Shown: positions 1 through 64,000, numbered from the stretch's first letter. The stretch is DNA of 64,000 nt from Haloarchaeobius amylolyticus (GCF_026616195.1 NZ_JANHDH010000001.1:1798001-1862000); one strand, 5' to 3'. Notes: generated by a model not told the origin, from the sequence alone. Numbers and translations: made by a program.

Positions 1-969
1 CCCGACCCCCTCGTCGAGTGCGAGTACCAGGACGAGTCGCTCGTCGTCACCTCCGCGAACCCGGCGTTCGAGCGCGTGTTCGGCTACGACAGCGAGGAGA
101 TCGTCGGGGAACCCCTCAACGACCACATCGTCCCGCCCGAGGAGATGGCGGCCGCGAGACGTATCGACCGCGTGGCCGCGACCGAGGGCGAGACGGCCGA
201 GGAGGTCCGCCGCCTCACCGCGACCGGGGTCCGTCACTTCCTCTTCCGGGCGGTGAGCTACGACCTCGACGGCACCCGCCACGGGTTCGCGACCTACACC
301 GACATCACGGACCGCAAGGAGCGCGAGCGCCGCCTCGAGGTGCTCCACACCGTCCTCCGGCACAACCTCCGCACCGAGATGAACCTCATCGGCGGCTACG
401 CCGAACAGCTCGAGCGCGAACTCGACGAGGGCCACGACCTCATCGACGACATCCAGTCCGAGGCCCGCCACGTCGCCAACCTGAGCGACACCGCCCGGAA
501 CGTCGAGCGGGCACTCGACCGGGGCGGCGACGCCACCATCGAGCACCGCGACGTGACCGGCTTCGTCGACCGGGCCGTCGCGACCGCCCGCGAACGGTTC
601 CCCGACGCCGACATCGGGCTCGACCGGCCGGCCGCCGTCGAGGCGATGGCCGACGACCGCCTCGTGTTCGCGCTGACGAACGCCCTCGAGAACGCGGTCG
701 AACACTGCGGCCGCGAGGTCCCCCGGGTCATCGTGACCGTCGAGCAGTGCGACGAGACGGTCGAGATACGGGTCGCCGACAACGGACCGGGCATCCCGGA
801 GCAAGAGCGCAAGTTCGTCACCGGCGAGCGCGACATCACGCAACTCGAACACGGCAGCGGCCTCGGCCTCTGGGCCATCACCTGGGTCGTGAACGCCTTC
901 GACGGCGACATCGACTTCGAGACGAGCGAGGCGGGAAGCGTCGTCGTCCTGCGACTCAGAAGTCGGTAG
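1..969 (+). CDS. PAS-domain sensor histidine kinase (5' truncated by window)
   Basis: The reading frame is open from base 1, so only the C-terminal ~322 residues are present. It begins inside a PAS fold (SANPAFERVFGYDSEEIVGEP), runs through a PAC-like end (YTDITDRKERERRLEVL), then a HisKA-type H-box (VLRHNLRTEMNLIGGYAEQL, with the phospho-acceptor His in RHNLR). A HATPase domain follows with N-box NALENAVEH, G1 ADNGPGIPEQE and G2 GSGLGLW. This is the usual haloarchaeal soluble kinase layout. The signal and any partner regulator lie outside the window. It converges on taw1 with a 24-base gap. Confidence 0.93.
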   Translation, partial: PDPLVECEYQDESLVVTSANPAFERVFGYDSEEIVGEPLNDHIVPPEEMAAARRIDRVAATEGETAEEVRRLTATGVRHFLFRAVSYDLDGTRHGFATYTDITDRKERERRLEVLHTVLRHNLRTEMNLIGGYAEQLERELDEGHDLIDDIQSEARHVANLSDTARNVERALDRGGDATIEHRDVTGFVDRAVATARERFPDADIGLDRPAAVEAMADDRLVFALTNALENAVEHCGREVPRVIVTVEQCDETVEIRVADNGPGIPEQERKFVTGERDITQLEHGSGLGLWAITWVVNAFDGDIDFETSEAGSVVVLRLRSR

Positions 970-993
970 TCGCGGCGTCGGCCGGGCCGGGCG

Positions 994-1983
994 TCAGTAC
1001 TCGACGAGCGGGTCGTCCGCCCAGAAGTCGCTGTCCTTCTGCAGTTTCGGGACCCACGTGTCGGCCGTCTTCGAGAGGAGGACGACGCGGGACTGGGGCA
1101 CGTCCTTGAGGTGGTCGTGCTCGGGCATGTGCTCGGCGACCGCCTCGCCGAACTCGACGACGGCCTCGTGGTCGGGCATGGCCGACCGGTCGAGGCGACC
1201 CCGCGAGTGCCCGACGTGCATGTACGCCTTCAGCTCGACGAAGTCGGGGTCGGCACGCTCGTAGAACGCGGCGTACCAGTCGGGGTCCTTCATGTTCTCG
1301 CCCTGCACGAGGGTCGTCCGGAGGACGGTTCTGGTGTCCTCTTTCGCCGCGAGCACGTCCATCGTGTCGACCAGGTTCTCCCACGCGTCGTCGTCGACCG
1401 CCTTCACGACGTTGTCGAAGGTGTGGCGCTCGGCGGCGTCGACCGAGACGTAGAGCTGCGTGGGGTCACACCGCGAGAGCAGCTCGGGGTTCGTCCCGTT
1501 CGAGACGAGGAACGTCGTGATGTCCCGCGCGTGGAACTCGTCGATGAGTTCGGGCAGGTAGGGGTACAGCGTCGGCTCGCCGTCCAGCGAGATGGCGACG
1601 TGGCGGGGGTCCATCGCCTGCTCGAACACCTCGCGAGGGACCTCGTCGTTCCCGCCGTAGCCCGCGAGCAGTTCGCGCTGGAGTTCGAGCGTCGCGTCCG
1701 CGACCGCCGCCGGGTCGTCCCACTCCACGTCCCCGAGTTCGTAGGCGTGCCCGGCGTGGTCGCGCCAGCAGAAGACACAGCGCTCGTTGCACTTGACGAC
1801 CGGCGTCATCTGCATGCACCGGTGGGACTCGATACCGTAGAAGGCGTACTTGTAGCACTTCCCGTCACCCGTCAGTGCGTTCTTCGTCCACCCGCAGGTC
1901 TGGGCGGCGGTGTGGTTCACGCTGTGGTAGTTCGGGCTGGACACCTGCATCGGCCCGTCCCCGGCCTCCTCGGAGTCGCTCAT
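994..1983 (-). CDS. taw1: 4-demethylwyosine synthase (radical SAM, tRNA-Phe)
   Basis: 329 residues, the normal length for archaeal Taw1/TYW1. This enzyme condenses N1-methylguanosine-37 of tRNA-Phe with pyruvate to make 4-demethylwyosine. The radical SAM cluster motif CX3CX2C is at C65, C69 and C72 (KCNERCVFCW). A second set of cysteines at C30, C43 and C56 (QTCGW, KCYK, HRCMQ) matches the extra [4Fe-4S] site known in archaeal Taw1. LDGEPTLYPYL is the expected glycine-containing SAM segment. The gene stands alone between a convergent kinase and an acidic small protein. The ATG start at 1983 precedes a short acidic N-terminus. Confidence 0.93.
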   Translation of the reverse strand: MSDSEEAGDGPMQVSSPNYHSVNHTAAQTCGWTKNALTGDGKCYKYAFYGIESHRCMQMTPVVKCNERCVFCWRDHAGHAYELGDVEWDDPAAVADATLELQRELLAGYGGNDEVPREVFEQAMDPRHVAISLDGEPTLYPYLPELIDEFHARDITTFLVSNGTNPELLSRCDPTQLYVSVDAAERHTFDNVVKAVDDDAWENLVDTMDVLAAKEDTRTVLRTTLVQGENMKDPDWYAAFYERADPDFVELKAYMHVGHSRGRLDRSAMPDHEAVVEFGEAVAEHMPEHDHLKDVPQSRVVLLSKTADTWVPKLQKDSDFWADDPLVEY

Positions 1984-2028
1984 TGGGGGCGGGTTCGGCG
2001 GCCGAGGGGAAAAACGAACTGGTGCGGG

Positions 2029-2508
2029 TCAGCCCAGCGTGACGACGATGCCGCCGTCGTCGTCCTCCTCTTCATCGTCCTCATCCTCGTCGTCGTCCTC
2101 ATCGTCCTCGTCATCGTCTTTCTTCTCCTGTCCCGGCGGGCCGTCCCCGTCGTGCCCTTCCTTCTTCCCGGGCCCGTCGTCTTCGGAGTCGTCGTCGGGC
2201 ATCTCCATCTCGTCCTCCGTCGTCCGCGCTGTCTCGTCCGTCGTCTCCTCATCGTCACCGACGACGAGGACGTTGTCCTCCTCGCCCGTCGTCGTGTCGG
2301 GCGACGACTGCGTCTCGGTCGCGGTCGACCGGGCTGTCGCGGTCGCGGTCGACTGGGCCGCCTCGGTGTCGGTCGCCTCGGCTGTCGACGGCGCCGACGA
2401 GTCGGCGGTTCGTGGCCCGGACGCGCCGGGGCCGACCATCGCCACCGCGACGCCGGTGACGAGCAGCACGATTCCGACCACCGAGAGCGCTCGCTGGAAC
2501 TGTCCCAT
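2029..2508 (-). CDS. Small membrane-anchored protein with poly-acidic tail
   Basis: 159 residues. The N-terminus (MGQFQRALSVVGIVLLVTGVAVAMVG) is a signal or anchor helix. A Ser/Thr/Ala-rich stretch follows, then from about residue 90 a very acidic region that becomes almost pure Asp/Glu (residues ~125-150) before the end GGIVVTLG. The DNA under the tail is a GAC/GAG/GAT trinucleotide tract (about 2045-2130 on this strand). I recognise no family. It is most likely an exported or membrane-tethered halophilic protein whose tail is disordered and may bind cations, but no function can be given. Confidence 0.6.
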   Translation of the reverse strand: MGQFQRALSVVGIVLLVTGVAVAMVGPGASGPRTADSSAPSTAEATDTEAAQSTATATARSTATETQSSPDTTTGEEDNVLVVGDDEETTDETARTTEDEMEMPDDDSEDDGPGKKEGHDGDGPPGQEKKDDDEDDEDDDEDEDDEEEDDDGGIVVTLG

Positions 2509-2700
2509 CGGGCACTGGTATGGGCCACGTCACCATTCCTACGCACCCGGTAAGGTCCCCTACACTGCGTTGCAGACCGTTGCGCTCTGTTGCGAGTCGC
2601 TGCCGGCGGGGGGCTTGCCGGCCTCGTGGACCGTGCCCCGGCGGCCCGGTGCGCTCCCCATTCAGAAACCCCTTTACCCGCGAACGAGGTACGTGGGCGT

Positions 2701-4455
2701 ATGTTCCTGCAGCTACGGACGGAGGTCGAGGACGCCCTCACCGGGGCGCTCGCCGCGCTCGACCTCCCCACAGACGACCTCGGCATCGAGGAGCCACCGG
2801 AAGACGTGCCGGCCGTCCTGGCCTCCAGCGTCGCCTTCCGACTGGCCAGCGAGGTCGGCGCACCGCCGCCGAAGGTCGCCGCCGACGTCGCCGCCGAGAT
2901 CGACCCCGACGACTACGAGTACATCGGCGCCGTCGACACCCAGGGCCCCTACGTCAACGTCCTGCCGAGCGACGCCTACTTCCAGGGGACCCTCCAGGAG
3001 AGCCAGGCCGAGGACTACGGGAACCTCCCCGCGAAGGACGAGTCCGTGGTCGTCGAGCACACGTCCGCGAACCCGACCGGGCCGGTCCACGTCGGGCGCG
3101 CCCGCAACCCCATCGTCGGCGACGCCGTCGCCAACACGCTGGAGTACGCCGGCTACGACGTCGAACGCCACTACTACGTCAACGACGCCGGCCGCCAGAT
3201 GGCCGTGTTCACGTGGGCCTACGAGACCTTCGACGAGGACGACCTCGATTCGGAACCCGAGCGCGACCGCATCGAGTACGACCTCGTCCGCTACTACCGC
3301 AAGGGCAACGCGTTCCTCGAGGAGGGCCCCGCCGACGAGGTCGAGGAAGCCGAGGCCGAGATCCAGGCCATCATGCAGGGCCTGGAGGAGGGCGACGAGG
3401 AGACCTTCGAGCGCGTCTCGACCGTCGTCGACCAGGTGCTCTCGGGCATGCAGGAGTGTCTCGCGCGCCTGCCCGCCGAGTTCGACCGGTTCGTCAAGGA
3501 GACGCAGTTCATGTTCGACGGCTCAACCGACGACCTCGTCGACCGCCTCAAGGAACTCGACGAGGCCGTCTACGAGGAGGACGCCTGGCAGCTCGACCTG
3601 AGCGACCACGGCATCGACAAGAAGATGGTGTTCCTGCGCTCGGACGACACCAGCCTCTACACGACCCGCGACCTCGCCCACCACGAGTGGAAGTTCGAGA
3701 ACTACGACCGCGCCGTCACCGTCCTCGGCGAGGACCACAAGTTGCAGGCCGACCAGCTCCGGACGACGCTCGACCTGCTCGGCAACGACGTCGAGCAGCT
3801 CGACAACGTCATCTTCTCGTGGGTGAACCTCCCCGGTGGCCTCGGGATGTCCACCCGCGCCGGCACCGGCGTCGACCTCGACGACCTGCTCGACGAGGCC
3901 ATCGCCCGCGCCCGCGACGAAGTCGAGACGCGCATGGAGGACCGCATCCGTGACGACGACCTCTCCGACGAGGACGTCGAGCGCATCGCCCACCAGGTCG
4001 GCATCGGGGCGGTCCGCTACGACATCGTCTCCAAGCAGCCGACGAAGGCCATCACCTTCGAGTGGGACCAGGCGCTCGACTTCGAGGCCCAGTCCGCGCC
4101 GTACGTCCAGTACGTCCACGCGCGCTGCTGTGGCATCCTCGACGACGCCGAGGAGATCCCCGACGCGGTGGACGCGAGCGTCCTCACCGCGAAGGAGGCA
4201 GAGGACCTGCTCCGCGTCATCGCGCGCTTCCCCGCGGTCGTCGAGGCCGCCGCCGAGGACCTCGAACCGCACACGGTCGCGACGTACACCCGCGAGTTCG
4301 CGGAGACGTTCAACGCGTTCTACCGCGAGTGCCCGGTCCTCTCCGAGGAGGACGAGGACCTGCGCCAGGCACGCATCGCGCTCGTGGGCGCTGCTCGCCA
4401 CACCATCGCGAACGCGCTGGCCATCCTCGGCGTCGCCGCGCCCCACTCGATGTAG
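2701..4455 (+). CDS. argS: Arginyl-tRNA synthetase
   Basis: 584 residues starting at ATG 2701; longer in-frame starts upstream would add non-conserved sequence. Class I aminoacyl-tRNA synthetase that charges tRNA-Arg. It has the N-terminal ArgRS-specific additional domain (residues ~1-110), then [18 protein letters not shown] with the HIGH-type motif HVGR at 130-133. The KMSK-type loop is [10 protein letters not shown] (about residue 380), a known variant form for ArgRS. The C-terminal DALR anticodon-binding domain ends in the typical [15 protein letters not shown]. It is a single gene that converges on the ParA-like gene. Confidence 0.97.
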
Positions 4456-4541
4456 CGCCGGCTGGTCGCTCGACCAGCGCTACGGACGCACTCGTTTTCG
4501 ACCCGAAGAGCCCGAGAAGAGTCGCTCGCCGCGAAGAGTCG

Positions 4542-5492
4542 CTACTCGGAGGTGTCGGTCCCGCCGTCGGCCTCGGCGTCGGGAATCTCGATTCTGTCGG
4601 CACCGCCGTCGGACGCGGTGTCGTCGTCGTCGTCGTCGACCTCGGAGATGGCCGCCGAGACGTCGTCCTCGCTGGCCGCCTGGGCGTCGTCCTCGGGATT
4701 CTGGCCCTGGTTCCCGCCGTCGGTGTCGGGACGCTGGCGCTTCCGGCGCGGTTCGAACCGCGGCCGTTCCTCGGGCGAGGCCTCGCCGACGAGCCGGGCG
4801 GCGAGGTAACGGTACGCCCGGGACGCGGCGGTCTTCGGGGCGTGGACGACCAGTGGCGTCCCCGCGAAGACGCTCGTCCTGACGGCGTCGTCCTCCGGTA
4901 CGGTCGCGAGCAGCGGGAGGTCGAGACCGGCGGCGATCTCCTCGTGGTCGATGTCGCTGCCCGGGCGGGTCCGGGTCAGGACGAGCCCGGCGATGGAGCC
5001 GCCGGCGCGGTCGGCGAGTTCGCACGTCTTCTTCGCGTCCTGCACGGAGGCGGGCTCGGGCGTGGAGACGATGACGACCTGGTCCGCGAGGCCGAGGGGG
5101 AGGACCGTCTCGTGGCTCACGCCGGCGCCGACGTCGAGCAGCACGAAGTCGAACTCCTCGCGGAGCGTGTCGACGACGTCACGGAGGTTCTCGGTCTTGA
5201 CCGCGGCGTAGCTGTCGAGTTCGTTCCCGCCCGGGACCGCCCAGATACCGTCCGCCAGCTGGTAGGTCGCGTCCATCACGTCGGCCTCGCCCGCGAGCAC
5301 CTGGTGGAGGGTGACCGAGTCGGGCGAGAGACTGACGAACCCGGCGAGGTTCGACATCCCGAGGTCGACGTCGACGATAGCGACGCGGTTGCCCGCGCCC
5401 GCCAGCGCCGTCCCCAGGTTCACCGTCGTCGTGGTCTTCCCGACACCCCCTTTGCCGCTCGCGATAGCGTACACCGACTCCTCTGTGTTCAT
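4542..5492 (-). CDS. MinD/ParA-type P-loop ATPase with acidic C-terminal extension
   Basis: 316 residues from ATG 5492; the longer frame upstream lacks conservation. The deviant Walker A motif GKGGVGKTT is at residues 13-21, followed by the MinD switch-like LGMSNLAGF and VLLDVGAGVSHETVLPL, placing it in the MinD/ParA/Mrp superfamily. Such proteins position cell-division, chromosome or surface structures. The last ~80 residues are an Arg-rich then Asp/Glu-rich tail (DDDDDTAS) without MinD similarity. A TATA-like element at 5519-5527 lies 27 bases before the ATG, suggesting a leaderless mRNA. Haloarchaea have several MinD paralogues, and which one this is cannot be told from sequence alone. Confidence 0.88.
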   Translation of the reverse strand: MNTEESVYAIASGKGGVGKTTTTVNLGTALAGAGNRVAIVDVDLGMSNLAGFVSLSPDSVTLHQVLAGEADVMDATYQLADGIWAVPGGNELDSYAAVKTENLRDVVDTLREEFDFVLLDVGAGVSHETVLPLGLADQVVIVSTPEPASVQDAKKTCELADRAGGSIAGLVLTRTRPGSDIDHEEIAAGLDLPLLATVPEDDAVRTSVFAGTPLVVHAPKTAASRAYRYLAARLVGEASPEERPRFEPRRKRQRPDTDGGNQGQNPEDDAQAASEDDVSAAISEVDDDDDDTASDGGADRIEIPDAEADGGTDTSE

Positions 5493-5802
5493 GCTAGGTG
5501 GACAGACTGCCGGACGACTAATAAAACATTGAGGGCGACACCGTAGCACGGAATCCGGCGGTGGTGTGGACACGGCAGGCGTCGCTGCTGTGGGGGCGAA
5601 CAGGCGGCAGTCGCTTCCCGGTCGGGGGTCTGCCGCGCACCCGCCTCGGCCACCCGACCGGCCCACGTCAGGGCACACCCCCTCTGGCCCCGGCATCGCT
5701 GATAAACCCTGAACCGCCGTCCCAGGCCCGCTACCGTGGGACGTGTGGGCACACGAACCGCAAGGAACAGTTACTTACCGCCCGCCCGGCCTAGACTCGC
5801 CA
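5493..5802. promoter_or_regulatory. Divergent promoter region between ParA-like gene and prf1
   Basis: 310 bases without a convincing gene. On the minus strand the AT-rich block 5519-5527 (reads as a TTTTATTA-type TATA box) sits 27 bases from the ParA-like start. On the plus strand, TTACTTACC at 5771-5779 is the best promoter-like candidate for prf1, about 25-30 bases before ATG 5803. The rest is GC-rich with no clear repeat. Confidence 0.5.
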
Positions 5803-7044
5803 ATGAGCGAGCAGGAGGGCGAGGCGCAGTCCGACCGAAAGAAGTACGAGTTCCAGAAGGTCATCGAGGAACTCCAGCAGTACGAAGGGTCGGGTACCCA
5901 GCTGGTCAGTATCTACGTCCCCGAGGACAAGCAGATCAGCGACGTTGTCGCCCACGTCACCCAGGAGCACAGCGAGGCAGCCAACATCAAGTCCAAGCAG
6001 ACGCGGACCAACGTCCAGGACGCCCTGACGAGCATCAAGGACCGCCTCCGGTACTACAAGAACCCGCCGGAGAACGGGATGGTGCTGTTCTCGGGCGCCA
6101 TCGACGCCGGCGGCGGCCAGACCGACATGGTCACCAAGGTACTCGAGGGACCGCCCCAGCCGGTCGAGTCGTTCCGCTACCACTGTGACTCCGCGTTCCT
6201 CACGGAACCGCTGGAGCACATGCTCGCGGACAAGGGCCTCTACGGCCTCATCGTCCTCGACCGTCGCGAGGCGAACGTCGGCTGGCTCCGCGGCAAGCGC
6301 GTCGAACCCGTCAAGTCCGCGAGTTCGCTCGTCCCCGGGAAACAGCGCAAGGGTGGCCAGTCCGCCCAGCGTTTCGCCCGGCTCCGCCTCGAGGCCATCG
6401 ACAACTTCTACCAGGAGGTCGCGGAGATGGCCAACGACCTGTTCGTCCCCGAACGCCACGACATGGACGGCGTCCTCGTCGGCGGCCCCTCCCCGACCAA
6501 GGACGAGTTCATGGACGGCGAGTACCTCCACCACGAGGTCCAGGACCTCGTGCTTGGCAAGTTCGACGTCGCCTACACCGACGAGTCCGGCCTCTACGAC
6601 CTCGTCGACGCCGGCCAGGAGGTGCTGGCCGACGCCGAGATCATGGAGGACAAGGAGCTGATGGAGACGTTCTTCAAGCAGCTCCACAACGGGAACAAGG
6701 CGACCTACGGGTTCGAGCCGACCCGCCAGAACCTCGTGATGGGGTCGGTCGAGACCCTGCTCATCTCCGAGGACCTCCGCGACGACGTGGTCGTCTACGA
6801 CTGCGGCGGCACCGAGGAGTACGAGATCATCGACGCCCGCAAGAACACGCCGACGCACACCTGCGAGGACGGCTCCGAGGCCGAGGTCGAGAAGCGCGAG
6901 GACGTCATCGAGTTCCTCATGAACATCGCCGACCAGCGCGGCACCGACACGAAGTTCATCTCCACCGACTTCGAGAAGGGCGAACAGCTCCTCAACGCCT
7001 TCGGTGGCATCGCCGGTATCCTGCGCTACTCCACCGGCGTCTAG
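5803..7044 (+). CDS. prf1: Peptide chain release factor aRF1
   Basis: 413 residues, the expected size for archaeal aRF1, which reads all three stop codons and triggers peptide release. The stop-codon-reading motif NIKS is at residues 61-64. The universally conserved GGQ of the peptidyl-transferase-reaching loop is at 184-186 (KGGQSAQRF). The C-terminal domain carries the aRF1/eRF1 core (YDCGGTEEYEIID, then FEKGEQLLNAFGGIAGILRY). The start at 5803 (MSEQEGEAQS) is preferred over an in-frame start at 5743, which overlaps the promoter-like sequence. Confidence 0.97.
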   Translation: MSEQEGEAQSDRKKYEFQKVIEELQQYEGSGTQLVSIYVPEDKQISDVVAHVTQEHSEAANIKSKQTRTNVQDALTSIKDRLRYYKNPPENGMVLFSGAIDAGGGQTDMVTKVLEGPPQPVESFRYHCDSAFLTEPLEHMLADKGLYGLIVLDRREANVGWLRGKRVEPVKSASSLVPGKQRKGGQSAQRFARLRLEAIDNFYQEVAEMANDLFVPERHDMDGVLVGGPSPTKDEFMDGEYLHHEVQDLVLGKFDVAYTDESGLYDLVDAGQEVLADAEIMEDKELMETFFKQLHNGNKATYGFEPTRQNLVMGSVETLLISEDLRDDVVVYDCGGTEEYEIIDARKNTPTHTCEDGSEAEVEKREDVIEFLMNIADQRGTDTKFISTDFEKGEQLLNAFGGIAGILRYSTGV

Positions 7045-7070
7045 ACACCCCCGTCCTCCTGCGATTCACC

Positions 7071-7463
7071 CTAGCCGAGCAACTGCTCCAGCTGTCGCCG
7101 TCGCCGCCCGATGGCGACCGACGGCTGCAGGTGCGAGTCCGCCTCCAGTTCCTCCAGTACGAGCATCGGGTCCACACCGCGCTCCTCGACGCGTTCGAGC
7201 AGCTCCTCTATCTTCGTGCGGTTCAACGCCAGCGAGGACAGCAACCCGACGACCAGCGCCATGTCGACCGCGGCCGCCTCGTCGGCGGGGAACGCCTCGC
7301 TCACCTGTGTGAGGTCCGCACTCGCCGGGGCGGTCTCGGCCGGCTGGACGTGGAGACAGGCCGTGCAGATGGCCGCCGCCTCGCCGCCACCGGGAGCGTA
7401 CGACGCGACCTCGTCTGACACCTGGAACGGGACGCTCTCTGACCGACACTCGGAACACTGCAT
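7071..7463 (-). CDS. Small zinc-ribbon protein, haloarchaeal conserved family
   Basis: 130 residues. The N-terminus is MQCSECRSE and a second pair ICTAC is ~30 residues later, so four Cys can bind one zinc. A helical C-terminal half follows (MALVVGLLSSLALNRTKIEELLERVEERGVDP). It resembles a small haloarchaeal family I recall as DUF6276, but I could not verify the match. It lies just downstream of the ATP synthase operon (atpD) on the same strand, with a ~70-base gap, and converges on prf1. Function unknown. Confidence 0.7.
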   Translation of the reverse strand: MQCSECRSESVPFQVSDEVASYAPGGGEAAAICTACLHVQPAETAPASADLTQVSEAFPADEAAAVDMALVVGLLSSLALNRTKIEELLERVEERGVDPMLVLEELEADSHLQPSVAIGRRRRQLEQLLG

Positions 7464-7532
7464 ACGAGAACGGAGAGGCCGAATCGCCTAAAAGCTAGGC
7501 GGCGACCGGAGAGCAGAGAGAACGAAGGGTAG

Positions 7533-8225
7533 TCAGTTGTGGGCCGCGACGACGCCAGCCTCGGTCTCTTCTTCTTCGGCCTCGCGTGCTTCCTTCTCCT
7601 CTTCTTCCTTCTTGTCCTTGATCTTCTTCATGCGGAAGATCTCCTCGCGCTCTTGCTCCTCGAGCTTCTGCTCGATGTACTCCTGGTTCTCGCGGAGTTC
7701 GGGCAGCAGTTTGAACTCGAGTGCGTTGACACGGCGCTTGGTCGTCTCGATCTCGGAGAGCATCTTCTTCATCGCCGTCTCGACCTCGGCGGCGAGGATG
7801 ATGGTCTCCAGCAGCTCCTCGTAGGCCTCGGCGGCCTCGTCGATGCGCGCGGAGGTGCCCAGCACACCGTAGCCGCGCTCGTCCAGCGACTTCTGGACCT
7901 TCGAGGACTCGATCTCGGGCACGACGACCCCCATGATGTTGCGGGACTCCGTCGTGATCTCCGGGTGCTCTTTCAGTGCGGCGGCAGCACCGCGAACCGC
8001 GACGTCGCCCTCCATGGCGCGCGCCATGTTGATCTTCTTCTGGGCCTCGTCGTAGTTCTCCTCCAGGTTCTCCCGGACGTCCTGTGCCTGGTCGAGGATG
8101 TCCATGAACTCCATGATGAGGCCGTCGCGCTTCTGCTCCAGCGTGTCGTGACCCCGCTCGGACAGCTCGATGCGATCCTCGATCGCCATCAAGTTCTTCC
8201 GAGTCGGCTTGACGTCGTTGGCCAT
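7533..8225 (-). CDS. atpD: A-type ATP synthase subunit D
   Basis: 230 residues from ATG 8225 ([19 protein letters not shown]). Subunit D is the central-stalk rotor shaft of the A1 head, analogous to F1 gamma. The long N- and C-terminal coiled-coil helices ([25 protein letters not shown] and [32 protein letters not shown]) are typical. The C-terminus ends in an acidic/Ala tail. It is the last gene of the atp operon, with a ~150-base gap from atpB. Confidence 0.95.
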
Positions 8226-8373
8226 TACGAGGGGGTTGCACACCCAGCCTGTTAACCCTTTACGATTGACTCCACGCGCGAGCGCGTGCGAGACCGCGAG
8301 TCTCACCGGGCCGTGCCCGTGTCTGGCCGGCGCTGTCGCTGGCCATCTGCGAAGAGAGAGAAAGATACCGCGA

Positions 8374-9780
8374 TTACGCTTCGACGGCCTGCGCTTCCTC
8401 GACGTAGTACTCCTCGATGAGGTCCTCGTCGATACGGTTGAGTTCCTCCTTCGGGAGCGTCGAGAGCAGTTCCCAGCCGATGTCGAGCGTCTCGTCGATG
8501 GTACGGTCCGTGTCGTACCCCTGCTGGACGAACTCCTCCTCGAAGCGGTCGGCGAAGTCGAGGTACTTGTTGTCCAGCTCGGACAGTGCCTCGCGGCCGA
8601 CGATGTTCACGAGGTCGCGCAGGTCCTCACCCTCCGCGTACGCGGCGAAGAGCTGGTCCTTCACGTCGGCGTGGTCCCCGCGGGTGAGGCCCTCGCCGAT
8701 ACCGTCGTCCATCAGGCGCGACAGGGACGGCAGCACGTTGATCGGCGGCTGGATGCCCTGGGAGTTCAGGTCGCGGTCCATCACGATCTGCCCCTCGGTG
8801 ATGTACCCGGTCAGGTCCGGAATCGGGTGCGTGTCGTCGTCACCCGGCATCGTGAGGATGGGCAGCTGCGTGACGGAGCCCTCGCGGCCCTCGATACGAC
8901 CGGCGCGCTCGTAGAGCTGGGCCAGGTCGGTGTACATGTACCCGGGGTAGCCACGGCGACCCGGAACCTCCTCGCGGGCCGCACCGATCTCGCGCAGCGC
9001 CTCACAGTAGTTGGTCATGTCCGTCAGGATGACCAGCACGTGATAGCCCTTGTCGAACGCGAGGTACTCGGCGGTGGTCAGGGCGAGACGCGGGGTGACC
9101 GTCCGCTCGACTGCGGGGTCGTCCGCGAGGTTCATGAAGACGACGGAGCGCTCGAGTGCGCCCGTGCGCTCGAAGTCCTCCATGAACTCGTTCGCCTCCT
9201 CGGCCGTGATACCCATCGCGCCGAAGATGACTGCGAACTCGGTCCCCTCGTCGTCGCCACCTTCGTCCTCCTCCGGGACGGTCGCCTGCCGGGCGACCTG
9301 CAGTGCGACGTCGTTGTGCGGCAGGCCGGAGCCCGAGAAGATGGGTAGCTTCTGCCCGCGGACGAGGGTGTTCATGCCGTCGATGGCGGAGATGCCGGTC
9401 TGGATGAACTCCTCGGGGTACTCGCGGGAGTAGGGGTTGATAGCCGCACCGACGATGTCGCGGCGTTCGTCGGGGACGATGTCCGGGCCGCCGTCGATGG
9501 GGCGACCGGACCCGTCCAGCACCCGCCCGAGGAGGTCCTCGGTGACGGGCATCTTCATCGTCTCGCCCAGGAAGCGGACGGACGACTTGCGGTCGATACC
9601 TTCGGTGCCCTCGAAGACCTGGATCGCAACCACGCCTTCCGAGGATTCGAGCACCTGGCCGCGCTTGGTCTCGCCGTTCGGGGTCTCGATCTCGACGATC
9701 TCGTCGTACCCGATGGCCTCGTCGACCTCGGCGAACACCAGCGGACCGCTGATCTCTGTAATCGTCTGGTACTCCTTCAT
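8374..9780 (-). CDS. atpB: A-type ATP synthase subunit B (regulatory)
   Basis: 468 residues. Non-catalytic nucleotide-binding subunit alternating with A in the A1 hexamer. It has the beta-barrel start ([19 protein letters not shown]) and the family block [32 protein letters not shown], where the P-loop region is GSGLPH instead of GxGKT, as expected for subunit B. The ATP synthase alpha/beta signature region is [12 protein letters not shown]. Four bases separate it from atpA, so the two are probably co-translated. Confidence 0.97.
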
Positions 9781-9784
9781 TGTC

Positions 9785-11548
9785 TTAGTACTTCTCGCGG
9801 AGTTCGTTCGCGAGCTCGTCCTCGAGCTCTGCGATGTACTCCTCGTAGTCGTCCTGCACGCCCATGCGGTTCAGTTTCGGGGCGGCGTCGATGTTCTGGA
9901 TCTCGTCGACCGGGACGCCAGCGTCGAGCGCGTTGAACGCCTCGTCGTTGAACGTCTTGATGGCGTCGAGCATCATGTAGATCTTCTCGGGCTCGCAGTA
10001 CGTGTCCACGTCGTGGAACGCGTTCTGCTGGAGCCACGCCTCACGGAGGTAGCGCGCGACCTCGAGGGTCAGCTGCTGGTCCTCCGGCAGGGCGTCCTTG
10101 CCGACGAGCTGGACGATCTCCTGCAGTTCGGCCTCCTCGTCGAGCACGTCGACGGCCCACTGCCGCTTCTCCGGGAAGTCCTCGCGGACGTTCTCTCGGT
10201 ACCACGGGTCGAGCTGGTCCTTGTACAGCGAGTAGGACTCGTTCCAGTTGATGGCCGGGAAGTGACGACGCTCGGCGAGGTCCGCGTCCAGCGCCCAGAA
10301 CGTCTTCACGATACGCAGGGTGTTCTGCGTGACCGGCTCGGAGAAGTCACCGCCCGGGGGCGAGACCGCACCGATGGCGGACACGGAGCCCTCCGTGCCG
10401 TTGATGTTCTCGAACTTGCCGGCACGCTCGTAGAACTCGCTCAGGCGCGCGGCGAGGTACGCGGGGTACCCCTCCTCGCCGGGCATCTCCTCGAGACGCG
10501 AGGAGATCTCGCGCATGGCCTCCGCCCACCGCGAGGTGGAGTCGGCCATGAGTGCCACGTCGTACCCCATGTCGCGGAAGTACTCCGCGATGGTGATACC
10601 CGTGTACACACAGGACTCACGCGCGGCGACCGGCATGTTGGACGTGTTCGCGATGAGGCACGTCCGGGACATGAGCGGCTTGCCCGTCATCGGGTCCTCC
10701 AGCTCCGGGAAGTCCTCGATGACCTCGGTCATCTCGTTGCCACGCTCGCCACAGCCGACGTAGACGACGATGTCCGCGTCGGCCCACTTCGCGAGCTGGT
10801 GCTGAGTGACCGTCTTCCCGGAGCCGAACGGCCCCGGAATCGCGGCCGTCCCACCCTTCGCGATGGGGAACAGGCCGTCGAGGATACGCTGGCCGGAGAC
10901 GAGCGGTTCGCGCGGCGTGCGCTTCTCCTCGGAGGGACGGGCACGACGGACCGGCCACTCCTGGTGCATGGAGATCTCCTCGCCGTTGTCCAGCTCGACG
11001 ACCGTCTCCGTGACGGTGAAGTTGCCGGACTCGATGGCCGTGACCTCGCCACCCTCGTAGTCGGGCGGCACCATCACCTTGTGGGTGATGCTCTCGGTCT
11101 CCGGGACGGTCCCGACGATGTCGCCCGCGGCGACCTCGTCACCTTCTTCGACCTCGGGGGTGAACTCCCAGGTCTTCTCCATGTCGATACCCGGCGCGTC
11201 GACACCGCGGTCGAGGAACGCCGAGTTCATCTTCTCCTCCAGCTCGTCGAGCGGGCGCTGGACGCCGTCGTAGATGGCGTCCAGCATGCCCGGCCCGAGG
11301 TCGACCGACAGCGGCTCGCCCGTGTTCTCGACGGGTTCGCCGGGGCCGACACCGGAGGTCTCCTCGTACACCTGAATCGTGGTCAGGTTCCCTTCGATCT
11401 CGATGACCTCGCCCATCAGACCTTCGTCGCCGACGTAGACGACGTCGTTCATCCGGGCGTCGAGGTCCGCAGCGGTCACGACGGGACCGCTCACGCTCTC
11501 GATGACGCCGTCCTCGCGGACGGAGTCGGATTCTGTTGCTTGACTCAT
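9785..11548 (-). CDS. atpA: A-type ATP synthase subunit A (catalytic)
   Basis: 587 residues. Catalytic subunit of the A1 head. The Walker A motif GPFGSGKT is at residues 239-246, with the A-specific non-homologous region (bulge domain, ~115-200) in front of it. Further motifs are [15 protein letters not shown], the Walker-B-like [16 protein letters not shown], and the arginine-finger/catalytic region around [15 protein letters not shown]. No intein interrupts the P-loop. The start at 11548 gives [24 protein letters not shown], matching the family. The gene is spaced 3 bases from atpF. Confidence 0.98.
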
Positions 11549-11551
11549 GGT

Positions 11552-11875
11552 TTAGTCTTCATCCATCAGGTCGATGCCGATGGCTCGTTTGATCTGGTCG
11601 CGCAGTCCGCTGCTTCCCGAGTCGCCACCCAGCGTGACGAACACCGGTTCGACGCTGGTCTCGACCGTCTTCCGCGGGTCGCGGGAGAGGTAGTCGAGGT
11701 CGTCGGCGTGCATGACGACGATGCCGATACCGTCGTCTTCCGCGACGCGCCGAACGGCGTCGTCGAGTTCCGCCTCTTTCTCGTCGTCCGGGACGTTCTC
11801 GAACGCCCGCACGCCGGCGAGCCGGAACCCGGTGGTGAAGTCCGGACTGCCGATGACAGCTATCTCCTGGCTCAT
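11552..11875 (-). CDS. atpF: A-type ATP synthase subunit F
   Basis: 107 residues (MSQEIAVIGSPDFTTGFRLAGVRAFENV), the normal short Rossmann-like subunit F of the central stalk. It carries the conserved IAVIGSPDFTTGFRLAG start and the GIGIVVMHADDL strand. The start ATG overlaps the atpC stop by four bases, so translation is likely coupled. Confidence 0.95.
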   Translation of the reverse strand: MSQEIAVIGSPDFTTGFRLAGVRAFENVPDDEKEAELDDAVRRVAEDDGIGIVVMHADDLDYLSRDPRKTVETSVEPVFVTLGGDSGSSGLRDQIKRAIGIDLMDED

Positions 11876-12933
11876 ATGGTCACCAGCTCCGCTTCGATCT
11901 CCTCTTCGTTCAGGCCCGCTTCCTTGCCGCGCGCGATGGCGCGGATGTTGTCGATCTCTCGCTCCTTCGCGATGAGGTAGGCGAGGACCGGACAGATAGA
12001 GAGCGGGAACACGTGGGACAGGTGGTCCGCGTACTCCTGCAGGGCCGCGTCGAGCGCGCGCTCGAAGCCGATGAGGCTCTCTGCGTCCTCCAGTTCGGTG
12101 AGTGCGGCCGAGAGGTCGTCACCGTACGTGCTGTCGCGGATGCGTGCGACGAGTTCGTCGGTGTTGCCGACCAGCTGCGTGAGTTCCGCGGCGTCGAACA
12201 GTCGCCCACCCTCGATGTAGTACTCCGAGGGGTCGATGTCCGCGCCACTGCGGGCCAGCCGCAGCGCGTTCCGGACGTTGCGGAAGTCGATCTCCGCCTG
12301 CAGGAACTCCAGGTACAGCGCGGCCGGGCTGTCGACGGCGTCGGGCGAGCCGACCTCGTCGAGCAGGTGCTCGTAGAACGCGCGGTCGACGGCGTTCTCG
12401 AGCGGGACGAGGACGTTCGCCTCCTGGTACTCCTCGAACGCCGACTGCAGGCCGGGGCCGAAGAGGGTCCCGTCGAGCAGTTCGACGGCGTCCTCGATGG
12501 ACTGTGCCTCGAGGAGTCGCTGCAGGAAGCCTTCCTCGAACTCACCGGCGTTGATGAGGTCGTCCTCGACCTCCTCGGCCGGCGTCTCCGCGTACAGGCC
12601 GCGCAGGACCGTCTTGACGTTCCACGCGTCGAACTTGCGCAGGTACGCCGCGACCTGGTTGTAGATGCGGCCGTTCGACCACTCCAGCACGTCGTCGAAG
12701 TTCTTCGCGAGGTTACGGTTGAGCGCGTACTCGATGAGGTCGACCCCGCTGTACCGGGAGCCGAGCGCGTTCATCTCGGCCTCGTACTCGGTCTCCTCCA
12801 TGTAGCGGGCGATCTCGCCCGGGCCCATGCGGACGAGCTTCCGGTAGTCCTCGTCGCCGAACAGCTTCGCTCGACGTGCCCTGACGCGGGCGTTGACGTA
12901 TTCGGGATTCGAACCGCGGTCGCTCTGGCTCAT
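11872..12933 (-). CDS. atpC: A-type ATP synthase subunit C
   Basis: 353 residues. Homologue of V-ATPase subunit d / AhaC, the socket that connects the central stalk to the membrane rotor ring. The N-terminus NPEYVNARVRARRAKLFGDEDYRKLVRMGPGEIARYMEET and the C-terminal YLIAKEREIDNIRAIARGKEAGL are the family hallmarks. It overlaps both atpE and atpF by four bases. Confidence 0.95.
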   Translation of the reverse strand: MSQSDRGSNPEYVNARVRARRAKLFGDEDYRKLVRMGPGEIARYMEETEYEAEMNALGSRYSGVDLIEYALNRNLAKNFDDVLEWSNGRIYNQVAAYLRKFDAWNVKTVLRGLYAETPAEEVEDDLINAGEFEEGFLQRLLEAQSIEDAVELLDGTLFGPGLQSAFEEYQEANVLVPLENAVDRAFYEHLLDEVGSPDAVDSPAALYLEFLQAEIDFRNVRNALRLARSGADIDPSEYYIEGGRLFDAAELTQLVGNTDELVARIRDSTYGDDLSAALTELEDAESLIGFERALDAALQEYADHLSHVFPLSICPVLAYLIAKEREIDNIRAIARGKEAGLNEEEIEAELVTI

Positions 12934-13514
12934 TGCTCGTCGAACAGCCGGGAGCTTATCTCCTTGAGGTTGTCCTCCCAGACGTCCTCGAGCACCGAGT
13001 CGAACGTGTTGTTGACGCGGAGACGGCTCTCCTCGCTCTCGACGACGACGCCGCCGAGGCAGTCGTACTCGCCGGCGTACTCGTAGCCGTCGTAGTCGGC
13101 GAGGATGTCCGTGAGCAGGTCCTCGTCGGAGGCGCGACCGTAGACGGATGCGGTGTCCACGTTCTCGAACTCCTCGGCGGCTGCGTCGAGCAGCGCACGG
13201 GTGAGTTCCTCGCGCTGGTCGCCGGACAGGCCGGCGATCTCCGATTCCACGTCCGCACGGACCTGTTCGAGGACGTCGCGTCGTGCCTCGAGGCGCATCT
13301 GCTTGGCCTCGAGCTTGGCGCTCGAGAGCTGCTGCTCGCGCTCCTGTTCTACCTTTCGTTCGGCCGCGCGCTCTGCCTCTTCGAGCGTCTCCTCGGCGTC
13401 GGCTTGGGCCTCCGAGATGATCTCCTCGGCCTCCGCCTCTGCGTCGTCGCGGATTTCCTCCGCACGCGCGCGGGCTTCGTCTCGTATGTCCTCAACGACT
13501 GTTTCCAAACTCAT
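12930..13514 (-). CDS. atpE: A-type ATP synthase subunit E (peripheral stalk)
   Basis: 194 residues. The N-terminal half is a charged Ala/Glu-rich coiled coil (VVEDIRDEARARAEEIRDDAEAEAEEI) that pairs with subunit H to form the peripheral stalk. The C-terminal half is globular (DYDGYEYAGEYDCLGGVVVESEESRLRVNNTFDSVLED) and binds the A1 head. The start at 13514 is 22 bases downstream of atpK. Confidence 0.95.
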   Translation of the reverse strand: MSLETVVEDIRDEARARAEEIRDDAEAEAEEIISEAQADAEETLEEAERAAERKVEQEREQQLSSAKLEAKQMRLEARRDVLEQVRADVESEIAGLSGDQREELTRALLDAAAEEFENVDTASVYGRASDEDLLTDILADYDGYEYAGEYDCLGGVVVESEESRLRVNNTFDSVLEDVWEDNLKEISSRLFDEQ

Positions 13515-13536
13515 TGTAAGAAGTGGGGGGAGCGGT

Positions 13537-13815
13537 TTAGACGAAGAGCGCGACCAGCGCGAAGATCACCAGCGTCTCGGGCAGGACCGTCAGAACGATC
13601 CCGATACCGGTGGAGATGGAGTCTTCGGCGAGTGCGCCGACTGCGGCGGCACCGATGCCGCGTTCTGCGTACCCTGCACCGATCGCGGCCAGCCCGATAC
13701 CGAGAGCTGCGCCGGAGTCCGCGGGGATCGCAGGAGCGTTGCCCTCTCCCTGCAGGGCGATGTCTGTTACGTTGTTCAGTGCGGTCATACCGACGTCGGC
13801 GAGAGCTTCGAACAT
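13537..13815 (-). CDS. atpK: A-type ATP synthase subunit K (membrane rotor c-ring)
   Basis: 92 residues from ATG 13815 (MFEALADVGM). It has two membrane helices separated by a short polar loop (GYAERGIGAAAVG). The ion-binding acidic residue is in the second helix (LTVLPETLVIFALVALFV, Glu80), as in other proteolipid c subunits. The open frame continues upstream into the intergenic region and part of atpI, but that extension is not conserved-looking. A 278-base gap separates it from atpI, which may allow extra transcription for this high-copy subunit. Confidence 0.94.
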   Translation of the reverse strand: MFEALADVGMTALNNVTDIALQGEGNAPAIPADSGAALGIGLAAIGAGYAERGIGAAAVGALAEDSISTGIGIVLTVLPETLVIFALVALFV

Positions 13816-14093
13816 GTTTACGTATACCTCGTGGTTTGTAACCGGACAATCGCTAATCACCGTACTGGCTTCATAAAACTTCCCAAAAGAAACCGCCGAT
13901 TCTGCCGCTATAACAGCTAATCGGCGGGTTCCAAGGGGTTTATACTTTCGATTGACGCCGGGTTTCCTGCCAGCTCGAAGAGAAGAATCTGACAGATGGT
14001 GAGAGATTTCGCGAGGAATCGTGAACAATCGTTCGAAACCGTGGAGAATCCACTCCGGAACGAGAACGGTCGTGAGAACGGCGGTGGCCGAGG
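13816..14093 (-). promoter_or_regulatory. Intergenic spacer inside the atp operon with possible atpK promoter
   Basis: 278 bases between atpI and atpK with clearly lower GC than the flanks. On the minus strand there are two TATA-like blocks: 13939-13949 (reads AAAGTATAAACC) and 13872-13880 (reads AGTTTTATG). The second lies about 57-65 bases before the atpK ATG. An internal promoter would suit the high stoichiometry of the K ring. This is inferred from sequence composition only. Confidence 0.45.
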
Positions 14094-16307
14094 TCAGTCC
14101 TCGGTCGTGTAGTTGCGCTCGTAGCCGAACGGCTCGAACACGCGGCCGCCACCCTCGTAGAACTTGTCGAAGAACTCGACGTACTCGAGACGAACCCCCT
14201 GCAGGCCTGCGCTCGTGACACCGAGCAGCAGGACGACCAGGTGGCCGACGAGCAGGATGAGGATGCCGGCGAGCGCCATCCCGATGCCACCGTGCATCAG
14301 GCCGCCGAACATGACCTCCGTGACCTCGTGGCCGTGGTAGGTCCCCTTCTCGAGCATGTGGACCGGGTCGTGGGTGGTCCCGAAGTGCCACTCCGCGCCC
14401 TTGTCCGTCTCGACGACGTACACCCCGAAGAAGAGCAGGTTGACGACGAACGCCATCCCTGCCTTCGCCAGGATGACTGCCCCGATACGCAGGTAGGACA
14501 GGACGTTGACGAGCACGTTGACGGACTCGAGCAGCCCGACGAGGACGCCGAAGCCGCCCATGTGCTGGACCTCGCCGTAGATCATCACGACGAGACCGAC
14601 GACGAACAGCCCCAGACCGAGGCTACCGATGGCCGGCGAGAAGCCGGTGAACCCGAGGTTGTAGACGGCATCGGGGCCACCGAAGGACTGGAACAGGAAG
14701 TCCGGCTTCAGGCCCTCGGCCTGCGTGCTGAAGATCCACATCCAGACGCCGAACATCATCGTCGCCCACGAACCGTTGTGGACGAACGCGTCGGCGAAGC
14801 CGTGGTCCATGTCGTTGATGAACCCGAAGACGTACCCCACCGTCAGGTGGAACAGACCGAGCAGCATGCTCACGACGAGCCAGGTCTGGCCGTAGGCCAG
14901 GTACTTGGGCTGGAGCCCCTTGTGCATCGGCGGGCTGCCGCCGAAGAGGACCTCACCAAGCACGTGCAGTCCGAATATCTCGCCGTACAGGATGCCGAAG
15001 AGCATCGTGAAGCCACCGGCCCAGAGGCCGATGCCACCGAGCGCCTTCAGCGCGTTGCTGCTGGTCCGCGTGTACAGCAGGAAGCCGACCGCGACGTAGA
15101 TGAGCCCGTACCCGAGGTCACCCAGCATGAACCCGTAGAACAGCGGGAACGTCAGCAGCAGGATGATGGTCGGGTCGAGTTCCGTGTACTTCGGTCGGTT
15201 GACCATCTCGATGAGGAACTCGAAGGGCTCTGCGGCCTTGTTGTTCTGCTGGATGGTCGGCGGGTCGTCGTTCATCGTGACGACGCCACCGTCCGCGGCC
15301 GCCTCGGCACCGCTGCCGGTGCCGTGAGACTCGTCCTGGACCTCGGAGGAACCGACCGCGTGGCCCTCGTGGTAGTCCGCGCGTTCGATCTCTTGGACCT
15401 CGGCGTGGTCGCCGACCGCGGCGTCGAGTTCGCGCTTGAGGGTGTCGACCTCGTCGGTCGGGAGCCAGCCCTCGGCGACGAAGGCGTTCTCCGTCGTCGC
15501 GAACTGCAGCGGCGCCTCGGCCTTCTGGACGTCGATGGACAGGCGCTCCTCCGCGGCCAGCAGGAAGCCGGCGGCGTCGAGGCGCAGGTCCTCGAGTTCG
15601 TCCTCGACCGTCGAGAGCTTCGACTGGAGCTGCTGCTTGCGGTGACGCAGCTGCTCGATGTAGTCGGACGGGTCGCCCTCGCCGTCGGGGACCTCCTGTC
15701 GCGTGAAGTTCGCGCGGACGAGGAGGTCGTCGAGGATGCTGTCGCGGGCGTTCGACTCGGGGTACGCGAAGACGGCGACGAGGTCGCCGCCACCGGTCTC
15801 GACGTCGAACTCGCGGATGCCCTTCGCGTCCTGGAGTTCGGCCTCGACCGCGTCGACGTCGCCTTCACCGACGGCGACGCGCAGCGAGTCGTAGCCGGAG
15901 AGCAGGTGGAGCGGGATACCGAGCTCGGCGAACGGCGCGAGCGACGAGATCTGCTCGTCGAGTTCGCGCAGTTCGGTCTCGAGCTCGCTCCGACGGTCGT
16001 CGAGACGGTTCGCCTCCTGGCGAACCTCTTCGAGCTCCTCGTCGAGCGCGTCGTCCGTGACGATACGGCTCGGGCCGGCGTGTTCGGCCTCGACACCGAG
16101 GATGCTCTTGATGGAGCGGACCGTGACCAGTTTCTCTGAGGCGCCTTCGGCGCCCTCGACCGGGTTCCCGTTGGAGAACCCGTCCCAGGAGCCGTCGTAG
16201 TCGCTCAGGTGAACCAGGCGGAGGTCGTGTACCGTCTCGATGACGTCGTCCATGACGGACTTCGAGCCCGTCACGGACACCTTGCTCATTTGCTCAGGTC
16301 TGAGCAT
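14094..16307 (-). CDS. atpI: A-type ATP synthase subunit I (membrane stator, subunit a)
   Basis: 737 residues. The N-terminal cytoplasmic half is rich in coiled coil (residues ~90-330) and binds the peripheral stalks. The C-terminal half holds about eight membrane helices (from LDPTIILLLTFPLFYGFMLGDLGYGLIYVAVGF). The essential Arg-bearing segment is near VNVLSYLRIGAVILAKAGMAFVVNLLF. The hydrophilic insert at ~330-370 is acidic. The ATG at 16307 overlaps the end of atpH by 14 bases. Confidence 0.95.
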   Translation of the reverse strand: MLRPEQMSKVSVTGSKSVMDDVIETVHDLRLVHLSDYDGSWDGFSNGNPVEGAEGASEKLVTVRSIKSILGVEAEHAGPSRIVTDDALDEELEEVRQEANRLDDRRSELETELRELDEQISSLAPFAELGIPLHLLSGYDSLRVAVGEGDVDAVEAELQDAKGIREFDVETGGGDLVAVFAYPESNARDSILDDLLVRANFTRQEVPDGEGDPSDYIEQLRHRKQQLQSKLSTVEDELEDLRLDAAGFLLAAEERLSIDVQKAEAPLQFATTENAFVAEGWLPTDEVDTLKRELDAAVGDHAEVQEIERADYHEGHAVGSSEVQDESHGTGSGAEAAADGGVVTMNDDPPTIQQNNKAAEPFEFLIEMVNRPKYTELDPTIILLLTFPLFYGFMLGDLGYGLIYVAVGFLLYTRTSSNALKALGGIGLWAGGFTMLFGILYGEIFGLHVLGEVLFGGSPPMHKGLQPKYLAYGQTWLVVSMLLGLFHLTVGYVFGFINDMDHGFADAFVHNGSWATMMFGVWMWIFSTQAEGLKPDFLFQSFGGPDAVYNLGFTGFSPAIGSLGLGLFVVGLVVMIYGEVQHMGGFGVLVGLLESVNVLVNVLSYLRIGAVILAKAGMAFVVNLLFFGVYVVETDKGAEWHFGTTHDPVHMLEKGTYHGHEVTEVMFGGLMHGGIGMALAGILILLVGHLVVLLLGVTSAGLQGVRLEYVEFFDKFYEGGGRVFEPFGYERNYTTED

Positions 16308-16626
16308 GTACCTCCTCCGTGAATGTTTCGAGGACGTAGTCGACGACCTCGCTCGTGCGTCCCTCGGCGCGGGTACGGAGTTCCTCGCGCTCCGCCTCTC
16401 CCTGCTCGAGGATCTGCTCGCGTTCTTCCGCTATCTCCTCGCGAGCTTCCTCGAGGCGGTTCGACTCGAGTTCACGTGCCTCCTCCTCCGCCTCCTGGCG
16501 GATCTCTTCGGCACGTTCCCGGGCCTCGGCGATGCGCTCGTCGCGGTCGGCTTCCGCCTCGGCGACGATGTCGTCGGCCTCCGTCTCGGCCGTCTGAATT
16601 CGTTCGAGAACCTCTGGCCTCGGCAT
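16294..16626 (-). CDS. atpH: A-type ATP synthase subunit H (peripheral stalk)
   Basis: 110 residues, almost entirely a charged coiled coil (ERAEEIRQEAEEEARELES). It is the partner of subunit E in the peripheral stalk. It is the first gene of the atpHIKECFABD operon. The start ATG at 16626 has a TATA-like element 31-38 bases upstream on this strand. Confidence 0.92.
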   Translation of the reverse strand: MPRPEVLERIQTAETEADDIVAEAEADRDERIAEARERAEEIRQEAEEEARELESNRLEEAREEIAEEREQILEQGEAEREELRTRAEGRTSEVVDYVLETFTEEVHAQT

Positions 16627-16656
16627 GGCTTGAACACGCGTGAGTTTACATAGCGG

Positions 16657-16664
16657 CTATAAGG
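16657..16664 (-). promoter_or_regulatory. TATA-like element of the atp operon
   Basis: Reads CCTTATAG on the minus strand, 31-38 bases before the atpH ATG. The position suits an archaeal TATA box with a very short leader. Assigned by position and composition only. Confidence 0.5.
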
Positions 16665-16779
16665 TAGTTGCGAAAGGTGCTGGAATGGCGTTTCGACCGA
16701 CTGTGGCAACGATTCACGAACGTTCGGACACGACTCAATCGCGACAGAACTATGGCGTGAGGTTCCTAACCACCGGCCA

Positions 16780-17478
16780 ATGGGAATCCTCGAAAACAAG
16801 GCTCGTGCACGCCTGTTCTACAAGTATCTCTCGAAGGTGTACGACACCATCAACCCGTTCATCTGGAACGAGGAGATGCGGACGGAAGCCATCGGGATGC
16901 TCGACATCGAGCCGGACGACCGCGTCCTCGACGTCGGCTGTGGCACCGGCTTCGCGACCGAGGGGCTGCTGGCCCACGAGAACGTCGACGAGGTCTGGGG
17001 CCTCGACCAGAGTCCCGACCAGCTCGAGAAGGCCTACGCCAAGTTCGGCAAGCACGGCCCGGTGCACTTCCACCTCGGCGACGCCGAACGCCTCCCCTTC
17101 GCGACCGATAGCTTCGACGTCATCTGGTCGTCGGGCTCCATCGAGTACTGGCCGAACCCCGTGCGCGCGCTGCGCGAGTTCCGGCGCGTGGTCAAACCCG
17201 GTGGGCAGGTGCTCGTCGTCGGCCCGAACTACCCGAAGACGACGGTGATGCAGAAGGTCGCCGACGCCATCATGCTGTTCTACGACGAGGAGGAGGCGGA
17301 CGAGATGTTCACCGCCGCCGGGTTCGAGGACATCCAGCACCGGCTGATGGGCCCGGACTACGACCCCGACATCGCCATCACGACCGTCGCACGCGCCCCC
17401 ACGAAGGACGACGAGGACGCCGACGCGGTCGCGAGCGAGGCCGTCGAGGACGAGACCAGCGCCGAAGCCGAAGCCTGA
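16780..17478 (+). CDS. UbiE/MenG-type SAM-dependent methyltransferase
   Basis: 232 residues. Class I methyltransferase with motif I VLDVGCGTGFATEGLL, then VWGLDQSPDQLEKAY and the post-II region RLPFATDSFDVIWSSGSIEYWPNPVRALREFRRVVKPGG. It resembles the haloarchaeal and plant enzymes that methylate the naphthoquinone ring in menaquinone/phylloquinone synthesis, so a menaquinone role is likely but not proven. The last ~30 residues are an acidic extension. It diverges from the ATP synthase operon, which fits a respiratory role. Confidence 0.8.
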   Translation: MGILENKARARLFYKYLSKVYDTINPFIWNEEMRTEAIGMLDIEPDDRVLDVGCGTGFATEGLLAHENVDEVWGLDQSPDQLEKAYAKFGKHGPVHFHLGDAERLPFATDSFDVIWSSGSIEYWPNPVRALREFRRVVKPGGQVLVVGPNYPKTTVMQKVADAIMLFYDEEEADEMFTAAGFEDIQHRLMGPDYDPDIAITTVARAPTKDDEDADAVASEAVEDETSAEAEA

Positions 17479-17482
17479 GGCC

Positions 17483-17950
17483 CTACCCGCGAGCGACCGT
17501 CGCGACCCGACCGACCACCAGTTCTCCGCTGTAGACCGTCACCACGACCCGCGAGTCCGCCGCGAGCGCCGGGTGGTTCGTCCCCGCGACCCGGAGACTC
17601 GCCGACTCGCCCGCAGTCCACGTCTGGTCCGTGGCCGTGTTGAACGGCCCCGTCGGTCCCGGCGCGAACCCGCTCGCGGAGAAGAACGGGACCGGCGGCT
17701 GGTGTCTGAGTTCCGTCCCGTTCACCGTCACGACAACCCGGATGGCGTCCACGTCCACCGACTCGCCCCCGGTGTGGGTCACGCTGATGCGTCCCGTGTC
17801 GGCGTCGGCGGTCGCGGTGAAACTGGCCCGGGGCGATTCGGCGGGTGGCGTCTCCGAGACGCCGACCACCACGACGCTCGCCAGCACGAGCGTCACTGCG
17901 AGCAACAGGGCGGTACCGACGACCGGGGAGACTGCACGGGCTGAGAGCAC
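17483..17950 (-). CDS. Archaeal type IV pilin-like protein
   Basis: 155 residues from a GTG at 17950. The N-terminus (LSARAVSPVVGTALLLAVTLVLASVVVVG) is a class III signal of the archaeal pilin N-domain family: basic residue, short SPVVGT motif, then a hydrophobic helix that assembles into the filament core. The rest is a beta-rich globular domain (ADTGRISVTHTGGESVDVDAIRVVVTVNG). It is probably processed by PibD at the membrane. The gene lies four bases beyond the convergent methyltransferase and follows the secreted protein gene on the same strand. Confidence 0.8.
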   Translation of the reverse strand: MLSARAVSPVVGTALLLAVTLVLASVVVVGVSETPPAESPRASFTATADADTGRISVTHTGGESVDVDAIRVVVTVNGTELRHQPPVPFFSASGFAPGPTGPFNTATDQTWTAGESASLRVAGTNHPALAADSRVVVTVYSGELVVGRVATVARG

Positions 17951-17993
17951 GCCGACTCTGGCCGCGGCTTCGGATAAAAAGGGTCGCCTGCTG

Positions 17994-19199
17994 CTACGGG
18001 GACTGCGACGGCGTGACGGTGACGTTGATGGGTCCCTGCGGGAGTTCGACGGTGACCTCGTAGGTTCCCTTCGGCTGGGCGTACCAGAGGACGCCGTCCT
18101 CGTCCGTCTGCCCGATGGTGGTGTCCCCGACCGTCACGGGTGCCGCCACCGGGTCATCGGTGAGGACGTTCTGGACCTGGATGCGGGCCGGGCCCCCGTT
18201 GGCCGTCTCGTTGATGACGACCTCGACGCCGTAGTCGGTCGCGTTGAAACTGTTGCTCTCGGGGAGCGAGGAGACCGTCAGTCGCTGGTACTCCCGGTAG
18301 ACGTTCTGCTGGGAGCCGTCGACGTAGATGCGGATCGACCCCTGGTCGAGCGGGCTCTCGTAGAACCAGCTCCCGCGCTTGAACTCCCAGATGGTCGCGC
18401 CCGAACTCTGCCGGACGTAGGGGTAGCGGTTCTCGATGTACTCGAAGAACTCGCTCCGGTTCGCGAAGCCCTCGGCCGAGTCCGGGTCGAGGTGGTCCAG
18501 TCTGACCGCCTCGCGGTAGTACTCGGTGTCCGGCCCGGCCTCCACGAGCATCTGCAGGACGACCCCGGACTGGGAGCCACGGACCTGCACCGCCACCTGC
18601 TCGGACCCCCCGTCGAACATCCGCTGGTAGAGCGCCAGCCGCGCCGGGCTGCTGTACTCGTTCGCCTGTCTGGTGACGTAGCCAAGCGAGATACCGGTCG
18701 ACCGTTCCAGCCGCCTGATGGTCTCTTTCGTCTGCTCGGCACGGTGGCCGACGAACGCGAGTTGCTTCAGGAGCTGTGCCTTGGAGAGCTCGCCCGTGCC
18801 GTACGCTTCGATGGCCTGTCGTTCCTGTCGCTCGAGGGTATCGACGCGCGACTCCATCTCGGCTATCGCCGTCTCGACGAGGGCTTCGCGCTCCGCGTCC
18901 GACGACGCTGCGGCCAGCCGGACCGAGAGGAGCTGGAGTTCGTACCCGCTGTCGACCGTCTCCCGGTTCACGCTGACCGCGGCCCCGAAGTCGAGGCCGG
19001 GGCTGTCGTACCCCTGTCTCTCGACGGTGTCGAGTTCGAGTCGTCGGGTCGTCTCGTTCGACACGAAGGACTCGGTCACCACCGTCGTGGTGTCTGGTGC
19101 GGGGGAGGGAGAAGCGGCGGGGGCTGGTGCGCTGGCCATCGTCCCGACCGGCGAGAGGACGAGGAAGGCCACCAGGGCGACGCACGTGAGACGTCTCAT
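17994..19199 (-). CDS. Secreted haloarchaeal protein of unknown function
   Basis: 401 residues from ATG 19199 (MRRLTCVALVAFLVLSPVGTMASA), a Sec-type signal peptide. The mature part has a helical segment with regular heptads (VETAIAEMESRVDTLERQERQAIEAYGTGELSKAQLLKQL), a central region, and a C-terminal Ig/carboxypeptidase-regulatory-like fold (VTVGDTTIGQTDEDGVLWYAQPKGTYEVTVELPQGPINVTV). It diverges from the membrane winged-helix gene at 19352, and the two may be functionally linked. No enzyme motif seen. Confidence 0.75.
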   Translation of the reverse strand: MRRLTCVALVAFLVLSPVGTMASAPAPAASPSPAPDTTTVVTESFVSNETTRRLELDTVERQGYDSPGLDFGAAVSVNRETVDSGYELQLLSVRLAAASSDAEREALVETAIAEMESRVDTLERQERQAIEAYGTGELSKAQLLKQLAFVGHRAEQTKETIRRLERSTGISLGYVTRQANEYSSPARLALYQRMFDGGSEQVAVQVRGSQSGVVLQMLVEAGPDTEYYREAVRLDHLDPDSAEGFANRSEFFEYIENRYPYVRQSSGATIWEFKRGSWFYESPLDQGSIRIYVDGSQQNVYREYQRLTVSSLPESNSFNATDYGVEVVINETANGGPARIQVQNVLTDDPVAAPVTVGDTTIGQTDEDGVLWYAQPKGTYEVTVELPQGPINVTVTPSQSP

Positions 19200-19351
19200 T
19201 GTTCGTGCGTACATCGCGACGATACAAAAACCGGTCGACGTGTCCCGAACGCCCTCGAAAACGGTCGAGAGCCGGCGAGACATTTCAAAACGGCGTCTGA
19301 TGTTTTATCTCGATGGAAAGCGTTTTTTCCCCGCGGCATGGACGCACCTGT

Positions 19352-20692
19352 ATGCGGTCCCTCTCTGCACTCGCAGCCGCCCTCCTCGTGCTCGCGCTCT
19401 TCGCGGGGGTGAGCACCGGCGTCCCGAGCGACGCGCATCCCGGGACACACTCCGCGTCGCCGTCGCTGTCCGGCGAGCAGACGTCGTTCGAGCCAGCGGA
19501 GCCGGGGACCATCATCGAGATCAACGTCACCGCGTCCGGTGACGCACGCTGGTCCATCTCGTATCGCTACGTCCTCGAGGGCGAGAACGAGACGACCGCG
19601 TTCAGGCAGTACGGGCGAGCCGTGACGAAGGGCCAGGAGGAGGTCCAGTTCTCCCCGTCGCTGTTCCAGCAGTTCGCCGACCAGGCCGGGGCGTGGACCG
19701 GCCGCGAGATGCAGATCAGGGACACCTCGTGGGCGGAACCGGTCGTCCGGGAACCGGCGCGGACGAGCACCGTGACGACCATCCCGACCACGTCCGAAGC
19801 CGAGGACGAGACGAAGGTCGGCGTCCTGACCTACACGTTCACGTGGACGAACTTCGCGCAGGTGCAGGGTAGCGAGGTCGTCGTGGGCGACGCCTTCGGG
19901 ACCGAGAACGAGACGTGGTTCCCGCGGCTGTACGACGGGCAGCGCCTCGTCATCAACGAACCCGAGAACTTCGTCATCACCACCTCGCCCGCGAACAAGG
20001 GCCCACAGAACAGCACCCTCGTCTGGGACGGCCCGGCGACGTTCGAACCCGGGTACATCGAGGCGGTGTACGTCCCGCGAGGTGGCGCCGGGTCGGAGAC
20101 GACGCCCCCTGGCGGGGAGAACGAGGGTGGCCTCCCGCTCCAGTTGCTCGGGTTCGGCCTCCTCGTCCTGCTCGTCGGCGCCGGCAGTTACCTGTTCGCG
20201 CGCTGGCAGACCGAGCGCGAACAGTCCACCCCGGCCGCCACGCCGAACGGGGGCCACGAGTCCGCAACCGCCGACACCACGGAGACCGAGCCGTCGCCGG
20301 ACACCGCCCCCAGCGAAGCGGGCGGGGCAGAGGGCGCGACGACGCCCGAGCCGACCGACGGTGCGGCTGCGGCCGGTGCCGGCGCAGCCGCGGTGGACGA
20401 AGTCGACGAGACCGAGCCCGACGAGGCCGTACCCGTCGCCGAGGAGGAAGAGGACCCCATCGACGTCGAGCTCCTCTCCGACGAGGAGCGGGTCCTCCGG
20501 CTGCTCCGGCAGAACAACGGCCGGATGAAGCAGGCGAACATCGTCAAGGAGACGGGCTGGTCGAACGCGAAGGTCTCGCAGTTGCTCTCCGGGATGGACG
20601 ACGACGACGAGATCGAGAAGCTCCGCATCGGCCGGGAGAACCTCATCACGCTCCCGGGCGAGAGCATCGGCGACTTCGACGACGACAACTGA
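19352..20692 (+). CDS. Signal peptide-TM protein with C-terminal winged helix
   Basis: 446 residues from ATG 19352 (MRSLSALAAALLVLALFAG, a signal peptide). Residues ~25-240 form an extracellular beta-rich domain. A transmembrane helix (LQLLGFGLLVLLVGAGSYLFA) is at ~265-285, followed by a low-complexity Ala/Glu/Thr linker. The cytoplasmic end is a MarR-like winged helix (LLSDEERVLRLLRQNNGRMKQANIVKETGWSNAKVSQLLSGMDDD, ~372-425). The layout is that of a one-component membrane-bound transcription regulator sensing the cell exterior. Signal and targets are unknown; the divergent secreted protein is a candidate partner. Confidence 0.82.
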   Translation: MRSLSALAAALLVLALFAGVSTGVPSDAHPGTHSASPSLSGEQTSFEPAEPGTIIEINVTASGDARWSISYRYVLEGENETTAFRQYGRAVTKGQEEVQFSPSLFQQFADQAGAWTGREMQIRDTSWAEPVVREPARTSTVTTIPTTSEAEDETKVGVLTYTFTWTNFAQVQGSEVVVGDAFGTENETWFPRLYDGQRLVINEPENFVITTSPANKGPQNSTLVWDGPATFEPGYIEAVYVPRGGAGSETTPPGGENEGGLPLQLLGFGLLVLLVGAGSYLFARWQTEREQSTPAATPNGGHESATADTTETEPSPDTAPSEAGGAEGATTPEPTDGAAAAGAGAAAVDEVDETEPDEAVPVAEEEEDPIDVELLSDEERVLRLLRQNNGRMKQANIVKETGWSNAKVSQLLSGMDDDDEIEKLRIGRENLITLPGESIGDFDDDN

Positions 20693-20759
20693 CAAACGAT
20701 TTTCACAGGAACCGGCGTTTCGTAACCATTTACGTAGGTGCCGGCACAACCTGCCTCTG

Positions 20760-21560
20760 ATGAAGGTTCTCGTCACCGTCAAGGAGGTGGCTGCCGTCGA
20801 GGACGAATTCCAGATCGATGGCACGTCCATCGACGAGACGTACCTCGAATACGACCTCAACGAGTGGGACGACTACGCGGTCGAAGAAGCCGTCCAGCTC
20901 CAGGAGAACGGCATCGCCGACGAAGTCGTCGCCGTGACCATCGGGCCGGAGCGGTCCGAGGAGACCATCCGGATGGCCCTCGCGAAGGGCGCGGACCGTG
21001 CGATCCGCGTCTGGGACGACGCCCTCGCGGACACCGACCTGCTCGACGTCGGTGCGAAGACACGCATCCTCTCGGCCGTCGTCGCCGAGGAGGACCCGGA
21101 CCTCGTGCTCAGCGGCGTCCAGGCCGACGACGACGGGTTCGGCGCGACGGGCGTCTCGCTCGCCGACGAGATCGACTACGAGTGGGCCGCGGTCGTGAAC
21201 GACCTCGACCACGACGCGCTCGAGGGCGAGAACGTCGCGAAGGTCCACCGCGAACTGGAGGGTGGCGTCGAGGAGCTGACCGACGTGGAGCTCCCCGCCG
21301 TCCTCACCATCCAGACCGGTATCAACGAGCCGCGCTACGCCAGCCTGCGCGGCATCCGGATGGCCCAGCGCAAGGAGATCGACCCCAAGACGCTCGCCGA
21401 CCTCGGGCTGGACGCCGAGGCCGTCGCCAACGACCTGGAACTCACCGACATGTACGAACCCGAGTCCGAAGGGGACGCCACGTACTTCGAGGGCGGCCCG
21501 GAGGACGAAGCCGCACAGCTCGCTGACCTCCTGCGGGAGAAGGGGGTGGGTGCGCAATGA
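20760..21560 (+). CDS. etfB: Electron transfer flavoprotein beta subunit
   Basis: 266 residues. Small subunit of the FAD/AMP heterodimer that passes electrons from acyl-CoA and other dehydrogenases to the quinone pool. Family features are MKVLVTVKEV, YDLNEWDDYAVEEAVQL, the AMP-binding-type VLSGVQADDDGFGATGVSLAD and LPAVLTIQTGINEPRYASLRGIRMAQRKEI. Its stop overlaps the etfA ATG by four bases, so translation is likely coupled. Confidence 0.96.
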   Translation: MKVLVTVKEVAAVEDEFQIDGTSIDETYLEYDLNEWDDYAVEEAVQLQENGIADEVVAVTIGPERSEETIRMALAKGADRAIRVWDDALADTDLLDVGAKTRILSAVVAEEDPDLVLSGVQADDDGFGATGVSLADEIDYEWAAVVNDLDHDALEGENVAKVHRELEGGVEELTDVELPAVLTIQTGINEPRYASLRGIRMAQRKEIDPKTLADLGLDAEAVANDLELTDMYEPESEGDATYFEGGPEDEAAQLADLLREKGVGAQ

Positions 21561-22513
21561 GCGACATCCTCGCAATCGCCGAGCACCGCCGCGGTGAACT
21601 GCGCGACGTGAGCTTCGAACTCGTCACGGCCGGCCGCGAACTCGCGGACGCCACCGGGGGCGACCTCCACGTCGCCGTCATCTCCGGCAACCTCGACGAC
21701 TTCGCCGAGCAGCTCAAGCTCGAGGGCGTCGACACCATCCACACCGTCTCCAACGGTGAGGAGTTCAACCACGACGTGTACGCCCAGGCCGTCGAGCAGC
21801 TCTACGACGCCATCGGGCCGCAGGTCCTGCTCATGCCGAACTCGGTCAACGGGCTGGACTACGCGCCCGCGGTGGCCAACAGTCTCGACCTGCCCTACGT
21901 CAGCGACGTGGTCGGCATGGATATCGACGGCGACACCCTGACCGCCACGCGCGAGATGTACGGCGGGAAGGTCGAGACCACCACCGACGTCCCGGCCGAG
22001 CACGTCGCGGTCTCCATCCGTGGCGCCGAGTGGCCGACGACCGAGGCCACCGCCGACGCGGCCGTCGAGTCCTTCGACGTGGACATCGACGAGGACGCGG
22101 TCCGGTCGACCGTCACCGGCTTCGAGGAGGTCGGCGGCGGCGACGTCGACATCAGCGAGGCGGACGTGCTCGTCAGCGTCGGCCGCGGCATCGAGGAGGA
22201 GGACAACCTCGACCTCATCTTCGACCTCGCCGAGGCGCTGGACGCGACGGTCTCGTCCTCGCGTCCCATCGTCGACGCCGGCTGGCTCCCGAAGAACCGG
22301 CAGGTCGGCCAGTCCGGGAAGGTCGTCACGCCCGACGTGTACATCGCCATCGGCATCTCCGGGGCGGTCCAGCACGTCGCCGGCATGAAGGGTGCCGACA
22401 CCATCGTCGCCATCAACACCGACCCGAACGCGCCCATCTACGACATCGCGGACTACGGTATCGTCGACGACCTGTTCGAGGTCGTCCCGGCGCTCACCGA
22501 GCAGTTCTCCTGA
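21557..22513 (+). CDS. etfA: Electron transfer flavoprotein alpha subunit
   Basis: 318 residues. The C-terminal FAD-binding domain is clear: SSRPIVDAGWLPKNRQVGQSGKVVTPDVYIAIGISGAVQHVAGM, then IVAINTDPNAPIYDIADYGIVDDLFEVVPALTEQF. The N-terminal domain pairs with etfB. The last 35 bases of the gene plus 17 bases of 3' flank are repeated exactly 101 bases downstream (see repeat). Confidence 0.96.
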   Translation: MSDILAIAEHRRGELRDVSFELVTAGRELADATGGDLHVAVISGNLDDFAEQLKLEGVDTIHTVSNGEEFNHDVYAQAVEQLYDAIGPQVLLMPNSVNGLDYAPAVANSLDLPYVSDVVGMDIDGDTLTATREMYGGKVETTTDVPAEHVAVSIRGAEWPTTEATADAAVESFDVDIDEDAVRSTVTGFEEVGGGDVDISEADVLVSVGRGIEEEDNLDLIFDLAEALDATVSSSRPIVDAGWLPKNRQVGQSGKVVTPDVYIAIGISGAVQHVAGMKGADTIVAINTDPNAPIYDIADYGIVDDLFEVVPALTEQFS

Positions 22514-22530
22514 GGGAGCGGCCCGTTTTT
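22479..22530 (+). repeat. Direct repeat copy 1: etfA 3' end plus flank (52 bp)
   Basis: These 52 bases, covering the last 11 codons and stop of etfA and the T-rich run GCCCGTTTTT, recur exactly at 22580-22631 (period 101 bases). Bases just outside differ (g/t on the left, g/c on the right). Copy 1 is the functional gene end. Confidence 0.95.
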
Positions 22531-22538
22531 GGTCCAGC

Positions 22539-22570
22539 TTTTTCCGTGGTTCCCCCGGAACCCGGAAAAA
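22539..22570. terminator. Strong hairpin between the two etfA-end repeats
   Basis: Inverted repeat: TTTTTCCG, one unpaired T, GGTTCC, three-base loop CCC, GGAACC, CGGAAAAA. This gives about 14 paired bases flanked by T and A runs, symmetric enough to act in both directions. It sits 26 bases after the etfA stop. Archaeal terminators rely mainly on T-runs, so a role in 3' end formation or RNA stability is inferred. Confidence 0.6.
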
Positions 22571-22579
22571 GGTGGTCGT

Positions 22580-22631
22580 AGGTCGTCCCGGCGCTCACCG
22601 AGCAGTTCTCCTGAGGGAGCGGCCCGTTTTT
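22580..22631 (+). repeat. Direct repeat copy 2: duplicated etfA 3' end
   Basis: Exact copy of 22479-22530. It encodes an orphan out-of-context tail of etfA (VVPALTEQFS and stop) and repeats the T-run GCCCGTTTTT. It therefore supplies a second copy of the probable termination signal. It looks like a local tandem duplication. Confidence 0.95.
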
Positions 22632-22833
22632 CGTCCTGTTTTTTCTGCGGGTCCGGAGCAGCGTCCGCCATCCAGAGGTACATCTAGTCTCTGTTAGTTC
22701 GGGGCGGGCCGTGGTATCGTGACCCCCATGAGAACTGTACTCGTTCTCTCGAAAACGTGGGTAACAATACCATACAACACTCATTGTAAATCGGCAATCA
22801 GATATAAGTCCCTGAAAAGATAGTTGACGACTC
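22632..22833 (+). promoter_or_regulatory. Upstream region of the BMP lipoprotein gene
   Basis: AT content rises sharply after about 22680. An inverted repeat GAGAAC-N7-GTTCTC occupies 22730-22748. TATAAG at 22803-22808 is a good TATA box, 26-31 bases before ATG 22834, so the mRNA is probably leaderless. ATTG and CAAT half-sites at 22782-22799 flank the box. No gene is seen in the stretch from 22514 to 22833 apart from the duplicated etfA tail. Confidence 0.55.
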
Positions 22834-23955
22834 ATGGAGAGGACCTCTACGAGGCGAGCGGTAATGGCCGGTGCTGGCGGTGGCATCGCGTCCGCGCTCG
22901 CCGGGTGCACGTCCGTCGTTCCTGGGATGGGAGACGACGGCGACCCTGCCGACGACACGGAGACAGCGACGAGACAGTTCGACGAGAGCGAGACGTACAT
23001 CGGGATGCTGTACGCGACCGGTGGGCTGGGCGACGACTCGTTCAACGACATGGCCAACCGCGGCGTCAAACTGGCGCGCGTCCGCCACGGAATCGAGTAC
23101 AAGAACGAGGTGCCGGCGGGCGTCGACGAGATCGGGACGCTCCAGGCCCAGTACGCGAAGTCCGCGCAACCGGCGTTCGACCTCACGGTCTGCGTCGGGT
23201 TCCTGCAGCAGGAACCGCTCTCGAAGACCGCGAAACAGTACCCCGACCAGCGGTTCATGCTGGTCGACTCGGTCGTCGACCGGGACAACGTGGCGAACTA
23301 CGTGTTCAAGGAGCACGAGGGCTCGTTCCAGGTGGGGGTACTGGCGGGCGCACTGACCGGGCAGGGGTTCTCGGCCGGCGCCGGCCAGACCCGGCTCGAC
23401 CGGAAGACCGTCGGCTTCGTCGGCGGCATCGAGTCCGGGCTCATCAAGAAGTTCGAGGCCGGGTTCATGGCGGGCGCGAAGCACGCCGACCCCGACGTCG
23501 AGGTACTCAGCGAGTACGTCGGCAGTTTCAGCGACATCGAGGGCGGCAAGCAGGCCGCCCAGTCGATGTACGACGAGGGCGCGGACATCGTCTACCACGC
23601 GGCCGGTGGGACCGGCCTCGGCGTCTTCCAGGCCGCCCAGCAGAACGGGCGCTTCGCCATCGGCGTCGACTCTGACCAGTCCGAGTCCGACCCGCGGTAC
23701 GCGAACGTCATCCTCGCGAGCATGGTCAAGCGGGTCGACACGGCGGTGTTCAACGCCATCCAGAACGTCCACGAGGGCGAGTACAACGGCGGCTCCGTCC
23801 AGTCGCTCGGCCTCGAACAGGACGGCGTCGCGGTGGCGTACGGGAACGACCTCGGGCCACAGATACCCGAGACGGCGACCAACCAGATCGACGACACCCG
23901 GTCGAAGATCGTGAACGGGGAGATCGACGTGCCGACGACGCCGGAGGAGGTCTGA
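22834..23955 (+). CDS. BMP-family (PnrA/Med type) substrate-binding lipoprotein
   Basis: 373 residues. The N-terminus MERTSTRRAVMAGAGGGIASALAGCTS has a twin-arginine signal and the lipobox LAGC (Cys25), so it is a Tat-exported lipoprotein. The body is a BMP-family periplasmic-binding fold: YIGMLYATGGLGDDSFNDMANRGV, QRFMLVDSVVDRDNVANYVFKEHEGSFQVGVLAG, VGFVGGIESGLIKKFEAGFMAGAKH, DIVYHAAGGTGLGVFQAAQ. BMP proteins bind nucleosides or related ligands and normally feed an ABC transporter. Here no permease or ATPase gene follows; a transducer gene starts one base after the stop. This implies a chemotaxis-dedicated binding protein like BasB/CosB of Halobacterium. Confidence 0.9.
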   Translation: MERTSTRRAVMAGAGGGIASALAGCTSVVPGMGDDGDPADDTETATRQFDESETYIGMLYATGGLGDDSFNDMANRGVKLARVRHGIEYKNEVPAGVDEIGTLQAQYAKSAQPAFDLTVCVGFLQQEPLSKTAKQYPDQRFMLVDSVVDRDNVANYVFKEHEGSFQVGVLAGALTGQGFSAGAGQTRLDRKTVGFVGGIESGLIKKFEAGFMAGAKHADPDVEVLSEYVGSFSDIEGGKQAAQSMYDEGADIVYHAAGGTGLGVFQAAQQNGRFAIGVDSDQSESDPRYANVILASMVKRVDTAVFNAIQNVHEGEYNGGSVQSLGLEQDGVAVAYGNDLGPQIPETATNQIDDTRSKIVNGEIDVPTTPEEV

Positions 23956-23956
23956 G

Positions 23957-26368
23957 ATGGCGGACGACTCTCGCTCCATCGGCGCGCTGCTCACGCCGGG
24001 GTTCATCCGGCGTCGCTACTCGCTGAAGTTCGCCGTCTCCATCCTGCTCGTCGTCGTCGTCATCGGGTCGGTCGGTGCCGTCGGCTACGTGCAGACGAAG
24101 GACACGGTCGAATCGAACACCAAGGTCCAGCTCCAGGAGACGAGTTCGCTCCGGGCGTCCTCGCTCTCGGAGTGGACCGACAGCATGCGCATCCAGACCC
24201 GGGCCGTCTCCGCGAGCGAGGAACTCCGGAGCGACCAGGACGGGACCGCAGAACGGTACCTGCAGACCCGTGAATCCCGGCTGTCCGCGGACATCCTCGG
24301 GATGCACATGGTCAACAGCTCGACCGGCGAGGTGATGGCGAGCACGGACCCCATCGAGGGCTTCGCGCTCGAGGAACTCGGCGTCCCGTGGGCCCAGGCT
24401 GACCTGACGGGCCAGACCGCCGAGGAGGCCGACCAGGTGTGGGTCTCCGACAGCTCCTACGAGTCGCCCCTGACCCCGTACACGCGCGGGAACGTGGTGG
24501 CCTTTGCGAGCGCGGTGCCGAACACCGAGGACCGCTACGTGGTCGTCGTGACGCGTATCCAGAGCCACCTCGACACCATCAAGGACTCCGAGACGGAGGG
24601 CCAGACCCGCATCATCAACGAGAACGGCGGGACGGTCCTGACGCCCGGCGGCTCCATCGACCAGAACGTCCACGGCGACGGGCTCCAGACCGCCCGCTCG
24701 TCCGACGACACGGCGTTCGCGACCGCCGGTGGACAGGTACACGCGTACGCGCCCGTGGAGGGGACCGACTGGGTCGCCATCACGAGCGTCGACACCGAGA
24801 CGGCGTTCGCCGTGCGCGACACCGTCGGCCAGAACGTCCTGTTCATCGTGGTCAGCGGCCTGGTCGCGCTCGGCTTCGTCGGCGTCGTGCTCGGTCGCCA
24901 GACCGTCACGCCGCTGTCGCGCCTGCGCGACCGCGCCAGCCAGATGGAGGAGGGCAACCTGAACGTCGACCTCGAGACGGGTCGCGTCGACGAGATCGGC
25001 CGGCTGTACGACGGCTTCGCCGAGATGCGCGACTCGCTCCGGAACCAGATCCAGGAGGCAGAGGCCGCCCGCAGCGAGGCCGAGGCCGCCCGGAACGAGG
25101 CGGAGCAGCTGAACAAGCACCTCGAACGCAAGGCCGACGAGTACTCGCAGGTGATGCAACAGGTCGCCGACGGCGACCTCACCCGGCGCATGGACGCCCA
25201 GTCCGAGAACGAGGCGATGACGTCCATCGCGAACGCGTTCAACGACATGATCGCCCAGATGGACGAGACCGTCGCGCAACTGCGCGTCTTCGCGACCTCC
25301 GTCGCGAGCGCGTCCGAGGAGGTCACGGCGAGCGCCGAGGAGGTCCAGAGCGCGAGCCAGCAGGTGTCGACGTCGGTCCAGGAGATCTCCGACGGTGCCG
25401 AGCGCCAGAACGAGCAGTTCCAGTCCGTCTCCGCCGAGATGGACTCGCTCTCGACGACCACCGAGGAGATCGCCGCCTCCTCCAACGAGGTCGCCGACCT
25501 GGCCCAGCGGACCGCCGAGACTGGCAGTGCGGGCCGCGACGCGGCACAGGACGCCATCGACAGCATGGGCGAGATCGAAGAGGAGTCCTCCGACGCGGTC
25601 GACGCCATCGAGGAACTCGAGGCCGAGATGGAGCAGATCGACGAACTCATCGAGTTCATCTCCGACCTCGCCAAGGAGACGAACATGCTCGCACTGAACG
25701 CGAACATCGAGGCCTCCCGCGGGTCCGCCGACGGGAGTGGCGGTGGCGGGGACGGCTTCGCGGTCGTCGCCCAGCAGGTCAAGGAACTCGCCGCCGAGAC
25801 GAAGGACGCCGCCGAGGACATCGAGGACCGCCTCGAGGGCATCCAGGAGAAGACCGACCGGACCGCCGAGGAGGTCCAGAAGACCTCGAAGCGCGTCTCC
25901 GAGAACCGCGTCGCGGTCGAGAACGCGGCGGACGCGCTCGAGCAGATCGCGACGTACGCCCAGCGGACCAACGACGGCGTCCAGGAGATCTCCGCGGCCT
26001 CCGAGGAGCAGGCCGCCTCCACCGAGGATATCGTCGCGATGGTCGACGAGGCCGCGACCATCTCCGAGGAGACCACCGCCGAGGCCGAGAACGTCGCCGC
26101 CGCCGCCGAGGAGCAGACCTCCTCGCTGTCGGAGGTCACGAAGAGCGCGTCCAGCCTGGCCCAGCAGGCGTCCCAGCTGAGCCGCGCGCTGGACCGGTTC
26201 GAGACCGAGTCGGAGGGGGAGACGGGCGAGGGCCCGCTTCTGGCCGACCAGCTCTCCGTGTCCGGTGACGCGGTCGACGACGCGCCGGCAGACGACGCCA
26301 GCGACGACGCGACCAGCGCGTTCGAGTTCGAGCGACCGAACCGGCCGGACCAGGGCGAAGACGACTGA
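23957..26368 (+). CDS. Methyl-accepting transducer (Htr), partner of the BMP lipoprotein
   Basis: 803 residues. TM1 at ~24-46 (LKFAVSILLVVVVIGSVGAVGYV), an extracellular sensor of the dCache type (~47-295), TM2 at ~296-316, and HAMP domains (residues ~317-470, including the repeat GDLTRRMDAQSENEAMTSIANAFNDMIAQM). A long MCP coiled coil follows, with the CheA/CheW-contacting hairpin LAKETNMLALNANIEAS at ~571-590. Methylation-type Glu/Gln pairs flank it, and the end is acidic (EFERPNRPDQGEDD). It is spaced one base from the BMP gene, so co-transcription is almost certain. Likely ligand: whatever the lipoprotein binds. Confidence 0.93.
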   Translation: MADDSRSIGALLTPGFIRRRYSLKFAVSILLVVVVIGSVGAVGYVQTKDTVESNTKVQLQETSSLRASSLSEWTDSMRIQTRAVSASEELRSDQDGTAERYLQTRESRLSADILGMHMVNSSTGEVMASTDPIEGFALEELGVPWAQADLTGQTAEEADQVWVSDSSYESPLTPYTRGNVVAFASAVPNTEDRYVVVVTRIQSHLDTIKDSETEGQTRIINENGGTVLTPGGSIDQNVHGDGLQTARSSDDTAFATAGGQVHAYAPVEGTDWVAITSVDTETAFAVRDTVGQNVLFIVVSGLVALGFVGVVLGRQTVTPLSRLRDRASQMEEGNLNVDLETGRVDEIGRLYDGFAEMRDSLRNQIQEAEAARSEAEAARNEAEQLNKHLERKADEYSQVMQQVADGDLTRRMDAQSENEAMTSIANAFNDMIAQMDETVAQLRVFATSVASASEEVTASAEEVQSASQQVSTSVQEISDGAERQNEQFQSVSAEMDSLSTTTEEIAASSNEVADLAQRTAETGSAGRDAAQDAIDSMGEIEEESSDAVDAIEELEAEMEQIDELIEFISDLAKETNMLALNANIEASRGSADGSGGGGDGFAVVAQQVKELAAETKDAAEDIEDRLEGIQEKTDRTAEEVQKTSKRVSENRVAVENAADALEQIATYAQRTNDGVQEISAASEEQAASTEDIVAMVDEAATISEETTAEAENVAAAAEEQTSSLSEVTKSASSLAQQASQLSRALDRFETESEGETGEGPLLADQLSVSGDAVDDAPADDASDDATSAFEFERPNRPDQGEDD

Positions 26369-26546
26369 GGTCCACCGCGGACTCCCGCATCGCCCGGTCG
26401 CCCGTCTTCGAGATAACCAGTGGCTACCCGTCTGTTTTCGTTCATATCTCCGGACGCGGGAACGATGATAGAATCACCATGCCGAGCGGCGAAAAGTATC
26501 CGAAATCGAAGAAAGATACATACGTTTTGGGAAATACTTGCATGTA
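26369..26546 (+). promoter_or_regulatory. AT-rich promoter region of the second transducer
   Basis: Spacer of 178 bases between the two transducer genes; AT content rises from about 26400. Purine-rich GAAGAAAGATACATACG at 26509-26525 contains the best TATA-like candidate, about 25-35 bases before ATG 26547. No gene seen. Confidence 0.45.
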
Positions 26547-28928
26547 ATGTCAGGTGTGCTGGGACGACTCATACCAGGGCCAATCCGGCGGAGTTACGCG
26601 TTGAAGTTCGCGCTCGCACTGTTCAGTGTGCTCGTCATCATCGGTGGTGTCGGCGGGTACATCTACCTCAACACTGGGACGGCACTCCAGGAGGACACGA
26701 GCCGCGAGCTCTCGACGAGCGCCGAGATGCAAGCACAGTTCATCGACCAGACGCTGCGTGAGACCAGGACGGCAGTACAGGGGCTGAGTACCGCCGACGC
26801 GGTCCAGAGCGAGGGCGGCAGCGACCAGATAACCGCGTTGATGCAGAGTGCGGCGTCACACGAGTACGTCGACTCGATATACTACGTCGATACGTCGTCC
26901 GGTGAGATACAGCAGCAGGTTGGCAAGGGCACCGGCGCGAACGGGAACAGCCTCACCGACGCGTTCACGACGAGACTCGACGAGATGGACTCGGCAGCCC
27001 CCGGACAGGTCGCGACCAGCGACCCCTTCAGCGTGGAGGACTCGAAGGTGATGGTCGTCCGGAGCGACGTGCCGAACCAGGAAGGCCAGTCGTTCGTCGC
27101 GGTGCTCGACATGCAACTGCTGTCGGTGACGGCCCTCCCGCAGGTGAGCTACGGTGAGGTCGTCGTCGTCGACCAGTCCGGGACCGTGATGCTGTCGGCC
27201 GAGCGGTCACAGATATTGCAGTCGGACGTCATCTCACCGGACCAGCTCGACGGCGAGGACGACTTCGAGACGCTGGAGACCAGCGACGGGGAGAAGGCCG
27301 TCGGGTTCCAGGAGCTGACGACCGAGGACTGGACCGTCACCCGGCGGGTCCCGCAGTCGACGGCGTTCGCCCTGCAGGAGAACATCCTGACCCAGCTCGT
27401 GACGATGCTCGGGCTGGCGTTCGGGAGCATCCTCCTCATCGGGATGACCATCGGCCGGAACACGGTCAAGTCGGTCGCGAACCTCTCCGCGAAGGCCGGT
27501 GACATCGAGGAGGGCGACCTCCAGACCCAGATCGAGACCGGGCGGGTCGACGAGATCGGTCAGCTGTACAACTCCATCGACAGCATGCGGGGGTCCCTGC
27601 AGGAGCAGATCGCCGCGGTCCAGCAGGCCCGGACCGAGGCCGAGCAGGCACAGGCCGAGGCCGAACAGATGAACCGGCACCTCGAACGGAAGGCGGACCA
27701 GTACCGCGACGTGATGCAGGCGTGTGCCGCCGGGGACCTCACCCAGCGCATGGACGCCCAGTCCGAGTCCGAGGCGATGGCCGACATCGCCAACGAGTTC
27801 AACCGGATGGTCGCGGAGCTGGAGGAGACGACCGACCGCGTCAAGGCGTTCGCGAGCGACGTGGCAACCGCCTCCGAGGAGGTCACCGCGAGTTCCGAGG
27901 AGGTCCGCTCCGCGTCCGAACAGGTCACGGAGTCGGTCCAGGAGATCTCCGATGGCGCCGAGCGCCAGAACCAGAGCCTCCAGTCGGTCAACACCGAGAT
28001 GGACGCGCTCTCGACGACGACCGAGGAGATCGCCGCCTCCTCCAACGAGGTCGCCGACCTCGCCGAGCGCACGGCCCAGACCGGCCGGAGCGGTCGTGAC
28101 GCCGCGGAGGACGCCATCGAGGGCATGAGCGAGATCCAGGACGAGTCCGCGGAGGCGGTCGACGCCATCGAGGAACTCGAGACCGAGATGGAGCAGATCG
28201 ACGAGCTCATCGAGTTCATCTCCGGGCTGGCGAAGGAGACGAACATGCTCGCGCTGAACGCCAACATCGAGGCGTCCCGCGGCGGTGGCGGCGAGGGCGA
28301 CGGTGACGGCTTCGCGGTCGTCGCCCAGCAGGTCAAGGAGCTGGCCCAGGACACCAAGGAGACCGCCGAGGACATCGAGAAGCGCCTCGAGACCATCCAG
28401 GACCAGACCGACCGGACCGCCGAGGAGGTCCAGCGCACCTCCAGCCGCATCGCCGAGCACGCCGGCTCGGTGCAGGCCGCGGTCGAGGCACTGGACGAGA
28501 TCGCCGAGTACGCCCAGCAGACCAACGACGGCGTCCAGGAGATCTCCGCGGCGACCGAACAGCAGGCGGCCTCGACCGAGGAGGTCGTCGCCATGGTCGA
28601 CGAGGCCGCGACCATCTCCGAGGAGACGACTGCGGAGGCCGAGAACGTCGCCGCCGCCGCCGAGGAGCAGACCACGGCCCTCACCGAGGTGTCGAACAGT
28701 GCGAGCGACCTCGCGGACCAGTCCGCCCGCCTGAGCGAGGCACTGGACCGCTTCGAGACCGACACGGAGCGCGTCGAGTCCGAGTCGTGGGGCGACGCGG
28801 AGGCCGCCATGTTCGAGGAGGCGGCCGAGGACGAGGACTTCGAGGCGGAGACTCTGGAGACGCCGGACCCCGGTGACGGGCCGGCAGCCGACGGGGACGA
28901 CGACAGTTTCGAGTTCGGCGACCACTGA
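26547..28928 (+). CDS. Second methyl-accepting transducer (Htr)
   Basis: 793 residues from ATG 26547 (MSGVLGRLIPGP); a TTG nine bases upstream is in frame. TM1 is at ~16-38 (YALKFALALFSVLVIIGGVGGYIYL), the extracellular domain at ~39-282, and TM2 at ~283-304 (LVTMLGLAFGSILLIGMTIGR). HAMP and MCP domains follow, with the signalling hairpin GLAKETNMLALNANIEAS at about 562. The cytoplasmic domain is very close to the upstream transducer while the sensor domain has diverged. An AT-rich region with a TATA-like GATACATACG precedes it, so it may have its own promoter. Confidence 0.92.
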   Translation: MSGVLGRLIPGPIRRSYALKFALALFSVLVIIGGVGGYIYLNTGTALQEDTSRELSTSAEMQAQFIDQTLRETRTAVQGLSTADAVQSEGGSDQITALMQSAASHEYVDSIYYVDTSSGEIQQQVGKGTGANGNSLTDAFTTRLDEMDSAAPGQVATSDPFSVEDSKVMVVRSDVPNQEGQSFVAVLDMQLLSVTALPQVSYGEVVVVDQSGTVMLSAERSQILQSDVISPDQLDGEDDFETLETSDGEKAVGFQELTTEDWTVTRRVPQSTAFALQENILTQLVTMLGLAFGSILLIGMTIGRNTVKSVANLSAKAGDIEEGDLQTQIETGRVDEIGQLYNSIDSMRGSLQEQIAAVQQARTEAEQAQAEAEQMNRHLERKADQYRDVMQACAAGDLTQRMDAQSESEAMADIANEFNRMVAELEETTDRVKAFASDVATASEEVTASSEEVRSASEQVTESVQEISDGAERQNQSLQSVNTEMDALSTTTEEIAASSNEVADLAERTAQTGRSGRDAAEDAIEGMSEIQDESAEAVDAIEELETEMEQIDELIEFISGLAKETNMLALNANIEASRGGGGEGDGDGFAVVAQQVKELAQDTKETAEDIEKRLETIQDQTDRTAEEVQRTSSRIAEHAGSVQAAVEALDEIAEYAQQTNDGVQEISAATEQQAASTEEVVAMVDEAATISEETTAEAENVAAAAEEQTTALTEVSNSASDLADQSARLSEALDRFETDTERVESESWGDAEAAMFEEAAEDEDFEAETLETPDPGDGPAADGDDDSFEFGDH

Positions 28929-29055
28929 CCAGAACCACTCCCCACACCTGACGGCCGCCGGCTTTCGTGCGGCCGATTCACAGCTACCTTTCAGCCCCGG
29001 CCAGGACGGACACGTTCCGTCACCTACTTTTCGGGGCGTTCCTAAGCGGTCGGTG

Positions 29056-29898
29056 ATGGAGTTCCTGGAGCGGCGGCGTGGGCTGGTCGACGACCGGTTA
29101 GTGGAGGTGCTCGACGCCGTCGAGCCCCCCGAACTGGCCGACGAATTGCGACACGTCTCGCTCTCGGGGGGCAAGCGGGTTCGCCCGACCGTGACGGTGC
29201 TGGCCTGCGAGACGGCCGGCGGGAACGCCGAGGACGCCGTCGACTTCGGGGTCGGCATCGAACTCGTGCACAACGCGTCGCTGGTCGTCGACGACATCAT
29301 CGACCAGTCCGACATCCGCCGCGGGACCGCCGCGGCGTGGGCAGAATACGGCTACGGGCCGGCCATCATCGCCTCCGACGGCCTGCTCGGGGAGGCGTTC
29401 GCGCTGTTCTCCTCCGAGCCGCAGGCGATGCAGATCGTCTCCGAGGCGATGGTCGAACTCGGCGAGGGCGAGGCGACCGAGATCGTCGCCCAGCCGACGA
29501 ACGAGCGCGAGTACATGGAGCTCGCCCGCCGGAAGACGGGGGCGCTGTTCCGGGCGGCCGCCGAACTGGGCGCGGTGGCGGCCGGCGCGGACGGCTACAC
29601 CATCGAGGCGCTTGGCGAGTACGCCGAGCGCGTCGGTATCGCCTTCCAGATCCGCGACGACGTGCTCGACGCGACCGCGGACGCCGACGACCTCGGGAAG
29701 CCGACCGGACAGGACGCCGAGATGGACCGGCCCTCGGTCGTGCAGGTGACCGACCTCACGCCCGAGGAGGCCAACGAGCGCGCCGAGGCCGAGGCCGAGG
29801 CGGCGCTGGAGGCGCTCTCGAAGGTCGATACGGGCGACACCGAGGCGGCGGAGTACCTGCGTGATTTGGCGCGGTTCGTCGTCGTGCGGGAGCGGTAG
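29056..29898 (+). CDS. Polyprenyl (geranylgeranyl/farnesyl-type) diphosphate synthase
   Basis: 280 residues from ATG 29056. trans-prenyltransferase with first aspartate motif DDIID (VHNASLVVDDIIDQSDIRRG) and second aspartate motif RDDVLDATADADDLGK. It also has the family SLSGGKRVRP substrate-binding stretch. Such enzymes build the C20/C25 chains of archaeal lipids or the quinone side chain. The enzyme is shorter than many IdsA proteins (~330-350 residues), and chain length cannot be read reliably. Confidence 0.88.
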   Translation: MEFLERRRGLVDDRLVEVLDAVEPPELADELRHVSLSGGKRVRPTVTVLACETAGGNAEDAVDFGVGIELVHNASLVVDDIIDQSDIRRGTAAAWAEYGYGPAIIASDGLLGEAFALFSSEPQAMQIVSEAMVELGEGEATEIVAQPTNEREYMELARRKTGALFRAAAELGAVAAGADGYTIEALGEYAERVGIAFQIRDDVLDATADADDLGKPTGQDAEMDRPSVVQVTDLTPEEANERAEAEAEAALEALSKVDTGDTEAAEYLRDLARFVVVRER

Positions 29899-29923
29899 TC
29901 GGGTCGAGTCGAGAACGCTCTTT

Positions 29924-31024
29924 TCAGCCGGTCTCCGCGTCGGTCTCCTGTCCCTCCGCGAAGTGCGTCTCCGCGATGGCGAACGCGAGCGTGCTGACCA
30001 GTCCGAGCAGCGTCCCGCCCGTCAGCACGGCCGCGAGGTTCGAGAGCGACATCAGGCCGAGGAAGAACGCCGAGACGGCGTGCAGCACCGCCCCGATGGC
30101 GACGACGTAGAAGGGTGCGTTGAGGTAGCGCCACTCCAGCGTCCCGGCGATGTACTCGTCGGTTATCTGGCCGAGGCTGGTCGTGACGCCGGCGGCGGCG
30201 AACCACCGGACCGCCCCGAAGGTCAGGGCCGCGAGCACCTGCGAGGCCGACAGGGCCGTCTCCACCTCGGCCTGGGCGGCCGAGAGGTACTCCGCACCGC
30301 TGACGCCACCGACGACCAGCAGGGCGGCCGCGACGACGTACGAGAGCAGGGTCATCCGACCGGCGTAGAGGCTGTTCCGGACGCGCTCGACCGTCCTGTC
30401 GAGCGTCTCGCCGAGCCCGAGGCCGCGGGAGATGAGGTAGACCCCGACCAGCGCCGAGGCGAGGCCGAGGACGCTCCCGACCGTGACGTCCATGAACGTC
30501 GCGGCGATGGCGAGGGGGTACACCAGCAGGAGGATGCCGATGGGGACGAGCAGGGTCCCGCGGGTCTCGGGGTCGTTCAGGACCTGCTTCATCGTGTAGT
30601 ACATCGACTCGAGGTCCTGGGCCTGCCGGACGACGACCCGGCGGACGCCGTCGACCTTCACCCGGGACCGGATGACGGGGATGACGGACTCGTCCTGTGC
30701 CCCGTCGGTGACGATGAGGGCGGTGACCTCCTCGCTCGTCGAGAGCCCCGCGAGCACCTCGTCGACCTCCTCGCCCACCTTCCGGTTGGCGCTCACGTCG
30801 CTCTTCTCGTTCCCGGTGACGGCGGCGACCTCGACCTGCTGGTCGGTGATGGTGTCGAGCAGGTTGATACCCTGGAAGAGGACGTTCACGTCGGAGTCCT
30901 CGGGGTCGGCGGTCGCCAGGGCGACGGCGGCCTCTTCGACGTTCTCCCGGCCGACGACGGGCGTCCGGATGCCCGTCTTCCGACCGATGTCGTCGTCGAG
31001 GTCGACGCACAGCACGAGCAGCAT
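29924..31024 (-). CDS. DUF373-family multi-helix membrane protein
   Basis: 366 residues. The N-terminal soluble domain begins MLLVLCVDLDDDIGRKTGIRTPVVGRENVEEAAVALATADPEDSDVN, the conserved DUF373 start. It is followed by eight or so membrane helices (GTLLVPIGILLLVYPLAIAATFMDVTVGSVLGL through LSNLAAVLTGGTLLGLVSTLAFAI). DUF373 is widespread in Euryarchaeota and its function is unknown. It converges on the prenyl synthase gene. Confidence 0.9.
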   Translation of the reverse strand: MLLVLCVDLDDDIGRKTGIRTPVVGRENVEEAAVALATADPEDSDVNVLFQGINLLDTITDQQVEVAAVTGNEKSDVSANRKVGEEVDEVLAGLSTSEEVTALIVTDGAQDESVIPVIRSRVKVDGVRRVVVRQAQDLESMYYTMKQVLNDPETRGTLLVPIGILLLVYPLAIAATFMDVTVGSVLGLASALVGVYLISRGLGLGETLDRTVERVRNSLYAGRMTLLSYVVAAALLVVGGVSGAEYLSAAQAEVETALSASQVLAALTFGAVRWFAAAGVTTSLGQITDEYIAGTLEWRYLNAPFYVVAIGAVLHAVSAFFLGLMSLSNLAAVLTGGTLLGLVSTLAFAIAETHFAEGQETDAETG

Positions 31025-31050
31025 TCAGTCGATGAGTTCGCCGTTGGCGT

Positions 31051-31911
31051 TCAAGTGCTTTTGGTTGCGGGCACCCCGTCGGCCGGGACGCGACAGTACT
31101 CGTGTTCGTGCAGTCGCCGCGGGGCGTCGGGGTCGTGGGCGGGCAACACCACGGTCGGGCGCTCGGCGGCGAACCGGCAGATGCGCCGCTGGGTCTCGCG
31201 GTGCGTGTCGGCGTCCATCGAGACGCCGTCGATGCGCCGGTCGAGGAGGGCCTGCTGGTCGAAGGCGGCGTCGCCCGCCAGGAAGAGTTCGCCGTCGCCG
31301 GTGTCGACGACGACCGAGAGGTGGCCGTGGGTGTGCCCCGGTGTCGGGACGAGGAACACCCCGTGGGCGAGGTGGTGCGACGCCGAGAAGGGACCGATTT
31401 CGGGCCCGTCGAAGGTGATCAGGGTGGGGTCGAAGGTCGCCGGGAGGTGCTCGCGCAGGGTCCCGTACCGTGCCCCGCCGGCCATCGCGTCCTCGTACTC
31501 GCGCCGGGAGCAGACCACCTCGGCGCCGGGCACGTCGCAGAGACCGTCGACGTGGTCGAAGTGCAGGTGGGTCAGGACGACCGTTTCCACGTCGGCCGGG
31601 TCGACCCCGTGCCGGCGCAGTTGCGGGTCGAGTTCGTCCTCGGGCGCCACGTCCAGCTGGAACTGCCAGCGGTAGAACCAGCGCGAGAGCGACGGGAAGT
31701 ACGTCGGCAGGGTCGCGCCGGCCCTGACGCCGGTGTCGACGACGATGGGACCCTCCGGGTGGTCGACGAGCCAGCCGAGGATGGGCAGCGGCTCGTGAAA
31801 GCGCGGGTCGAGCGCCCAGCGCAGCGTCCGCATCGCCCGGGAGTTCCCCCGGCCACGGTAGTGCGCCTCCTTCACGTGGATGGAGCCGAACCGGAGAGGG
31901 TGAACGTCCAT
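31051..31911 (-). CDS. MBL-fold hydrolase, N-acyl-homoserine-lactonase-like
   Basis: 286 residues from ATG 31911 (MDVHPLRFGSIHV). The metallo-beta-lactamase zinc motif HXHXDH appears as VVLTHLHFDHVDGLCDVPG. Further ligands are in TPGHTHGHLSVVVDT and GELFLAGDAAFDQQ. The overall pattern (WLVDHPEGPIVVDTGVRA near the N-terminus) is that of AiiA-like lactonases. Substrate not provable. It diverges from the YqcI/YcgG-isochorismatase pair, with ~130 bases between them. Confidence 0.85.
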   Translation of the reverse strand: MDVHPLRFGSIHVKEAHYRGRGNSRAMRTLRWALDPRFHEPLPILGWLVDHPEGPIVVDTGVRAGATLPTYFPSLSRWFYRWQFQLDVAPEDELDPQLRRHGVDPADVETVVLTHLHFDHVDGLCDVPGAEVVCSRREYEDAMAGGARYGTLREHLPATFDPTLITFDGPEIGPFSASHHLAHGVFLVPTPGHTHGHLSVVVDTGDGELFLAGDAAFDQQALLDRRIDGVSMDADTHRETQRRICRFAAERPTVVLPAHDPDAPRRLHEHEYCRVPADGVPATKST

Positions 31912-32044
31912 AGGGAGAGCTACGGTGCCGGCCAGCAAGAGGTGTTCGCCGGTTCTCGAGACCTGACGACGGCCACGGCCGGGGGTTTCCCGCGAATCGG
32001 GAAGCAACCGTGGCCTACAAAGCCGTGGACACCAACTCTGCCAC

Positions 32045-32836
32045 ATGAGCCACCGGGCCGCTGCAGGCGCGTCGTCGCCGTTGACCGGCACCGACGTGAC
32101 ACGCCTGTTCGACCAGGAACGTCTGCACGACCGTCTCGACGCGGGGACGCTCCCCGACTGGGCCGTCGAGCACTACGAGGAGTTCCGGCACACGATGCTC
32201 GGCGAGAAGGATGGAACCCCGTTCCCGTGTTACTTCGGCGTCGACTCCGAGAAGAAGGGCTGGGCGCTGTACACGTTCGTCCCCGGCCTCGACGACGAGT
32301 CGCTGCTTCGCTTCCGTGACGTGCTGCTGGCGTACCTCGAGACCTACGAACACCACTCCCCGCGGACCTCGCTCGTCGCGTTCTTCCAGCACGACGGCAG
32401 CGAGCGATCCGAAGGGGAGTGGTTCGAGCGCTACTGGGACGTCCTCCAGTTCCTCCACGACAACGACCCAGAGCCCTGGCCCGACGAGTTCCCGACCGAC
32501 CCGGACCACCACCAGTTCGAGTTCTGCTTCGGCGGCGAACCCATCTTCCCGACGGTGCGGGCCCCGAGTTACGAACAGCGCCACAGCCGGCACAACCCGC
32601 ACGGGCTGGAGGTGACGGTACAGCCCCGCGACGTCTTCGATGGCATCACCGGCGACACCGAGGCGGGCCAGCACGCCCGCGAGGTCATCCAGGGGCGGCT
32701 GGACGACTACGACGCGGTCTGCCCGCACGCCCACCTCGGCGACTGGGAGGACGACACCAGCCACGAGTGGAAGCAGTACATGCTGCCGGACGGCGACGAG
32801 GAACTCGAGGACTGCCCGCTGGAGGTCCGGGCGTGA
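32045..32836 (+). CDS. YqcI/YcgG-family protein (GntA-like heme oxygenase superfamily)
   Basis: 263 residues. It matches the YqcI/YcgG pattern: [25 protein letters not shown], then [15 protein letters not shown], and [46 protein letters not shown]. Members of this family include GntA, a heme-dependent N-hydroxylase, so a heme-binding oxidative role is possible but untested here. The stop overlaps the following isochorismatase GTG start by four bases (GTGA), so the two are translationally coupled. Confidence 0.8.
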
Positions 32837-33372
32837 GCGACGTCCTGTTGCTGATAGACGCCCAGTGCGGCTTCGACGACCCCGGCTGGGGCGAGGAGCG
32901 CTCGACGCCCGAGGCCGAGACGAACATGCAGCGCCTCCTCACCGCCTGGCGCGAGCGGGGCTGGCCGGTCGCCCACGCGAAGCACGACTCGACCGAACCG
33001 GACTCGCCGCTGCGCCCCGACTCGCCCGGGAACGCGTTCAAGGAGGGGCTGGAGCCGGCAGGCGAGGAACCGGTGTTCGCCAAGACCGTCAACAGCGCCT
33101 TCCTCGGGACCGACCTCGAGGACTGGCTGCGCGAGACGACCCACGACCGCCTCGTCGTCTGCGGCCTCACCACGGACCACTGCGTCTCCACGACGACCCG
33201 GATGGCCGAGAACCTCGGCTTCGACCCGGTCCTCGTCGCGGACGCGACCGCGACGTTCGACCGCGAGGTCCCCGGCGGCGGCCACCTCGACGCCGCGGAG
33301 AACCACCGGGCCGCACTCGCACAGCTCTCGGGCGAGTTCGCGACCGTCGTCGACACCGACGAGCTAGTCTGA
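32833..33372 (+). CDS. Isochorismatase-like cysteine hydrolase
   Basis: 179 residues from GTG 32833. Isochorismatase/nicotinamidase fold: catalytic Asp in [12 protein letters not shown], the Lys in [10 protein letters not shown], and the nucleophile Cys in [23 protein letters not shown]. Members hydrolyse amides or isochorismate; the substrate is unclear. Coupled to the YqcI/YcgG gene, so both probably act on one nitrogenous metabolite. Its 3' end overlaps the convergent psiE gene by nine bases. Confidence 0.88.
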
Positions 33373-33879
33373 GTCGTCGCTCTCGTCGCCCTCCTCCGAC
33401 GCCAGTTCCTTCTGTGCCGCGGTGCGCTCGATGTACAGCAACACCCCGAGCCCGAGCAAGACGACGGTGTAGGCACCCGCCGTGAGCAGTGCCTCGGTCT
33501 TGCTCGGGTAGACGTCGGTGCGGAAGACGATGATCTTCCGGACCATCGCGATGACGCCGGTGTAGAGGACGATGCGGACGATCTCGGTCGTCTTCGACTT
33601 CTGGGCGTACGCCAGGACGGTCTGGTACACCTCGACGATGATGAACAGCAACAGCGCGGTGTCGATGAAGCCGACGACGACGAGCGGGTCGGTGATGTCG
33701 CCGTTCCCGACGGCGCCGGCGATCTGCATCCCGAGGTCGAGGACCCCGACCGCGAACAGGAAGACCATCACGACCGCGGCGACGAACTCGATGGCCTGCA
33801 TGACCACCTCCGTGAGTTCGACCCCGCGGTCGAGGTCGAGGCTGGGTTTCTCGGGCGGGCGCGGCAGATCGGTCGCCAT
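33364..33879 (-). CDS. PsiE-family membrane protein
   Basis: 171 residues with four predicted helices ([98 protein letters not shown]). The [28 protein letters not shown] block is diagnostic of PsiE, a phosphate-starvation-inducible family in bacteria. Its role in archaea is unknown. Acidic C-terminus. Confidence 0.88.
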
Positions 33880-33957
33880 ACTGTGTCAGAGGGAGTCTAG
33901 CACGAAGAAGTGGTGGACCCCTCACTGGCCGGGGGAGACCGGATGCGAGACAGGGCA

Positions 33958-34257
33958 CTACAACTGGTTCCAGCCGGACTCTTTGGACCCCTCGGCGGCG
34001 TCCATCACGTCCTCCGTCCCCTCCTCGTCGTCCCAGCTCTGGTCCGACATGTCGGCCTCGCCGGACCGCGTCCGGTCGCCGACGCCGTCCCCGTCGAAGT
34101 CCTCCCCCCGGCCGACGCGGTGGTCGCGCTGCTCGTAGGAACCGCCAAGTCGGCTCCCGAGGTCCGTCGACTCGCTCGACCGGGCGCGAAGGACCGCGAC
34201 GAGGAAGCCGAGGGCCAGCACGCCACCCGCGACGACGACCGGGAGTGGAGGTTGCAT
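33958..34257 (-). CDS. Small single-TM hypothetical protein
   Basis: 99 residues from ATG 34257 (MQPPLPVVVAGGVLALGFLVAVLRARSS). One N-terminal helix and a polar acidic tail (EDFDGDGVGDRTRSGEADMSDQSWDDEE). The DFDGDGVGD segment looks like a calcium-binding or thrombospondin type-3-like loop. Family unknown. It diverges from the radical SAM gene. Confidence 0.55.
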   Translation of the reverse strand: MQPPLPVVVAGGVLALGFLVAVLRARSSESTDLGSRLGGSYEQRDHRVGRGEDFDGDGVGDRTRSGEADMSDQSWDDEEGTEDVMDAAEGSKESGWNQL

Positions 34258-34429
34258 CTCTGGTCGAGCGACGCGCGCGACCCGCCTAAACGTTACGCCC
34301 GGTAGACAGGTCTGTTCCGCCGGAACGACGGCGGACCCACGGCACCGAACCCCTGTCATGCACCCGCGAGCCACGCCGATACCATTTCGCACGCTTTTTC
34401 CCGCTCGGGGCGGTTATCCTGTACAACGA

Positions 34430-35425
34430 ATGATCTCCAAGGGCTGTGAGCAGTGCGCGGAAGGCGGAAAGATGGTCATGTTCGTCTACGGCTACTGTGA
34501 CCAGCGCGACTGCTTCTACTGCCCCCTCGGTGAGAACCGCAAGAACGTCACCGACGTCTACGCCAACGAACGCCTCGTCGAGTCCGACGAGGACGTCATC
34601 ACCGAGGCCAAGCGCATGGACGCGCTCGGCACCTCCATCACCGGCGGTGAACCGCAGGAGGCGCTGGACCGCACCTGCCACTACCTCTCCCTGCTGAAAG
34701 ACGAGTTCGGCGAGGACCACCACACCCACCTCTACACCGGCATCACGGGCGGCCGCGAGAACATGCGCCGGCTCTCGGAGGCCGGCCTCGACGAGATCCG
34801 CTTCCACCCGCCGCTGGAGCTGTGGGGCGACATGCACGGCACCGAGTGGGAGGAGATACTCTACATCGCCCGCGAGGAGGGGCTGACCCCCGCCTTCGAG
34901 ATTCCGGGCATCCGCCCCGAGGAGGAGTTCCTCGAGTTCCTCGACGAGGGCGCCGCCGACTTCTGCAACATCAACGAGTTCGAGATGAGCCAGGGCAACT
35001 ACCGTCGGATGCAGGAGGAAGGGTTCGAACTCAAGGAGGGCCACATGTCCGCGGTCGACGGCTCTCGTGAAGCCATCCTCGACGTGATGGGCGACCACGA
35101 GCGCGTCTACTTCTGCACCAGCGTCTTCAAGGACGCCGCCCAGCACCGCCGCCGGCTCAAACGGATGGCCCAGAACGTCCGCCGGGAGTTCGACGACGTG
35201 ACCGACGACGGGACGCTGGTCTACGGGAAGACCTACACCGACCCCGATGTGTTCGAGGCGCTGGGCGTCCCCGAGGAGTTCTACACGGTCAAGCAGAACC
35301 ACCTCGAGGTCGCCTGGTGGCTGCTCGAGGAGATGATCGAGGACGGCGACGTCGACGACGGCGAGATCGTCGAGCAGTACCCGACCTACGACGGTCAGGT
35401 CGTCGAGCGGACGCCGCTGGCGTAG
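34430..35425 (+). CDS. Radical SAM protein with CX4CX2C cluster (COG2108-like)
   Basis: 331 residues from ATG 34430. The N-terminus holds CEQC (C6, C9) and then GYCDQRDCFYCPLGENR with Cys at 23, 28 and 31: the spacing is CX4CX2C instead of the usual CX3CX2C. The glycine-rich motif TSITGGEPQEALDRT and the strands IRFHPPLELWGDMHG and TPAFEIPGIRPEEEF follow the radical SAM barrel. It is similar to the archaeal family described as related to pyruvate-formate-lyase activases. Substrate unknown; a single gene. Confidence 0.85.
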   Translation: MISKGCEQCAEGGKMVMFVYGYCDQRDCFYCPLGENRKNVTDVYANERLVESDEDVITEAKRMDALGTSITGGEPQEALDRTCHYLSLLKDEFGEDHHTHLYTGITGGRENMRRLSEAGLDEIRFHPPLELWGDMHGTEWEEILYIAREEGLTPAFEIPGIRPEEEFLEFLDEGAADFCNINEFEMSQGNYRRMQEEGFELKEGHMSAVDGSREAILDVMGDHERVYFCTSVFKDAAQHRRRLKRMAQNVRREFDDVTDDGTLVYGKTYTDPDVFEALGVPEEFYTVKQNHLEVAWWLLEEMIEDGDVDDGEIVEQYPTYDGQVVERTPLA

Positions 35426-35483
35426 GGTCGCGCACTTCTCGGCTGCCAGTTAGTTAATGTACAGGTAGTGCCATGTGCGTGCC

Positions 35484-36887
35484 ATGAGAGGTTCGCGGCG
35501 GGCACTCCTGGGTGCGCTCGGGAGTGGACTGGCACTGGCCGGCTGCCTCCGGCTCGAGAGCGACGGTGGGGGACCGGCGGCGGGAACGACGACCGACACG
35601 GCGACGGAGACGACGCGACCGGTCGGGACGGACCCACCGGAGACCGAGGCCACGACCGAGCAACCGGAGCCGGTCACGGCGTTATCGGGGCGCTGGGCGC
35701 AGTTCCGGGGCGGCCCGGCGAACGCGGGCGTCGCACCGGACGCGACGGGGCCGACCGGGGAGGTCACGGAGACGTGGCGCTCGTCGCTGCCCGACGGCAT
35801 CGACGCCTACTCCTCGCCGGTCGTCGCGGACGGGCGGGCCTTCGTGCTCGCCGACGACGCGCTCCTCCGGGCGGTCGACACGAAGGACGGGTCGGTGCTG
35901 TGGGAGCAGCAGTTCCCGGCCGACGCCGACGACATCGGGTCGCCGGCGGTCGCGGACGGGACCCTGTTCGCGGGCCCGCTCGACGGCGGGACCTTCTACG
36001 CGCTCGATGCGGCCTCCGGCGCCTATCGCTGGCAGACGTCCATCGAGTCCGGGTCGTTCGCCTCCCCGACGGTCGCGGACGGGACGGTGTACGTCGCAGG
36101 GACCGAGGGAACGCTGTACGCGCTGGACGCCGCCGACGGCAGCAAACGGTGGGCCTACGACACCGGCGGGCGGACGGTCCTCGGGTCCCCCGCGGTCGTC
36201 GACGACACGGTGTACGTCCCGAGCACGACGGCGAACGAACTCCCCGACGGCACCGACGACCTCTTCGACGTGCTGTACTACGACACCTTCTACCAGTGGG
36301 GGAACCTCGACGAGGAACCACACGCGACCGCGACCGAACTCGACGCCGAGGGCACGGTCCACGCGGTCGCCACCGGCGACGGAGCGGCGCGCTGGACGCG
36401 GACGCTCCCCGACTTCGTCGTCTCGACGCCCGCGGTGGTCGACGGGACGCTCTACGTCGGCTGCTGGGACGCGAACGTGTACGCACTCGACACCGCGGAC
36501 GGGGCGACGCGCTGGCGGTCGGCCGCCGACGCACCCGTGAGTTCCTCCCCGGCGGTCGCCGACGGGGTCGTCTACTGCGGCGACTGGGCCGGCAACCTCC
36601 ACGCGTTCGACGCCGCCTCGGGCGGCCGCCAGTGGTTCCTGCCGGTCGGCGAGCACGTCGGGTCCTCGCCGGCGGTCGCGGGCGACACCGTGTTCGTCGC
36701 CGGCGACAACAACGCCGTCGTCGGCGTGGCCACCTCCGGCCGGCAGCGCTGGCAGTTCCAGGGCGGGTCCGGCGACTTCAACGCCTCCTCGCCGGCGGTC
36801 GTCGGGGAGTCCGTGCTGGTCTGTGGCGACCTCGCGGAGGACACCGACAGCAACACCAGCGCCCTGTTCCGCCTCGACCCGGCCTGA
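35484..36887 (+). CDS. PQQ-repeat beta-propeller lipoprotein
   Basis: 467 residues from ATG 35484. N-terminus MRGSRRALLGALGSGLALAGCLRLES: twin Arg followed by the lipobox LAGC, so probably Tat-exported and lipid-anchored. A Thr-rich linker (~35-65) leads to about seven WD/PQQ-type blades (repeating pattern SSPVVADGRAFVLADDALLRAVDTKDGSVLW). The DNA shows matching repeats of GGTCGCGGACGGG. A role in cell-surface assembly or PQQ/quinone binding cannot be told apart. Confidence 0.88.
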   Translation: MRGSRRALLGALGSGLALAGCLRLESDGGGPAAGTTTDTATETTRPVGTDPPETEATTEQPEPVTALSGRWAQFRGGPANAGVAPDATGPTGEVTETWRSSLPDGIDAYSSPVVADGRAFVLADDALLRAVDTKDGSVLWEQQFPADADDIGSPAVADGTLFAGPLDGGTFYALDAASGAYRWQTSIESGSFASPTVADGTVYVAGTEGTLYALDAADGSKRWAYDTGGRTVLGSPAVVDDTVYVPSTTANELPDGTDDLFDVLYYDTFYQWGNLDEEPHATATELDAEGTVHAVATGDGAARWTRTLPDFVVSTPAVVDGTLYVGCWDANVYALDTADGATRWRSAADAPVSSSPAVADGVVYCGDWAGNLHAFDAASGGRQWFLPVGEHVGSSPAVAGDTVFVAGDNNAVVGVATSGRQRWQFQGGSGDFNASSPAVVGESVLVCGDLAEDTDSNTSALFRLDPA

Positions 36888-36946
36888 GGAGGGCAGAGGG
36901 CGACCGAGGACCGACACTTTTCCGTCGTCCCCCTGTCGTCTCGGGC

Positions 36947-37102
36947 ATGTCCGACGACCGATATCGACTCGGCCTCCTGCTCCTCGTCCTCGGCGGCTTC
37001 GTCTGGACGAACACGACCGACCTCCTCGCCGACATCGGGATACTGCTGTTGCTCGCCGGGGTCGTCCTCGGTGGCAGCTGGGCGCTCGAACCGGCGGAGT
37101 GA
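36947..37102 (+). CDS. Small two-helix membrane protein
   Basis: 51 residues (MSDDRYRLGLLLLVLGGFVWTNTTDLLADIGILLLLAGVVLGGSWALEPAE) with two helices joined by a short polar turn. ATG 36947 is preceded by a promoter-like AT-rich stretch (ACACTTTTCCG). It is too small to classify, but the helix pattern and acidic end look like a real product. Confidence 0.5.
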   Translation: MSDDRYRLGLLLLVLGGFVWTNTTDLLADIGILLLLAGVVLGGSWALEPAE

Positions 37103-37118
37103 TGGCTCGATAGCTCGG

Positions 37119-37805
37119 TCAGAACGCCTCTCGCGGCGGCACCGCCGCCACCCGCGCCGTCACGATGCCCGCGAACCCGACCGTGAGCACCGCGGCCAGC
37201 GTCGCGGTCTCGGAGGCGGCGACGCCGAGGCCGAGGCCGGCGACGACGAGGGTCGCCAGCACGGTCGCGCCGAGCACGCCCCGGGTGGGGAGCCGGTCGC
37301 GGGTCAGGTGGTCGTAGGTGCCGAGCGCCGGCAGGAAGGCGAACAGGGCCGTCAGGCCGCCGAGCCACGGCTGCCCGAGCGCGAGGCCGCCGGCCAGACT
37401 GGCGAGGCCGAGGGTGGTCCCCGCGACCAGCGTCGGGAGGGGCGGGGGCGAGACGGCGTCGAAGGCGACCGCGTAGGCCGCGGCCGGCATCGCGACGCCG
37501 AGGCCGACGAACAGGCCGAGCAGGGGGGCGCCGCCGACGAGGCCGACGAGGGCGCACAGGGTGCCGGCGGCGGCCGCCGCGGCGAGTGCGGGCCGGGGCA
37601 GGATGGTGTCGTCCGGGTCGTCGGCGCGGGTCACGGTGTAGGCCGCGAAGGGGTAGAACAGGACGGCCGCGACCCCGACGTAGCCGAGGAACGATGCCGG
37701 GTCGGCGACGAGGTCGACCTCGCCGACGAGGACGGGGAAGACGAGCCACGTCGTGGCGAACAGGACGCCGACGACGATGGCGGCTTCGGGGACCCGACGG
37801 GACAT
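37119..37805 (-). CDS. Multi-spanning membrane protein, hypothetical
   Basis: 228 residues, Ala/Gly/Leu-rich with seven or so helices (AAIVVGVLFATTWLVFPVLV onward). No catalytic or transport motif was recognised. It converges on the small membrane protein at 36947 and diverges from the TRAM protein gene. Possibly a haloarchaeal integral membrane protein of unknown function. Confidence 0.7.
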   Translation of the reverse strand: MSRRVPEAAIVVGVLFATTWLVFPVLVGEVDLVADPASFLGYVGVAAVLFYPFAAYTVTRADDPDDTILPRPALAAAAAAGTLCALVGLVGGAPLLGLFVGLGVAMPAAAYAVAFDAVSPPPLPTLVAGTTLGLASLAGGLALGQPWLGGLTALFAFLPALGTYDHLTRDRLPTRGVLGATVLATLVVAGLGLGVAASETATLAAVLTVGFAGIVTARVAAVPPREAF

Positions 37806-37964
37806 ACTCGCACTCGGGGCGGCAGGAACGAAACGGTGTCGCTCGCGGCGGCCCGTCCGCGCGAGCCGGGTGTGGGCCGCGCTCGCACACGAAATCGGCC
37901 GTGACTGTCCGGCTGAGTCGGGGAAGGCGCAAGCGTTTAGACGCCTGCCTCGTTAGTCGTGTCC

Positions 37965-38408
37965 ATGTCGGACTGTCCACTCGCGGACGACTGCCCCAGG
38001 TTCGAGGAACGTATCGCCGGAATGGGCTGTGCCCACTACGGGGACCGCGGGGGGATGGAGTGGTGCAAGAACTACGACCAGCCCATCTCGGACCTGAAGA
38101 CCCAGCCCGTCAAGCCCGGCGAGGAGTACGTCATCGACGTGACGGACATCCACGAGTCCGGGGCCGGCATCGGCCGGACCGACGACGGCTTCATCATCTT
38201 CGTCGACGGCGTCCTGCCCGAGGCCCGCGCGAAGGTCGAGATAACCAAGGTGTACAACAACCACGCGCAGGCCGAGGAACTCGAGCGCCTGCCGATGGAG
38301 GACGACGAGGACGACGAGGAGGACGAACAGGAGGCAGCCGCCAGCGAGAAGAGCGGCCGCGCCAGCCGCGAGCGCCTCGGCAGCCGCGACAACTTCTGGG
38401 GCAAGTAA
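37965..38408 (+). CDS. TRAM-domain RNA-binding protein with N-terminal Cys cluster
   Basis: 147 residues from ATG 37965. An N-terminal Cys cluster (C4, C10, C22, C34: CPLADDCPRFEERIAGMGCAHYGDRGGMEWCK) probably binds metal. The TRAM domain occupies ~47-105 (PVKPGEEYVIDVTDIHESGAGIGRTDDGFIIFVDGVLPEARAKVEITKV). An acidic linker and a GSRDNFWGK tail follow. Archaeal TRAM proteins bind RNA, some acting as RNA chaperones, so RNA binding is a sound family-level inference. Confidence 0.88.
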   Translation: MSDCPLADDCPRFEERIAGMGCAHYGDRGGMEWCKNYDQPISDLKTQPVKPGEEYVIDVTDIHESGAGIGRTDDGFIIFVDGVLPEARAKVEITKVYNNHAQAEELERLPMEDDEDDEEDEQEAAASEKSGRASRERLGSRDNFWGK

Positions 38409-38492
38409 CGCGGCCGACCGCCGCGAGCCACCCCACGGACAGTCCACCGTTTCCACCGACCCTTTTTCGCGTGGCGGGTCCTACGCCGCCAC

Positions 38493-38969
38493 ATGGCCGA
38501 CGAGTTGCCCGACGTAGACGACATCCTCGACGAGACGGGGTTCGCCGCCGCCGAGAGCGTCCTGACGCGCCGGCAGGCGGAGGTGCTCGCGCTCAGGGAG
38601 CGCGGGTACGCCCAGGCCGCCATCGCCGAGCGTCTCGGCACCTCCCGCGCGAACATCTCCAGCGTCGAATCGACCGCCCGCGACAACGTCGCGAAGGCCC
38701 GCGAGACGGTCGCGTTCGCCGACGCGCTCGCCGCCCCGGTCCGGGTGACGGTCGAGGCGGGGGCCGACCTCTACGACGTGCCCCAGCAGGTGTACGACGC
38801 CTGTGACGAGGTCGACGTGAAGGTCCCCCACACCGCGCCGGACCTGATGAAGGTCATCAACGACGCCGCCGGGAGCGCGATCGACGGTCGCGAGGTCGGC
38901 GAGAACCTGCTCATCAGCGTCACGACCGACGGGACCGTGCAGGTGCGCCGGCAGAAGGACACCGATTAG
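38493..38969 (+). CDS. Tfx-family DNA-binding regulator
   Basis: 158 residues. The N-terminal helix-turn-helix is VLTRRQAEVLALRERGYAQAAIAERLGTSRANISSVESTARDNVAKARET (~22-72). The C-terminal ligand-binding-like domain (DLYDVPQQVYDACDEVDVKVPHTAPDLMKVIND) is typical of Tfx, first described as a regulator of the fmd operon in Methanothermobacter. The target here is unknown. CCTTTTTCG about 30 bases upstream could be the TATA box. Confidence 0.88.
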   Translation: MADELPDVDDILDETGFAAAESVLTRRQAEVLALRERGYAQAAIAERLGTSRANISSVESTARDNVAKARETVAFADALAAPVRVTVEAGADLYDVPQQVYDACDEVDVKVPHTAPDLMKVINDAAGSAIDGREVGENLLISVTTDGTVQVRRQKDTD

Positions 38970-38993
38970 GCCGTCGACGTCCTTCCCGTCGGT

Positions 38994-39353
38994 ATGGGTC
39001 TCATCCTGCACATCGTCCCCGAGTCCGACTGGGACGACGACGCCGACGAGTACCGGCCGCCGAGCCTCGACGAGGAGGGGTTCATCCACTGCTCGAAGCC
39101 CGAGCAGGTCGAGGACGTGGCGAACCACCCCGCGAACGACTTCCCCGACGACTCGCTGCTCGTCTGCATCGACGAGTCGAAGGTCGACGCAGACATCGAG
39201 TACGAGGACGGCTTCCCGCACATCTACGGGCCGCTGAACACCGACGCGGTCGCGTCGGTCGTCGAGTTCCCCATCACCGACGAGGGCGAGTTCGGCCTGC
39301 CCATCTCGGTCGCGATGGTCGAGGCAGACGTGATAAAGAACTCAGGAACTTAG
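38994..39353 (+). CDS. DUF952-family protein
   Basis: 119 residues. Features of DUF952 are LILHIVPESDWDD, EGFIHCSKPEQVEDVANH, DSLLVCIDESKVDADIEYED, GFPHIYGPLNTDAVASVVEF. This family is related to glutathione-S-transferase-adjacent proteins of unknown role. It follows the Tfx gene by 24 bases on the same strand, so the two may be co-transcribed. Confidence 0.85.
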   Translation: MGLILHIVPESDWDDDADEYRPPSLDEEGFIHCSKPEQVEDVANHPANDFPDDSLLVCIDESKVDADIEYEDGFPHIYGPLNTDAVASVVEFPITDEGEFGLPISVAMVEADVIKNSGT

Positions 39354-39377
39354 GGGGATGGGACCGTCTCTCCCGGC

Positions 39378-40163
39378 ATGGACCTGAACCTCGAAGGAGA
39401 GGTCGCACTGGTGACCGCGAGCTCGTCCGGTCTGGGGCTCGCGAGCGCGAAGGCACTCGCCCGGGAGGGCGCGAACGTAACCATCTGTGGCCGCGACCCG
39501 GACCGCCTCGAGGCGGCCGCCGAGGAGATCGAGAACTACGGTTTCGGCGAGGTGCTCCCCCGCCAGGCCGACATCACCGACCCCGACGACATCACGGACC
39601 TGGTGGAGACGACCGTCGAGGCGTTCGGGAGCCTCGACCACCTCGTCACCTCCGCCGGCGGCCCGCCCTCCGGGCCGTTCCTCGACATGACGGAGAAGGA
39701 CTTCTACTCGGCCTACGACCTGCTCGTGATGAGTGCCGTCTGGACGCTCCAGGAGGCCTACCCGCACCTCGCCGCCAGCGACTCGGGCAGCTGGGTCGCC
39801 ATCACCTCGACCAGCGTCACCGAGGCCATCGACGGCCTCGTGCTGTCGAACGCGGTCCGCCGGGCGGTCGTCGGCCTCGTGAAGACGGTCGCCCGCGAGT
39901 GGGCCCCCGACGTGCGTGCGAACGTCGTCATGCCCGGCGCCCACGAGACCAGCCGCATCGAGGAGCTCATCGAGCAGTCGATGGAGCGCGGCGAGTACGA
40001 CAGCTACGAGGACGGACTGGCGGACTGGGCGGCCGACATCCCCATGAACCGCATCGGCGACCCGATGGAACTCGGCGACGTGGTGGCGTTCCTCTCGTCG
40101 GAGAAGGCGAGTTTCGTCACGGGCGCGTCGCTCCCGGTCGACGGCGGCCGGACGCGAAGTTAA
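39378..40163 (+). CDS. SDR-family oxidoreductase
   Basis: 261 residues. Short-chain dehydrogenase/reductase with the glycine motif TASSSGLGLASAKALAREG (NAD(P)-binding) and a NAG-like SAGGPPSGPFLDM. The usual catalytic Ser is in ITSTSVTEA, but the position of the YxxxK Tyr reads VLSNAVRRAVVG, so the classical Tyr/Lys pair is missing. The C-terminus MNRIGDPMELGDVVAFLSSEKASFVTGASLPVDGGRT is the standard SDR end. This may be a divergent or non-canonical SDR; substrate unknown. Confidence 0.85.
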   Translation: MDLNLEGEVALVTASSSGLGLASAKALAREGANVTICGRDPDRLEAAAEEIENYGFGEVLPRQADITDPDDITDLVETTVEAFGSLDHLVTSAGGPPSGPFLDMTEKDFYSAYDLLVMSAVWTLQEAYPHLAASDSGSWVAITSTSVTEAIDGLVLSNAVRRAVVGLVKTVAREWAPDVRANVVMPGAHETSRIEELIEQSMERGEYDSYEDGLADWAADIPMNRIGDPMELGDVVAFLSSEKASFVTGASLPVDGGRTRS

Positions 40164-40170
40164 GGAAGAG

Positions 40171-41157
40171 TCAGAACCGCGATTGCGCCCGTAACTCGGA
40201 TACGACCTCGCGCACGCGCTGGGCCTCGACCTTCGACACGACCAGCACCCGGTCGTCGTAGGCCGCGACCACGAGGTCGTCGACGCCGACCAGCGAGACG
40301 TGTTTCTCGTCGGCCGCGACCACGTTCCCGCTGGCGTCGATGGTGAGCGCATCGCCAAGCACCGCGTTCTCCGCGTCGTCGCCCGTCAGCAGGCGCTCGA
40401 AGGCGTCCCACGAGCCGAGGTCGTCCCACTCGAAGTCCGCGGGGACGACGTAGGCGTCCTCGGTGCGTTCGAGGACGGCGTAGTCCACGCTGACGGCCTC
40501 GGCGCGGTCGAAGCCCTCGGCCGGGTCCTCGGCGGTGGCGACCGGGTCCAGTGGGGTGCCCTCGCACTCGCGCAGGAAGGCGTCGGGCGTCCACGCGAAG
40601 ATGCCCGCGTTCCAGAGGAACCCCTCGGCGACGAACGCCTCGGCGGTCGCTGCACCCGGTTTCTCGCGGAACTGCTCGACGGGGGCGACCCCCGCCGCGA
40701 ACTCGCCGGGTTCGATGTAGCCGTAGCCGGTGGCGGGTCGGGTCGGCTCCACGCCCATCGTCACCAACCCCTCGGTTTCCACTGCAACCTGACAGGCGCG
40801 GCCCGCGACGCTCGCGAAGTCGCCCGAGACGTGGTGGTCGCTCGGCAGGCACAGCAGCACGCAGTCGCCGACCTGCTCGCGGATTATGCGGGCCGCGTAG
40901 GCCAGTGCCGGCCCGGTGTCCTTCGCGGCGGGCTCGACGAGGACGCCCGCGCTCGGGGCGTGCTCGCGGACCTGGTCGGCGTAGTCGTCGCCCGTGAGGA
41001 CGTACGTCTCGTCGGCGAAACCGGTGCGGGCGACGGTCCGGGCGAGCAGGGAGTCCTCGCCCCCGAAGGCGTGGAACTGCTTGGGGCGGTCGCTCCTGCT
41101 CGCGGGGTAGAGTCTGGTGCCGGTCCCCCCGGCGAGCACGAGCGCGACGGTCGTCAC
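40171..41157 (-). CDS. Mannose-1-phosphate guanylyltransferase-like nucleotidyltransferase
   Basis: 328 residues. The start is GTG at 41157 (or 41160), overlapping the upstream stop. N-terminal motif VALVLAGGTGTRLYPASRSDRPKQFHAFGGEDSLL is the sugar-nucleotidyltransferase signature, and LLCLPSDHHVSG, GYGYIEPGEF, FREKP and FLWNAGIFAW match mannose-1-phosphate guanylyltransferases. It lacks the C-terminal isomerase domain of bifunctional ManC/AlgA. Likely supplies GDP-mannose for glycosylation; mannose versus another hexose is not certain. Confidence 0.88.
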   Translation of the reverse strand: MTTVALVLAGGTGTRLYPASRSDRPKQFHAFGGEDSLLARTVARTGFADETYVLTGDDYADQVREHAPSAGVLVEPAAKDTGPALAYAARIIREQVGDCVLLCLPSDHHVSGDFASVAGRACQVAVETEGLVTMGVEPTRPATGYGYIEPGEFAAGVAPVEQFREKPGAATAEAFVAEGFLWNAGIFAWTPDAFLRECEGTPLDPVATAEDPAEGFDRAEAVSVDYAVLERTEDAYVVPADFEWDDLGSWDAFERLLTGDDAENAVLGDALTIDASGNVVAADEKHVSLVGVDDLVVAAYDDRVLVVSKVEAQRVREVVSELRAQSRF

Positions 41158-41438
41158 CACGTCTCTATCTGCCCCTCCTGGATGTCCTCGAGACAGCCCT
41201 GGCAGTCCGGGTTCTCCGGGTCGAAGCACTCCGGCACGCCAGCGTCGCTCAGCAACACCGCGCGCTTCTCGGCGTAGCGCCGACAGACGAGTCTCGCCCG
41301 CCCGTACTCGTCGTGGGGCAGTTTGCTCACCTGCCGGCCGGTCGTGAAGTTCTCGCGGGTCTTCGCGTACTGGCGCCCGGCCGACCGGAACGTCTTGCGG
41401 ATGAACCGCCCGACGGGGTCGTCGTCCTCGTCGCTCAC
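41154..41438 (-). CDS. Small conserved protein upstream of the nucleotidyltransferase
   Basis: 94 residues from GTG 41438 (another GTG at 41447 adds three residues). Basic helical N-terminal part (GRFIRKTFRSAGRQYAKTRENF), then a Cys-containing end (CFDPENPDCQGCLEDIQEGQIETW). The Cys pair C-X2-C plus earlier Cys residues could hold metal. Its stop overlaps the next gene start by four bases, so it is coupled to the nucleotidyltransferase. Function unknown. Confidence 0.65.
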   Translation of the reverse strand: MSDEDDDPVGRFIRKTFRSAGRQYAKTRENFTTGRQVSKLPHDEYGRARLVCRRYAEKRAVLLSDAGVPECFDPENPDCQGCLEDIQEGQIETW

Positions 41439-41603
41439 CGGGGGCACCTCCCGGAGCCGAACGTTCGCATCGTTGTCGCATCGTAGCGGCGCGGGACACT
41501 AAGGTACGTCGGTGGGACCCCTTCGCGATGCGAGCCTCGCGGCGGCGAGCGAAGCCTGAAGGACCCACCGGCCGAACGACCAGCCGACCCCGCGACTCGA
41601 CCC

Positions 41604-41807
41604 ATGTCCTCGCCAGAGACGCCCTCCCTGACCGACCGGAACCGACTGCTCGCCGTGCTCGCCCTCGCGACGGTCTCGGCCGCCCTGAACTACGGCGACC
41701 AGGTCCAGTCGCTCGAAGACGTGCTCGTGTGGTTCGCCCTGTTCGTCGTCCTCGGCTACCCACTCATGACGGTGCTCGCGTTCGGTCGTCGGCGCCTCGG
41801 GGTGTAG
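41604..41807 (+). CDS. Small two-helix membrane protein
   Basis: 67 residues (MSSPETPSLTDRNRLLAVLALATVSAALNYGDQVQSLEDVLVWFALFVVLGYPLMTVLAFGRRRLGV) with two helices and a basic end. Codon use is as in the neighbours. Family not recognised. Confidence 0.5.
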   Translation: MSSPETPSLTDRNRLLAVLALATVSAALNYGDQVQSLEDVLVWFALFVVLGYPLMTVLAFGRRRLGV

Positions 41808-41917
41808 CCGACGACGGCGGCCAGTTTCACTTTCACCGCGCATGCCACACATTAAATACCATCGCGCACCAATCCCGATACGTCTCCCACCGAAACACAC
41901 GCGGAGACAGAGAGACC

Positions 41918-42853
41918 ATGACTGATGTGCGCCAGCACGCGGAAGACATACACGAACAGTTCTCCGGGCACGACATCGACGTGTCCGTCGACGACATCGA
42001 AGAGCGTCTCGACCGGCTCGTCAACGAGTTCAAGGTCCCGATGGACGAGGCAACCCGCAGCGTCCGGACCCACTACCTCGACGAGGCCGGCATGGACCGC
42101 GACGAACTCGGCAGTGGCGGTGCCAACGACGAGATGCTCCTCGGTGACATCGACCAGGACGAGCAGTGGATCGACGTGACCGCGAAGGTCACCCAGCTCT
42201 GGGAGCCCCGCTCGGAGGCCGTCGCACAGGTCGGCCTGCTGGGCGACGAGTCCGGGACGAAGAAGTTCGTCTCGTTCACCACCTCGGAACTGCCCGAGCT
42301 GGAGGAGGGCAAGTCCTACAGCCTGACCAACGTCATCACCGACGAGTACGAGGGCAACTTCTCGGTCAAGCTCAACCGCACGACCGGCATCGAGGAACTC
42401 GACGAGGACGTCGAGGTCGGCGACGACTCGACGACCGTCGAGGGCGCGCTCGTGGACATCCAGTCCGGGAGCGGCCTCATCAAGCGCTGCCCCGAGGAGG
42501 ACTGCACGCGCGTCCTCCAGAACGGCCGCTGTGCCGAACACGGCGAGGGCGAGGGCGAGTTCGACCTCCGCATCAAGGCGGTCGTCGACGACGGCATCGA
42601 CGCCCACGAGGTCATCTTCGACAAGGAGGCGACCGAGTCCGTCGCGGGCATCACGCTCGACGAGGCCAAGCAGATGGCCATGGACGCGCTCGACACCACG
42701 GTCGTCGCCGACGAGATCAGCGACGCCATCATGGGCACGTACTACCGCGTCCAGGGGCCGACCTTCGGTCGGTACGTCCTCGTCGACGACCTCGAGGAGC
42801 TGACGGACAGTCCGAGTGGAGAAGCGGCTCTCATCCGCGCGAGGTCGATGTGA
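41918..42853 (+). CDS. rpa3: Replication protein A, RPA3-type single-stranded DNA-binding protein
   Basis: 311 residues from ATG 41918. An N-terminal acidic helical region (MTDVRQHAEDIHEQFSGHDIDVSVDDIEERLDRLVNEFKVP) is followed by one OB fold (WIDVTAKVTQLWEPRSEAVAQVGLLGDESGTKKFVSF) and a zinc-finger-like region CPEEDCTRVLQNGRCAEH. This size and single OB plus zinc finger fit the haloarchaeal Rpa3 rather than the larger Rpa1. The rpap3-type gene follows two bases later, as in Haloferax. Assignment to Rpa3 is by length and context. Confidence 0.85.
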   Translation: MTDVRQHAEDIHEQFSGHDIDVSVDDIEERLDRLVNEFKVPMDEATRSVRTHYLDEAGMDRDELGSGGANDEMLLGDIDQDEQWIDVTAKVTQLWEPRSEAVAQVGLLGDESGTKKFVSFTTSELPELEEGKSYSLTNVITDEYEGNFSVKLNRTTGIEELDEDVEVGDDSTTVEGALVDIQSGSGLIKRCPEEDCTRVLQNGRCAEHGEGEGEFDLRIKAVVDDGIDAHEVIFDKEATESVAGITLDEAKQMAMDALDTTVVADEISDAIMGTYYRVQGPTFGRYVLVDDLEELTDSPSGEAALIRARSM

Positions 42854-42854
42854 C

Positions 42855-43469
42855 ATGAGTCAGGCACCCACCCGCGAAGTCGCAAAGCGCGTCTTCGCAC
42901 GCGAGTTCAACGACGCGACGTACACGTTCAAGGAATCCGACGACGAGCGCGCCCCCAACTTCGCGCTCTTGCCGACGGGCGACCGCGCCAACCGCGTGTT
43001 CGTCGTCGGCACCCTCACCGAGACCGAGGACATCGGTGACGACTCGGAGTACTGGCGTGGCCGCGTGGTCGACCCCACGGGCACGTTCTTCGTGTACGCT
43101 GGCCAGTACCAGCCCGACGCGGCCTCGTTCCTGCGCGAGACCGAACCGCCTGCCTACGTCTCCGTCGTGGGCAAGCCGCGCACGTTCGAGACCGACGACG
43201 GGAGCATCAACGTCTCTCTGCGGCCGGAGTCCATCACGCCGGTGGACGAGGCCACCCGCAACCGCTGGGTCGTCGAGACCGCAGAGCGCACCCTCGACCG
43301 CATCGAGGCCTTCGACGACGAGACCAACGAGTACGCCGCCATGGCCCGCGAGCACTACGACCCCGACATGCTGAGCATGTACCGGGACGAGGTCATCCAG
43401 GCACTGGAGAGCATGGACGGCGTCGGCGGTGACGACGAGGAAGAGGACGAAGCGGAAGCCCCGGCCTGA
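42855..43469 (+). CDS. rpap3: RPA-associated protein (RPAP3 type)
   Basis: 204 residues from ATG 42855. Start MSQAPTREVAKRVFAREFNDATYTFKESDDERAPNFALLPTGDRANRVFVVGTLTE. It contains an OB fold (~45-125: VVGTLTETEDIGDDSEYWRGRVVDPTGTFFVYAGQYQPDAASFL) and helices at the C-terminus, ending in an acidic tail. Haloarchaeal RPAPs act with their cognate RPA in DNA repair and replication. Translation is probably coupled to rpa3. Confidence 0.86.
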   Translation: MSQAPTREVAKRVFAREFNDATYTFKESDDERAPNFALLPTGDRANRVFVVGTLTETEDIGDDSEYWRGRVVDPTGTFFVYAGQYQPDAASFLRETEPPAYVSVVGKPRTFETDDGSINVSLRPESITPVDEATRNRWVVETAERTLDRIEAFDDETNEYAAMAREHYDPDMLSMYRDEVIQALESMDGVGGDDEEEDEAEAPA

Positions 43470-43486
43470 GACCGGCCGACGTTCCT

Positions 43487-44134
43487 TTATTCGACCCGCG
43501 TCGAGACGGCGACGAGTAGCGACGCGACGGCCATCCCGAACGGGCCTGCGGCCCTGAAGCCGCCCGCAGCTGCGGCGACCACGCCGAGGACCACCACGAC
43601 ATAGCCGACGAGCGCGAGGCCGCTGCCGGGGTCGCGCCGAAGCGCCTCGCGACCGTGGACGACGGCACCGGCGAGGAGCACCGCGTGGGTGACCGCGAGG
43701 AGCGCGAAATACGCGATTCCGGGTTCGGCGGAGAGCACGGTGTAGCCGCGGTGCATCGTGGTCTCGACGGTCTGCCAGTACAGCCCGTGGACCGGGTTCG
43801 TCACCACCACCAGTTGCCCGGCAGCCAGGACGAGCGCGACCGGTGTCAGGACGACCGACGATGGGGGCGCCGGCCGCCGAGCCATTGCGTACCAGAACCA
43901 GCACCCGACCCCGACGACGGAACCGAGGAGGCCGAGGACGCGGAGCCCGAGGAGCACGGATAGCTGGTCGGTGAAGAGTGCGAGGACGCCGGTGAGGCCG
44001 AGCAACGCGATACCGGCGGCGAAGCCGGCCGCACCAGCAGTCCTGTGGCGGGACGCGCGACCGGTGGCCGCGATGGCGACCGCACCACCGGCGACCAGGA
44101 GGGTCGAAACCGGGAGAACCAGTGCCGGGACCAT
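43487..44134 (-). CDS. Orphan seven-helix membrane protein like histidine-kinase 7TM sensor domains
   Basis: 215 residues from ATG 44134 (MVPALVLPVSTLLVAGGAVAI), about seven membrane helices. The loop VVVTNPVHGLYWQTV and the start resemble the N-terminal 7TM domain found on many haloarchaeal histidine kinases. However, there is no HisKA or HATPase domain; the protein ends in AVASLLVAVSTRVE. It could be a stand-alone sensor or decayed kinase N-terminus. The similarity is from memory, not a search. Confidence 0.7.
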   Translation of the reverse strand: MVPALVLPVSTLLVAGGAVAIAATGRASRHRTAGAAGFAAGIALLGLTGVLALFTDQLSVLLGLRVLGLLGSVVGVGCWFWYAMARRPAPPSSVVLTPVALVLAAGQLVVVTNPVHGLYWQTVETTMHRGYTVLSAEPGIAYFALLAVTHAVLLAGAVVHGREALRRDPGSGLALVGYVVVVLGVVAAAAGGFRAAGPFGMAVASLLVAVSTRVE

Positions 44135-44250
44135 ACTATCGGGTTCTGACAGGTCGGATAAAAAATGCCCGGTGCCCGAGGACACCCGTGACGTTTCGAC
44201 AATCGTCTGACGAAACTTCAAGTAGGTCGGCCTCCCTACTGTTCCACGAC

Positions 44251-44676
44251 ATGGGCAACAAGAACAAGACGATCTCCTTCCGCGTGAACGAGGACGCCTT
44301 CGACACGCTCCAGGAGATCGCGGCGGAGCGGGACATCTCCCTCTCGGCGGTCTTCCGCGACTACGTCGACATGCTCGTCGCCCACGACGGCCAGGTCGAG
44401 GTACTCCCGGAACACGAGGTCCCCGAACAGGGAAGTACCGGCGGCGAGGAGTGGCCTCCGAAGGTCGAGGTCCCGAAGAGCTTCGTCCGCGAACACGAAC
44501 GCCTCGAACTCGAAGCGGACCACCTCCGCGAACAGCTCGACGAGTACAAACAGTACGTCACGCACCTCCGCGAGGCCCTCGAAGAGGCCGAAGACGGCGA
44601 GGAGGTCATCCACCTCGAGGACCTCGACCTCGAGACCGACCGCGACGAGGACTCGACCTACCGCATCCGCGACTGA
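44251..44676 (+). CDS. Ribbon-helix-helix DNA-binding protein with coiled-coil tail
   Basis: 141 residues from ATG 44251. The N-terminal RHH is GNKNKTISFRVNEDAFDTLQEIAAERDISLSAVFRDYVDMLVAHD (CopG/Arc type). A Pro-containing linker leads to a helical, Glu-rich coiled coil (ERLELEADHLREQLDEYKQYVTHLREALEEAEDGEEVIHLED). The coiled coil probably mediates higher oligomers. No toxin gene lies next to it, so a regulator is more likely than an antitoxin. Confidence 0.8.
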   Translation: MGNKNKTISFRVNEDAFDTLQEIAAERDISLSAVFRDYVDMLVAHDGQVEVLPEHEVPEQGSTGGEEWPPKVEVPKSFVREHERLELEADHLREQLDEYKQYVTHLREALEEAEDGEEVIHLEDLDLETDRDEDSTYRIRD

Positions 44677-44688
44677 CCTCCCGACGCC

Positions 44689-45147
44689 CTAGCCCGAAAG
44701 CTCCTCTTTCGACCGCTTCGCCCGCTGTCGCATCTCCTCGTTGTCGTCGACGCGAGCCAGTTCCTCCATCGCCTCCAGCGTCCGGACCCCGTCGTCGAGG
44801 AACGACAGCACGTCGCCCTCGTAGGCGTACACCATGTAATCGTCACCCATCACGTCGACGATGGCGCTCGGGCTCAGCCCCTGCGCCCGCAACTCCAGCA
44901 GGTAGCTGATGAACTTCCGCTCCGGATGCCCGCAGTACGGCGCGTTGTCACAGCCACAGTCCATGAAGTCCTGCGCGAAGTCCAGCACGCGCTCTCGCGT
45001 CGTCTCGTCGAGCTTGTCCAGGTTCTCCCCACCGTTGAACAGGATGTCCAGCGTCGCCCCCTTGAACGCCCCCTTCGGGATGTTCGTGTCCAGCTGGGAG
45101 CTGAGCTGGCGGTGGTTCTTGACGTAGATCTTGTCCGTGATGGCCAC
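44689..45147 (-). CDS. Conserved haloarchaeal protein with CXC-type cysteine cluster
   Basis: 152 residues from GTG 45147 (VAITDKIYVKNHRQLSSQLDTNIPKGAFKGATLDILFNG). A Cys cluster sits in the middle (MDCGCDNAPYCGHPERKFISYLLELRAQGLSPSAIVDVMGDDY): C-X-C, then C and H that could bind a metal. The rest is helical. It looks conserved, but I cannot name the family. It converges on the RHH gene and lies next to tRNA-His. Confidence 0.7.
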   Translation of the reverse strand: MAITDKIYVKNHRQLSSQLDTNIPKGAFKGATLDILFNGGENLDKLDETTRERVLDFAQDFMDCGCDNAPYCGHPERKFISYLLELRAQGLSPSAIVDVMGDDYMVYAYEGDVLSFLDDGVRTLEAMEELARVDDNEEMRQRAKRSKEELSG

Positions 45148-45276
45148 GCTTGGACAGCTATTGCAGCGTGCCGGGCAAAAGCGCCCCGGTCTCACCCCGC
45201 GTGTGTCTGTCTGTCGTGGAACCGCCGAGTCGTAACGTATTTTTACGCTGCTGGATTACCTGTGGATGCACACAGT

Positions 45277-45350
45277 GTCCGGGTTGGGGTAGTGGACTAT
45301 CCTTCAGCCTTGTGGAGGCTGAGACGCGGGTTCAATTCTCGCACCTGGAC
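45277..45350 (+). tRNA. tRNA-His (GUG)
   Basis: Folds as a tRNA of 74 bases with encoded G(-1) opposite C73, the tRNA-His identity pair: 5' GTCCGGGT pairs with 3' ACCTGGAC. Anticodon stem CAGCC/GGCTG encloses loop TTGTGGA with anticodon GTG. T-stem GCGGG/CTCGC with loop TTCAATT. The D-stem is weak at one pair. CCA is not encoded. No intron is seen. Confidence 0.95.
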
Positions 45351-45448
45351 CCTTCAAAATTCTTACAGAAGCAAAAGATAGCTAGTCGCCGTTATCGTCC
45401 CCTCTACGCGCCGAAACCAGCAACCCAGGCCAATTTATATAATATATT
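45351..45448. other. AT-rich stretch between tRNA-His and the HNH nuclease gene
   Basis: The 98 bases downstream of the tRNA include the AT-rich block AATTTATATAATATATTC at 45431-45448. It is much lower in GC than the surroundings. It continues into the HNH nuclease gene and suggests foreign DNA inserted beside a tRNA. No copy of the tRNA 3' end was seen elsewhere in the window. Confidence 0.6.
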
Positions 45449-46279
45449 CTATAATTCTTCGGAGACCGCATTCCGCAGCTCTGTCCACGAGATCTTCCCG
45501 AAATCGGCCTTCCGGTGGCAACTCGTACAGAGCGACGCCACGTTCTCCAGTTCGTGCGCCTCTGCGACGTCGAATCCGGTGGATTCTGCGTACAGTCGAA
45601 CCGGAACAAGGTGGTGGACGTCGGGATTCCTGCCGAGCTCTTCCTTCGTGGTTCCACAGATCACACATCGATAGCCATCGCGTTCGAGTGCCTGTCTGCG
45701 GATTGTCGACCAACCCGTTCCGTACGGACCGGGATCTCCGCCCTTCCAGTTCGGATGCCCAGAGCCGGTGTTCGATTCCGAGAGCCACTCGCTGCGACAC
45801 GTCTCGCTACAGAGGACTGTCTCGTTGATCTCGCTGGGATATCTCGACACTGGCTCCCCACAGTAGGTGCAGGCGACCTCGCGTTTACCACCCTTCCAGC
45901 GGGGGTTATCGGTGCCGTCGAGGCAGGGAGTCTCCTGCCACTCGCCATCCTCGACACATACCGAACAGTAGACACCAGTCTTTTCGCTTGGGTAGTACTC
46001 GAAACTGGAGCCACAGATTCGGCAGGTGGTCTCTGCTTTGCCGCCCCTGTAATTCGGGTTCTCGCTGCCCTTGCTCGAGGTGGCTTCCTGTCGACAGCCG
46101 GTAGAACAGTACCGCTGTTCGTGTTCGGAGTAGAACTCGGTTCCACAGAATCGGCACTCTCGGTTTGGAAGGCGTTCGTCGTGACTTCGCCAGTGGTGGA
46201 CGTGCAGACCGCGCTGTGTTTCAAATCGGGAGTCGCAACTTGGACACGGCCACTCGGCCTCGTTCTCTTCGTCAGCCAT
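45449..46279 (-). CDS. HNH endonuclease with N-terminal zinc fingers
   Basis: 276 residues from ATG 46279 (MADEENEAEWPCPSCDSRF). N-terminal C2H2 finger (CPSC...HVHHWRSH) and three treble-clef-like Cys4 modules (CRFCGTEFYSEHEQRYCSTGC; CRICGSSFEYYPSEKTGVYCSVC; CTYCGEPVSRYPSEINETVLCSETC). These are linked by NPNYRGG, NPRWKGG and HPNWKGG spacers. The C-terminal HNH fold is YRCVICGTTKEELGRNPDVHHLVPVRL ... NVASLCTSCHRKADFG. The modular zinc fingers probably bind DNA. Lower GC and the tRNA neighbour point to a mobile gene. Confidence 0.88.
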   Translation of the reverse strand: MADEENEAEWPCPSCDSRFETQRGLHVHHWRSHDERLPNRECRFCGTEFYSEHEQRYCSTGCRQEATSSKGSENPNYRGGKAETTCRICGSSFEYYPSEKTGVYCSVCVEDGEWQETPCLDGTDNPRWKGGKREVACTYCGEPVSRYPSEINETVLCSETCRSEWLSESNTGSGHPNWKGGDPGPYGTGWSTIRRQALERDGYRCVICGTTKEELGRNPDVHHLVPVRLYAESTGFDVAEAHELENVASLCTSCHRKADFGKISWTELRNAVSEEL

Positions 46280-46392
46280 CCCCCCATATTTTCCCACACA
46301 TGATAGATGAAACCTTCTGGTTGAGTCAGTAACGATATGAGAGAGTCGTCGTCACCCTCGTCGCGAGTGACTGCCGGAATAGAGAGATCAGT

Positions 46393-47556
46393 TCAGTCGG
46401 CGGTCCCGGCCCGACTCGCCGGGTTCGCCGAGCCGCTCTCCTGGATGATGTTGAACGCGGTCATGAGGTCGGTCCGGGAGATGAGCCCGACGAGCTCGTT
46501 GTGGTGGTCGGTGACCAGCAGGCGACCGACGCCCTCCTCCTGCATGGTCTGGAGGGCCTCCATCGCGTCGGCGTCGGGGCCGATGGTGACGAGGTCGGTC
46601 GTCATGATCTCCTCGACGAGGTAGGCGTCGCGCTCGACCGACGGGACGCTCCGGGCGTCCTCGAGGGTCACCAGCCCGACGAGGGCGCCGTTCTCCAGGA
46701 CCGGGTAGCCGGTGTGGCGTTCCTGGAACATGCGCTGGATGAGCGTCGCCACGCTCTCGTCGCGCTCGATGGTGTTGAGGCGCTCCCACGGGGTCATGAT
46801 GTCGCGGACGGTGACGTTCTGGAACGCCGCCTTCATCACGACCTGCTGGGCCTCGGATGACGCCCCGATGTAGACGAAGAACGCGATACCGATGAGCAGG
46901 ATCTGGAAGGTGAACAGGCCGAACAGGCCGAGCAGGAGCGCGAAGAGCTTCCCGACCTCGGCGGCGATCTGGGTCGCCCGGGCGTACGGCCGCCGGCGGG
47001 CGAGGAGTGCGCGGAGCACCCGACCGCCGTCCATCGGGAAGCCGGGGAGCATGTTGAACACGGCGAGCGAGAGGTTCATCAGCGCGAGGTACCCGACGAC
47101 GAACCGCGGCGCGGGGTAGCCGGCCGGGACCACGACGAACGCGATGGCGGAGGCCACCCCGACCAGCACGGAGACGATGGGGCCGGCGATGGCGATCTGG
47201 AGCTCCTGTTTCCAGTCCTCGGGCATCTCGGAGAGCGAGGCGATGCCACCGAAGATCCACAGCGTGATGGAGTCGATGGGGTAGCCGTAGCGCATCGCGA
47301 CGAGCGAGTGGCCGAGTTCGTGCAGCACGACGCCGGCGAACAGGCCGATGGCGGCGGCCGACCCGATGACCCAGGGCGTCGCCCCGGTCGTCAGGGGGTC
47401 GATAGGCAGCCCTGCGCCGAACACCTGGTTCATCAGGTCGGCGACGGCCGCGACCCGGTCGCCGATGAGGTAGGCGAACAGCGGAAGCACCAACAGGAAC
47501 GTCAGGTCCAACTTGATCGGGATGCCGAAGAGGGACCCGATGCGGAAACTTCGCAT
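46393..47556 (-). CDS. Site-2-protease-like M50 metalloprotease with CBS domains
   Basis: 387 residues. Six or so membrane helices with the zinc motif HELGH in AGVVLHELGHSLVAMRYGYP and the second ligand region NMLPGFPMDGGRVLRALLA. Two CBS domains follow (VRDIMTPWERLNTIERDESVATLIQRMF; VEEIMTTDLVTIGPDADAMEALQTM). This is the archaeal site-2-protease/CBS architecture for intramembrane cleavage of signal proteins, where CBS may sense nucleotides. Substrate unknown. Confidence 0.93.
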   Translation of the reverse strand: MRSFRIGSLFGIPIKLDLTFLLVLPLFAYLIGDRVAAVADLMNQVFGAGLPIDPLTTGATPWVIGSAAAIGLFAGVVLHELGHSLVAMRYGYPIDSITLWIFGGIASLSEMPEDWKQELQIAIAGPIVSVLVGVASAIAFVVVPAGYPAPRFVVGYLALMNLSLAVFNMLPGFPMDGGRVLRALLARRRPYARATQIAAEVGKLFALLLGLFGLFTFQILLIGIAFFVYIGASSEAQQVVMKAAFQNVTVRDIMTPWERLNTIERDESVATLIQRMFQERHTGYPVLENGALVGLVTLEDARSVPSVERDAYLVEEIMTTDLVTIGPDADAMEALQTMQEEGVGRLLVTDHHNELVGLISRTDLMTAFNIIQESGSANPASRAGTAD

Positions 47557-47625
47557 GGGGAACAGTAGCCGCGGGACGGTCTTAAAGGGTGGCCGATTAA
47601 GTGCCCGCCCGGCCTACCGTCGGCC

Positions 47626-47997
47626 ATGAGCGACCCCGAACCACTCGTACGACGCGCCGCAGACATCGACTACGAGGACGTGGACGCTGCCGCCGGGCTC
47701 CGCAAGGGGGTACTGGTCTCCGCGGACCACGGCGCACCCCACTTCGCCATCCGCCGGTTCACGCTCGACCCCGGCAGCGAGGTGCCGAAACACACCAACG
47801 AGGTGGAACACGAGCAGTACGTACTGGAGGGCGAGTACGTCGTGGGCATCGGTGACGAGGAGTACCGGGTCGAGGCGGGTGACTCGCTCCTGATTCCGGC
47901 GGGCACGGTCCACTGGTACCGCAACGAGAGCGACCAGCAGGGCGCGTTCCTCTGTGCGGTGCCGAACGGGGACGACGAGATCGAACTGGTCGAGTAG
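47626..47997 (+). CDS. Cupin-domain protein
   Basis: 123 residues. Single cupin fold with the metal-binding pattern VPKHTNEVEHEQYVLEGEYVVGIG and GDSLLIPAGTVHWYRNES. Small cupins can be isomerases, dioxygenases or storage folds, and the substrate is not evident. Confidence 0.85.
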   Translation: MSDPEPLVRRAADIDYEDVDAAAGLRKGVLVSADHGAPHFAIRRFTLDPGSEVPKHTNEVEHEQYVLEGEYVVGIGDEEYRVEAGDSLLIPAGTVHWYRNESDQQGAFLCAVPNGDDEIELVE

Positions 47998-48034
47998 TAT
48001 CGGCTCCCGGGCGGCTCCGGTACGCTTTTGTTCG

Positions 48035-48050
48035 TTTAGGCCAACCTAAA
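48035..48050. promoter_or_regulatory. Palindromic operator TTTAGG-N4-CCTAAA (box 1)
   Basis: TTTAGGCCAACCTAAA, perfect 6-base arms around a 4-base core. It ends four bases before ATG 48055, and TATA-like CTTTTG lies about 27 bases before the ATG, so the box covers the likely transcription start. The motif resembles TTAGG...CCTAA operators of metal-dependent DtxR/IdeR/SirR repressors. Repression is inferred. Confidence 0.75.
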
Positions 48051-48054
48051 CCGT

Positions 48055-48162
48055 ATGGGAAAGCGCCAGTCACAGCCTCGCACCACCCGGTCTCGCGCCG
48101 CCGTCGGCCTGTTCTGCGGGCTCTTCGGGACGCCCGAGACAGGGGAGGAGACGGACGAGTAG
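48055..48162 (+). CDS. 35-residue microprotein under box 1
   Basis: ORF too short for most tracks: MGKRQSQPRTTRSRAAVGLFCGLFGTPETGEETDE. Basic N-terminal half, a short hydrophobic GLFCGLFG stretch with one Cys, acidic end. The ATG is four bases after the operator, as expected for a leaderless gene controlled by it. It converges on the 48169 gene with a 6-base gap. Confidence 0.5.
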   Translation: MGKRQSQPRTTRSRAAVGLFCGLFGTPETGEETDE

Positions 48163-48168
48163 CCGTCC

Positions 48169-48630
48169 TCAGTCGGAGAGCTTCGCGTCCAGCTGTCGCG
48201 CCACCACGTCGTCCTCGAAGGGGCCGTCGTCCCGGGAGAGGTGGATGAGCGGGGCGTCGTCCATCCGGATCCACTCGCCGTCTCGACCGTTGCTCAGCGT
48301 CACCGACTCCTGTGTCCGGGGGAGCCCGTTCGAGCGCATCCCCGTGGTCCGGGAGCGCGTCGTCGCGACGTGCAGGGGCGCGTCGTCGTCCTCGTACACG
48401 GTGGGTCGGTAGGTCGGGTGCTCGGGGTCGAGTTCCCGCATCGCGGCCTGGTAGGTGCGGGTCGCCTCGGCGGCCGTCTGGGCGTCGTCACGGGTGTCGA
48501 ACCGCGTGCCGGTCGCGGGTTCGGGCCGGTGGCCGGTGGTCGAGCAGGCGACGACGAAACCGCCGTCCTCGCTGGCGAGGTCGGCGACGGTGCGGCGAGC
48601 GCGTCGGAGGCGCCCGGCGGGGTCGGTCAT
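48169..48630 (-). CDS. Small protein, paralogue A of the palindrome-linked cluster
   Basis: 153 residues from ATG 48630 (a GTG is at 48636). The first ~75 residues (GGFVVACSTTGHRPEPATGTRFDTRDDAQTAAEATRTYQAAMRELDPEHPTYRPTVYEDDD) match the single domain of the 48799 product; the rest is an extra C-terminal part. Box 2 lies 14 bases upstream and overlaps its TATA-like element. Family not recognised; no catalytic motif. Confidence 0.65.
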   Translation of the reverse strand: MTDPAGRLRRARRTVADLASEDGGFVVACSTTGHRPEPATGTRFDTRDDAQTAAEATRTYQAAMRELDPEHPTYRPTVYEDDDAPLHVATTRSRTTGMRSNGLPRTQESVTLSNGRDGEWIRMDDAPLIHLSRDDGPFEDDVVARQLDAKLSD

Positions 48631-48643
48631 ACCCACACCTATC

Positions 48644-48657
48644 TTAGGCCGACCTAA
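48644..48657. promoter_or_regulatory. Palindromic operator TTAGG-N4-CCTAA (box 2)
   Basis: TTAGGCCGACCTAA with perfect 5-base arms. On the minus strand it partly overlaps TTTTTA (48656-48661), which is ~28 bases before the ATG of the 48169 gene. This fits a repressor site blocking TBP binding. Confidence 0.75.
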
Positions 48658-48708
48658 AAAGTTGGCGAATCGGTGTGTAGCGGCCCCGAGTGTCTAGGAG
48701 ACAACCGC

Positions 48709-48724
48709 TTTTGGCTGGCCTAAA
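48709..48724. promoter_or_regulatory. Degenerate palindromic operator TTTTGG-N4-CCTAAA (box 3)
   Basis: TTTTGGCTGGCCTAAA, one mismatch from the box 1 pattern. It lies 6-12 bases before possible starts GTG 48731 and ATG 48737 and 75 bases before ATG 48799. The three boxes share the core geometry, which makes chance unlikely. Confidence 0.6.
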
Positions 48725-48736
48725 GAATCGGTGTCG

Positions 48737-48799
48737 ATGCCGGCAGTATCTCGCGGAATCCATAACGATTTTTTATTCATAGGGCATCGACAGGAGTGA
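48737..48799 (+). CDS. 20-residue upstream ORF, possible leader peptide
   Basis: MPAVSRGIHNDFLFIGHRQE, stop TGA overlapping the next ATG (TGATG), so translation of the 48799 gene could be coupled to it. It starts 12 bases after box 3. Very short, so this is only a candidate. Confidence 0.3.
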   Translation: MPAVSRGIHNDFLFIGHRQE

Positions 48800-49095
48800 T
48801 GGCACGCTTTCGCGACGGGTTCGGCGAGATTCGAGCCCACCTGGACGCCCTCCACGCCCCGGGTGGCCCGTACCGAGTGGTCTGTGCGAAGTCCGGCGAG
48901 ACCCCTGCGCCGCTGTCGGGGTATCGCTTCGACGACCGGCAGACCGCGGCGGAGGCGACCGACGTCGCCGCGACCTACCGGGCGTACCTCCGCCTCTACG
49001 ACCCGACGGTCCCCTTCGCCGACCTCATCGTCTGCGAGGACGTCGACCCCGAGCCCGAGACGAGTCGGCGCCCCGCGACGGTCAACCGCGAGTAG
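48799..49095 (+). CDS. Small protein, paralogue B of the palindrome-linked cluster
   Basis: 98 residues from ATG 48799 (MARFRDGFGEIRAHLDALHAPGGPYRVVCAKSGETPAPLSGYRFDDRQTAAEATDVAATYRAYLRLYDPTVPFADLIVCEDVD). It is the single-domain paralogue of the 48169 product: the blocks YRVVCAKSG/FVVACSTTG and RFDDRQTAAEAT/RFDTRDDAQTAAEAT align. A TATA-like GATTTTTTATT lies about 27 bases upstream. Function unknown. Confidence 0.7.
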   Translation: MARFRDGFGEIRAHLDALHAPGGPYRVVCAKSGETPAPLSGYRFDDRQTAAEATDVAATYRAYLRLYDPTVPFADLIVCEDVDPEPETSRRPATVNRE

Positions 49096-49149
49096 CGGGG
49101 ACGACCGGAACGCAGAACCCTGAAATACCCCACTCACGTATCGCCAGCC

Positions 49150-51204
49150 GTGTCTGAACAGGTCCAGCGCGTCGATACGTTGTTCCTCCACGAGACCGGT
49201 GACACCTACCTCGCCGTCGTCGTCCGCGATGGCAAGCGCGTGTTTCGCGCGAAACTGGAACTCAAGGAGACCAGCGCCGGGCCCCGCCCCGGTCGCTTCC
49301 GGGTCATCCGCGGCTCGTCGGAGGAGCCCCGTAGCCCCGACGAGTTCGTCGAGATCGCCCGCCGAGCGACCCGTATCCGCATCTCCGAGCAGACCACCTC
49401 GCCGGCCCGCGACGAGTTGCGGTCGATGCTCGACGGTTACCAGCTGGAGGCGAAGGTGGTCCGGACCTGTCGCTACTGCGCCTCCGAGGGGCGCTACTCG
49501 CCCATCACGGCCGACACGGCCGTGAAGTCGGGGCGCGACTACATCTGCGTCGACTGTGCCCGGGCCGAACTCGAACAGGAGCTCGCCTACCACGGCGAGT
49601 TCACCGGCCCCGCACAGGACCGCCTCGAGGAGCTGATGCTCGAGGTACAGGACATCGAGAAGATCAAGAACCTGCTCAAGGGCGAGCTCGACCCCGACCT
49701 CACGAAGTTCGACGAGATATCGGCGACGACCGACGACATCGACCTCGTCCCGACCGACTCGCTGAACCTCCACCCCGGCCTGCAGGGGATGCTCGAAGAC
49801 CGCTTCGACACCCTGCTCCCGGTCCAGAGTCTGGCTGTCGACAATGGACTCTTCGACGGCGACGACCAACTCGTGGTGAGCGCGACCGCGACCGGGAAGA
49901 CCCTCATCGGCGAGATGGCCGGCATCGACAACGTCCTCAACGGGAAGGGGAAGATGCTCTTTCTGGTCCCCCTCGTCGCGCTCGCCAACCAGAAGCACGA
50001 GGACTTCGAGGAGCGCTACGGCGACATGGTCGACGTGACCATCCGGGTCGGCGCGAGCCGCGTCTCCGCCTCGGGCTCCCGGTTCGACCCCTCGGCCGAC
50101 GTCATCGTCGGCACCTACGAGGGTATCGACCACGCGCTCCGGACAGGGAAGGACCTCGGCGACATCGGGACCGTCGTCATCGACGAGGTCCACACGCTCA
50201 AAGAGGAGGGCCGCGGCCACCGCCTCGACGGCCTCATCTCCCGGCTGAAGTACTACAGCGACAGGCGCAAACAGCAGCGCCAGAACTACGGCGGCGCCCA
50301 GTGGGTCTACCTCTCGGCGACCGTCGGCAACCCCTCGGAACTCGCCCAGAAGCTCTGGGCGACCCTCATCGAGTTCGAGGAGCGCCCCGTCCCCATCGAG
50401 CGCCACGTCACCTTCGCGGGCGGACAGGAGAAGCCACGCATCATCAACCGGCTGGTGAAACGCGAGTTCGACCGGAAGTCCTCGAAGGGCTACCGCGGCC
50501 AGACCATCGTGTTCACCAACTCCCGGCGGCGCTGTCACGAACTCGCCCGGAAGATGGAGTACAAGGCCGCGCCCTACCACGCCGGACTGGACTACGGTCG
50601 CCGGAAGAAGGTCGAGCGCATGTTCGGCGACCAGGAGATCTCCGCGGTCATCACGACCGCGGCGCTCGCGGCCGGTGTCGACTTCCCGGCCTCGCAGGTC
50701 GTCTTCGACTCGCTGGCGATGGGTATCGAGTGGCTCTCGGTCCAGGAGTTCAGCCAGATGCTCGGTCGCGCTGGCCGGCCGGACTACCACGACCGCGGGA
50801 AGGTGTACATGCTGGTCGAGCCCGACTGCACCTACCACAACTCCATGGAGATGACCGAGGACGAGGTCGCGTTCAAGCTCCTCAAGGGCGAGATGGAGCC
50901 GGTCATCACCCGCTACGACGAGGACGCCGCCGTCGAGGAGACGCTGGCGAACATCACGGTCGCGGGCAAGAAGGCGAAGAAGCTCAACGACCGGATGCTC
51001 GGCGAGATACCTACCAAGCACGCCATCGGGAAGCTCCTGGAGTACGACTTCATCGACGGCTTCGCGCCGACCGACCTCGGCCGCGTCGTCTGTACGCACT
51101 TCCTCACCCCCGGCGACGCCTTCACCATCCTCGACGGGGTCCGCAAGGAGAAACACCCCTACGAGGTCGTCGCCGACATCGAGTTGAAGGACCAGGAGCT
51201 GTGA
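49150..51204 (+). CDS. Superfamily 2 DEAD/DEAH-type helicase with N-terminal zinc ribbon
   Basis: 684 residues from GTG 49150. An N-terminal domain (~1-100) is followed by a Cys4 zinc ribbon (CRYCASEGRYSPITADTAVKSGRDYICVDC). The helicase core has Walker A SATATGKTLIGEMAG, Walker B VIDEVHTL, motif III LSATVGN, and the C-terminal domain with TIVFTNSRRRCHELARKM, ITTAALAAGVDFPASQVVF and FSQMLGRAGRPDYHDRGK. It resembles haloarchaeal Ski2/Hel308-like helicases of uncertain role. Repair or RNA processing are possible. Confidence 0.93.
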   Translation: MSEQVQRVDTLFLHETGDTYLAVVVRDGKRVFRAKLELKETSAGPRPGRFRVIRGSSEEPRSPDEFVEIARRATRIRISEQTTSPARDELRSMLDGYQLEAKVVRTCRYCASEGRYSPITADTAVKSGRDYICVDCARAELEQELAYHGEFTGPAQDRLEELMLEVQDIEKIKNLLKGELDPDLTKFDEISATTDDIDLVPTDSLNLHPGLQGMLEDRFDTLLPVQSLAVDNGLFDGDDQLVVSATATGKTLIGEMAGIDNVLNGKGKMLFLVPLVALANQKHEDFEERYGDMVDVTIRVGASRVSASGSRFDPSADVIVGTYEGIDHALRTGKDLGDIGTVVIDEVHTLKEEGRGHRLDGLISRLKYYSDRRKQQRQNYGGAQWVYLSATVGNPSELAQKLWATLIEFEERPVPIERHVTFAGGQEKPRIINRLVKREFDRKSSKGYRGQTIVFTNSRRRCHELARKMEYKAAPYHAGLDYGRRKKVERMFGDQEISAVITTAALAAGVDFPASQVVFDSLAMGIEWLSVQEFSQMLGRAGRPDYHDRGKVYMLVEPDCTYHNSMEMTEDEVAFKLLKGEMEPVITRYDEDAAVEETLANITVAGKKAKKLNDRMLGEIPTKHAIGKLLEYDFIDGFAPTDLGRVVCTHFLTPGDAFTILDGVRKEKHPYEVVADIELKDQEL

Positions 51205-51220
51205 CGCCGACACCGGAGCC

Positions 51221-51952
51221 GTGACACCCACCCACGTCGTCGTCCTCGGCTGGGACGAACACCGGACCGCCGACGAGCGCGAGGCGGCGAACGCGGCAGT
51301 GCGGGCGGCGCTCGAAGACGGCGAGTCGGTGCAGGTTCTTCTCGACGACGAATCGGCGCTGGAGCACGACCACCCCGAGGCCCTCGACCGCTTTCGAACT
51401 GGTTTCTCGCAGGCGAGTCGGGACGCCGGCGGGACGACCTACCGCGGCTCGCTCTCCGCCTGTTCGCCGGCACTCGACGCGCTCCTCGACCTGGACAGCC
51501 ACCACCGGTTCGTGACGCTGGACACGCTCGTGGTCGAGGGACCGGACGACCCACTGCTCAGATACGTCCCGGACCACGGCGACCTGACCCTGGGGACGGC
51601 GGCCGTCGCCGAGCGCGTCGAGACAGCACTCGCAGGACACCCGGCCGCCGTCCTCCCGGCGGACCGCGTCGAGTGGCGTGACGGGGACACCACGGTCGCC
51701 CTCGACCCGCCGAACGTCTGCGTGGGAGACGCGTGTTTCGACCTCTCTCGCCTCGAAGACGCGACGGTCGACCACGAGGCTGGCGACCTGGTGCTGGCGT
51801 GGTCGGCGTCGCGAGGAGTCCTCGGGCGGGTGCTCGACAGCGTCGGCCCAGCCCGGCCGTCGCGGCTCGCGCTCCCCCGGGACGAGGCCACGCGCGAGCG
51901 CATCGAGACAGTGGTCGGTCGGCTTCGAGTACTTCTGTCTGACGGCCCCTGA
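51221..51952 (+). CDS. Conserved hypothetical protein
   Basis: 243 residues from GTG 51221 (VTPTHVVVLGWDEHRTADEREAANAAVRAALEDGESVQVLLDD). The opening strand and alternating helix pattern suggest an alpha/beta fold (VTLDTLVVEGPDDPLLRYVPDHGDLTLGTAAVAERVETAL). No recognised motif. It lies 16 bases after the helicase gene and is probably in the same operon. Confidence 0.65.
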   Translation: MTPTHVVVLGWDEHRTADEREAANAAVRAALEDGESVQVLLDDESALEHDHPEALDRFRTGFSQASRDAGGTTYRGSLSACSPALDALLDLDSHHRFVTLDTLVVEGPDDPLLRYVPDHGDLTLGTAAVAERVETALAGHPAAVLPADRVEWRDGDTTVALDPPNVCVGDACFDLSRLEDATVDHEAGDLVLAWSASRGVLGRVLDSVGPARPSRLALPRDEATRERIETVVGRLRVLLSDGP

Positions 51953-52098
51953 CCCCGGAAATCACCGGAAGCGCCACCGAAGAGGGCCACAACGCTCATT
52001 ACAAACCTTTCAACTGGCCAAAACTATCAAGAGCGAACCCGCCTTTCCGTTGGATAATCCGGGGGAGCGGCGTCGACCGTCGCCTCCCGACTCACACC

Positions 52099-52830
52099 AT
52101 GACCGGAATCGACGACATCGGGGCCAGGAACGTGTTGCTGACGGACCGCCAGCACGAGACGGCGTACTGTGGTGACCTGCTCGACGCGAGTGCGGCAGGG
52201 AACCGCGCCGAGCTGACCGTCTCGTTCCCCGACGCACAGGCCGAGCAGACCGGCTTCGGCAGTCTCTCGTCCGGCCAGCCCGCGAGGAGGGGCATCATCT
52301 CCGTGGGCGACGTCATGCGCTCTGCGTCGTCGACCAACCCCGACTTCTCGGCGCCCGTCCCGATGGACGCCGTCGAGGACCCGGGCAACCTGCAGGCCAT
52401 CGGCACGTCCATCAGCCAGTTCTGCGAGCAGTGGGACCGGCAGGACCTCGACATCGTGGTGTGTTTCGACTCGCTCACCGAACTGCTCGACCACGCCAGC
52501 ACCGAGGCCGTCTTCCAGTTCTGTCACGTCCTCAACAGCCGTCTCGCGTCGGTCGACGCGCTGGCGCACTTCCACCTCGACCCGGCCGCACACGAGGACG
52601 AGACGGTCGCCACCTTCCAGTCCATCTTCGACGTGACCGTCGGCAAGACCACCGACGCCGACGCCATCGAGGCGTTCACCCAGGCGACCGACGACGACAT
52701 CGCGGCACTCGCCGACGGCTGGGGCGAGGAGGCACGGTACTCCATCGTCGGCGACAGCGACTCCGGCCGGCCCGACGAGGTCTCGGAGGCCTCCGACGAG
52801 GACATCGCCGAGTTGCTGGAAGGCTGCTGA
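52099..52830 (+). CDS. KaiC/RecA-like haloarchaeal protein, paralogue 1
   Basis: 243 residues. The pattern AELTVSFPDAQAEQTGFGSLSSGQPARRGIISVGDVMRSASSTNP, then DLDIVVCFDSLTELLDHASTEAVFQFCHVLNSRLASVDALAHFHLDP, matches a RecA-fold family common in haloarchaea that has lost a canonical GxxxxGK[ST]. The Walker-B-like strand is VVCFDSLTELL. The C-terminus EASDEDIAELLEGC resembles that of the next gene. Function unknown; possibly signalling or gas-vesicle/motility-linked as in other KaiC-like proteins. Confidence 0.75.
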   Translation: MTGIDDIGARNVLLTDRQHETAYCGDLLDASAAGNRAELTVSFPDAQAEQTGFGSLSSGQPARRGIISVGDVMRSASSTNPDFSAPVPMDAVEDPGNLQAIGTSISQFCEQWDRQDLDIVVCFDSLTELLDHASTEAVFQFCHVLNSRLASVDALAHFHLDPAAHEDETVATFQSIFDVTVGKTTDADAIEAFTQATDDDIAALADGWGEEARYSIVGDSDSGRPDEVSEASDEDIAELLEGC

Positions 52831-52915
52831 CCTGTCGGAACAGATTAATAGTGGGGGAAAGAACCATGCGAACAAGTACCTCGGACGACGCACCGAGGGG
52901 GGTTGGGTACCAGCT

Positions 52916-53752
52916 ATGACCGACGACGCGGCGACAGCCGACGCACGAACAGTTCTCCTGCTCGACGAGACCACGGCCTCTGAGTCCGGCGAGCACTGCG
53001 ACGACCTGATGCACGTCTGTAGAGCCGACCGGCGGGCCGAACTCGTCGTGTCCTTCCCGGGTGACGTGACCGACGGGGTCGACTTCGGCTCGCTGTCCGG
53101 CGGCCGCCAGCCGGCGAAACGCGGCAGCATCACCGTGGGCGAGACCTTCCGGGCCGTGGGGGCGGGCGAACCGGACTTCAGCGACCCCATCGTCGAGGAC
53201 ACCGTCGCCGACCCGACGGACCTCCAGACCCTCGGCCAGACGATCAGTCGCTTCTGCGAGGTCTGGAACGACGCCGGCTACGAGATAGCGGTCTGTTTCG
53301 ACTCCCTGACAGACCTCCTCCGCGCGAACGACGCCGAGATCGTCTTCAAGTTCTGTCACGTGCTCGCCAGCCGACTCACCGCGGCCGGTGCCGTCGCCCA
53401 CTTCCACCTCGACCCGGGCGCACACAGCCAGCAACTCGAGTTGACCTTCGAGCAGATATTCGACGAGACGCGCATGGAGGAGATCGACGTCGAACACCTC
53501 GTCCCCTCCCGGCGGTCGCGGGCCAGCGACACCGACGTGGCCGAGGAGACGGCCCAGCTGGACCTCACCGACCCGACGGCCGATGACGCCTCGACCGACA
53601 GCGACAGGTCGGCCGGTGGCGACCCGACCGACGACACGTCCGCCAGCGACACCTCGTCAGACGACGCCACGGGCGACAGGACGACCGACGGGGACGGCGA
53701 GGCCTCCGACGAGGAGATCGCCGAGCGGTTCTCGGCCATCAACGGGTCCTGA
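52916..53752 (+). CDS. KaiC/RecA-like haloarchaeal protein, paralogue 2
   Basis: 278 residues. It parallels the previous gene throughout (AELVVSFPGDVTDGVDFGSLSGGRQPAKRGSITVGETFRAVGAGEPDF; EIAVCFDSLTDLLRANDAEIVFKFCHVLASRLTAAGAVAHFHLDPGAH). It carries a longer Asp/Ser/Thr-rich disordered tail and ends SDEEIAERFSAINGS, a C-terminal motif shared with its neighbour. A recent tandem duplication with divergence is likely. Confidence 0.75.
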   Translation: MTDDAATADARTVLLLDETTASESGEHCDDLMHVCRADRRAELVVSFPGDVTDGVDFGSLSGGRQPAKRGSITVGETFRAVGAGEPDFSDPIVEDTVADPTDLQTLGQTISRFCEVWNDAGYEIAVCFDSLTDLLRANDAEIVFKFCHVLASRLTAAGAVAHFHLDPGAHSQQLELTFEQIFDETRMEEIDVEHLVPSRRSRASDTDVAEETAQLDLTDPTADDASTDSDRSAGGDPTDDTSASDTSSDDATGDRTTDGDGEASDEEIAERFSAINGS

Positions 53753-53803
53753 GGACCGCCCGACCACGGGCCGGTCGGTTCTCCCGGTTTCCGTAGCCTT
53801 TTC

Positions 53804-55732
53804 ATGTGGCCAGTCGTTGCCCGGCGTGTGGTCGCACTCACGCCCGAGATACTGTTCGTGTTCGCGCTGGTGCTCGCCGCGCTGGTGTTCTTCGCGACCG
53901 AACCCGTCCCGGTCGACATCACCGCGCTCGGCATCATGGTGGTCCTGCTCGTCACGGGACCGCTCAGCGAGCAGCTCGCAGACCTCGGGCTCATCGCCAG
54001 TCCCCTCTACCTGCTCGGGAGCGCCGAGACCGGGCCCGCCCCGGAACTCGGCATCGCGGGGTTCGCCTCGACGGCGACCATCACGGTCCTCGCGATGTTC
54101 ATCCTCTCCGACGGCGTCCAGCGAACCGGTATCATCCAGATACTCGGGCGCAAGCTCGCGGCGCTCACCGGGGACTCCGAGACCAAGCAACTGAGTGCGA
54201 CGATGGGTGTGGTCGCCCCCCTCTCTGGGTTCATCAACAACACCGCCGCGGTCGCCATCCTCCTCCCGATGGTGACCGACATCGCCCACAAGGGCAAGAC
54301 CTCGCCCTCGAAGCTCCTCATCCCGCTCTCGTACGCCTCGATGTTCGGCGGGATGCTCACCCTCATCGGCACCTCGACGAACATCCTCGCCAGCGAGGTC
54401 GCCCGCGACATCGCCAACCGGGACGACGCCCCGGTCGGCTCCGCCCGTCTCGCCGACGGGTTCTCGATGTTCGAGTTCACCGAACTCGGCATCGTGGTCG
54501 CCATCGTCGGCTTCGCCTACCTGCTCGTCGTCGGGCGCTACCTCATCCCCGAACGCATCCGGGCCCGCGAGGACCTCACCGAGGAGTTCCAGATGGCGGA
54601 CTACCTCACCGAGGTCGAGGTCCGCGAGGACTCACCGCTCATCGGCCAGACGGTGCGGGACGCGCTCGTCGAGACCGACTTCGACGTCGACCTCGTCCAG
54701 CTCGTCCGCGGCGACGAGGTCTTCCTCGAACCGCTCGGCCCGAAGGCCATCCAGGCCGGCGACATCTTCCTCGTCCGGACCGACCGCGACACCCTGGTCG
54801 AACTCATGGACGTCGAGGGGTTCGACCTCGTCCCCAACTTCGAGGTCACGGAGGAGGAACTCGAACAGGCCGAGACCGACGAGAACCTCGTCGAGGTGGT
54901 CGTCGCCCCCGGCTCCGACCTCGTCGGCGAGTCGCTCACCTCGATGAACTTCCGCCAGCGCTACGACGCGACCGTCCTCGCGCTGCGCCGCGGTGGTGAA
55001 CTCATCAGGAAGCGCATGGACAACATCGTCCTCCGGGTCGGCGACACCCTGCTCGTCCAGGCGACCGCCGACTCCATCGAGCGCCTCGACGTCAACCGCG
55101 ACTTCATCGTCGCCCAGGAGATCGAGCGCCACGACTACCGCGAGGACAGGATACCCGTCGCCCTGGGCATCATCGGCGGCGTGGTCGGCCTCGCCGCCCT
55201 CGACATCCTCCCCATCGTCGTCAGCGCCCTCGCCGGCGCTCTCGCGATGGTGTTCACCGGCTGTCTCAAACCCGGCGAGGTGTACGACGCGGTCCAGTGG
55301 GACGTCATCGTCCTGCTCGCCGGCGTCATCCCGCTCGGCACCGCCATGCAGAACACCGGCGCCGCGCTCTACCTCGCCGACGTCCTCGTCCAGAGCGCCG
55401 ACCTGCTCCCCGAGATAGCCGTGCTCGGGCTGTTCTACGTCCTGACCGCGGCGCTCACCAACGTCATCTCGAACAACGCCAGCGTCGTCCTCATGATTCC
55501 GGTCGCGTTCGACGCTGCTGCCCGGCTCGGCGCCTCGCCCTACGCGTTCGTCCTCGCGGTCACCTTCGCGGCCTCGACCGCGTTCATGACGCCCGTCGGC
55601 TACCAGACCAACCTGTTCGTCTACGGTCCCGGCGGCTACCGCTTCTCGGACTACGCGAAGGTCGGGACGCCGCTCCAGCTCGTCTTCGCGGTCGTGACGA
55701 CCATCGGCATCGCCACCATCTGGGGCATCTAG
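53804..55732 (+). CDS. SLC13/DASS-type anion permease with two RCK-C (TrkA-C) domains
   Basis: 642 residues. Two clusters of membrane helices (~1-245 and ~450-642) have the transporter repeats FINNTAAVAILLPMV and NVISNNASVVLMIPVAF. Between them are two RCK_C domains (TEVEVREDSPLIGQTVRDALVETDFDVDLVQLVRGDEVFLEP and NLVEVVVAPGSDLVGESLTSMNFRQRYDATVLALRRGG). This is the standard SLC13/CitT-like permease for di/tricarboxylates, sulfate or phosphate, with RCK gating. Substrate not certain. Confidence 0.92.
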   Translation: MWPVVARRVVALTPEILFVFALVLAALVFFATEPVPVDITALGIMVVLLVTGPLSEQLADLGLIASPLYLLGSAETGPAPELGIAGFASTATITVLAMFILSDGVQRTGIIQILGRKLAALTGDSETKQLSATMGVVAPLSGFINNTAAVAILLPMVTDIAHKGKTSPSKLLIPLSYASMFGGMLTLIGTSTNILASEVARDIANRDDAPVGSARLADGFSMFEFTELGIVVAIVGFAYLLVVGRYLIPERIRAREDLTEEFQMADYLTEVEVREDSPLIGQTVRDALVETDFDVDLVQLVRGDEVFLEPLGPKAIQAGDIFLVRTDRDTLVELMDVEGFDLVPNFEVTEEELEQAETDENLVEVVVAPGSDLVGESLTSMNFRQRYDATVLALRRGGELIRKRMDNIVLRVGDTLLVQATADSIERLDVNRDFIVAQEIERHDYREDRIPVALGIIGGVVGLAALDILPIVVSALAGALAMVFTGCLKPGEVYDAVQWDVIVLLAGVIPLGTAMQNTGAALYLADVLVQSADLLPEIAVLGLFYVLTAALTNVISNNASVVLMIPVAFDAAARLGASPYAFVLAVTFAASTAFMTPVGYQTNLFVYGPGGYRFSDYAKVGTPLQLVFAVVTTIGIATIWGI

Positions 55733-55995
55733 ACCAGCGGCAGGCCGACGAACGCGATGTCGAGCAGGTGCAGGAGGATGACCAGCACCGCCCCCGGTGC
55801 GCCCCCAATGGCGACCACCAGCAGGACCAGCGGCGTGACCACGATACCGACGCCGAGCCAGCCCGCCAGCACCAGCACGATGAGTCCGACGATCGTGTTC
55901 ACGATGAAGGGCTTGACCGTGTCGACCACCCGGCGCGCCCCCACGAAGAACGCGACGACGAGGACGAGGATGGCGAGTTCGATGGGCGTGACCAT
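55729..55995 (-). CDS. BofA-family small membrane protein (archaeal homologue)
   Basis: 88 residues (MVTPIELAILVLVVAFFVGARRVVDTVKPFIVNTIVGLIVLVLAGWLGVGIVVTPLVLLVVAIGGAPGAVLVILLHLLDIAF). The block KPFIVNTIVGLIVLVLAGWLGVGI and VAIGGAPGAVLVILLHLL match BofA, the pro-sigmaK processing inhibitor family in Firmicutes. Sporulation does not occur in haloarchaea, so its role here is unknown. The 3' end overlaps the permease gene by four bases on the opposite strand. Confidence 0.75.
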   Translation of the reverse strand: MVTPIELAILVLVVAFFVGARRVVDTVKPFIVNTIVGLIVLVLAGWLGVGIVVTPLVLLVVAIGGAPGAVLVILLHLLDIAFVGLPLV

Positions 55996-56103
55996 GGCTG
56001 GACGGATGGCTGCCGGAGGCTTAAACCGAGAGGTGTGGTACCGGCTGGGTCGCAGGGGGATGGAACGAAACGCTTTACATCGGACGAAGAGAAGATACCG
56101 TGA

Positions 56104-56177
56104 GGGCTGGTGGGTTAGCCTGGCCATACTCGTAGCCTTGGGTGCTACTGACCCCGGTTCGAATCCGGGCCAGCCCA
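56104..56177 (+). tRNA. tRNA-Pro (UGG)
   Basis: 74 bases. Acceptor stem GGGCTGG/CCAGCCC, discriminator A. Anticodon stem GTAGC/GCTAC around CTTGGGT gives anticodon TGG. T-stem CCCGG/CCGGG with loop TTCGAAT. No intron; CCA not encoded. A TATA-like CTTTACAT is ~30 bases upstream (56073-56080). Confidence 0.95.
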
Positions 56178-56268
56178 TTCCGTTTTCCGCCACACCGACG
56201 CCGTCGAGAGGTTCTCCCCTGGACGATGGTTTATATCCGGATACGACCCAACCCCGGCAGAGTACCAG

Positions 56269-57084
56269 ATGGACCCACACCGGAAAGGTGACCTCACCGA
56301 AGCGCTCGTCATCGCCGAGTTCAAGCGCAGAGCGATACCCATCGCCACGTCCGTCGGGGACAACGAACGCTGGGACGTCCTCGCAGAGACGGAGACCGGA
56401 GCGATCCTTCGCGTGCAGATCAAGACCGGCTGGATAGAGAACGGGACGATTCGACTGGTCGGGACCACGGTGCACACGAACTCGACCGGGAACGTCCGCA
56501 AACGATACCACGGTGACGTGGACGTCTTCGTCGTTTACTGCCACGAGAACGAGACGATGTACCTCGTCGAAGAACGGGAGTTCGGGACGCAGATCAGACT
56601 CCGCGTGGATGAACCCGCGATCCGCCACAAGAACATCAACTGGGCCGAGGAGTACGAGTTCGACGAGCGCTGGCCGCCTGACCTCGACACGAACGCCCGG
56701 ACCCTGCAGACGACCGACCCGACGACCGTCGCCGGTGTCGACGCACTCGAGTCGGCCGGTGCACCGGTCTGGCGCGATGTTCGAGGGACGAGCAAGCGCA
56801 ACGTCGTGACGGTGGTCGACGGCCGACCGTACCGGGTCCGCATCGAGAGCGGCTTCCTGCGCGAGGGTCGAATCAAGGTGCACCCGGACGAGACAGACAC
56901 CGACTGCTACGTCGTCTACTGCGACGACCTCGACGACTGCGACGACGTCGCCGCGGTGTACGCGATAGCCCGTGAGGAAGTGGCTGAAACCTTCTCACTC
57001 CGGATGGACGAACCCGAACGGATTCGAGCGAACACCAAACTCGCCACCGACTACGCCTTCGCCACCAACTGGCCACCGGCCTGA
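56269..57084 (+). CDS. PD-(D/E)XK nuclease-like protein with two fused domains
   Basis: 271 residues. The first half resembles the PDDEXK/I-Ssp6803I-type nuclease fold: GDLTEALVIAEFKRRAIP (Glu11), ERWDVL (Asp36), LRVQIKTGW (Gln50 and Lys52). The second half (~153-271) repeats the same layout, including VVYCDDLDDCDDV and MDEPERIRANTKL, but the QIK position reads YRVRIESG, so its active site is lost. It starts 91 bases after tRNA-Pro; TTTATATCC at ~56230 is the likely TATA box. Possibly a homing-type or restriction-like enzyme acting as a pseudo-dimer. Confidence 0.8.
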   Translation: MDPHRKGDLTEALVIAEFKRRAIPIATSVGDNERWDVLAETETGAILRVQIKTGWIENGTIRLVGTTVHTNSTGNVRKRYHGDVDVFVVYCHENETMYLVEEREFGTQIRLRVDEPAIRHKNINWAEEYEFDERWPPDLDTNARTLQTTDPTTVAGVDALESAGAPVWRDVRGTSKRNVVTVVDGRPYRVRIESGFLREGRIKVHPDETDTDCYVVYCDDLDDCDDVAAVYAIAREEVAETFSLRMDEPERIRANTKLATDYAFATNWPPA

Positions 57085-57857
57085 CGGGCACACCCCACAG
57101 CCTCGCCCTCGGCACACAGCCACTCGACCACCGCCGAGACGAACCGCTCGTGTGCTTCCGCGGTCGAGATCGTCCCCGGGTCGTCGCCGGACTGGCCGCC
57201 GTAGTGCCCGAACTGCGAGTGGTTCATCCCCTCGATGCTGACGAGGGAGGCGTTCGCGGGGAGGTTCGCCCGGCTCGAGGCGAAGCGGTCCCGGTTCAGG
57301 ACGCCGTCTTCGGTGCCGGTCACCGCGAGCACCGCCAGGTCGGAGTCGGCGATCGACACGTCGCAGTACGACGCGGCGAGGAGCAGTCCCTCGACGTGCT
57401 GTGCGTTGTTCGCGGCGTACCGGCAGGCCATCGCGCCGCCGAGGGAGTGACCGCCGACGTACCACGTCTCGACCGACTCGTCGCTCCGGATGACCGCGGT
57501 GGCCTTGCCCTGGTCGAGTACGGCGAGGTTCAGCGGCATCTTCGGGACGTAGACGGTCACGTCGTGTTCGGCGACGAGTGGGGCCAGTGCCTCGACGTAG
57601 GCTCCGGGTGCGACCCGGCCGCCGGGGTAGTACACCAGACCCACAGTTTTGGCCTCGGCGTCGGGGTCGCGGATGACGTACCCGCCGTGGGCCTGCTCGA
57701 CCGCCACCTCGTGGTCGGCCTCGACCGCCGACATTGGTTCGGTGGCGTCGGAGGCCAGCACGTCGAAGTAGACGTACGCGCCGGTGGCCGCGAGCGCGAG
57801 CAGGACGACCACGGCGACCGCGGCGTAGGGAGCGTACCGGCGGAGTGTCGCACGCAT
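57051..57857 (-). CDS. Alpha/beta hydrolase, membrane-anchored
   Basis: 268 residues with an N-terminal membrane helix (YAPYAAVAVVVLLALAATGAYVYF). The nucleophile elbow GHSLGGAMACRYAANN contains the catalytic Ser. The acid/His region is VTGTEDGVLNRD and GMNHSQFGHYGGQSGDDPG. Probably exported or facing the cell exterior, acting on small esters. It converges on the nuclease gene with a 34-base overlap. Confidence 0.85.
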   Translation of the reverse strand: MRATLRRYAPYAAVAVVVLLALAATGAYVYFDVLASDATEPMSAVEADHEVAVEQAHGGYVIRDPDAEAKTVGLVYYPGGRVAPGAYVEALAPLVAEHDVTVYVPKMPLNLAVLDQGKATAVIRSDESVETWYVGGHSLGGAMACRYAANNAQHVEGLLLAASYCDVSIADSDLAVLAVTGTEDGVLNRDRFASSRANLPANASLVSIEGMNHSQFGHYGGQSGDDPGTISTAEAHERFVSAVVEWLCAEGEAVGCARQAGGQLVAKA

Positions 57858-58136
57858 CGGCTCGGACTCCGCCCGCCGCGCACTTGTACGTTCGTACCCG
57901 AATCGGTAGCCTGCTGGGGGTTACCGATAGAACCCGACCACGTGGTGGTGACTCCGTTACGGGTCGCGAATACTCATATACGAGCGAGTATTTTCACTAT
58001 TCTAGGAGGTCCGGGCCGTCGACCGGGGGAGTTCGACGGGACCGGGCCGGAGAGAGACAGGCATGTACCAGAGAGGGGGAGACGGGGGAGTATCGGGAGT
58101 ATCGACAGTTTCGACACACCAGCGGAGGTGTGCCGC
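57858..58136. promoter_or_regulatory. Region between hydrolase and subtilase genes with inverted repeats
   Basis: 279 bases. Inverted repeat ATCGGTA ... TACCGAT at 57902-57927 and AATACTC ... GAGTATT at 57969-57992, the latter overlapping the AT-rich CATATAC. Several TATA-like AT blocks (GTATTTTCACT at 57988-57998) precede the subtilase start by ~140 bases. No gene seen. Confidence 0.45.
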
Positions 58137-60341
58137 ATGAACCGGCGGGTGCTCGCACTCGCGATGGTCGTCGTGATGGTGCTATCGGTGGTCGCGGGAA
58201 CCGCGACGGGGACCGGTCACGGCCCGGGAGACGGGCCCGCAGCCGGGCCGAGCAACGGGCCCGGGACTGGTAACGGGCCAGGAACGGGAGACGGCCCGCC
58301 GGGCGACGGCCCCGGCAACGGGACCGACTGGCCACCCGCTGGCGTCGGCCCCGAGGACATGACACAGGTCATCGTCGTCTTCACCGACCACGCCGCGCGC
58401 AGCGCCGCCCCCATCGAGGCGGCCGGCGGCCGCGTCACCGGCGGGATGGACATCGCCTTCATGCCGGTCGCGTTCGCGATGGTCCCGGAGCAGGCGGTCC
58501 GGGGGCTCGAACGTAACCCGAACGTCGCCGGGGTCTACCCCGACGCCATCGCGACCGTCGACCCCGCGGCGTCCTCGCAGACCACGCCGTGGGGCATCGC
58601 CCGCATCGAGGCGCAGGCCGCCGCTACGGCCGGCCTCGACGCCGCCGACCAGTCGCAGGTCCAGGTCGCCGTCATCGACACCGGCATCGACTACGACCAC
58701 GAGGACCTCCGGAACAACGTCGACTGGGGGGTCCGCGTGACCTCGGGACAGGAGTGCTGGTGGGTCTTCTGCTGGCCCACCGAGGAACGCTCCTACGGCA
58801 AGGAGGCGGCCGACGACGACAACGGCCACGGCACCCACGTCGCGGGCACCGTCGCCGCCGAGGACAACGGACTCGGTGTCGTGGGCGTCGCCCCGCACGT
58901 ATCGCTCTACTCCGTGAAGGTACTCGACTACTCGGGCAGCGCCCCCTACTCCGTCATCATCACCGGGATGGACGAGGCCGTCAGGGGCCCCGACGGGGTC
59001 ATCGGGACCGAGGACGACGCCGACATCCTCTCGATGAGCCTGAGCGGCCCGACCCAGGGCGGGCTCTGCGACGCGGTGAACAGCGCCACCGCCGCCGGCT
59101 CGGTCGTCGTCGCGGCGGCCGGCAACAGCGGCGACGGCGACACCGCGACCGACGACGTGCGCTACCCGGCGAAGTGCGCCGGCGCCATCGCGGTGGCGGC
59201 GACCGACAGCACCGACGACACCCCATCGTGGAGCGCGGAAGGCCCCGCCGTCGACGTGGCCGCCCCCGGCGTCAGCGTCTACTCGACCGCCCGCGGGAAC
59301 GGCTACACCACCATGAGCGGGACCTCGATGGCCACCCCGCACGTCTCCGGCACCGTCGCGCTCCTGCTCGCACAGGACCTGCAGGACGGCTCGCGCGACC
59401 TCTCGCCCGACGACGTCCGGACCCGGCTCGTCCAGTCGACCGACGACGTGACCGCGGCCGGCTTCGACTACGACACCGGCCACGGCATCCCGATAGTCGA
59501 CCAGGTCCTCGGCGTCGCCCAGGAGCCGACCGCCATCGGCGAGACCGGTCGCGTGACCGTCTCGCAGTCGAGCCGCGACCAGTGGCACACCGTGGCACTG
59601 TCGAACACCTACACGAACCCCGTCGTCGTCATGGAGCCCCCGAGCTACAACGGCGACCACGCCCTCCACGTCCGGGTCCGCAACGTCGCGCCCGACAGTT
59701 TCGAGTTCCGACTCGAGGAGTGGCTCGTCGCCGACGGCGCCCACACCAGCGAGACCGTCTCGTACATGGTCGTCGAGGCCGGCAGCCACACGCTGGCCGA
59801 CGGCCGCACCCTCGAAGCCGGGACCGTCGCGGTCGGCGAGGCGAACGACGTCGTCGCCTTCGACACCCAGTTCGGCGCCACCCCCGTCGTGCTGAGCCAG
59901 ACCCAGACCGTCGTCGAGGCCGACCCCGTCGTGACCCGCATGAAGGACGTCTCGAAAGACGGCTTCACCGTCCGCCTGCAGGAGGAGGAAGCCCGCGGCG
60001 GCCACGCCACCGAGACGGTCGGCTACGTCGCCATCGCGATGGGTGACAGTGTCGTCGACGGGGCCGCGCTCCGGGTCGCCACGACCCCGAACGCGGTGAC
60101 CCACGACTGGTACCGCATCGACTTCGGCTCGCAATCCTACGGCACGACCCCGGTGTTCCTCGCCGCCCAGCAGACCGCCGACGGCGGCGACCCCGCCGGC
60201 CTCCGCTACCGGAGCCTCGGCAGCTCCGGCGTCGACGTGAAGGTCGAGGAGGAGCGCAGCGCCGACAGCGAGGTCGGCCACACCTCCGAGGTCGTCGGCT
60301 ACGTCGTCCTCGGCGAGGCCGGTACCCTCTACGGCTACTGA
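58137..60341 (+). CDS. Secreted subtilase (S8) with Gly/Pro linker and C-terminal repeats
   Basis: 734 residues from ATG 58137. Signal peptide MNRRVLALAMVVVMVLSVVAGTATG, then a Gly/Pro-rich low-complexity linker (~25-60). An inhibitor-I9-like prodomain (~75-150: VIVVFTDHAARSAAPIEAAGGRVTGGMD) precedes the S8 domain. Catalytic residues: Asp181 in VAVIDTGIDYDHEDL, His231 in NGHGTHVAGT, Ser397 in GTSMATPHVSGT. A Cys pair (ECWWVFCWP) lies between Asp and His. Three tandem ~70-80 residue repeats follow from ~475, ending VVGYVVLGEAGTLYGY. Confidence 0.92.
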   Translation: MNRRVLALAMVVVMVLSVVAGTATGTGHGPGDGPAAGPSNGPGTGNGPGTGDGPPGDGPGNGTDWPPAGVGPEDMTQVIVVFTDHAARSAAPIEAAGGRVTGGMDIAFMPVAFAMVPEQAVRGLERNPNVAGVYPDAIATVDPAASSQTTPWGIARIEAQAAATAGLDAADQSQVQVAVIDTGIDYDHEDLRNNVDWGVRVTSGQECWWVFCWPTEERSYGKEAADDDNGHGTHVAGTVAAEDNGLGVVGVAPHVSLYSVKVLDYSGSAPYSVIITGMDEAVRGPDGVIGTEDDADILSMSLSGPTQGGLCDAVNSATAAGSVVVAAAGNSGDGDTATDDVRYPAKCAGAIAVAATDSTDDTPSWSAEGPAVDVAAPGVSVYSTARGNGYTTMSGTSMATPHVSGTVALLLAQDLQDGSRDLSPDDVRTRLVQSTDDVTAAGFDYDTGHGIPIVDQVLGVAQEPTAIGETGRVTVSQSSRDQWHTVALSNTYTNPVVVMEPPSYNGDHALHVRVRNVAPDSFEFRLEEWLVADGAHTSETVSYMVVEAGSHTLADGRTLEAGTVAVGEANDVVAFDTQFGATPVVLSQTQTVVEADPVVTRMKDVSKDGFTVRLQEEEARGGHATETVGYVAIAMGDSVVDGAALRVATTPNAVTHDWYRIDFGSQSYGTTPVFLAAQQTADGGDPAGLRYRSLGSSGVDVKVEEERSADSEVGHTSEVVGYVVLGEAGTLYGY

Positions 60342-60424
60342 CGCCAGCCCCGGCGTGCCAGACGGCATCACTTTCGGCGCGCTTTGCCAACCTTCTTAGG
60401 CGGAGACGACTCTAGTCAGGTCCA

Positions 60425-63064
60425 ATGGCTCAAGGGGACAACGCCGAACTCGTCGACGCGTTTCTGGAGTTCTATCGAGACTACTACCGCGATGAGATCG
60501 GGGAGCTCGCGCGCAAGTACCCCAACGAGAAGCGCTCGCTCTACCTCGACTGGAACGACCTCTTCCAGTTCGACTCTGACCTCGCCGACGACTACCGCAA
60601 CCAGCCCGAACAGCTCCAGGAGTACGCCGAGGAGGCGCTGCGCCTCTACGACCTCCCGGTCGACGTGAGCCTCGGGCAGGCCCACGTCCGCATCCTCCCG
60701 CTGCCGGACAGCACCGAGATCCGCGACCTGCGCTCCCGCCACGTCAACACCCTCGTCACGGTCCGTGGCATCGTCCGCAAGGCGACCGACGTCAAGTCCA
60801 AGATGGAGGTCGCCGCCTTCGAGTGCCAGCGCTGTGGCACCCTCACCCGCATCCCCCAGTCCACCGGCAACTTCCAGGAACCCCACGAGTGCCAGGGCTG
60901 TGAACGCCAGGGCCCGTTCGTCCTCAACCACGACCAGTCCGAGTTCGTCGACGCCCAGAAACTCCGCGTCCAGGAGTCCCCCGAAGGCCTCCGCGGCGGT
61001 GAGACGCCACAGGCCATCGACATCCACATCGAGGACGACATCACCGGCGAGGTCACCCCCGGCGACCACGTCGCCGGCACCGGCATCCTCCGCCTCGAAC
61101 AGCAGGGTAACCAGCAGGAGAAATCCCCCATCTTCGACCACTACATGGAGGGCGTCTCCGTGAAGGTCGACGAAGAGCAGTTCGAGGACATGGAGATCAC
61201 CGAGGAGGACAAGAAGGAGATCATCTCCCTCTCGAACGAACCCGACATCTACGAGAAGATGGTCGGCTCCATCGCCCCCTCCATCTTCGGCTACGAACAG
61301 GAGAAGCTCGCGATGATGCTCCAGCTGTTCTCCGGCGTCACGAAGCACCTGCCCGACGGCTCCAGAATCCGTGGCGACCTGCACATGCTGCTGATAGGGG
61401 ACCCTGGTACCGGGAAGTCCCAGATGCTAGGATATATCGAGAATATTGCACCTCGGTCGGTGTACACCTCCGGGAAAGGGTCGTCCTCGGCCGGTCTGAC
61501 CGCAGCTGCGGTCCGCGACGACTTCGGCGACGGCCAGCAGTGGACCCTCGAAGCCGGCGCGCTCGTACTCGCAGACCAGGGAATCGCGGCGGTCGACGAG
61601 CTGGACAAGATGCGCTGTGTGACTGGAGACAGCCTGGTTCACCTCGGCAACGGTCGGATTTCCAGAATCCGAGACCTCGCACACGAAGTGGCAGAGTTCG
61701 GCGAGGTAGAGTATCTTGACAATGGCCGAACCATTCGTGGTGGCGACCTCGAAGCATGGACGATGGACGAGGGCGGGAATCTCGTTCGTCGCCCGATTCA
61801 GGCGATTCACGAGTACGAGGCTCCGGACGAGTTGACAGAGGTAACACTCGAGACTGGCGAGCAGTTGACGGCGACCGAGGACCATCCGTTCTTCGTGTTG
61901 GAGGATGGAGAACGTGTCGAGCGGGCCGCCTCCGAACTCGAAGAGGGAGATTGGACGTATGTGCCGCGAGAAGACCCAGTTCGCGCATCCGATGGTGGCC
62001 TGATTGTCGAGCCTCCAGCCAAACAAATCAGTGAAGATATCGAATGTCGTCAGATAACATCTGTTCGGCAGGTTCGAAACAACGACTATGATGCGGTCTA
62101 TGACCTCACCGTCGAAGGAACCCACAACTTCGTCGCCAATGGCATGGTCGTCCACAACTCCGAGGACCGCTCCGCCATGCACGAGGCCCTCGAGCAACAG
62201 AAGATATCCGTCTCGAAGGCGGGCATCAACGCGACGCTCAAGTCGCGCTGTTCGCTGCTGGGTGCGGCGAACCCGAAATATGGGAGATTCGACCAGTACG
62301 AGCCCATCGGCGAGCAGATCGAACTCGAGCCGGCGCTCATCTCGCGCTTCGACCTCATCTTCACGGTGACGGACAGCCCGGACCCGGACAAGGACAGCGA
62401 CCTCGCCGAGCACATCCTGAACACGAACTACGCCGGGGAGTTGCACACCCAGCGCAACCACATGACGAACCACGACGTGAGCGACGACGAGGTCGCGAAG
62501 ATGACCGAGGAGGTCGACCCGGACATCGACGCGGAGCTCGTGCGGAAGTACATCGCCTACGCGAAGCAGAACTGCTACCCGCGGATGACCGAGGAGGCTC
62601 GTGAGGCCATCCGGGACTTCTACGTGGACCTGCGGTCGAAGGGGGCGGACGAGGACGCGCCGGTGCCGGTGACGGCCCGGAAACTGGAGGCGCTGGTGCG
62701 GCTGTCGGAGGCGTCGGCCCGGATGCGCCTCTCCGATACGGTCGAGCAATCCGACGCGGAGAAGGTCATCGCCATCGTGCGGGAGTGCCTGCAGAACATC
62801 GGCGTCGACCCGGAGACGGGCGAGTTCGACGCGGACGTCATCGAGACGGGGACCTCGAAGAGCCAGCGCGACCGCATCAAGAACCTGAAACAGCTCATCA
62901 GCGACATCGAGGAGGATTACGACGAGGGTGCGCCGGTCGACGTGGTGCTGGAGCGCGCCGACGAGATCGGCATGGACCGCTCGAAGGCCGAACACGAGAT
63001 CGAGAAGCTCAAACAGAAGGGCGAGGTGTACGAGCCTCGCACCGACCACCTGCGGACGACGTGA
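60425..63064 (+). CDS. mcm: MCM replicative helicase containing an intein
   Basis: 879-residue precursor; excision of the intein leaves 698 residues, the normal haloarchaeal MCM size. The extein has the N-terminal MCM domain and a zinc-binding pair (CQRCGTL ... CQGCERQ). Walker A is GDPGTGKS at residues 325-332, Walker B DELD at 391-394, and an arginine-finger region (LISRFDLIF). The C-terminal winged-helix is EVYEPRTDHL. An intein of 181 residues sits directly behind Walker B (see intein feature). Confidence 0.97.
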   Translation: MAQGDNAELVDAFLEFYRDYYRDEIGELARKYPNEKRSLYLDWNDLFQFDSDLADDYRNQPEQLQEYAEEALRLYDLPVDVSLGQAHVRILPLPDSTEIRDLRSRHVNTLVTVRGIVRKATDVKSKMEVAAFECQRCGTLTRIPQSTGNFQEPHECQGCERQGPFVLNHDQSEFVDAQKLRVQESPEGLRGGETPQAIDIHIEDDITGEVTPGDHVAGTGILRLEQQGNQQEKSPIFDHYMEGVSVKVDEEQFEDMEITEEDKKEIISLSNEPDIYEKMVGSIAPSIFGYEQEKLAMMLQLFSGVTKHLPDGSRIRGDLHMLLIGDPGTGKSQMLGYIENIAPRSVYTSGKGSSSAGLTAAAVRDDFGDGQQWTLEAGALVLADQGIAAVDELDKMRCVTGDSLVHLGNGRISRIRDLAHEVAEFGEVEYLDNGRTIRGGDLEAWTMDEGGNLVRRPIQAIHEYEAPDELTEVTLETGEQLTATEDHPFFVLEDGERVERAASELEEGDWTYVPREDPVRASDGGLIVEPPAKQISEDIECRQITSVRQVRNNDYDAVYDLTVEGTHNFVANGMVVHNSEDRSAMHEALEQQKISVSKAGINATLKSRCSLLGAANPKYGRFDQYEPIGEQIELEPALISRFDLIFTVTDSPDPDKDSDLAEHILNTNYAGELHTQRNHMTNHDVSDDEVAKMTEEVDPDIDAELVRKYIAYAKQNCYPRMTEEAREAIRDFYVDLRSKGADEDAPVPVTARKLEALVRLSEASARMRLSDTVEQSDAEKVIAIVRECLQNIGVDPETGEFDADVIETGTSKSQRDRIKNLKQLISDIEEDYDEGAPVDVVLERADEIGMDRSKAEHEIEKLKQKGEVYEPRTDHLRTT
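61616..62158 (+). mobile_element. Mini-intein in MCM (181 residues, residues 398-578)
   Basis: Begins with Cys398 (CVTGDSLVHLGNG, block A), with block B GEQLTATEDHPFFVLEDGE and block F YDLTVEGTHNFVANGMVVHN ending at His-Asn. The next residue is Ser, so the splice junction is DELDKMR|C...N|SEDRS, a known MCM insertion site. No LAGLIDADG or HNH endonuclease block is seen in 181 residues. It has lost, or never had, homing function but should still splice. GC is lower than the extein. Confidence 0.9.
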
Positions 63065-63217
63065 GGCTGCCACGGAGGGGGCTGGGAGCGGTCGAGCCGG
63101 GCAGTCCACCGGCCGGAAGCGGCATGGGTTTCCTAATTCTTTAGGACCGGGTCAGGCGCGTCCCTAACCTGATGGCGGGCAGCCTTAGTCCTCAATCCGG
63201 CCAACGGACGTGCTGTG

Positions 63218-63766
63218 ATGAATCGCGAGATAGGTTTGATAGCGGTCGTCCTCGTGGTGAGCGGGCTCGTGGTCGGCGCGAGCGCGTTCACCACCGGGGC
63301 AGTGGAACGGTCGGCAAACGTACAGGTCGTCCCCGACAGCAGCGGTCTCATCGGACTGGAGGACGGGACGTCCGGGAACATCGTCTCAACCAACACTAGC
63401 GGCGCGCTGAGCATCGACTTCGCCCAGGGCAGTGCGACTGGCGTCAACGCGGAGGCGTACTTCGAGGTCGGTAATCCGAACGACGCCGTGAACGGCTCGG
63501 CATTCAACATCACCAACAACGACGGACAGAGCCACGACATCACCGTCTCGTACACCCCGGTGGCGACTGGTGACACGAGCGAGAACGTCCAGTTCAGAAT
63601 CTACGACAGCACGGGGGCGCTCGTCACTACGGTGAGCGAGGAGAACACCTCTCAGACGATACAGACCGTAGCGTCGGGCGCGACCCACCACGTCGTCATC
63701 GTCGTCGACACCAAAGGAGTGAGCTCGGGAACTGACCTCAGCGGGACGCTGAACGTCTCGGCCTGA
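63218..63766 (+). CDS. Secreted haloarchaeal protein (SipW/DUF1102-like neighbourhood)
   Basis: 182 residues. Signal peptide MNREIGLIAVVLVVSGLVVGASAFTTGAVERSAN; then a beta-rich region (DAVNGSAFNITNNDGQSHDITVSYTPVATGDTSENVQFRIYDSTG). Start ATG 63218 (GTG 63215 is in frame). The AT-rich upstream region has a TTCTTTAG block. It lies next to a signal peptidase gene, an arrangement that often pairs exported surface proteins with a dedicated peptidase. Confidence 0.7.
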   Translation: MNREIGLIAVVLVVSGLVVGASAFTTGAVERSANVQVVPDSSGLIGLEDGTSGNIVSTNTSGALSIDFAQGSATGVNAEAYFEVGNPNDAVNGSAFNITNNDGQSHDITVSYTPVATGDTSENVQFRIYDSTGALVTTVSEENTSQTIQTVASGATHHVVIVVDTKGVSSGTDLSGTLNVSA

Positions 63767-63796
63767 ACCGAGTACTTCCTCTCCCACATCGTTTCG

Positions 63797-64000
63797 ATGG
63801 GCAAACGTCGCTCGGTACTCCTGTTCTGCGTGCTCCTGGGGGCCACGGTGGTACTCGCGCCGATCGGTGGCCCGGTGAGCGTGTCGTACGTCTACTCGGA
63901 TAGCATGGCGCCCACCATCGAACCGTACGACGGGTACCTGCTGGTTCCCGCCGGCGAAGTCGCGACGGGCGACGTGGTCACGTTCTGGTCCGACCAGCAG
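63797..64000 (+). CDS. Signal peptidase I (3' truncated by window)
   Basis: First 68 residues only. Membrane anchor (LLFCVLLGATVVLAPIGGPV) then YVYSDSMAPTIEPYDGYLLV, which contains the SMXPT catalytic Ser motif of signal peptidase I (SipW-like). It begins 30 bases after the preceding secreted protein gene, so the two are probably co-transcribed and functionally paired. Confidence 0.85.
   Translation, partial: MGKRRSVLLFCVLLGATVVLAPIGGPVSVSYVYSDSMAPTIEPYDGYLLVPAGEVATGDVVTFWSDQQ

Follow-up and report, generated by a model that had tools for sequence, protein, structure and literature searches.

A gene for a BMP-family lipoprotein and the transducer gene directly behind it in Haloarchaeobius amylolyticus are, judging from their sequences, a real, conserved binding-protein-type chemoreceptor pair, probably for nucleosides. 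We consider it likely that the two products work together as an attractant receptor in which the lipoprotein, closed over a nucleoside, docks on the transducer (Htr1), with uptake served by a separate BMP-ABC transporter. The window, that is, the whole stretch of DNA analyzed, is 64 kb long; gene calls were heuristic and were made on individual genome stretches. The features of the locus are as follows.

20760-22513, plus strand: etfB-etfA, flavoprotein genes, left anchor of the locus (71-86% identical genes flank a binding-protein/Htr pair in f1 family genomes)
22802-22808, plus strand: TATA-like box ATATAAG, read in the sequence, 26-32 nt before the BMP ATG
22834-23955, plus strand: BMP/PnrA-family Tat lipoprotein, the proposed nucleoside-binding receptor subunit (Pfam, PDB relatives, AF2 and Foldseek, orthologues)
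22834-22908, plus strand: Tat signal peptide and lipobox, through the lipidated Cys25
23041-23730, plus strand: ligand-pocket codons F70 to K299 (F70, D145, F207, F232, V278, D279, and K299), from the TmpC alignment, published structures (PMC13325309, PMC7093131), and conservation
23943-23950, plus strand: GGAGGAGG, Shine-Dalgarno-like, read in the sequence within the BMP 3' end, 6 nt before the Htr1 start
23957-26368, plus strand: Htr1, transducer and cognate partner of the BMP lipoprotein (HAMP, 2e-15; MCPsignal, 1.1e-31; two TM segments)
24101-24820, plus strand: extracellular sensor of Htr1 (amino acids 49-288), dCache-like (AF2 pLDDT 84.1; Foldseek against dCache chemoreceptor domains, E 1e-10 to 1e-7)
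24887-25042, plus strand: HAMP domain of Htr1 (Pfam)
25538-26062, plus strand: MCP signalling domain of Htr1 (Pfam)
26547-28928, plus strand: Htr2, a second transducer with an unrelated sensor and without a binding-protein gene (Pfam HAMP and MCPsignal, two TM segments; absent here in Haloarchaeobius iranensis, loci L084/L162)
29056-29898, plus strand: idsA, prenyl diphosphate synthase, right anchor of the locus (start set by 280-amino-acid orthologues; the listed ORF begins at 28873)

The BMP ORF encodes 373 amino acids and scored 204.8 bits with the Pfam Bmp model (PF02608), for which the cut-off is 24.1. The N terminus carries a twin arginine (R7R8) and a lipobox, LAGC, with G24 and C25; these residues were invariant across 15 orthologues. 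The initial annotation, which had described the product as a Tat lipoprotein of the BMP/PnrA type followed one base later by an Htr transducer, was right on both points: the BMP stop codon TGA is followed by a single G and then by the ATG of Htr1 at 23957. GGAGGAGG may couple the translation of Htr1 (803 amino acids) to that of the BMP gene, and the ATATAAG box is consistent with a leaderless or near-leaderless haloarchaeal transcript. Because the former precedes the Htr1 start and the latter precedes the BMP gene, the pair can be read as a single operon driven from a promoter of its own. Further upstream, a 75-nt direct repeat (92%; 22479-22553 and 22580-22654) spans the 3' end of etfA and a T-rich terminator-like sequence, the copy being a duplication upstream of the BMP promoter.

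Several lines of evidence bear on the ligand. We mapped the nucleoside-pocket residues of BMP-family proteins (PMC13325309, PMC7093131) onto the lipoprotein by alignment with TmpC; adding 15 to the chain index puts Asp 27, Ser 28, and Phe 186 in agreement with the published numbering. By this mapping, F70 and F232 would stack on the base and D145, D279, and K299 would hold the ribose, and F207 and V278 also fall in the pocket. The two stacking and three ribose residues were kept in all 27 Htr-linked BMPs aligned. The AF2 model had a two-lobe fold like that of nucleoside-bound PnrA/Lbp (pLDDT 78.8, with a range of 54.8 to 78.8 across five models built on an alignment of 15 sequences), and its best Foldseek matches were nucleoside-bound PnrA, Lbp, BmpD, and TmpC (E 1e-26 to 1e-24; 1.8e-26 to 7x0r). 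The PDB relatives were nucleoside complexes by sequence as well as by fold. PnrA/TmpC, BmpA/BmpD, pneumococcal PnrA, and Lbp share the fold, the stacking Phe pair, and the ribose Asp/Asp/Lys with the window BMP, but they serve ABC transporters, whereas the window BMP is paired with an Htr. Since its relatives are nucleoside complexes and the stacking and ribose residues are kept, the lipoprotein likely binds a nucleoside. The base-edge residues Asp27/Ser28 of TmpC are replaced by Ala61/Thr62, so that the base preference of TmpC is not transferable. Position 61 is usually Ala or Ser in both the Htr-linked and the transporter-linked haloarchaeal BMPs; at position 62, 22 of the 27 Htr-linked proteins have Leu, and most transporter-linked BMPs have Thr. 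Riboflavin (bound by RfuA) and other small molecules are ligands of other proteins with the BMP fold, and a lineage dedicated to taxis may have drifted. The pair could then be a binding-protein-mediated taxis receptor for a non-nucleoside ligand, which we regard as unlikely. This reading draws on the base-edge residues that differ from TmpC, on the frequent Leu62, on the presence of RfuA and AtzT among the fold matches, and on a weak match to the NCBIfam putative-B6 model (72.5 bits, where the cut-off is 400). However, all of the ribose and stacking residues are retained, and the nearest matches are the nucleoside complexes, RfuA following with an E value of 2e-19.

The pairing is widespread and strict. 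The sensor type of Htr1 was found in 33 of 292 haloarchaeal genomes, with an adjoining BMP gene in every one, an adjacency far beyond chance. Each of the best 30 matches to the Htr1 sensor was immediately preceded by a BMP gene in the same orientation; the other three are G083 and G106, adjacent by coordinates, and the Halobacterium salinarum pair, recognized by sequence. Gaps between the two genes ranged from -4 to +6 nt in the 19 pairs measured, and each of the 33 genomes encoded at least one further BMP. The conservation of the pair, for which the initial annotation had proposed a check, was thereby found throughout the clade. A scan of named genomes gave two classes of BMP loci, BMP-ATPase-permeases and BMP-Htr, the latter in Halorubellus, Haloarchaeobius, Halorhabdus, Halorubrum, Haloarcula, and Halobacterium. 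When 73 BMPs were placed in a tree, those linked to an Htr, 27 in all, formed a single clade (100/99); because this clade is nested among transporter-linked BMPs, its origin is most simply explained by one recruitment from a transport protein. Positions special to the Htr-linked BMPs, among them N75, R76, R82, and R288, are grouped after the first pocket strand and the DxDQ motif; plausibly, these are the rims of both lobes, which would fit an altered docking partner. The reversed order, Htr and then BMP, was found with a separate BMP lineage in Halorussus aquaticus (L207, 3434-6990) and in another f6-group genome (L274, 1813-5429), and by their lineage these loci represent a second, separate recruitment.

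At the same locus in many genomes of the f1 family, the ETF genes are followed by a PF13458 (LIV-type) lipoprotein gene, an Htr, and idsA. These LIV-type pairs share with the window pair the ETF-idsA locus and the signalling part of the transducer (64-70% identical to Htr1), but the binding protein is unrelated and the sensor has diverged (34-39%). Compared with BMP-paired Htrs of families f2, f3, and f4, Htr1 was 39-46% identical in the sensor and 49-51% in the signalling part. When trees were built from 52 transducers, the sensors of the 20 BMP-paired Htrs all fell into a single clade (100/99), whereas the signalling parts of the same 20 Htrs were split across a 100/100 branch, and forcing them together was rejected (AU p=0.00015). 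A first test of this chimerism (p=0.00024) had used few outsiders; the result held when it was rerun with 16 more transducers. With the sensor clade unified and the trunks split, the trees indicate that the binding protein and sensor on the one hand and the signalling trunk on the other have different histories. On this evidence, the binding protein and sensor appear to have been swapped as a unit on a locus-specific trunk, so that the sensor goes with the binding protein and the trunk goes with the locus. We give about an even chance to the combined proposal that receptors are exchanged at the ETF-idsA locus in Haloarchaeobius, Halorubellus, and their relatives, where a LIV or BMP unit with its dCache sensor is placed on a retained trunk, and that the BMP form acts as a nucleoside chemoreceptor. 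The initial annotation did not mention the exchange of binding proteins here. Two pairs, one BMP-Htr and one LIV-type-Htr, lie at 5.5-9 kb and 20.6-24 kb in a Halorubrum-type genome (G177:C75; L090, L256); some 14 kb separates them, and their trunks differ.

Binding-protein-mediated taxis in Halobacterium is known from BasB-BasT (branched-chain amino acids, Met, and Cys) and CosB-CosT (compatible osmolytes). In these systems, as in the window pair, an exported binding protein adjoins its own two-TM Htr with a sensor, a HAMP domain, and an MCP signalling domain; their binding-protein families differ from BMP. A Halobacterium binding-protein gene next to an Htr matched PF13458 and is a candidate for BasB; we take it to be probably this gene because of its adjacency to the Htr. 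In Halobacterium salinarum DSM 3754, we found a lipoprotein(-), an Htr(-), an Htr(+), a BMP(+), and an Htr(+) gene in this order within about 19 kb. Order, strands, and spacing match OE2196F, Htr18 (OE2195F), Htr4 (OE2189R), OE2170R, and Htr6 (OE2168R), and by these features, rather than by the R1 sequence, the BMP-Htr pair matches OE2170R-Htr6. The lipoprotein beside the probable Htr18 (L229, 16477-17727; candidate OE2196F) had no Pfam match and is an unclassified binding protein. As in the window, the BMP lipoprotein gene of OE2170R-Htr6 lies directly before the Htr (gap, -4 nt), and the two pairs share the BMP clade (100/99) and the sensor clade (100/99). Their chromosomal places differ, and the signalling trunk of Htr6 is 49% identical to that of Htr1. 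Because the signalling domains lie on opposite sides of the 100/100 branch (AU p=0.00015), Htr1 is, on these trees, not a full-length orthologue of Htr6. Schlesner et al. 2012 (PMC3579733) report that OE2170R, described there as a putative periplasmic substrate-binding protein, was recovered together with Htr6 and the chemotaxis core in affinity purification, and a table there lists Htr6 without an assigned signal. The earlier proposal of a nucleoside-type taxis receptor is partly supported: the pair is conserved and the predicted nucleoside pocket has been preserved, but pairs of this type were known before. What that study already reports is the physical OE2170R-Htr6 pairing, and what is added here is the family, the probable ligand, and the spread. 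The literature that we found gave no protein family for OE2170R and no description of nucleoside taxis in archaea. To our knowledge, a nucleoside chemoreceptor would be the first in this domain.

The lack of a transporter at the locus was also examined. In a profile search of the genome (4.6 Mb, with the window on contig 1), none of the 19 matches to the BPD_transp_2 permease family (PF02653) lay inside the 64-kb window, which bears out the earlier statement that no ABC permease gene is nearby. No ATPase or permease genes accompany the BMP-Htr1 pair at the locus; they are present beside the genome's other BMP copy. This second of the two PF02608 proteins is encoded 0.94 Mb away, is 52-57% identical to the window BMP, and heads a complete operon in which its gene is joined by those for an ATPase, two permeases, a cytidine deaminase, and a uridine phosphorylase. 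A distant BMP-type ABC transporter had been raised as the possible true partner of the lipoprotein; this transporter owns a separate BMP protein, and the receptor idea survives. dCache sensors can bind ligands directly. Htr1 might therefore sense a ligand of its own, with the lipoprotein as an extra for the distant BMP-ABC and the co-transcription a historical accident. The predicted dCache fold of the sensor would allow this, and a binding protein and a permease could meet in trans. Neither the Htr1 nor the Htr2 sensor had a Pfam match, and the dCache fold was seen in predicted structure only. We nevertheless find this explanation quite improbable: the canonical R.WY amino-acid motif of dCache sensors was sought in the Htr1 sensor and is absent, the sensor phylogeny tracks the binding-protein family (BMP clade, 100/99) with universal adjacency in the clade, the distant transporter has its own BMP, and the pair from Halobacterium is reported to be recovered with the chemotaxis core (PMC3579733).

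Htr2 follows Htr1, and its start is probably the ATG at 26547 (793 amino acids) rather than the TTG at 26538. It had been described as a second transducer with a near-identical signalling domain and a different sensor. The sensors are indeed different (21% identical); "near-identical" overstated the rest, since the signalling parts are 69% identical over HAMP and trunk and about 73% in the core. Gene conversion between Htr1 and Htr2 was unsupported, the longest exact match being 41 nt and no high-identity tract being present. The Htr2 sensor had a best identity of 35% to any other sensor in the 292 genomes, and a search of eight loci with Htr2-like receptors revealed no evident partner binding protein; an aminopeptidase-like gene was a neighbour in some. 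The trunk of Htr2 is nearest (74%) to that of an Htr with a BMP-type sensor at the ETF-idsA locus of Haloarchaeobius iranensis, and Htr2 may be an older resident of the locus whose sensor was changed. On contig C6 of the same genome (L272, 1441-6313), an Htr with an Htr2-like sensor stands in tandem with creatininase-like and aminopeptidase-like genes, with a similar neighbour in L126 and L131; sensing of a breakdown product by the L272 transducer is possible.

In the receptor that we favor, the lipoprotein would be exported by the Tat pathway and anchored at the outer face of the membrane via Cys25. It would close over a nucleoside, its family, fold, pocket, and lipobox being observed and the ligand inferred, and the closed form would dock on the dCache sensor of Htr1. 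The signal would then run from HAMP through the MCP trunk to CheA/CheW and the archaellum. We infer the docking and signalling steps from the parallel with BasB-BasT and CosB-CosT and from the published finding that the Halobacterium proteins co-purify. Nucleosides would be taken up by the separate BMP-ABC transporter, whose genes lie beside those for cytidine deaminase and uridine phosphorylase. Such a receptor would have arisen from a unit of BMP and BMP-type sensor set on a trunk of the ETF-idsA-locus type, where relatives hold a LIV-type binding protein and the matching sensor. It is very improbable, in our view, that the pair has decayed or signals something other than taxis in this strain. 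The insertion of Htr2 downstream and the finding of only eight MCPs in the genome would fit a pair that does not work as a taxis receptor, but both ORFs are intact, the pocket, HAMP, and signalling domain are conserved, and CheA/CheW and archaellin genes are present. A broken cheA, raised by a TGA flag, was ruled out, the cheA frame being open.

In Escherichia coli, Tap mediates a response to pyrimidine deoxyribonucleosides that is proposed to be indirect, via a periplasmic binding protein (PMC12584664). Nucleoside sensing through a binding protein is what we propose for the window pair as well, but Tap is bacterial and its binding protein lacks a name, so that a named binding-protein/receptor pair would be useful for comparison. 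Htr6 of Halobacterium salinarum, which has no listed signal, gains a testable candidate ligand class, and if the proposal is true, nucleosides join the known archaeal attractants. The swapping of unrelated binding proteins and their matching sensors on a similar trunk would offer a natural experiment on chemoreceptor docking and activation, and this exchange of modules suggests that chimeric receptors may be buildable from binding-protein, sensor, and trunk parts.
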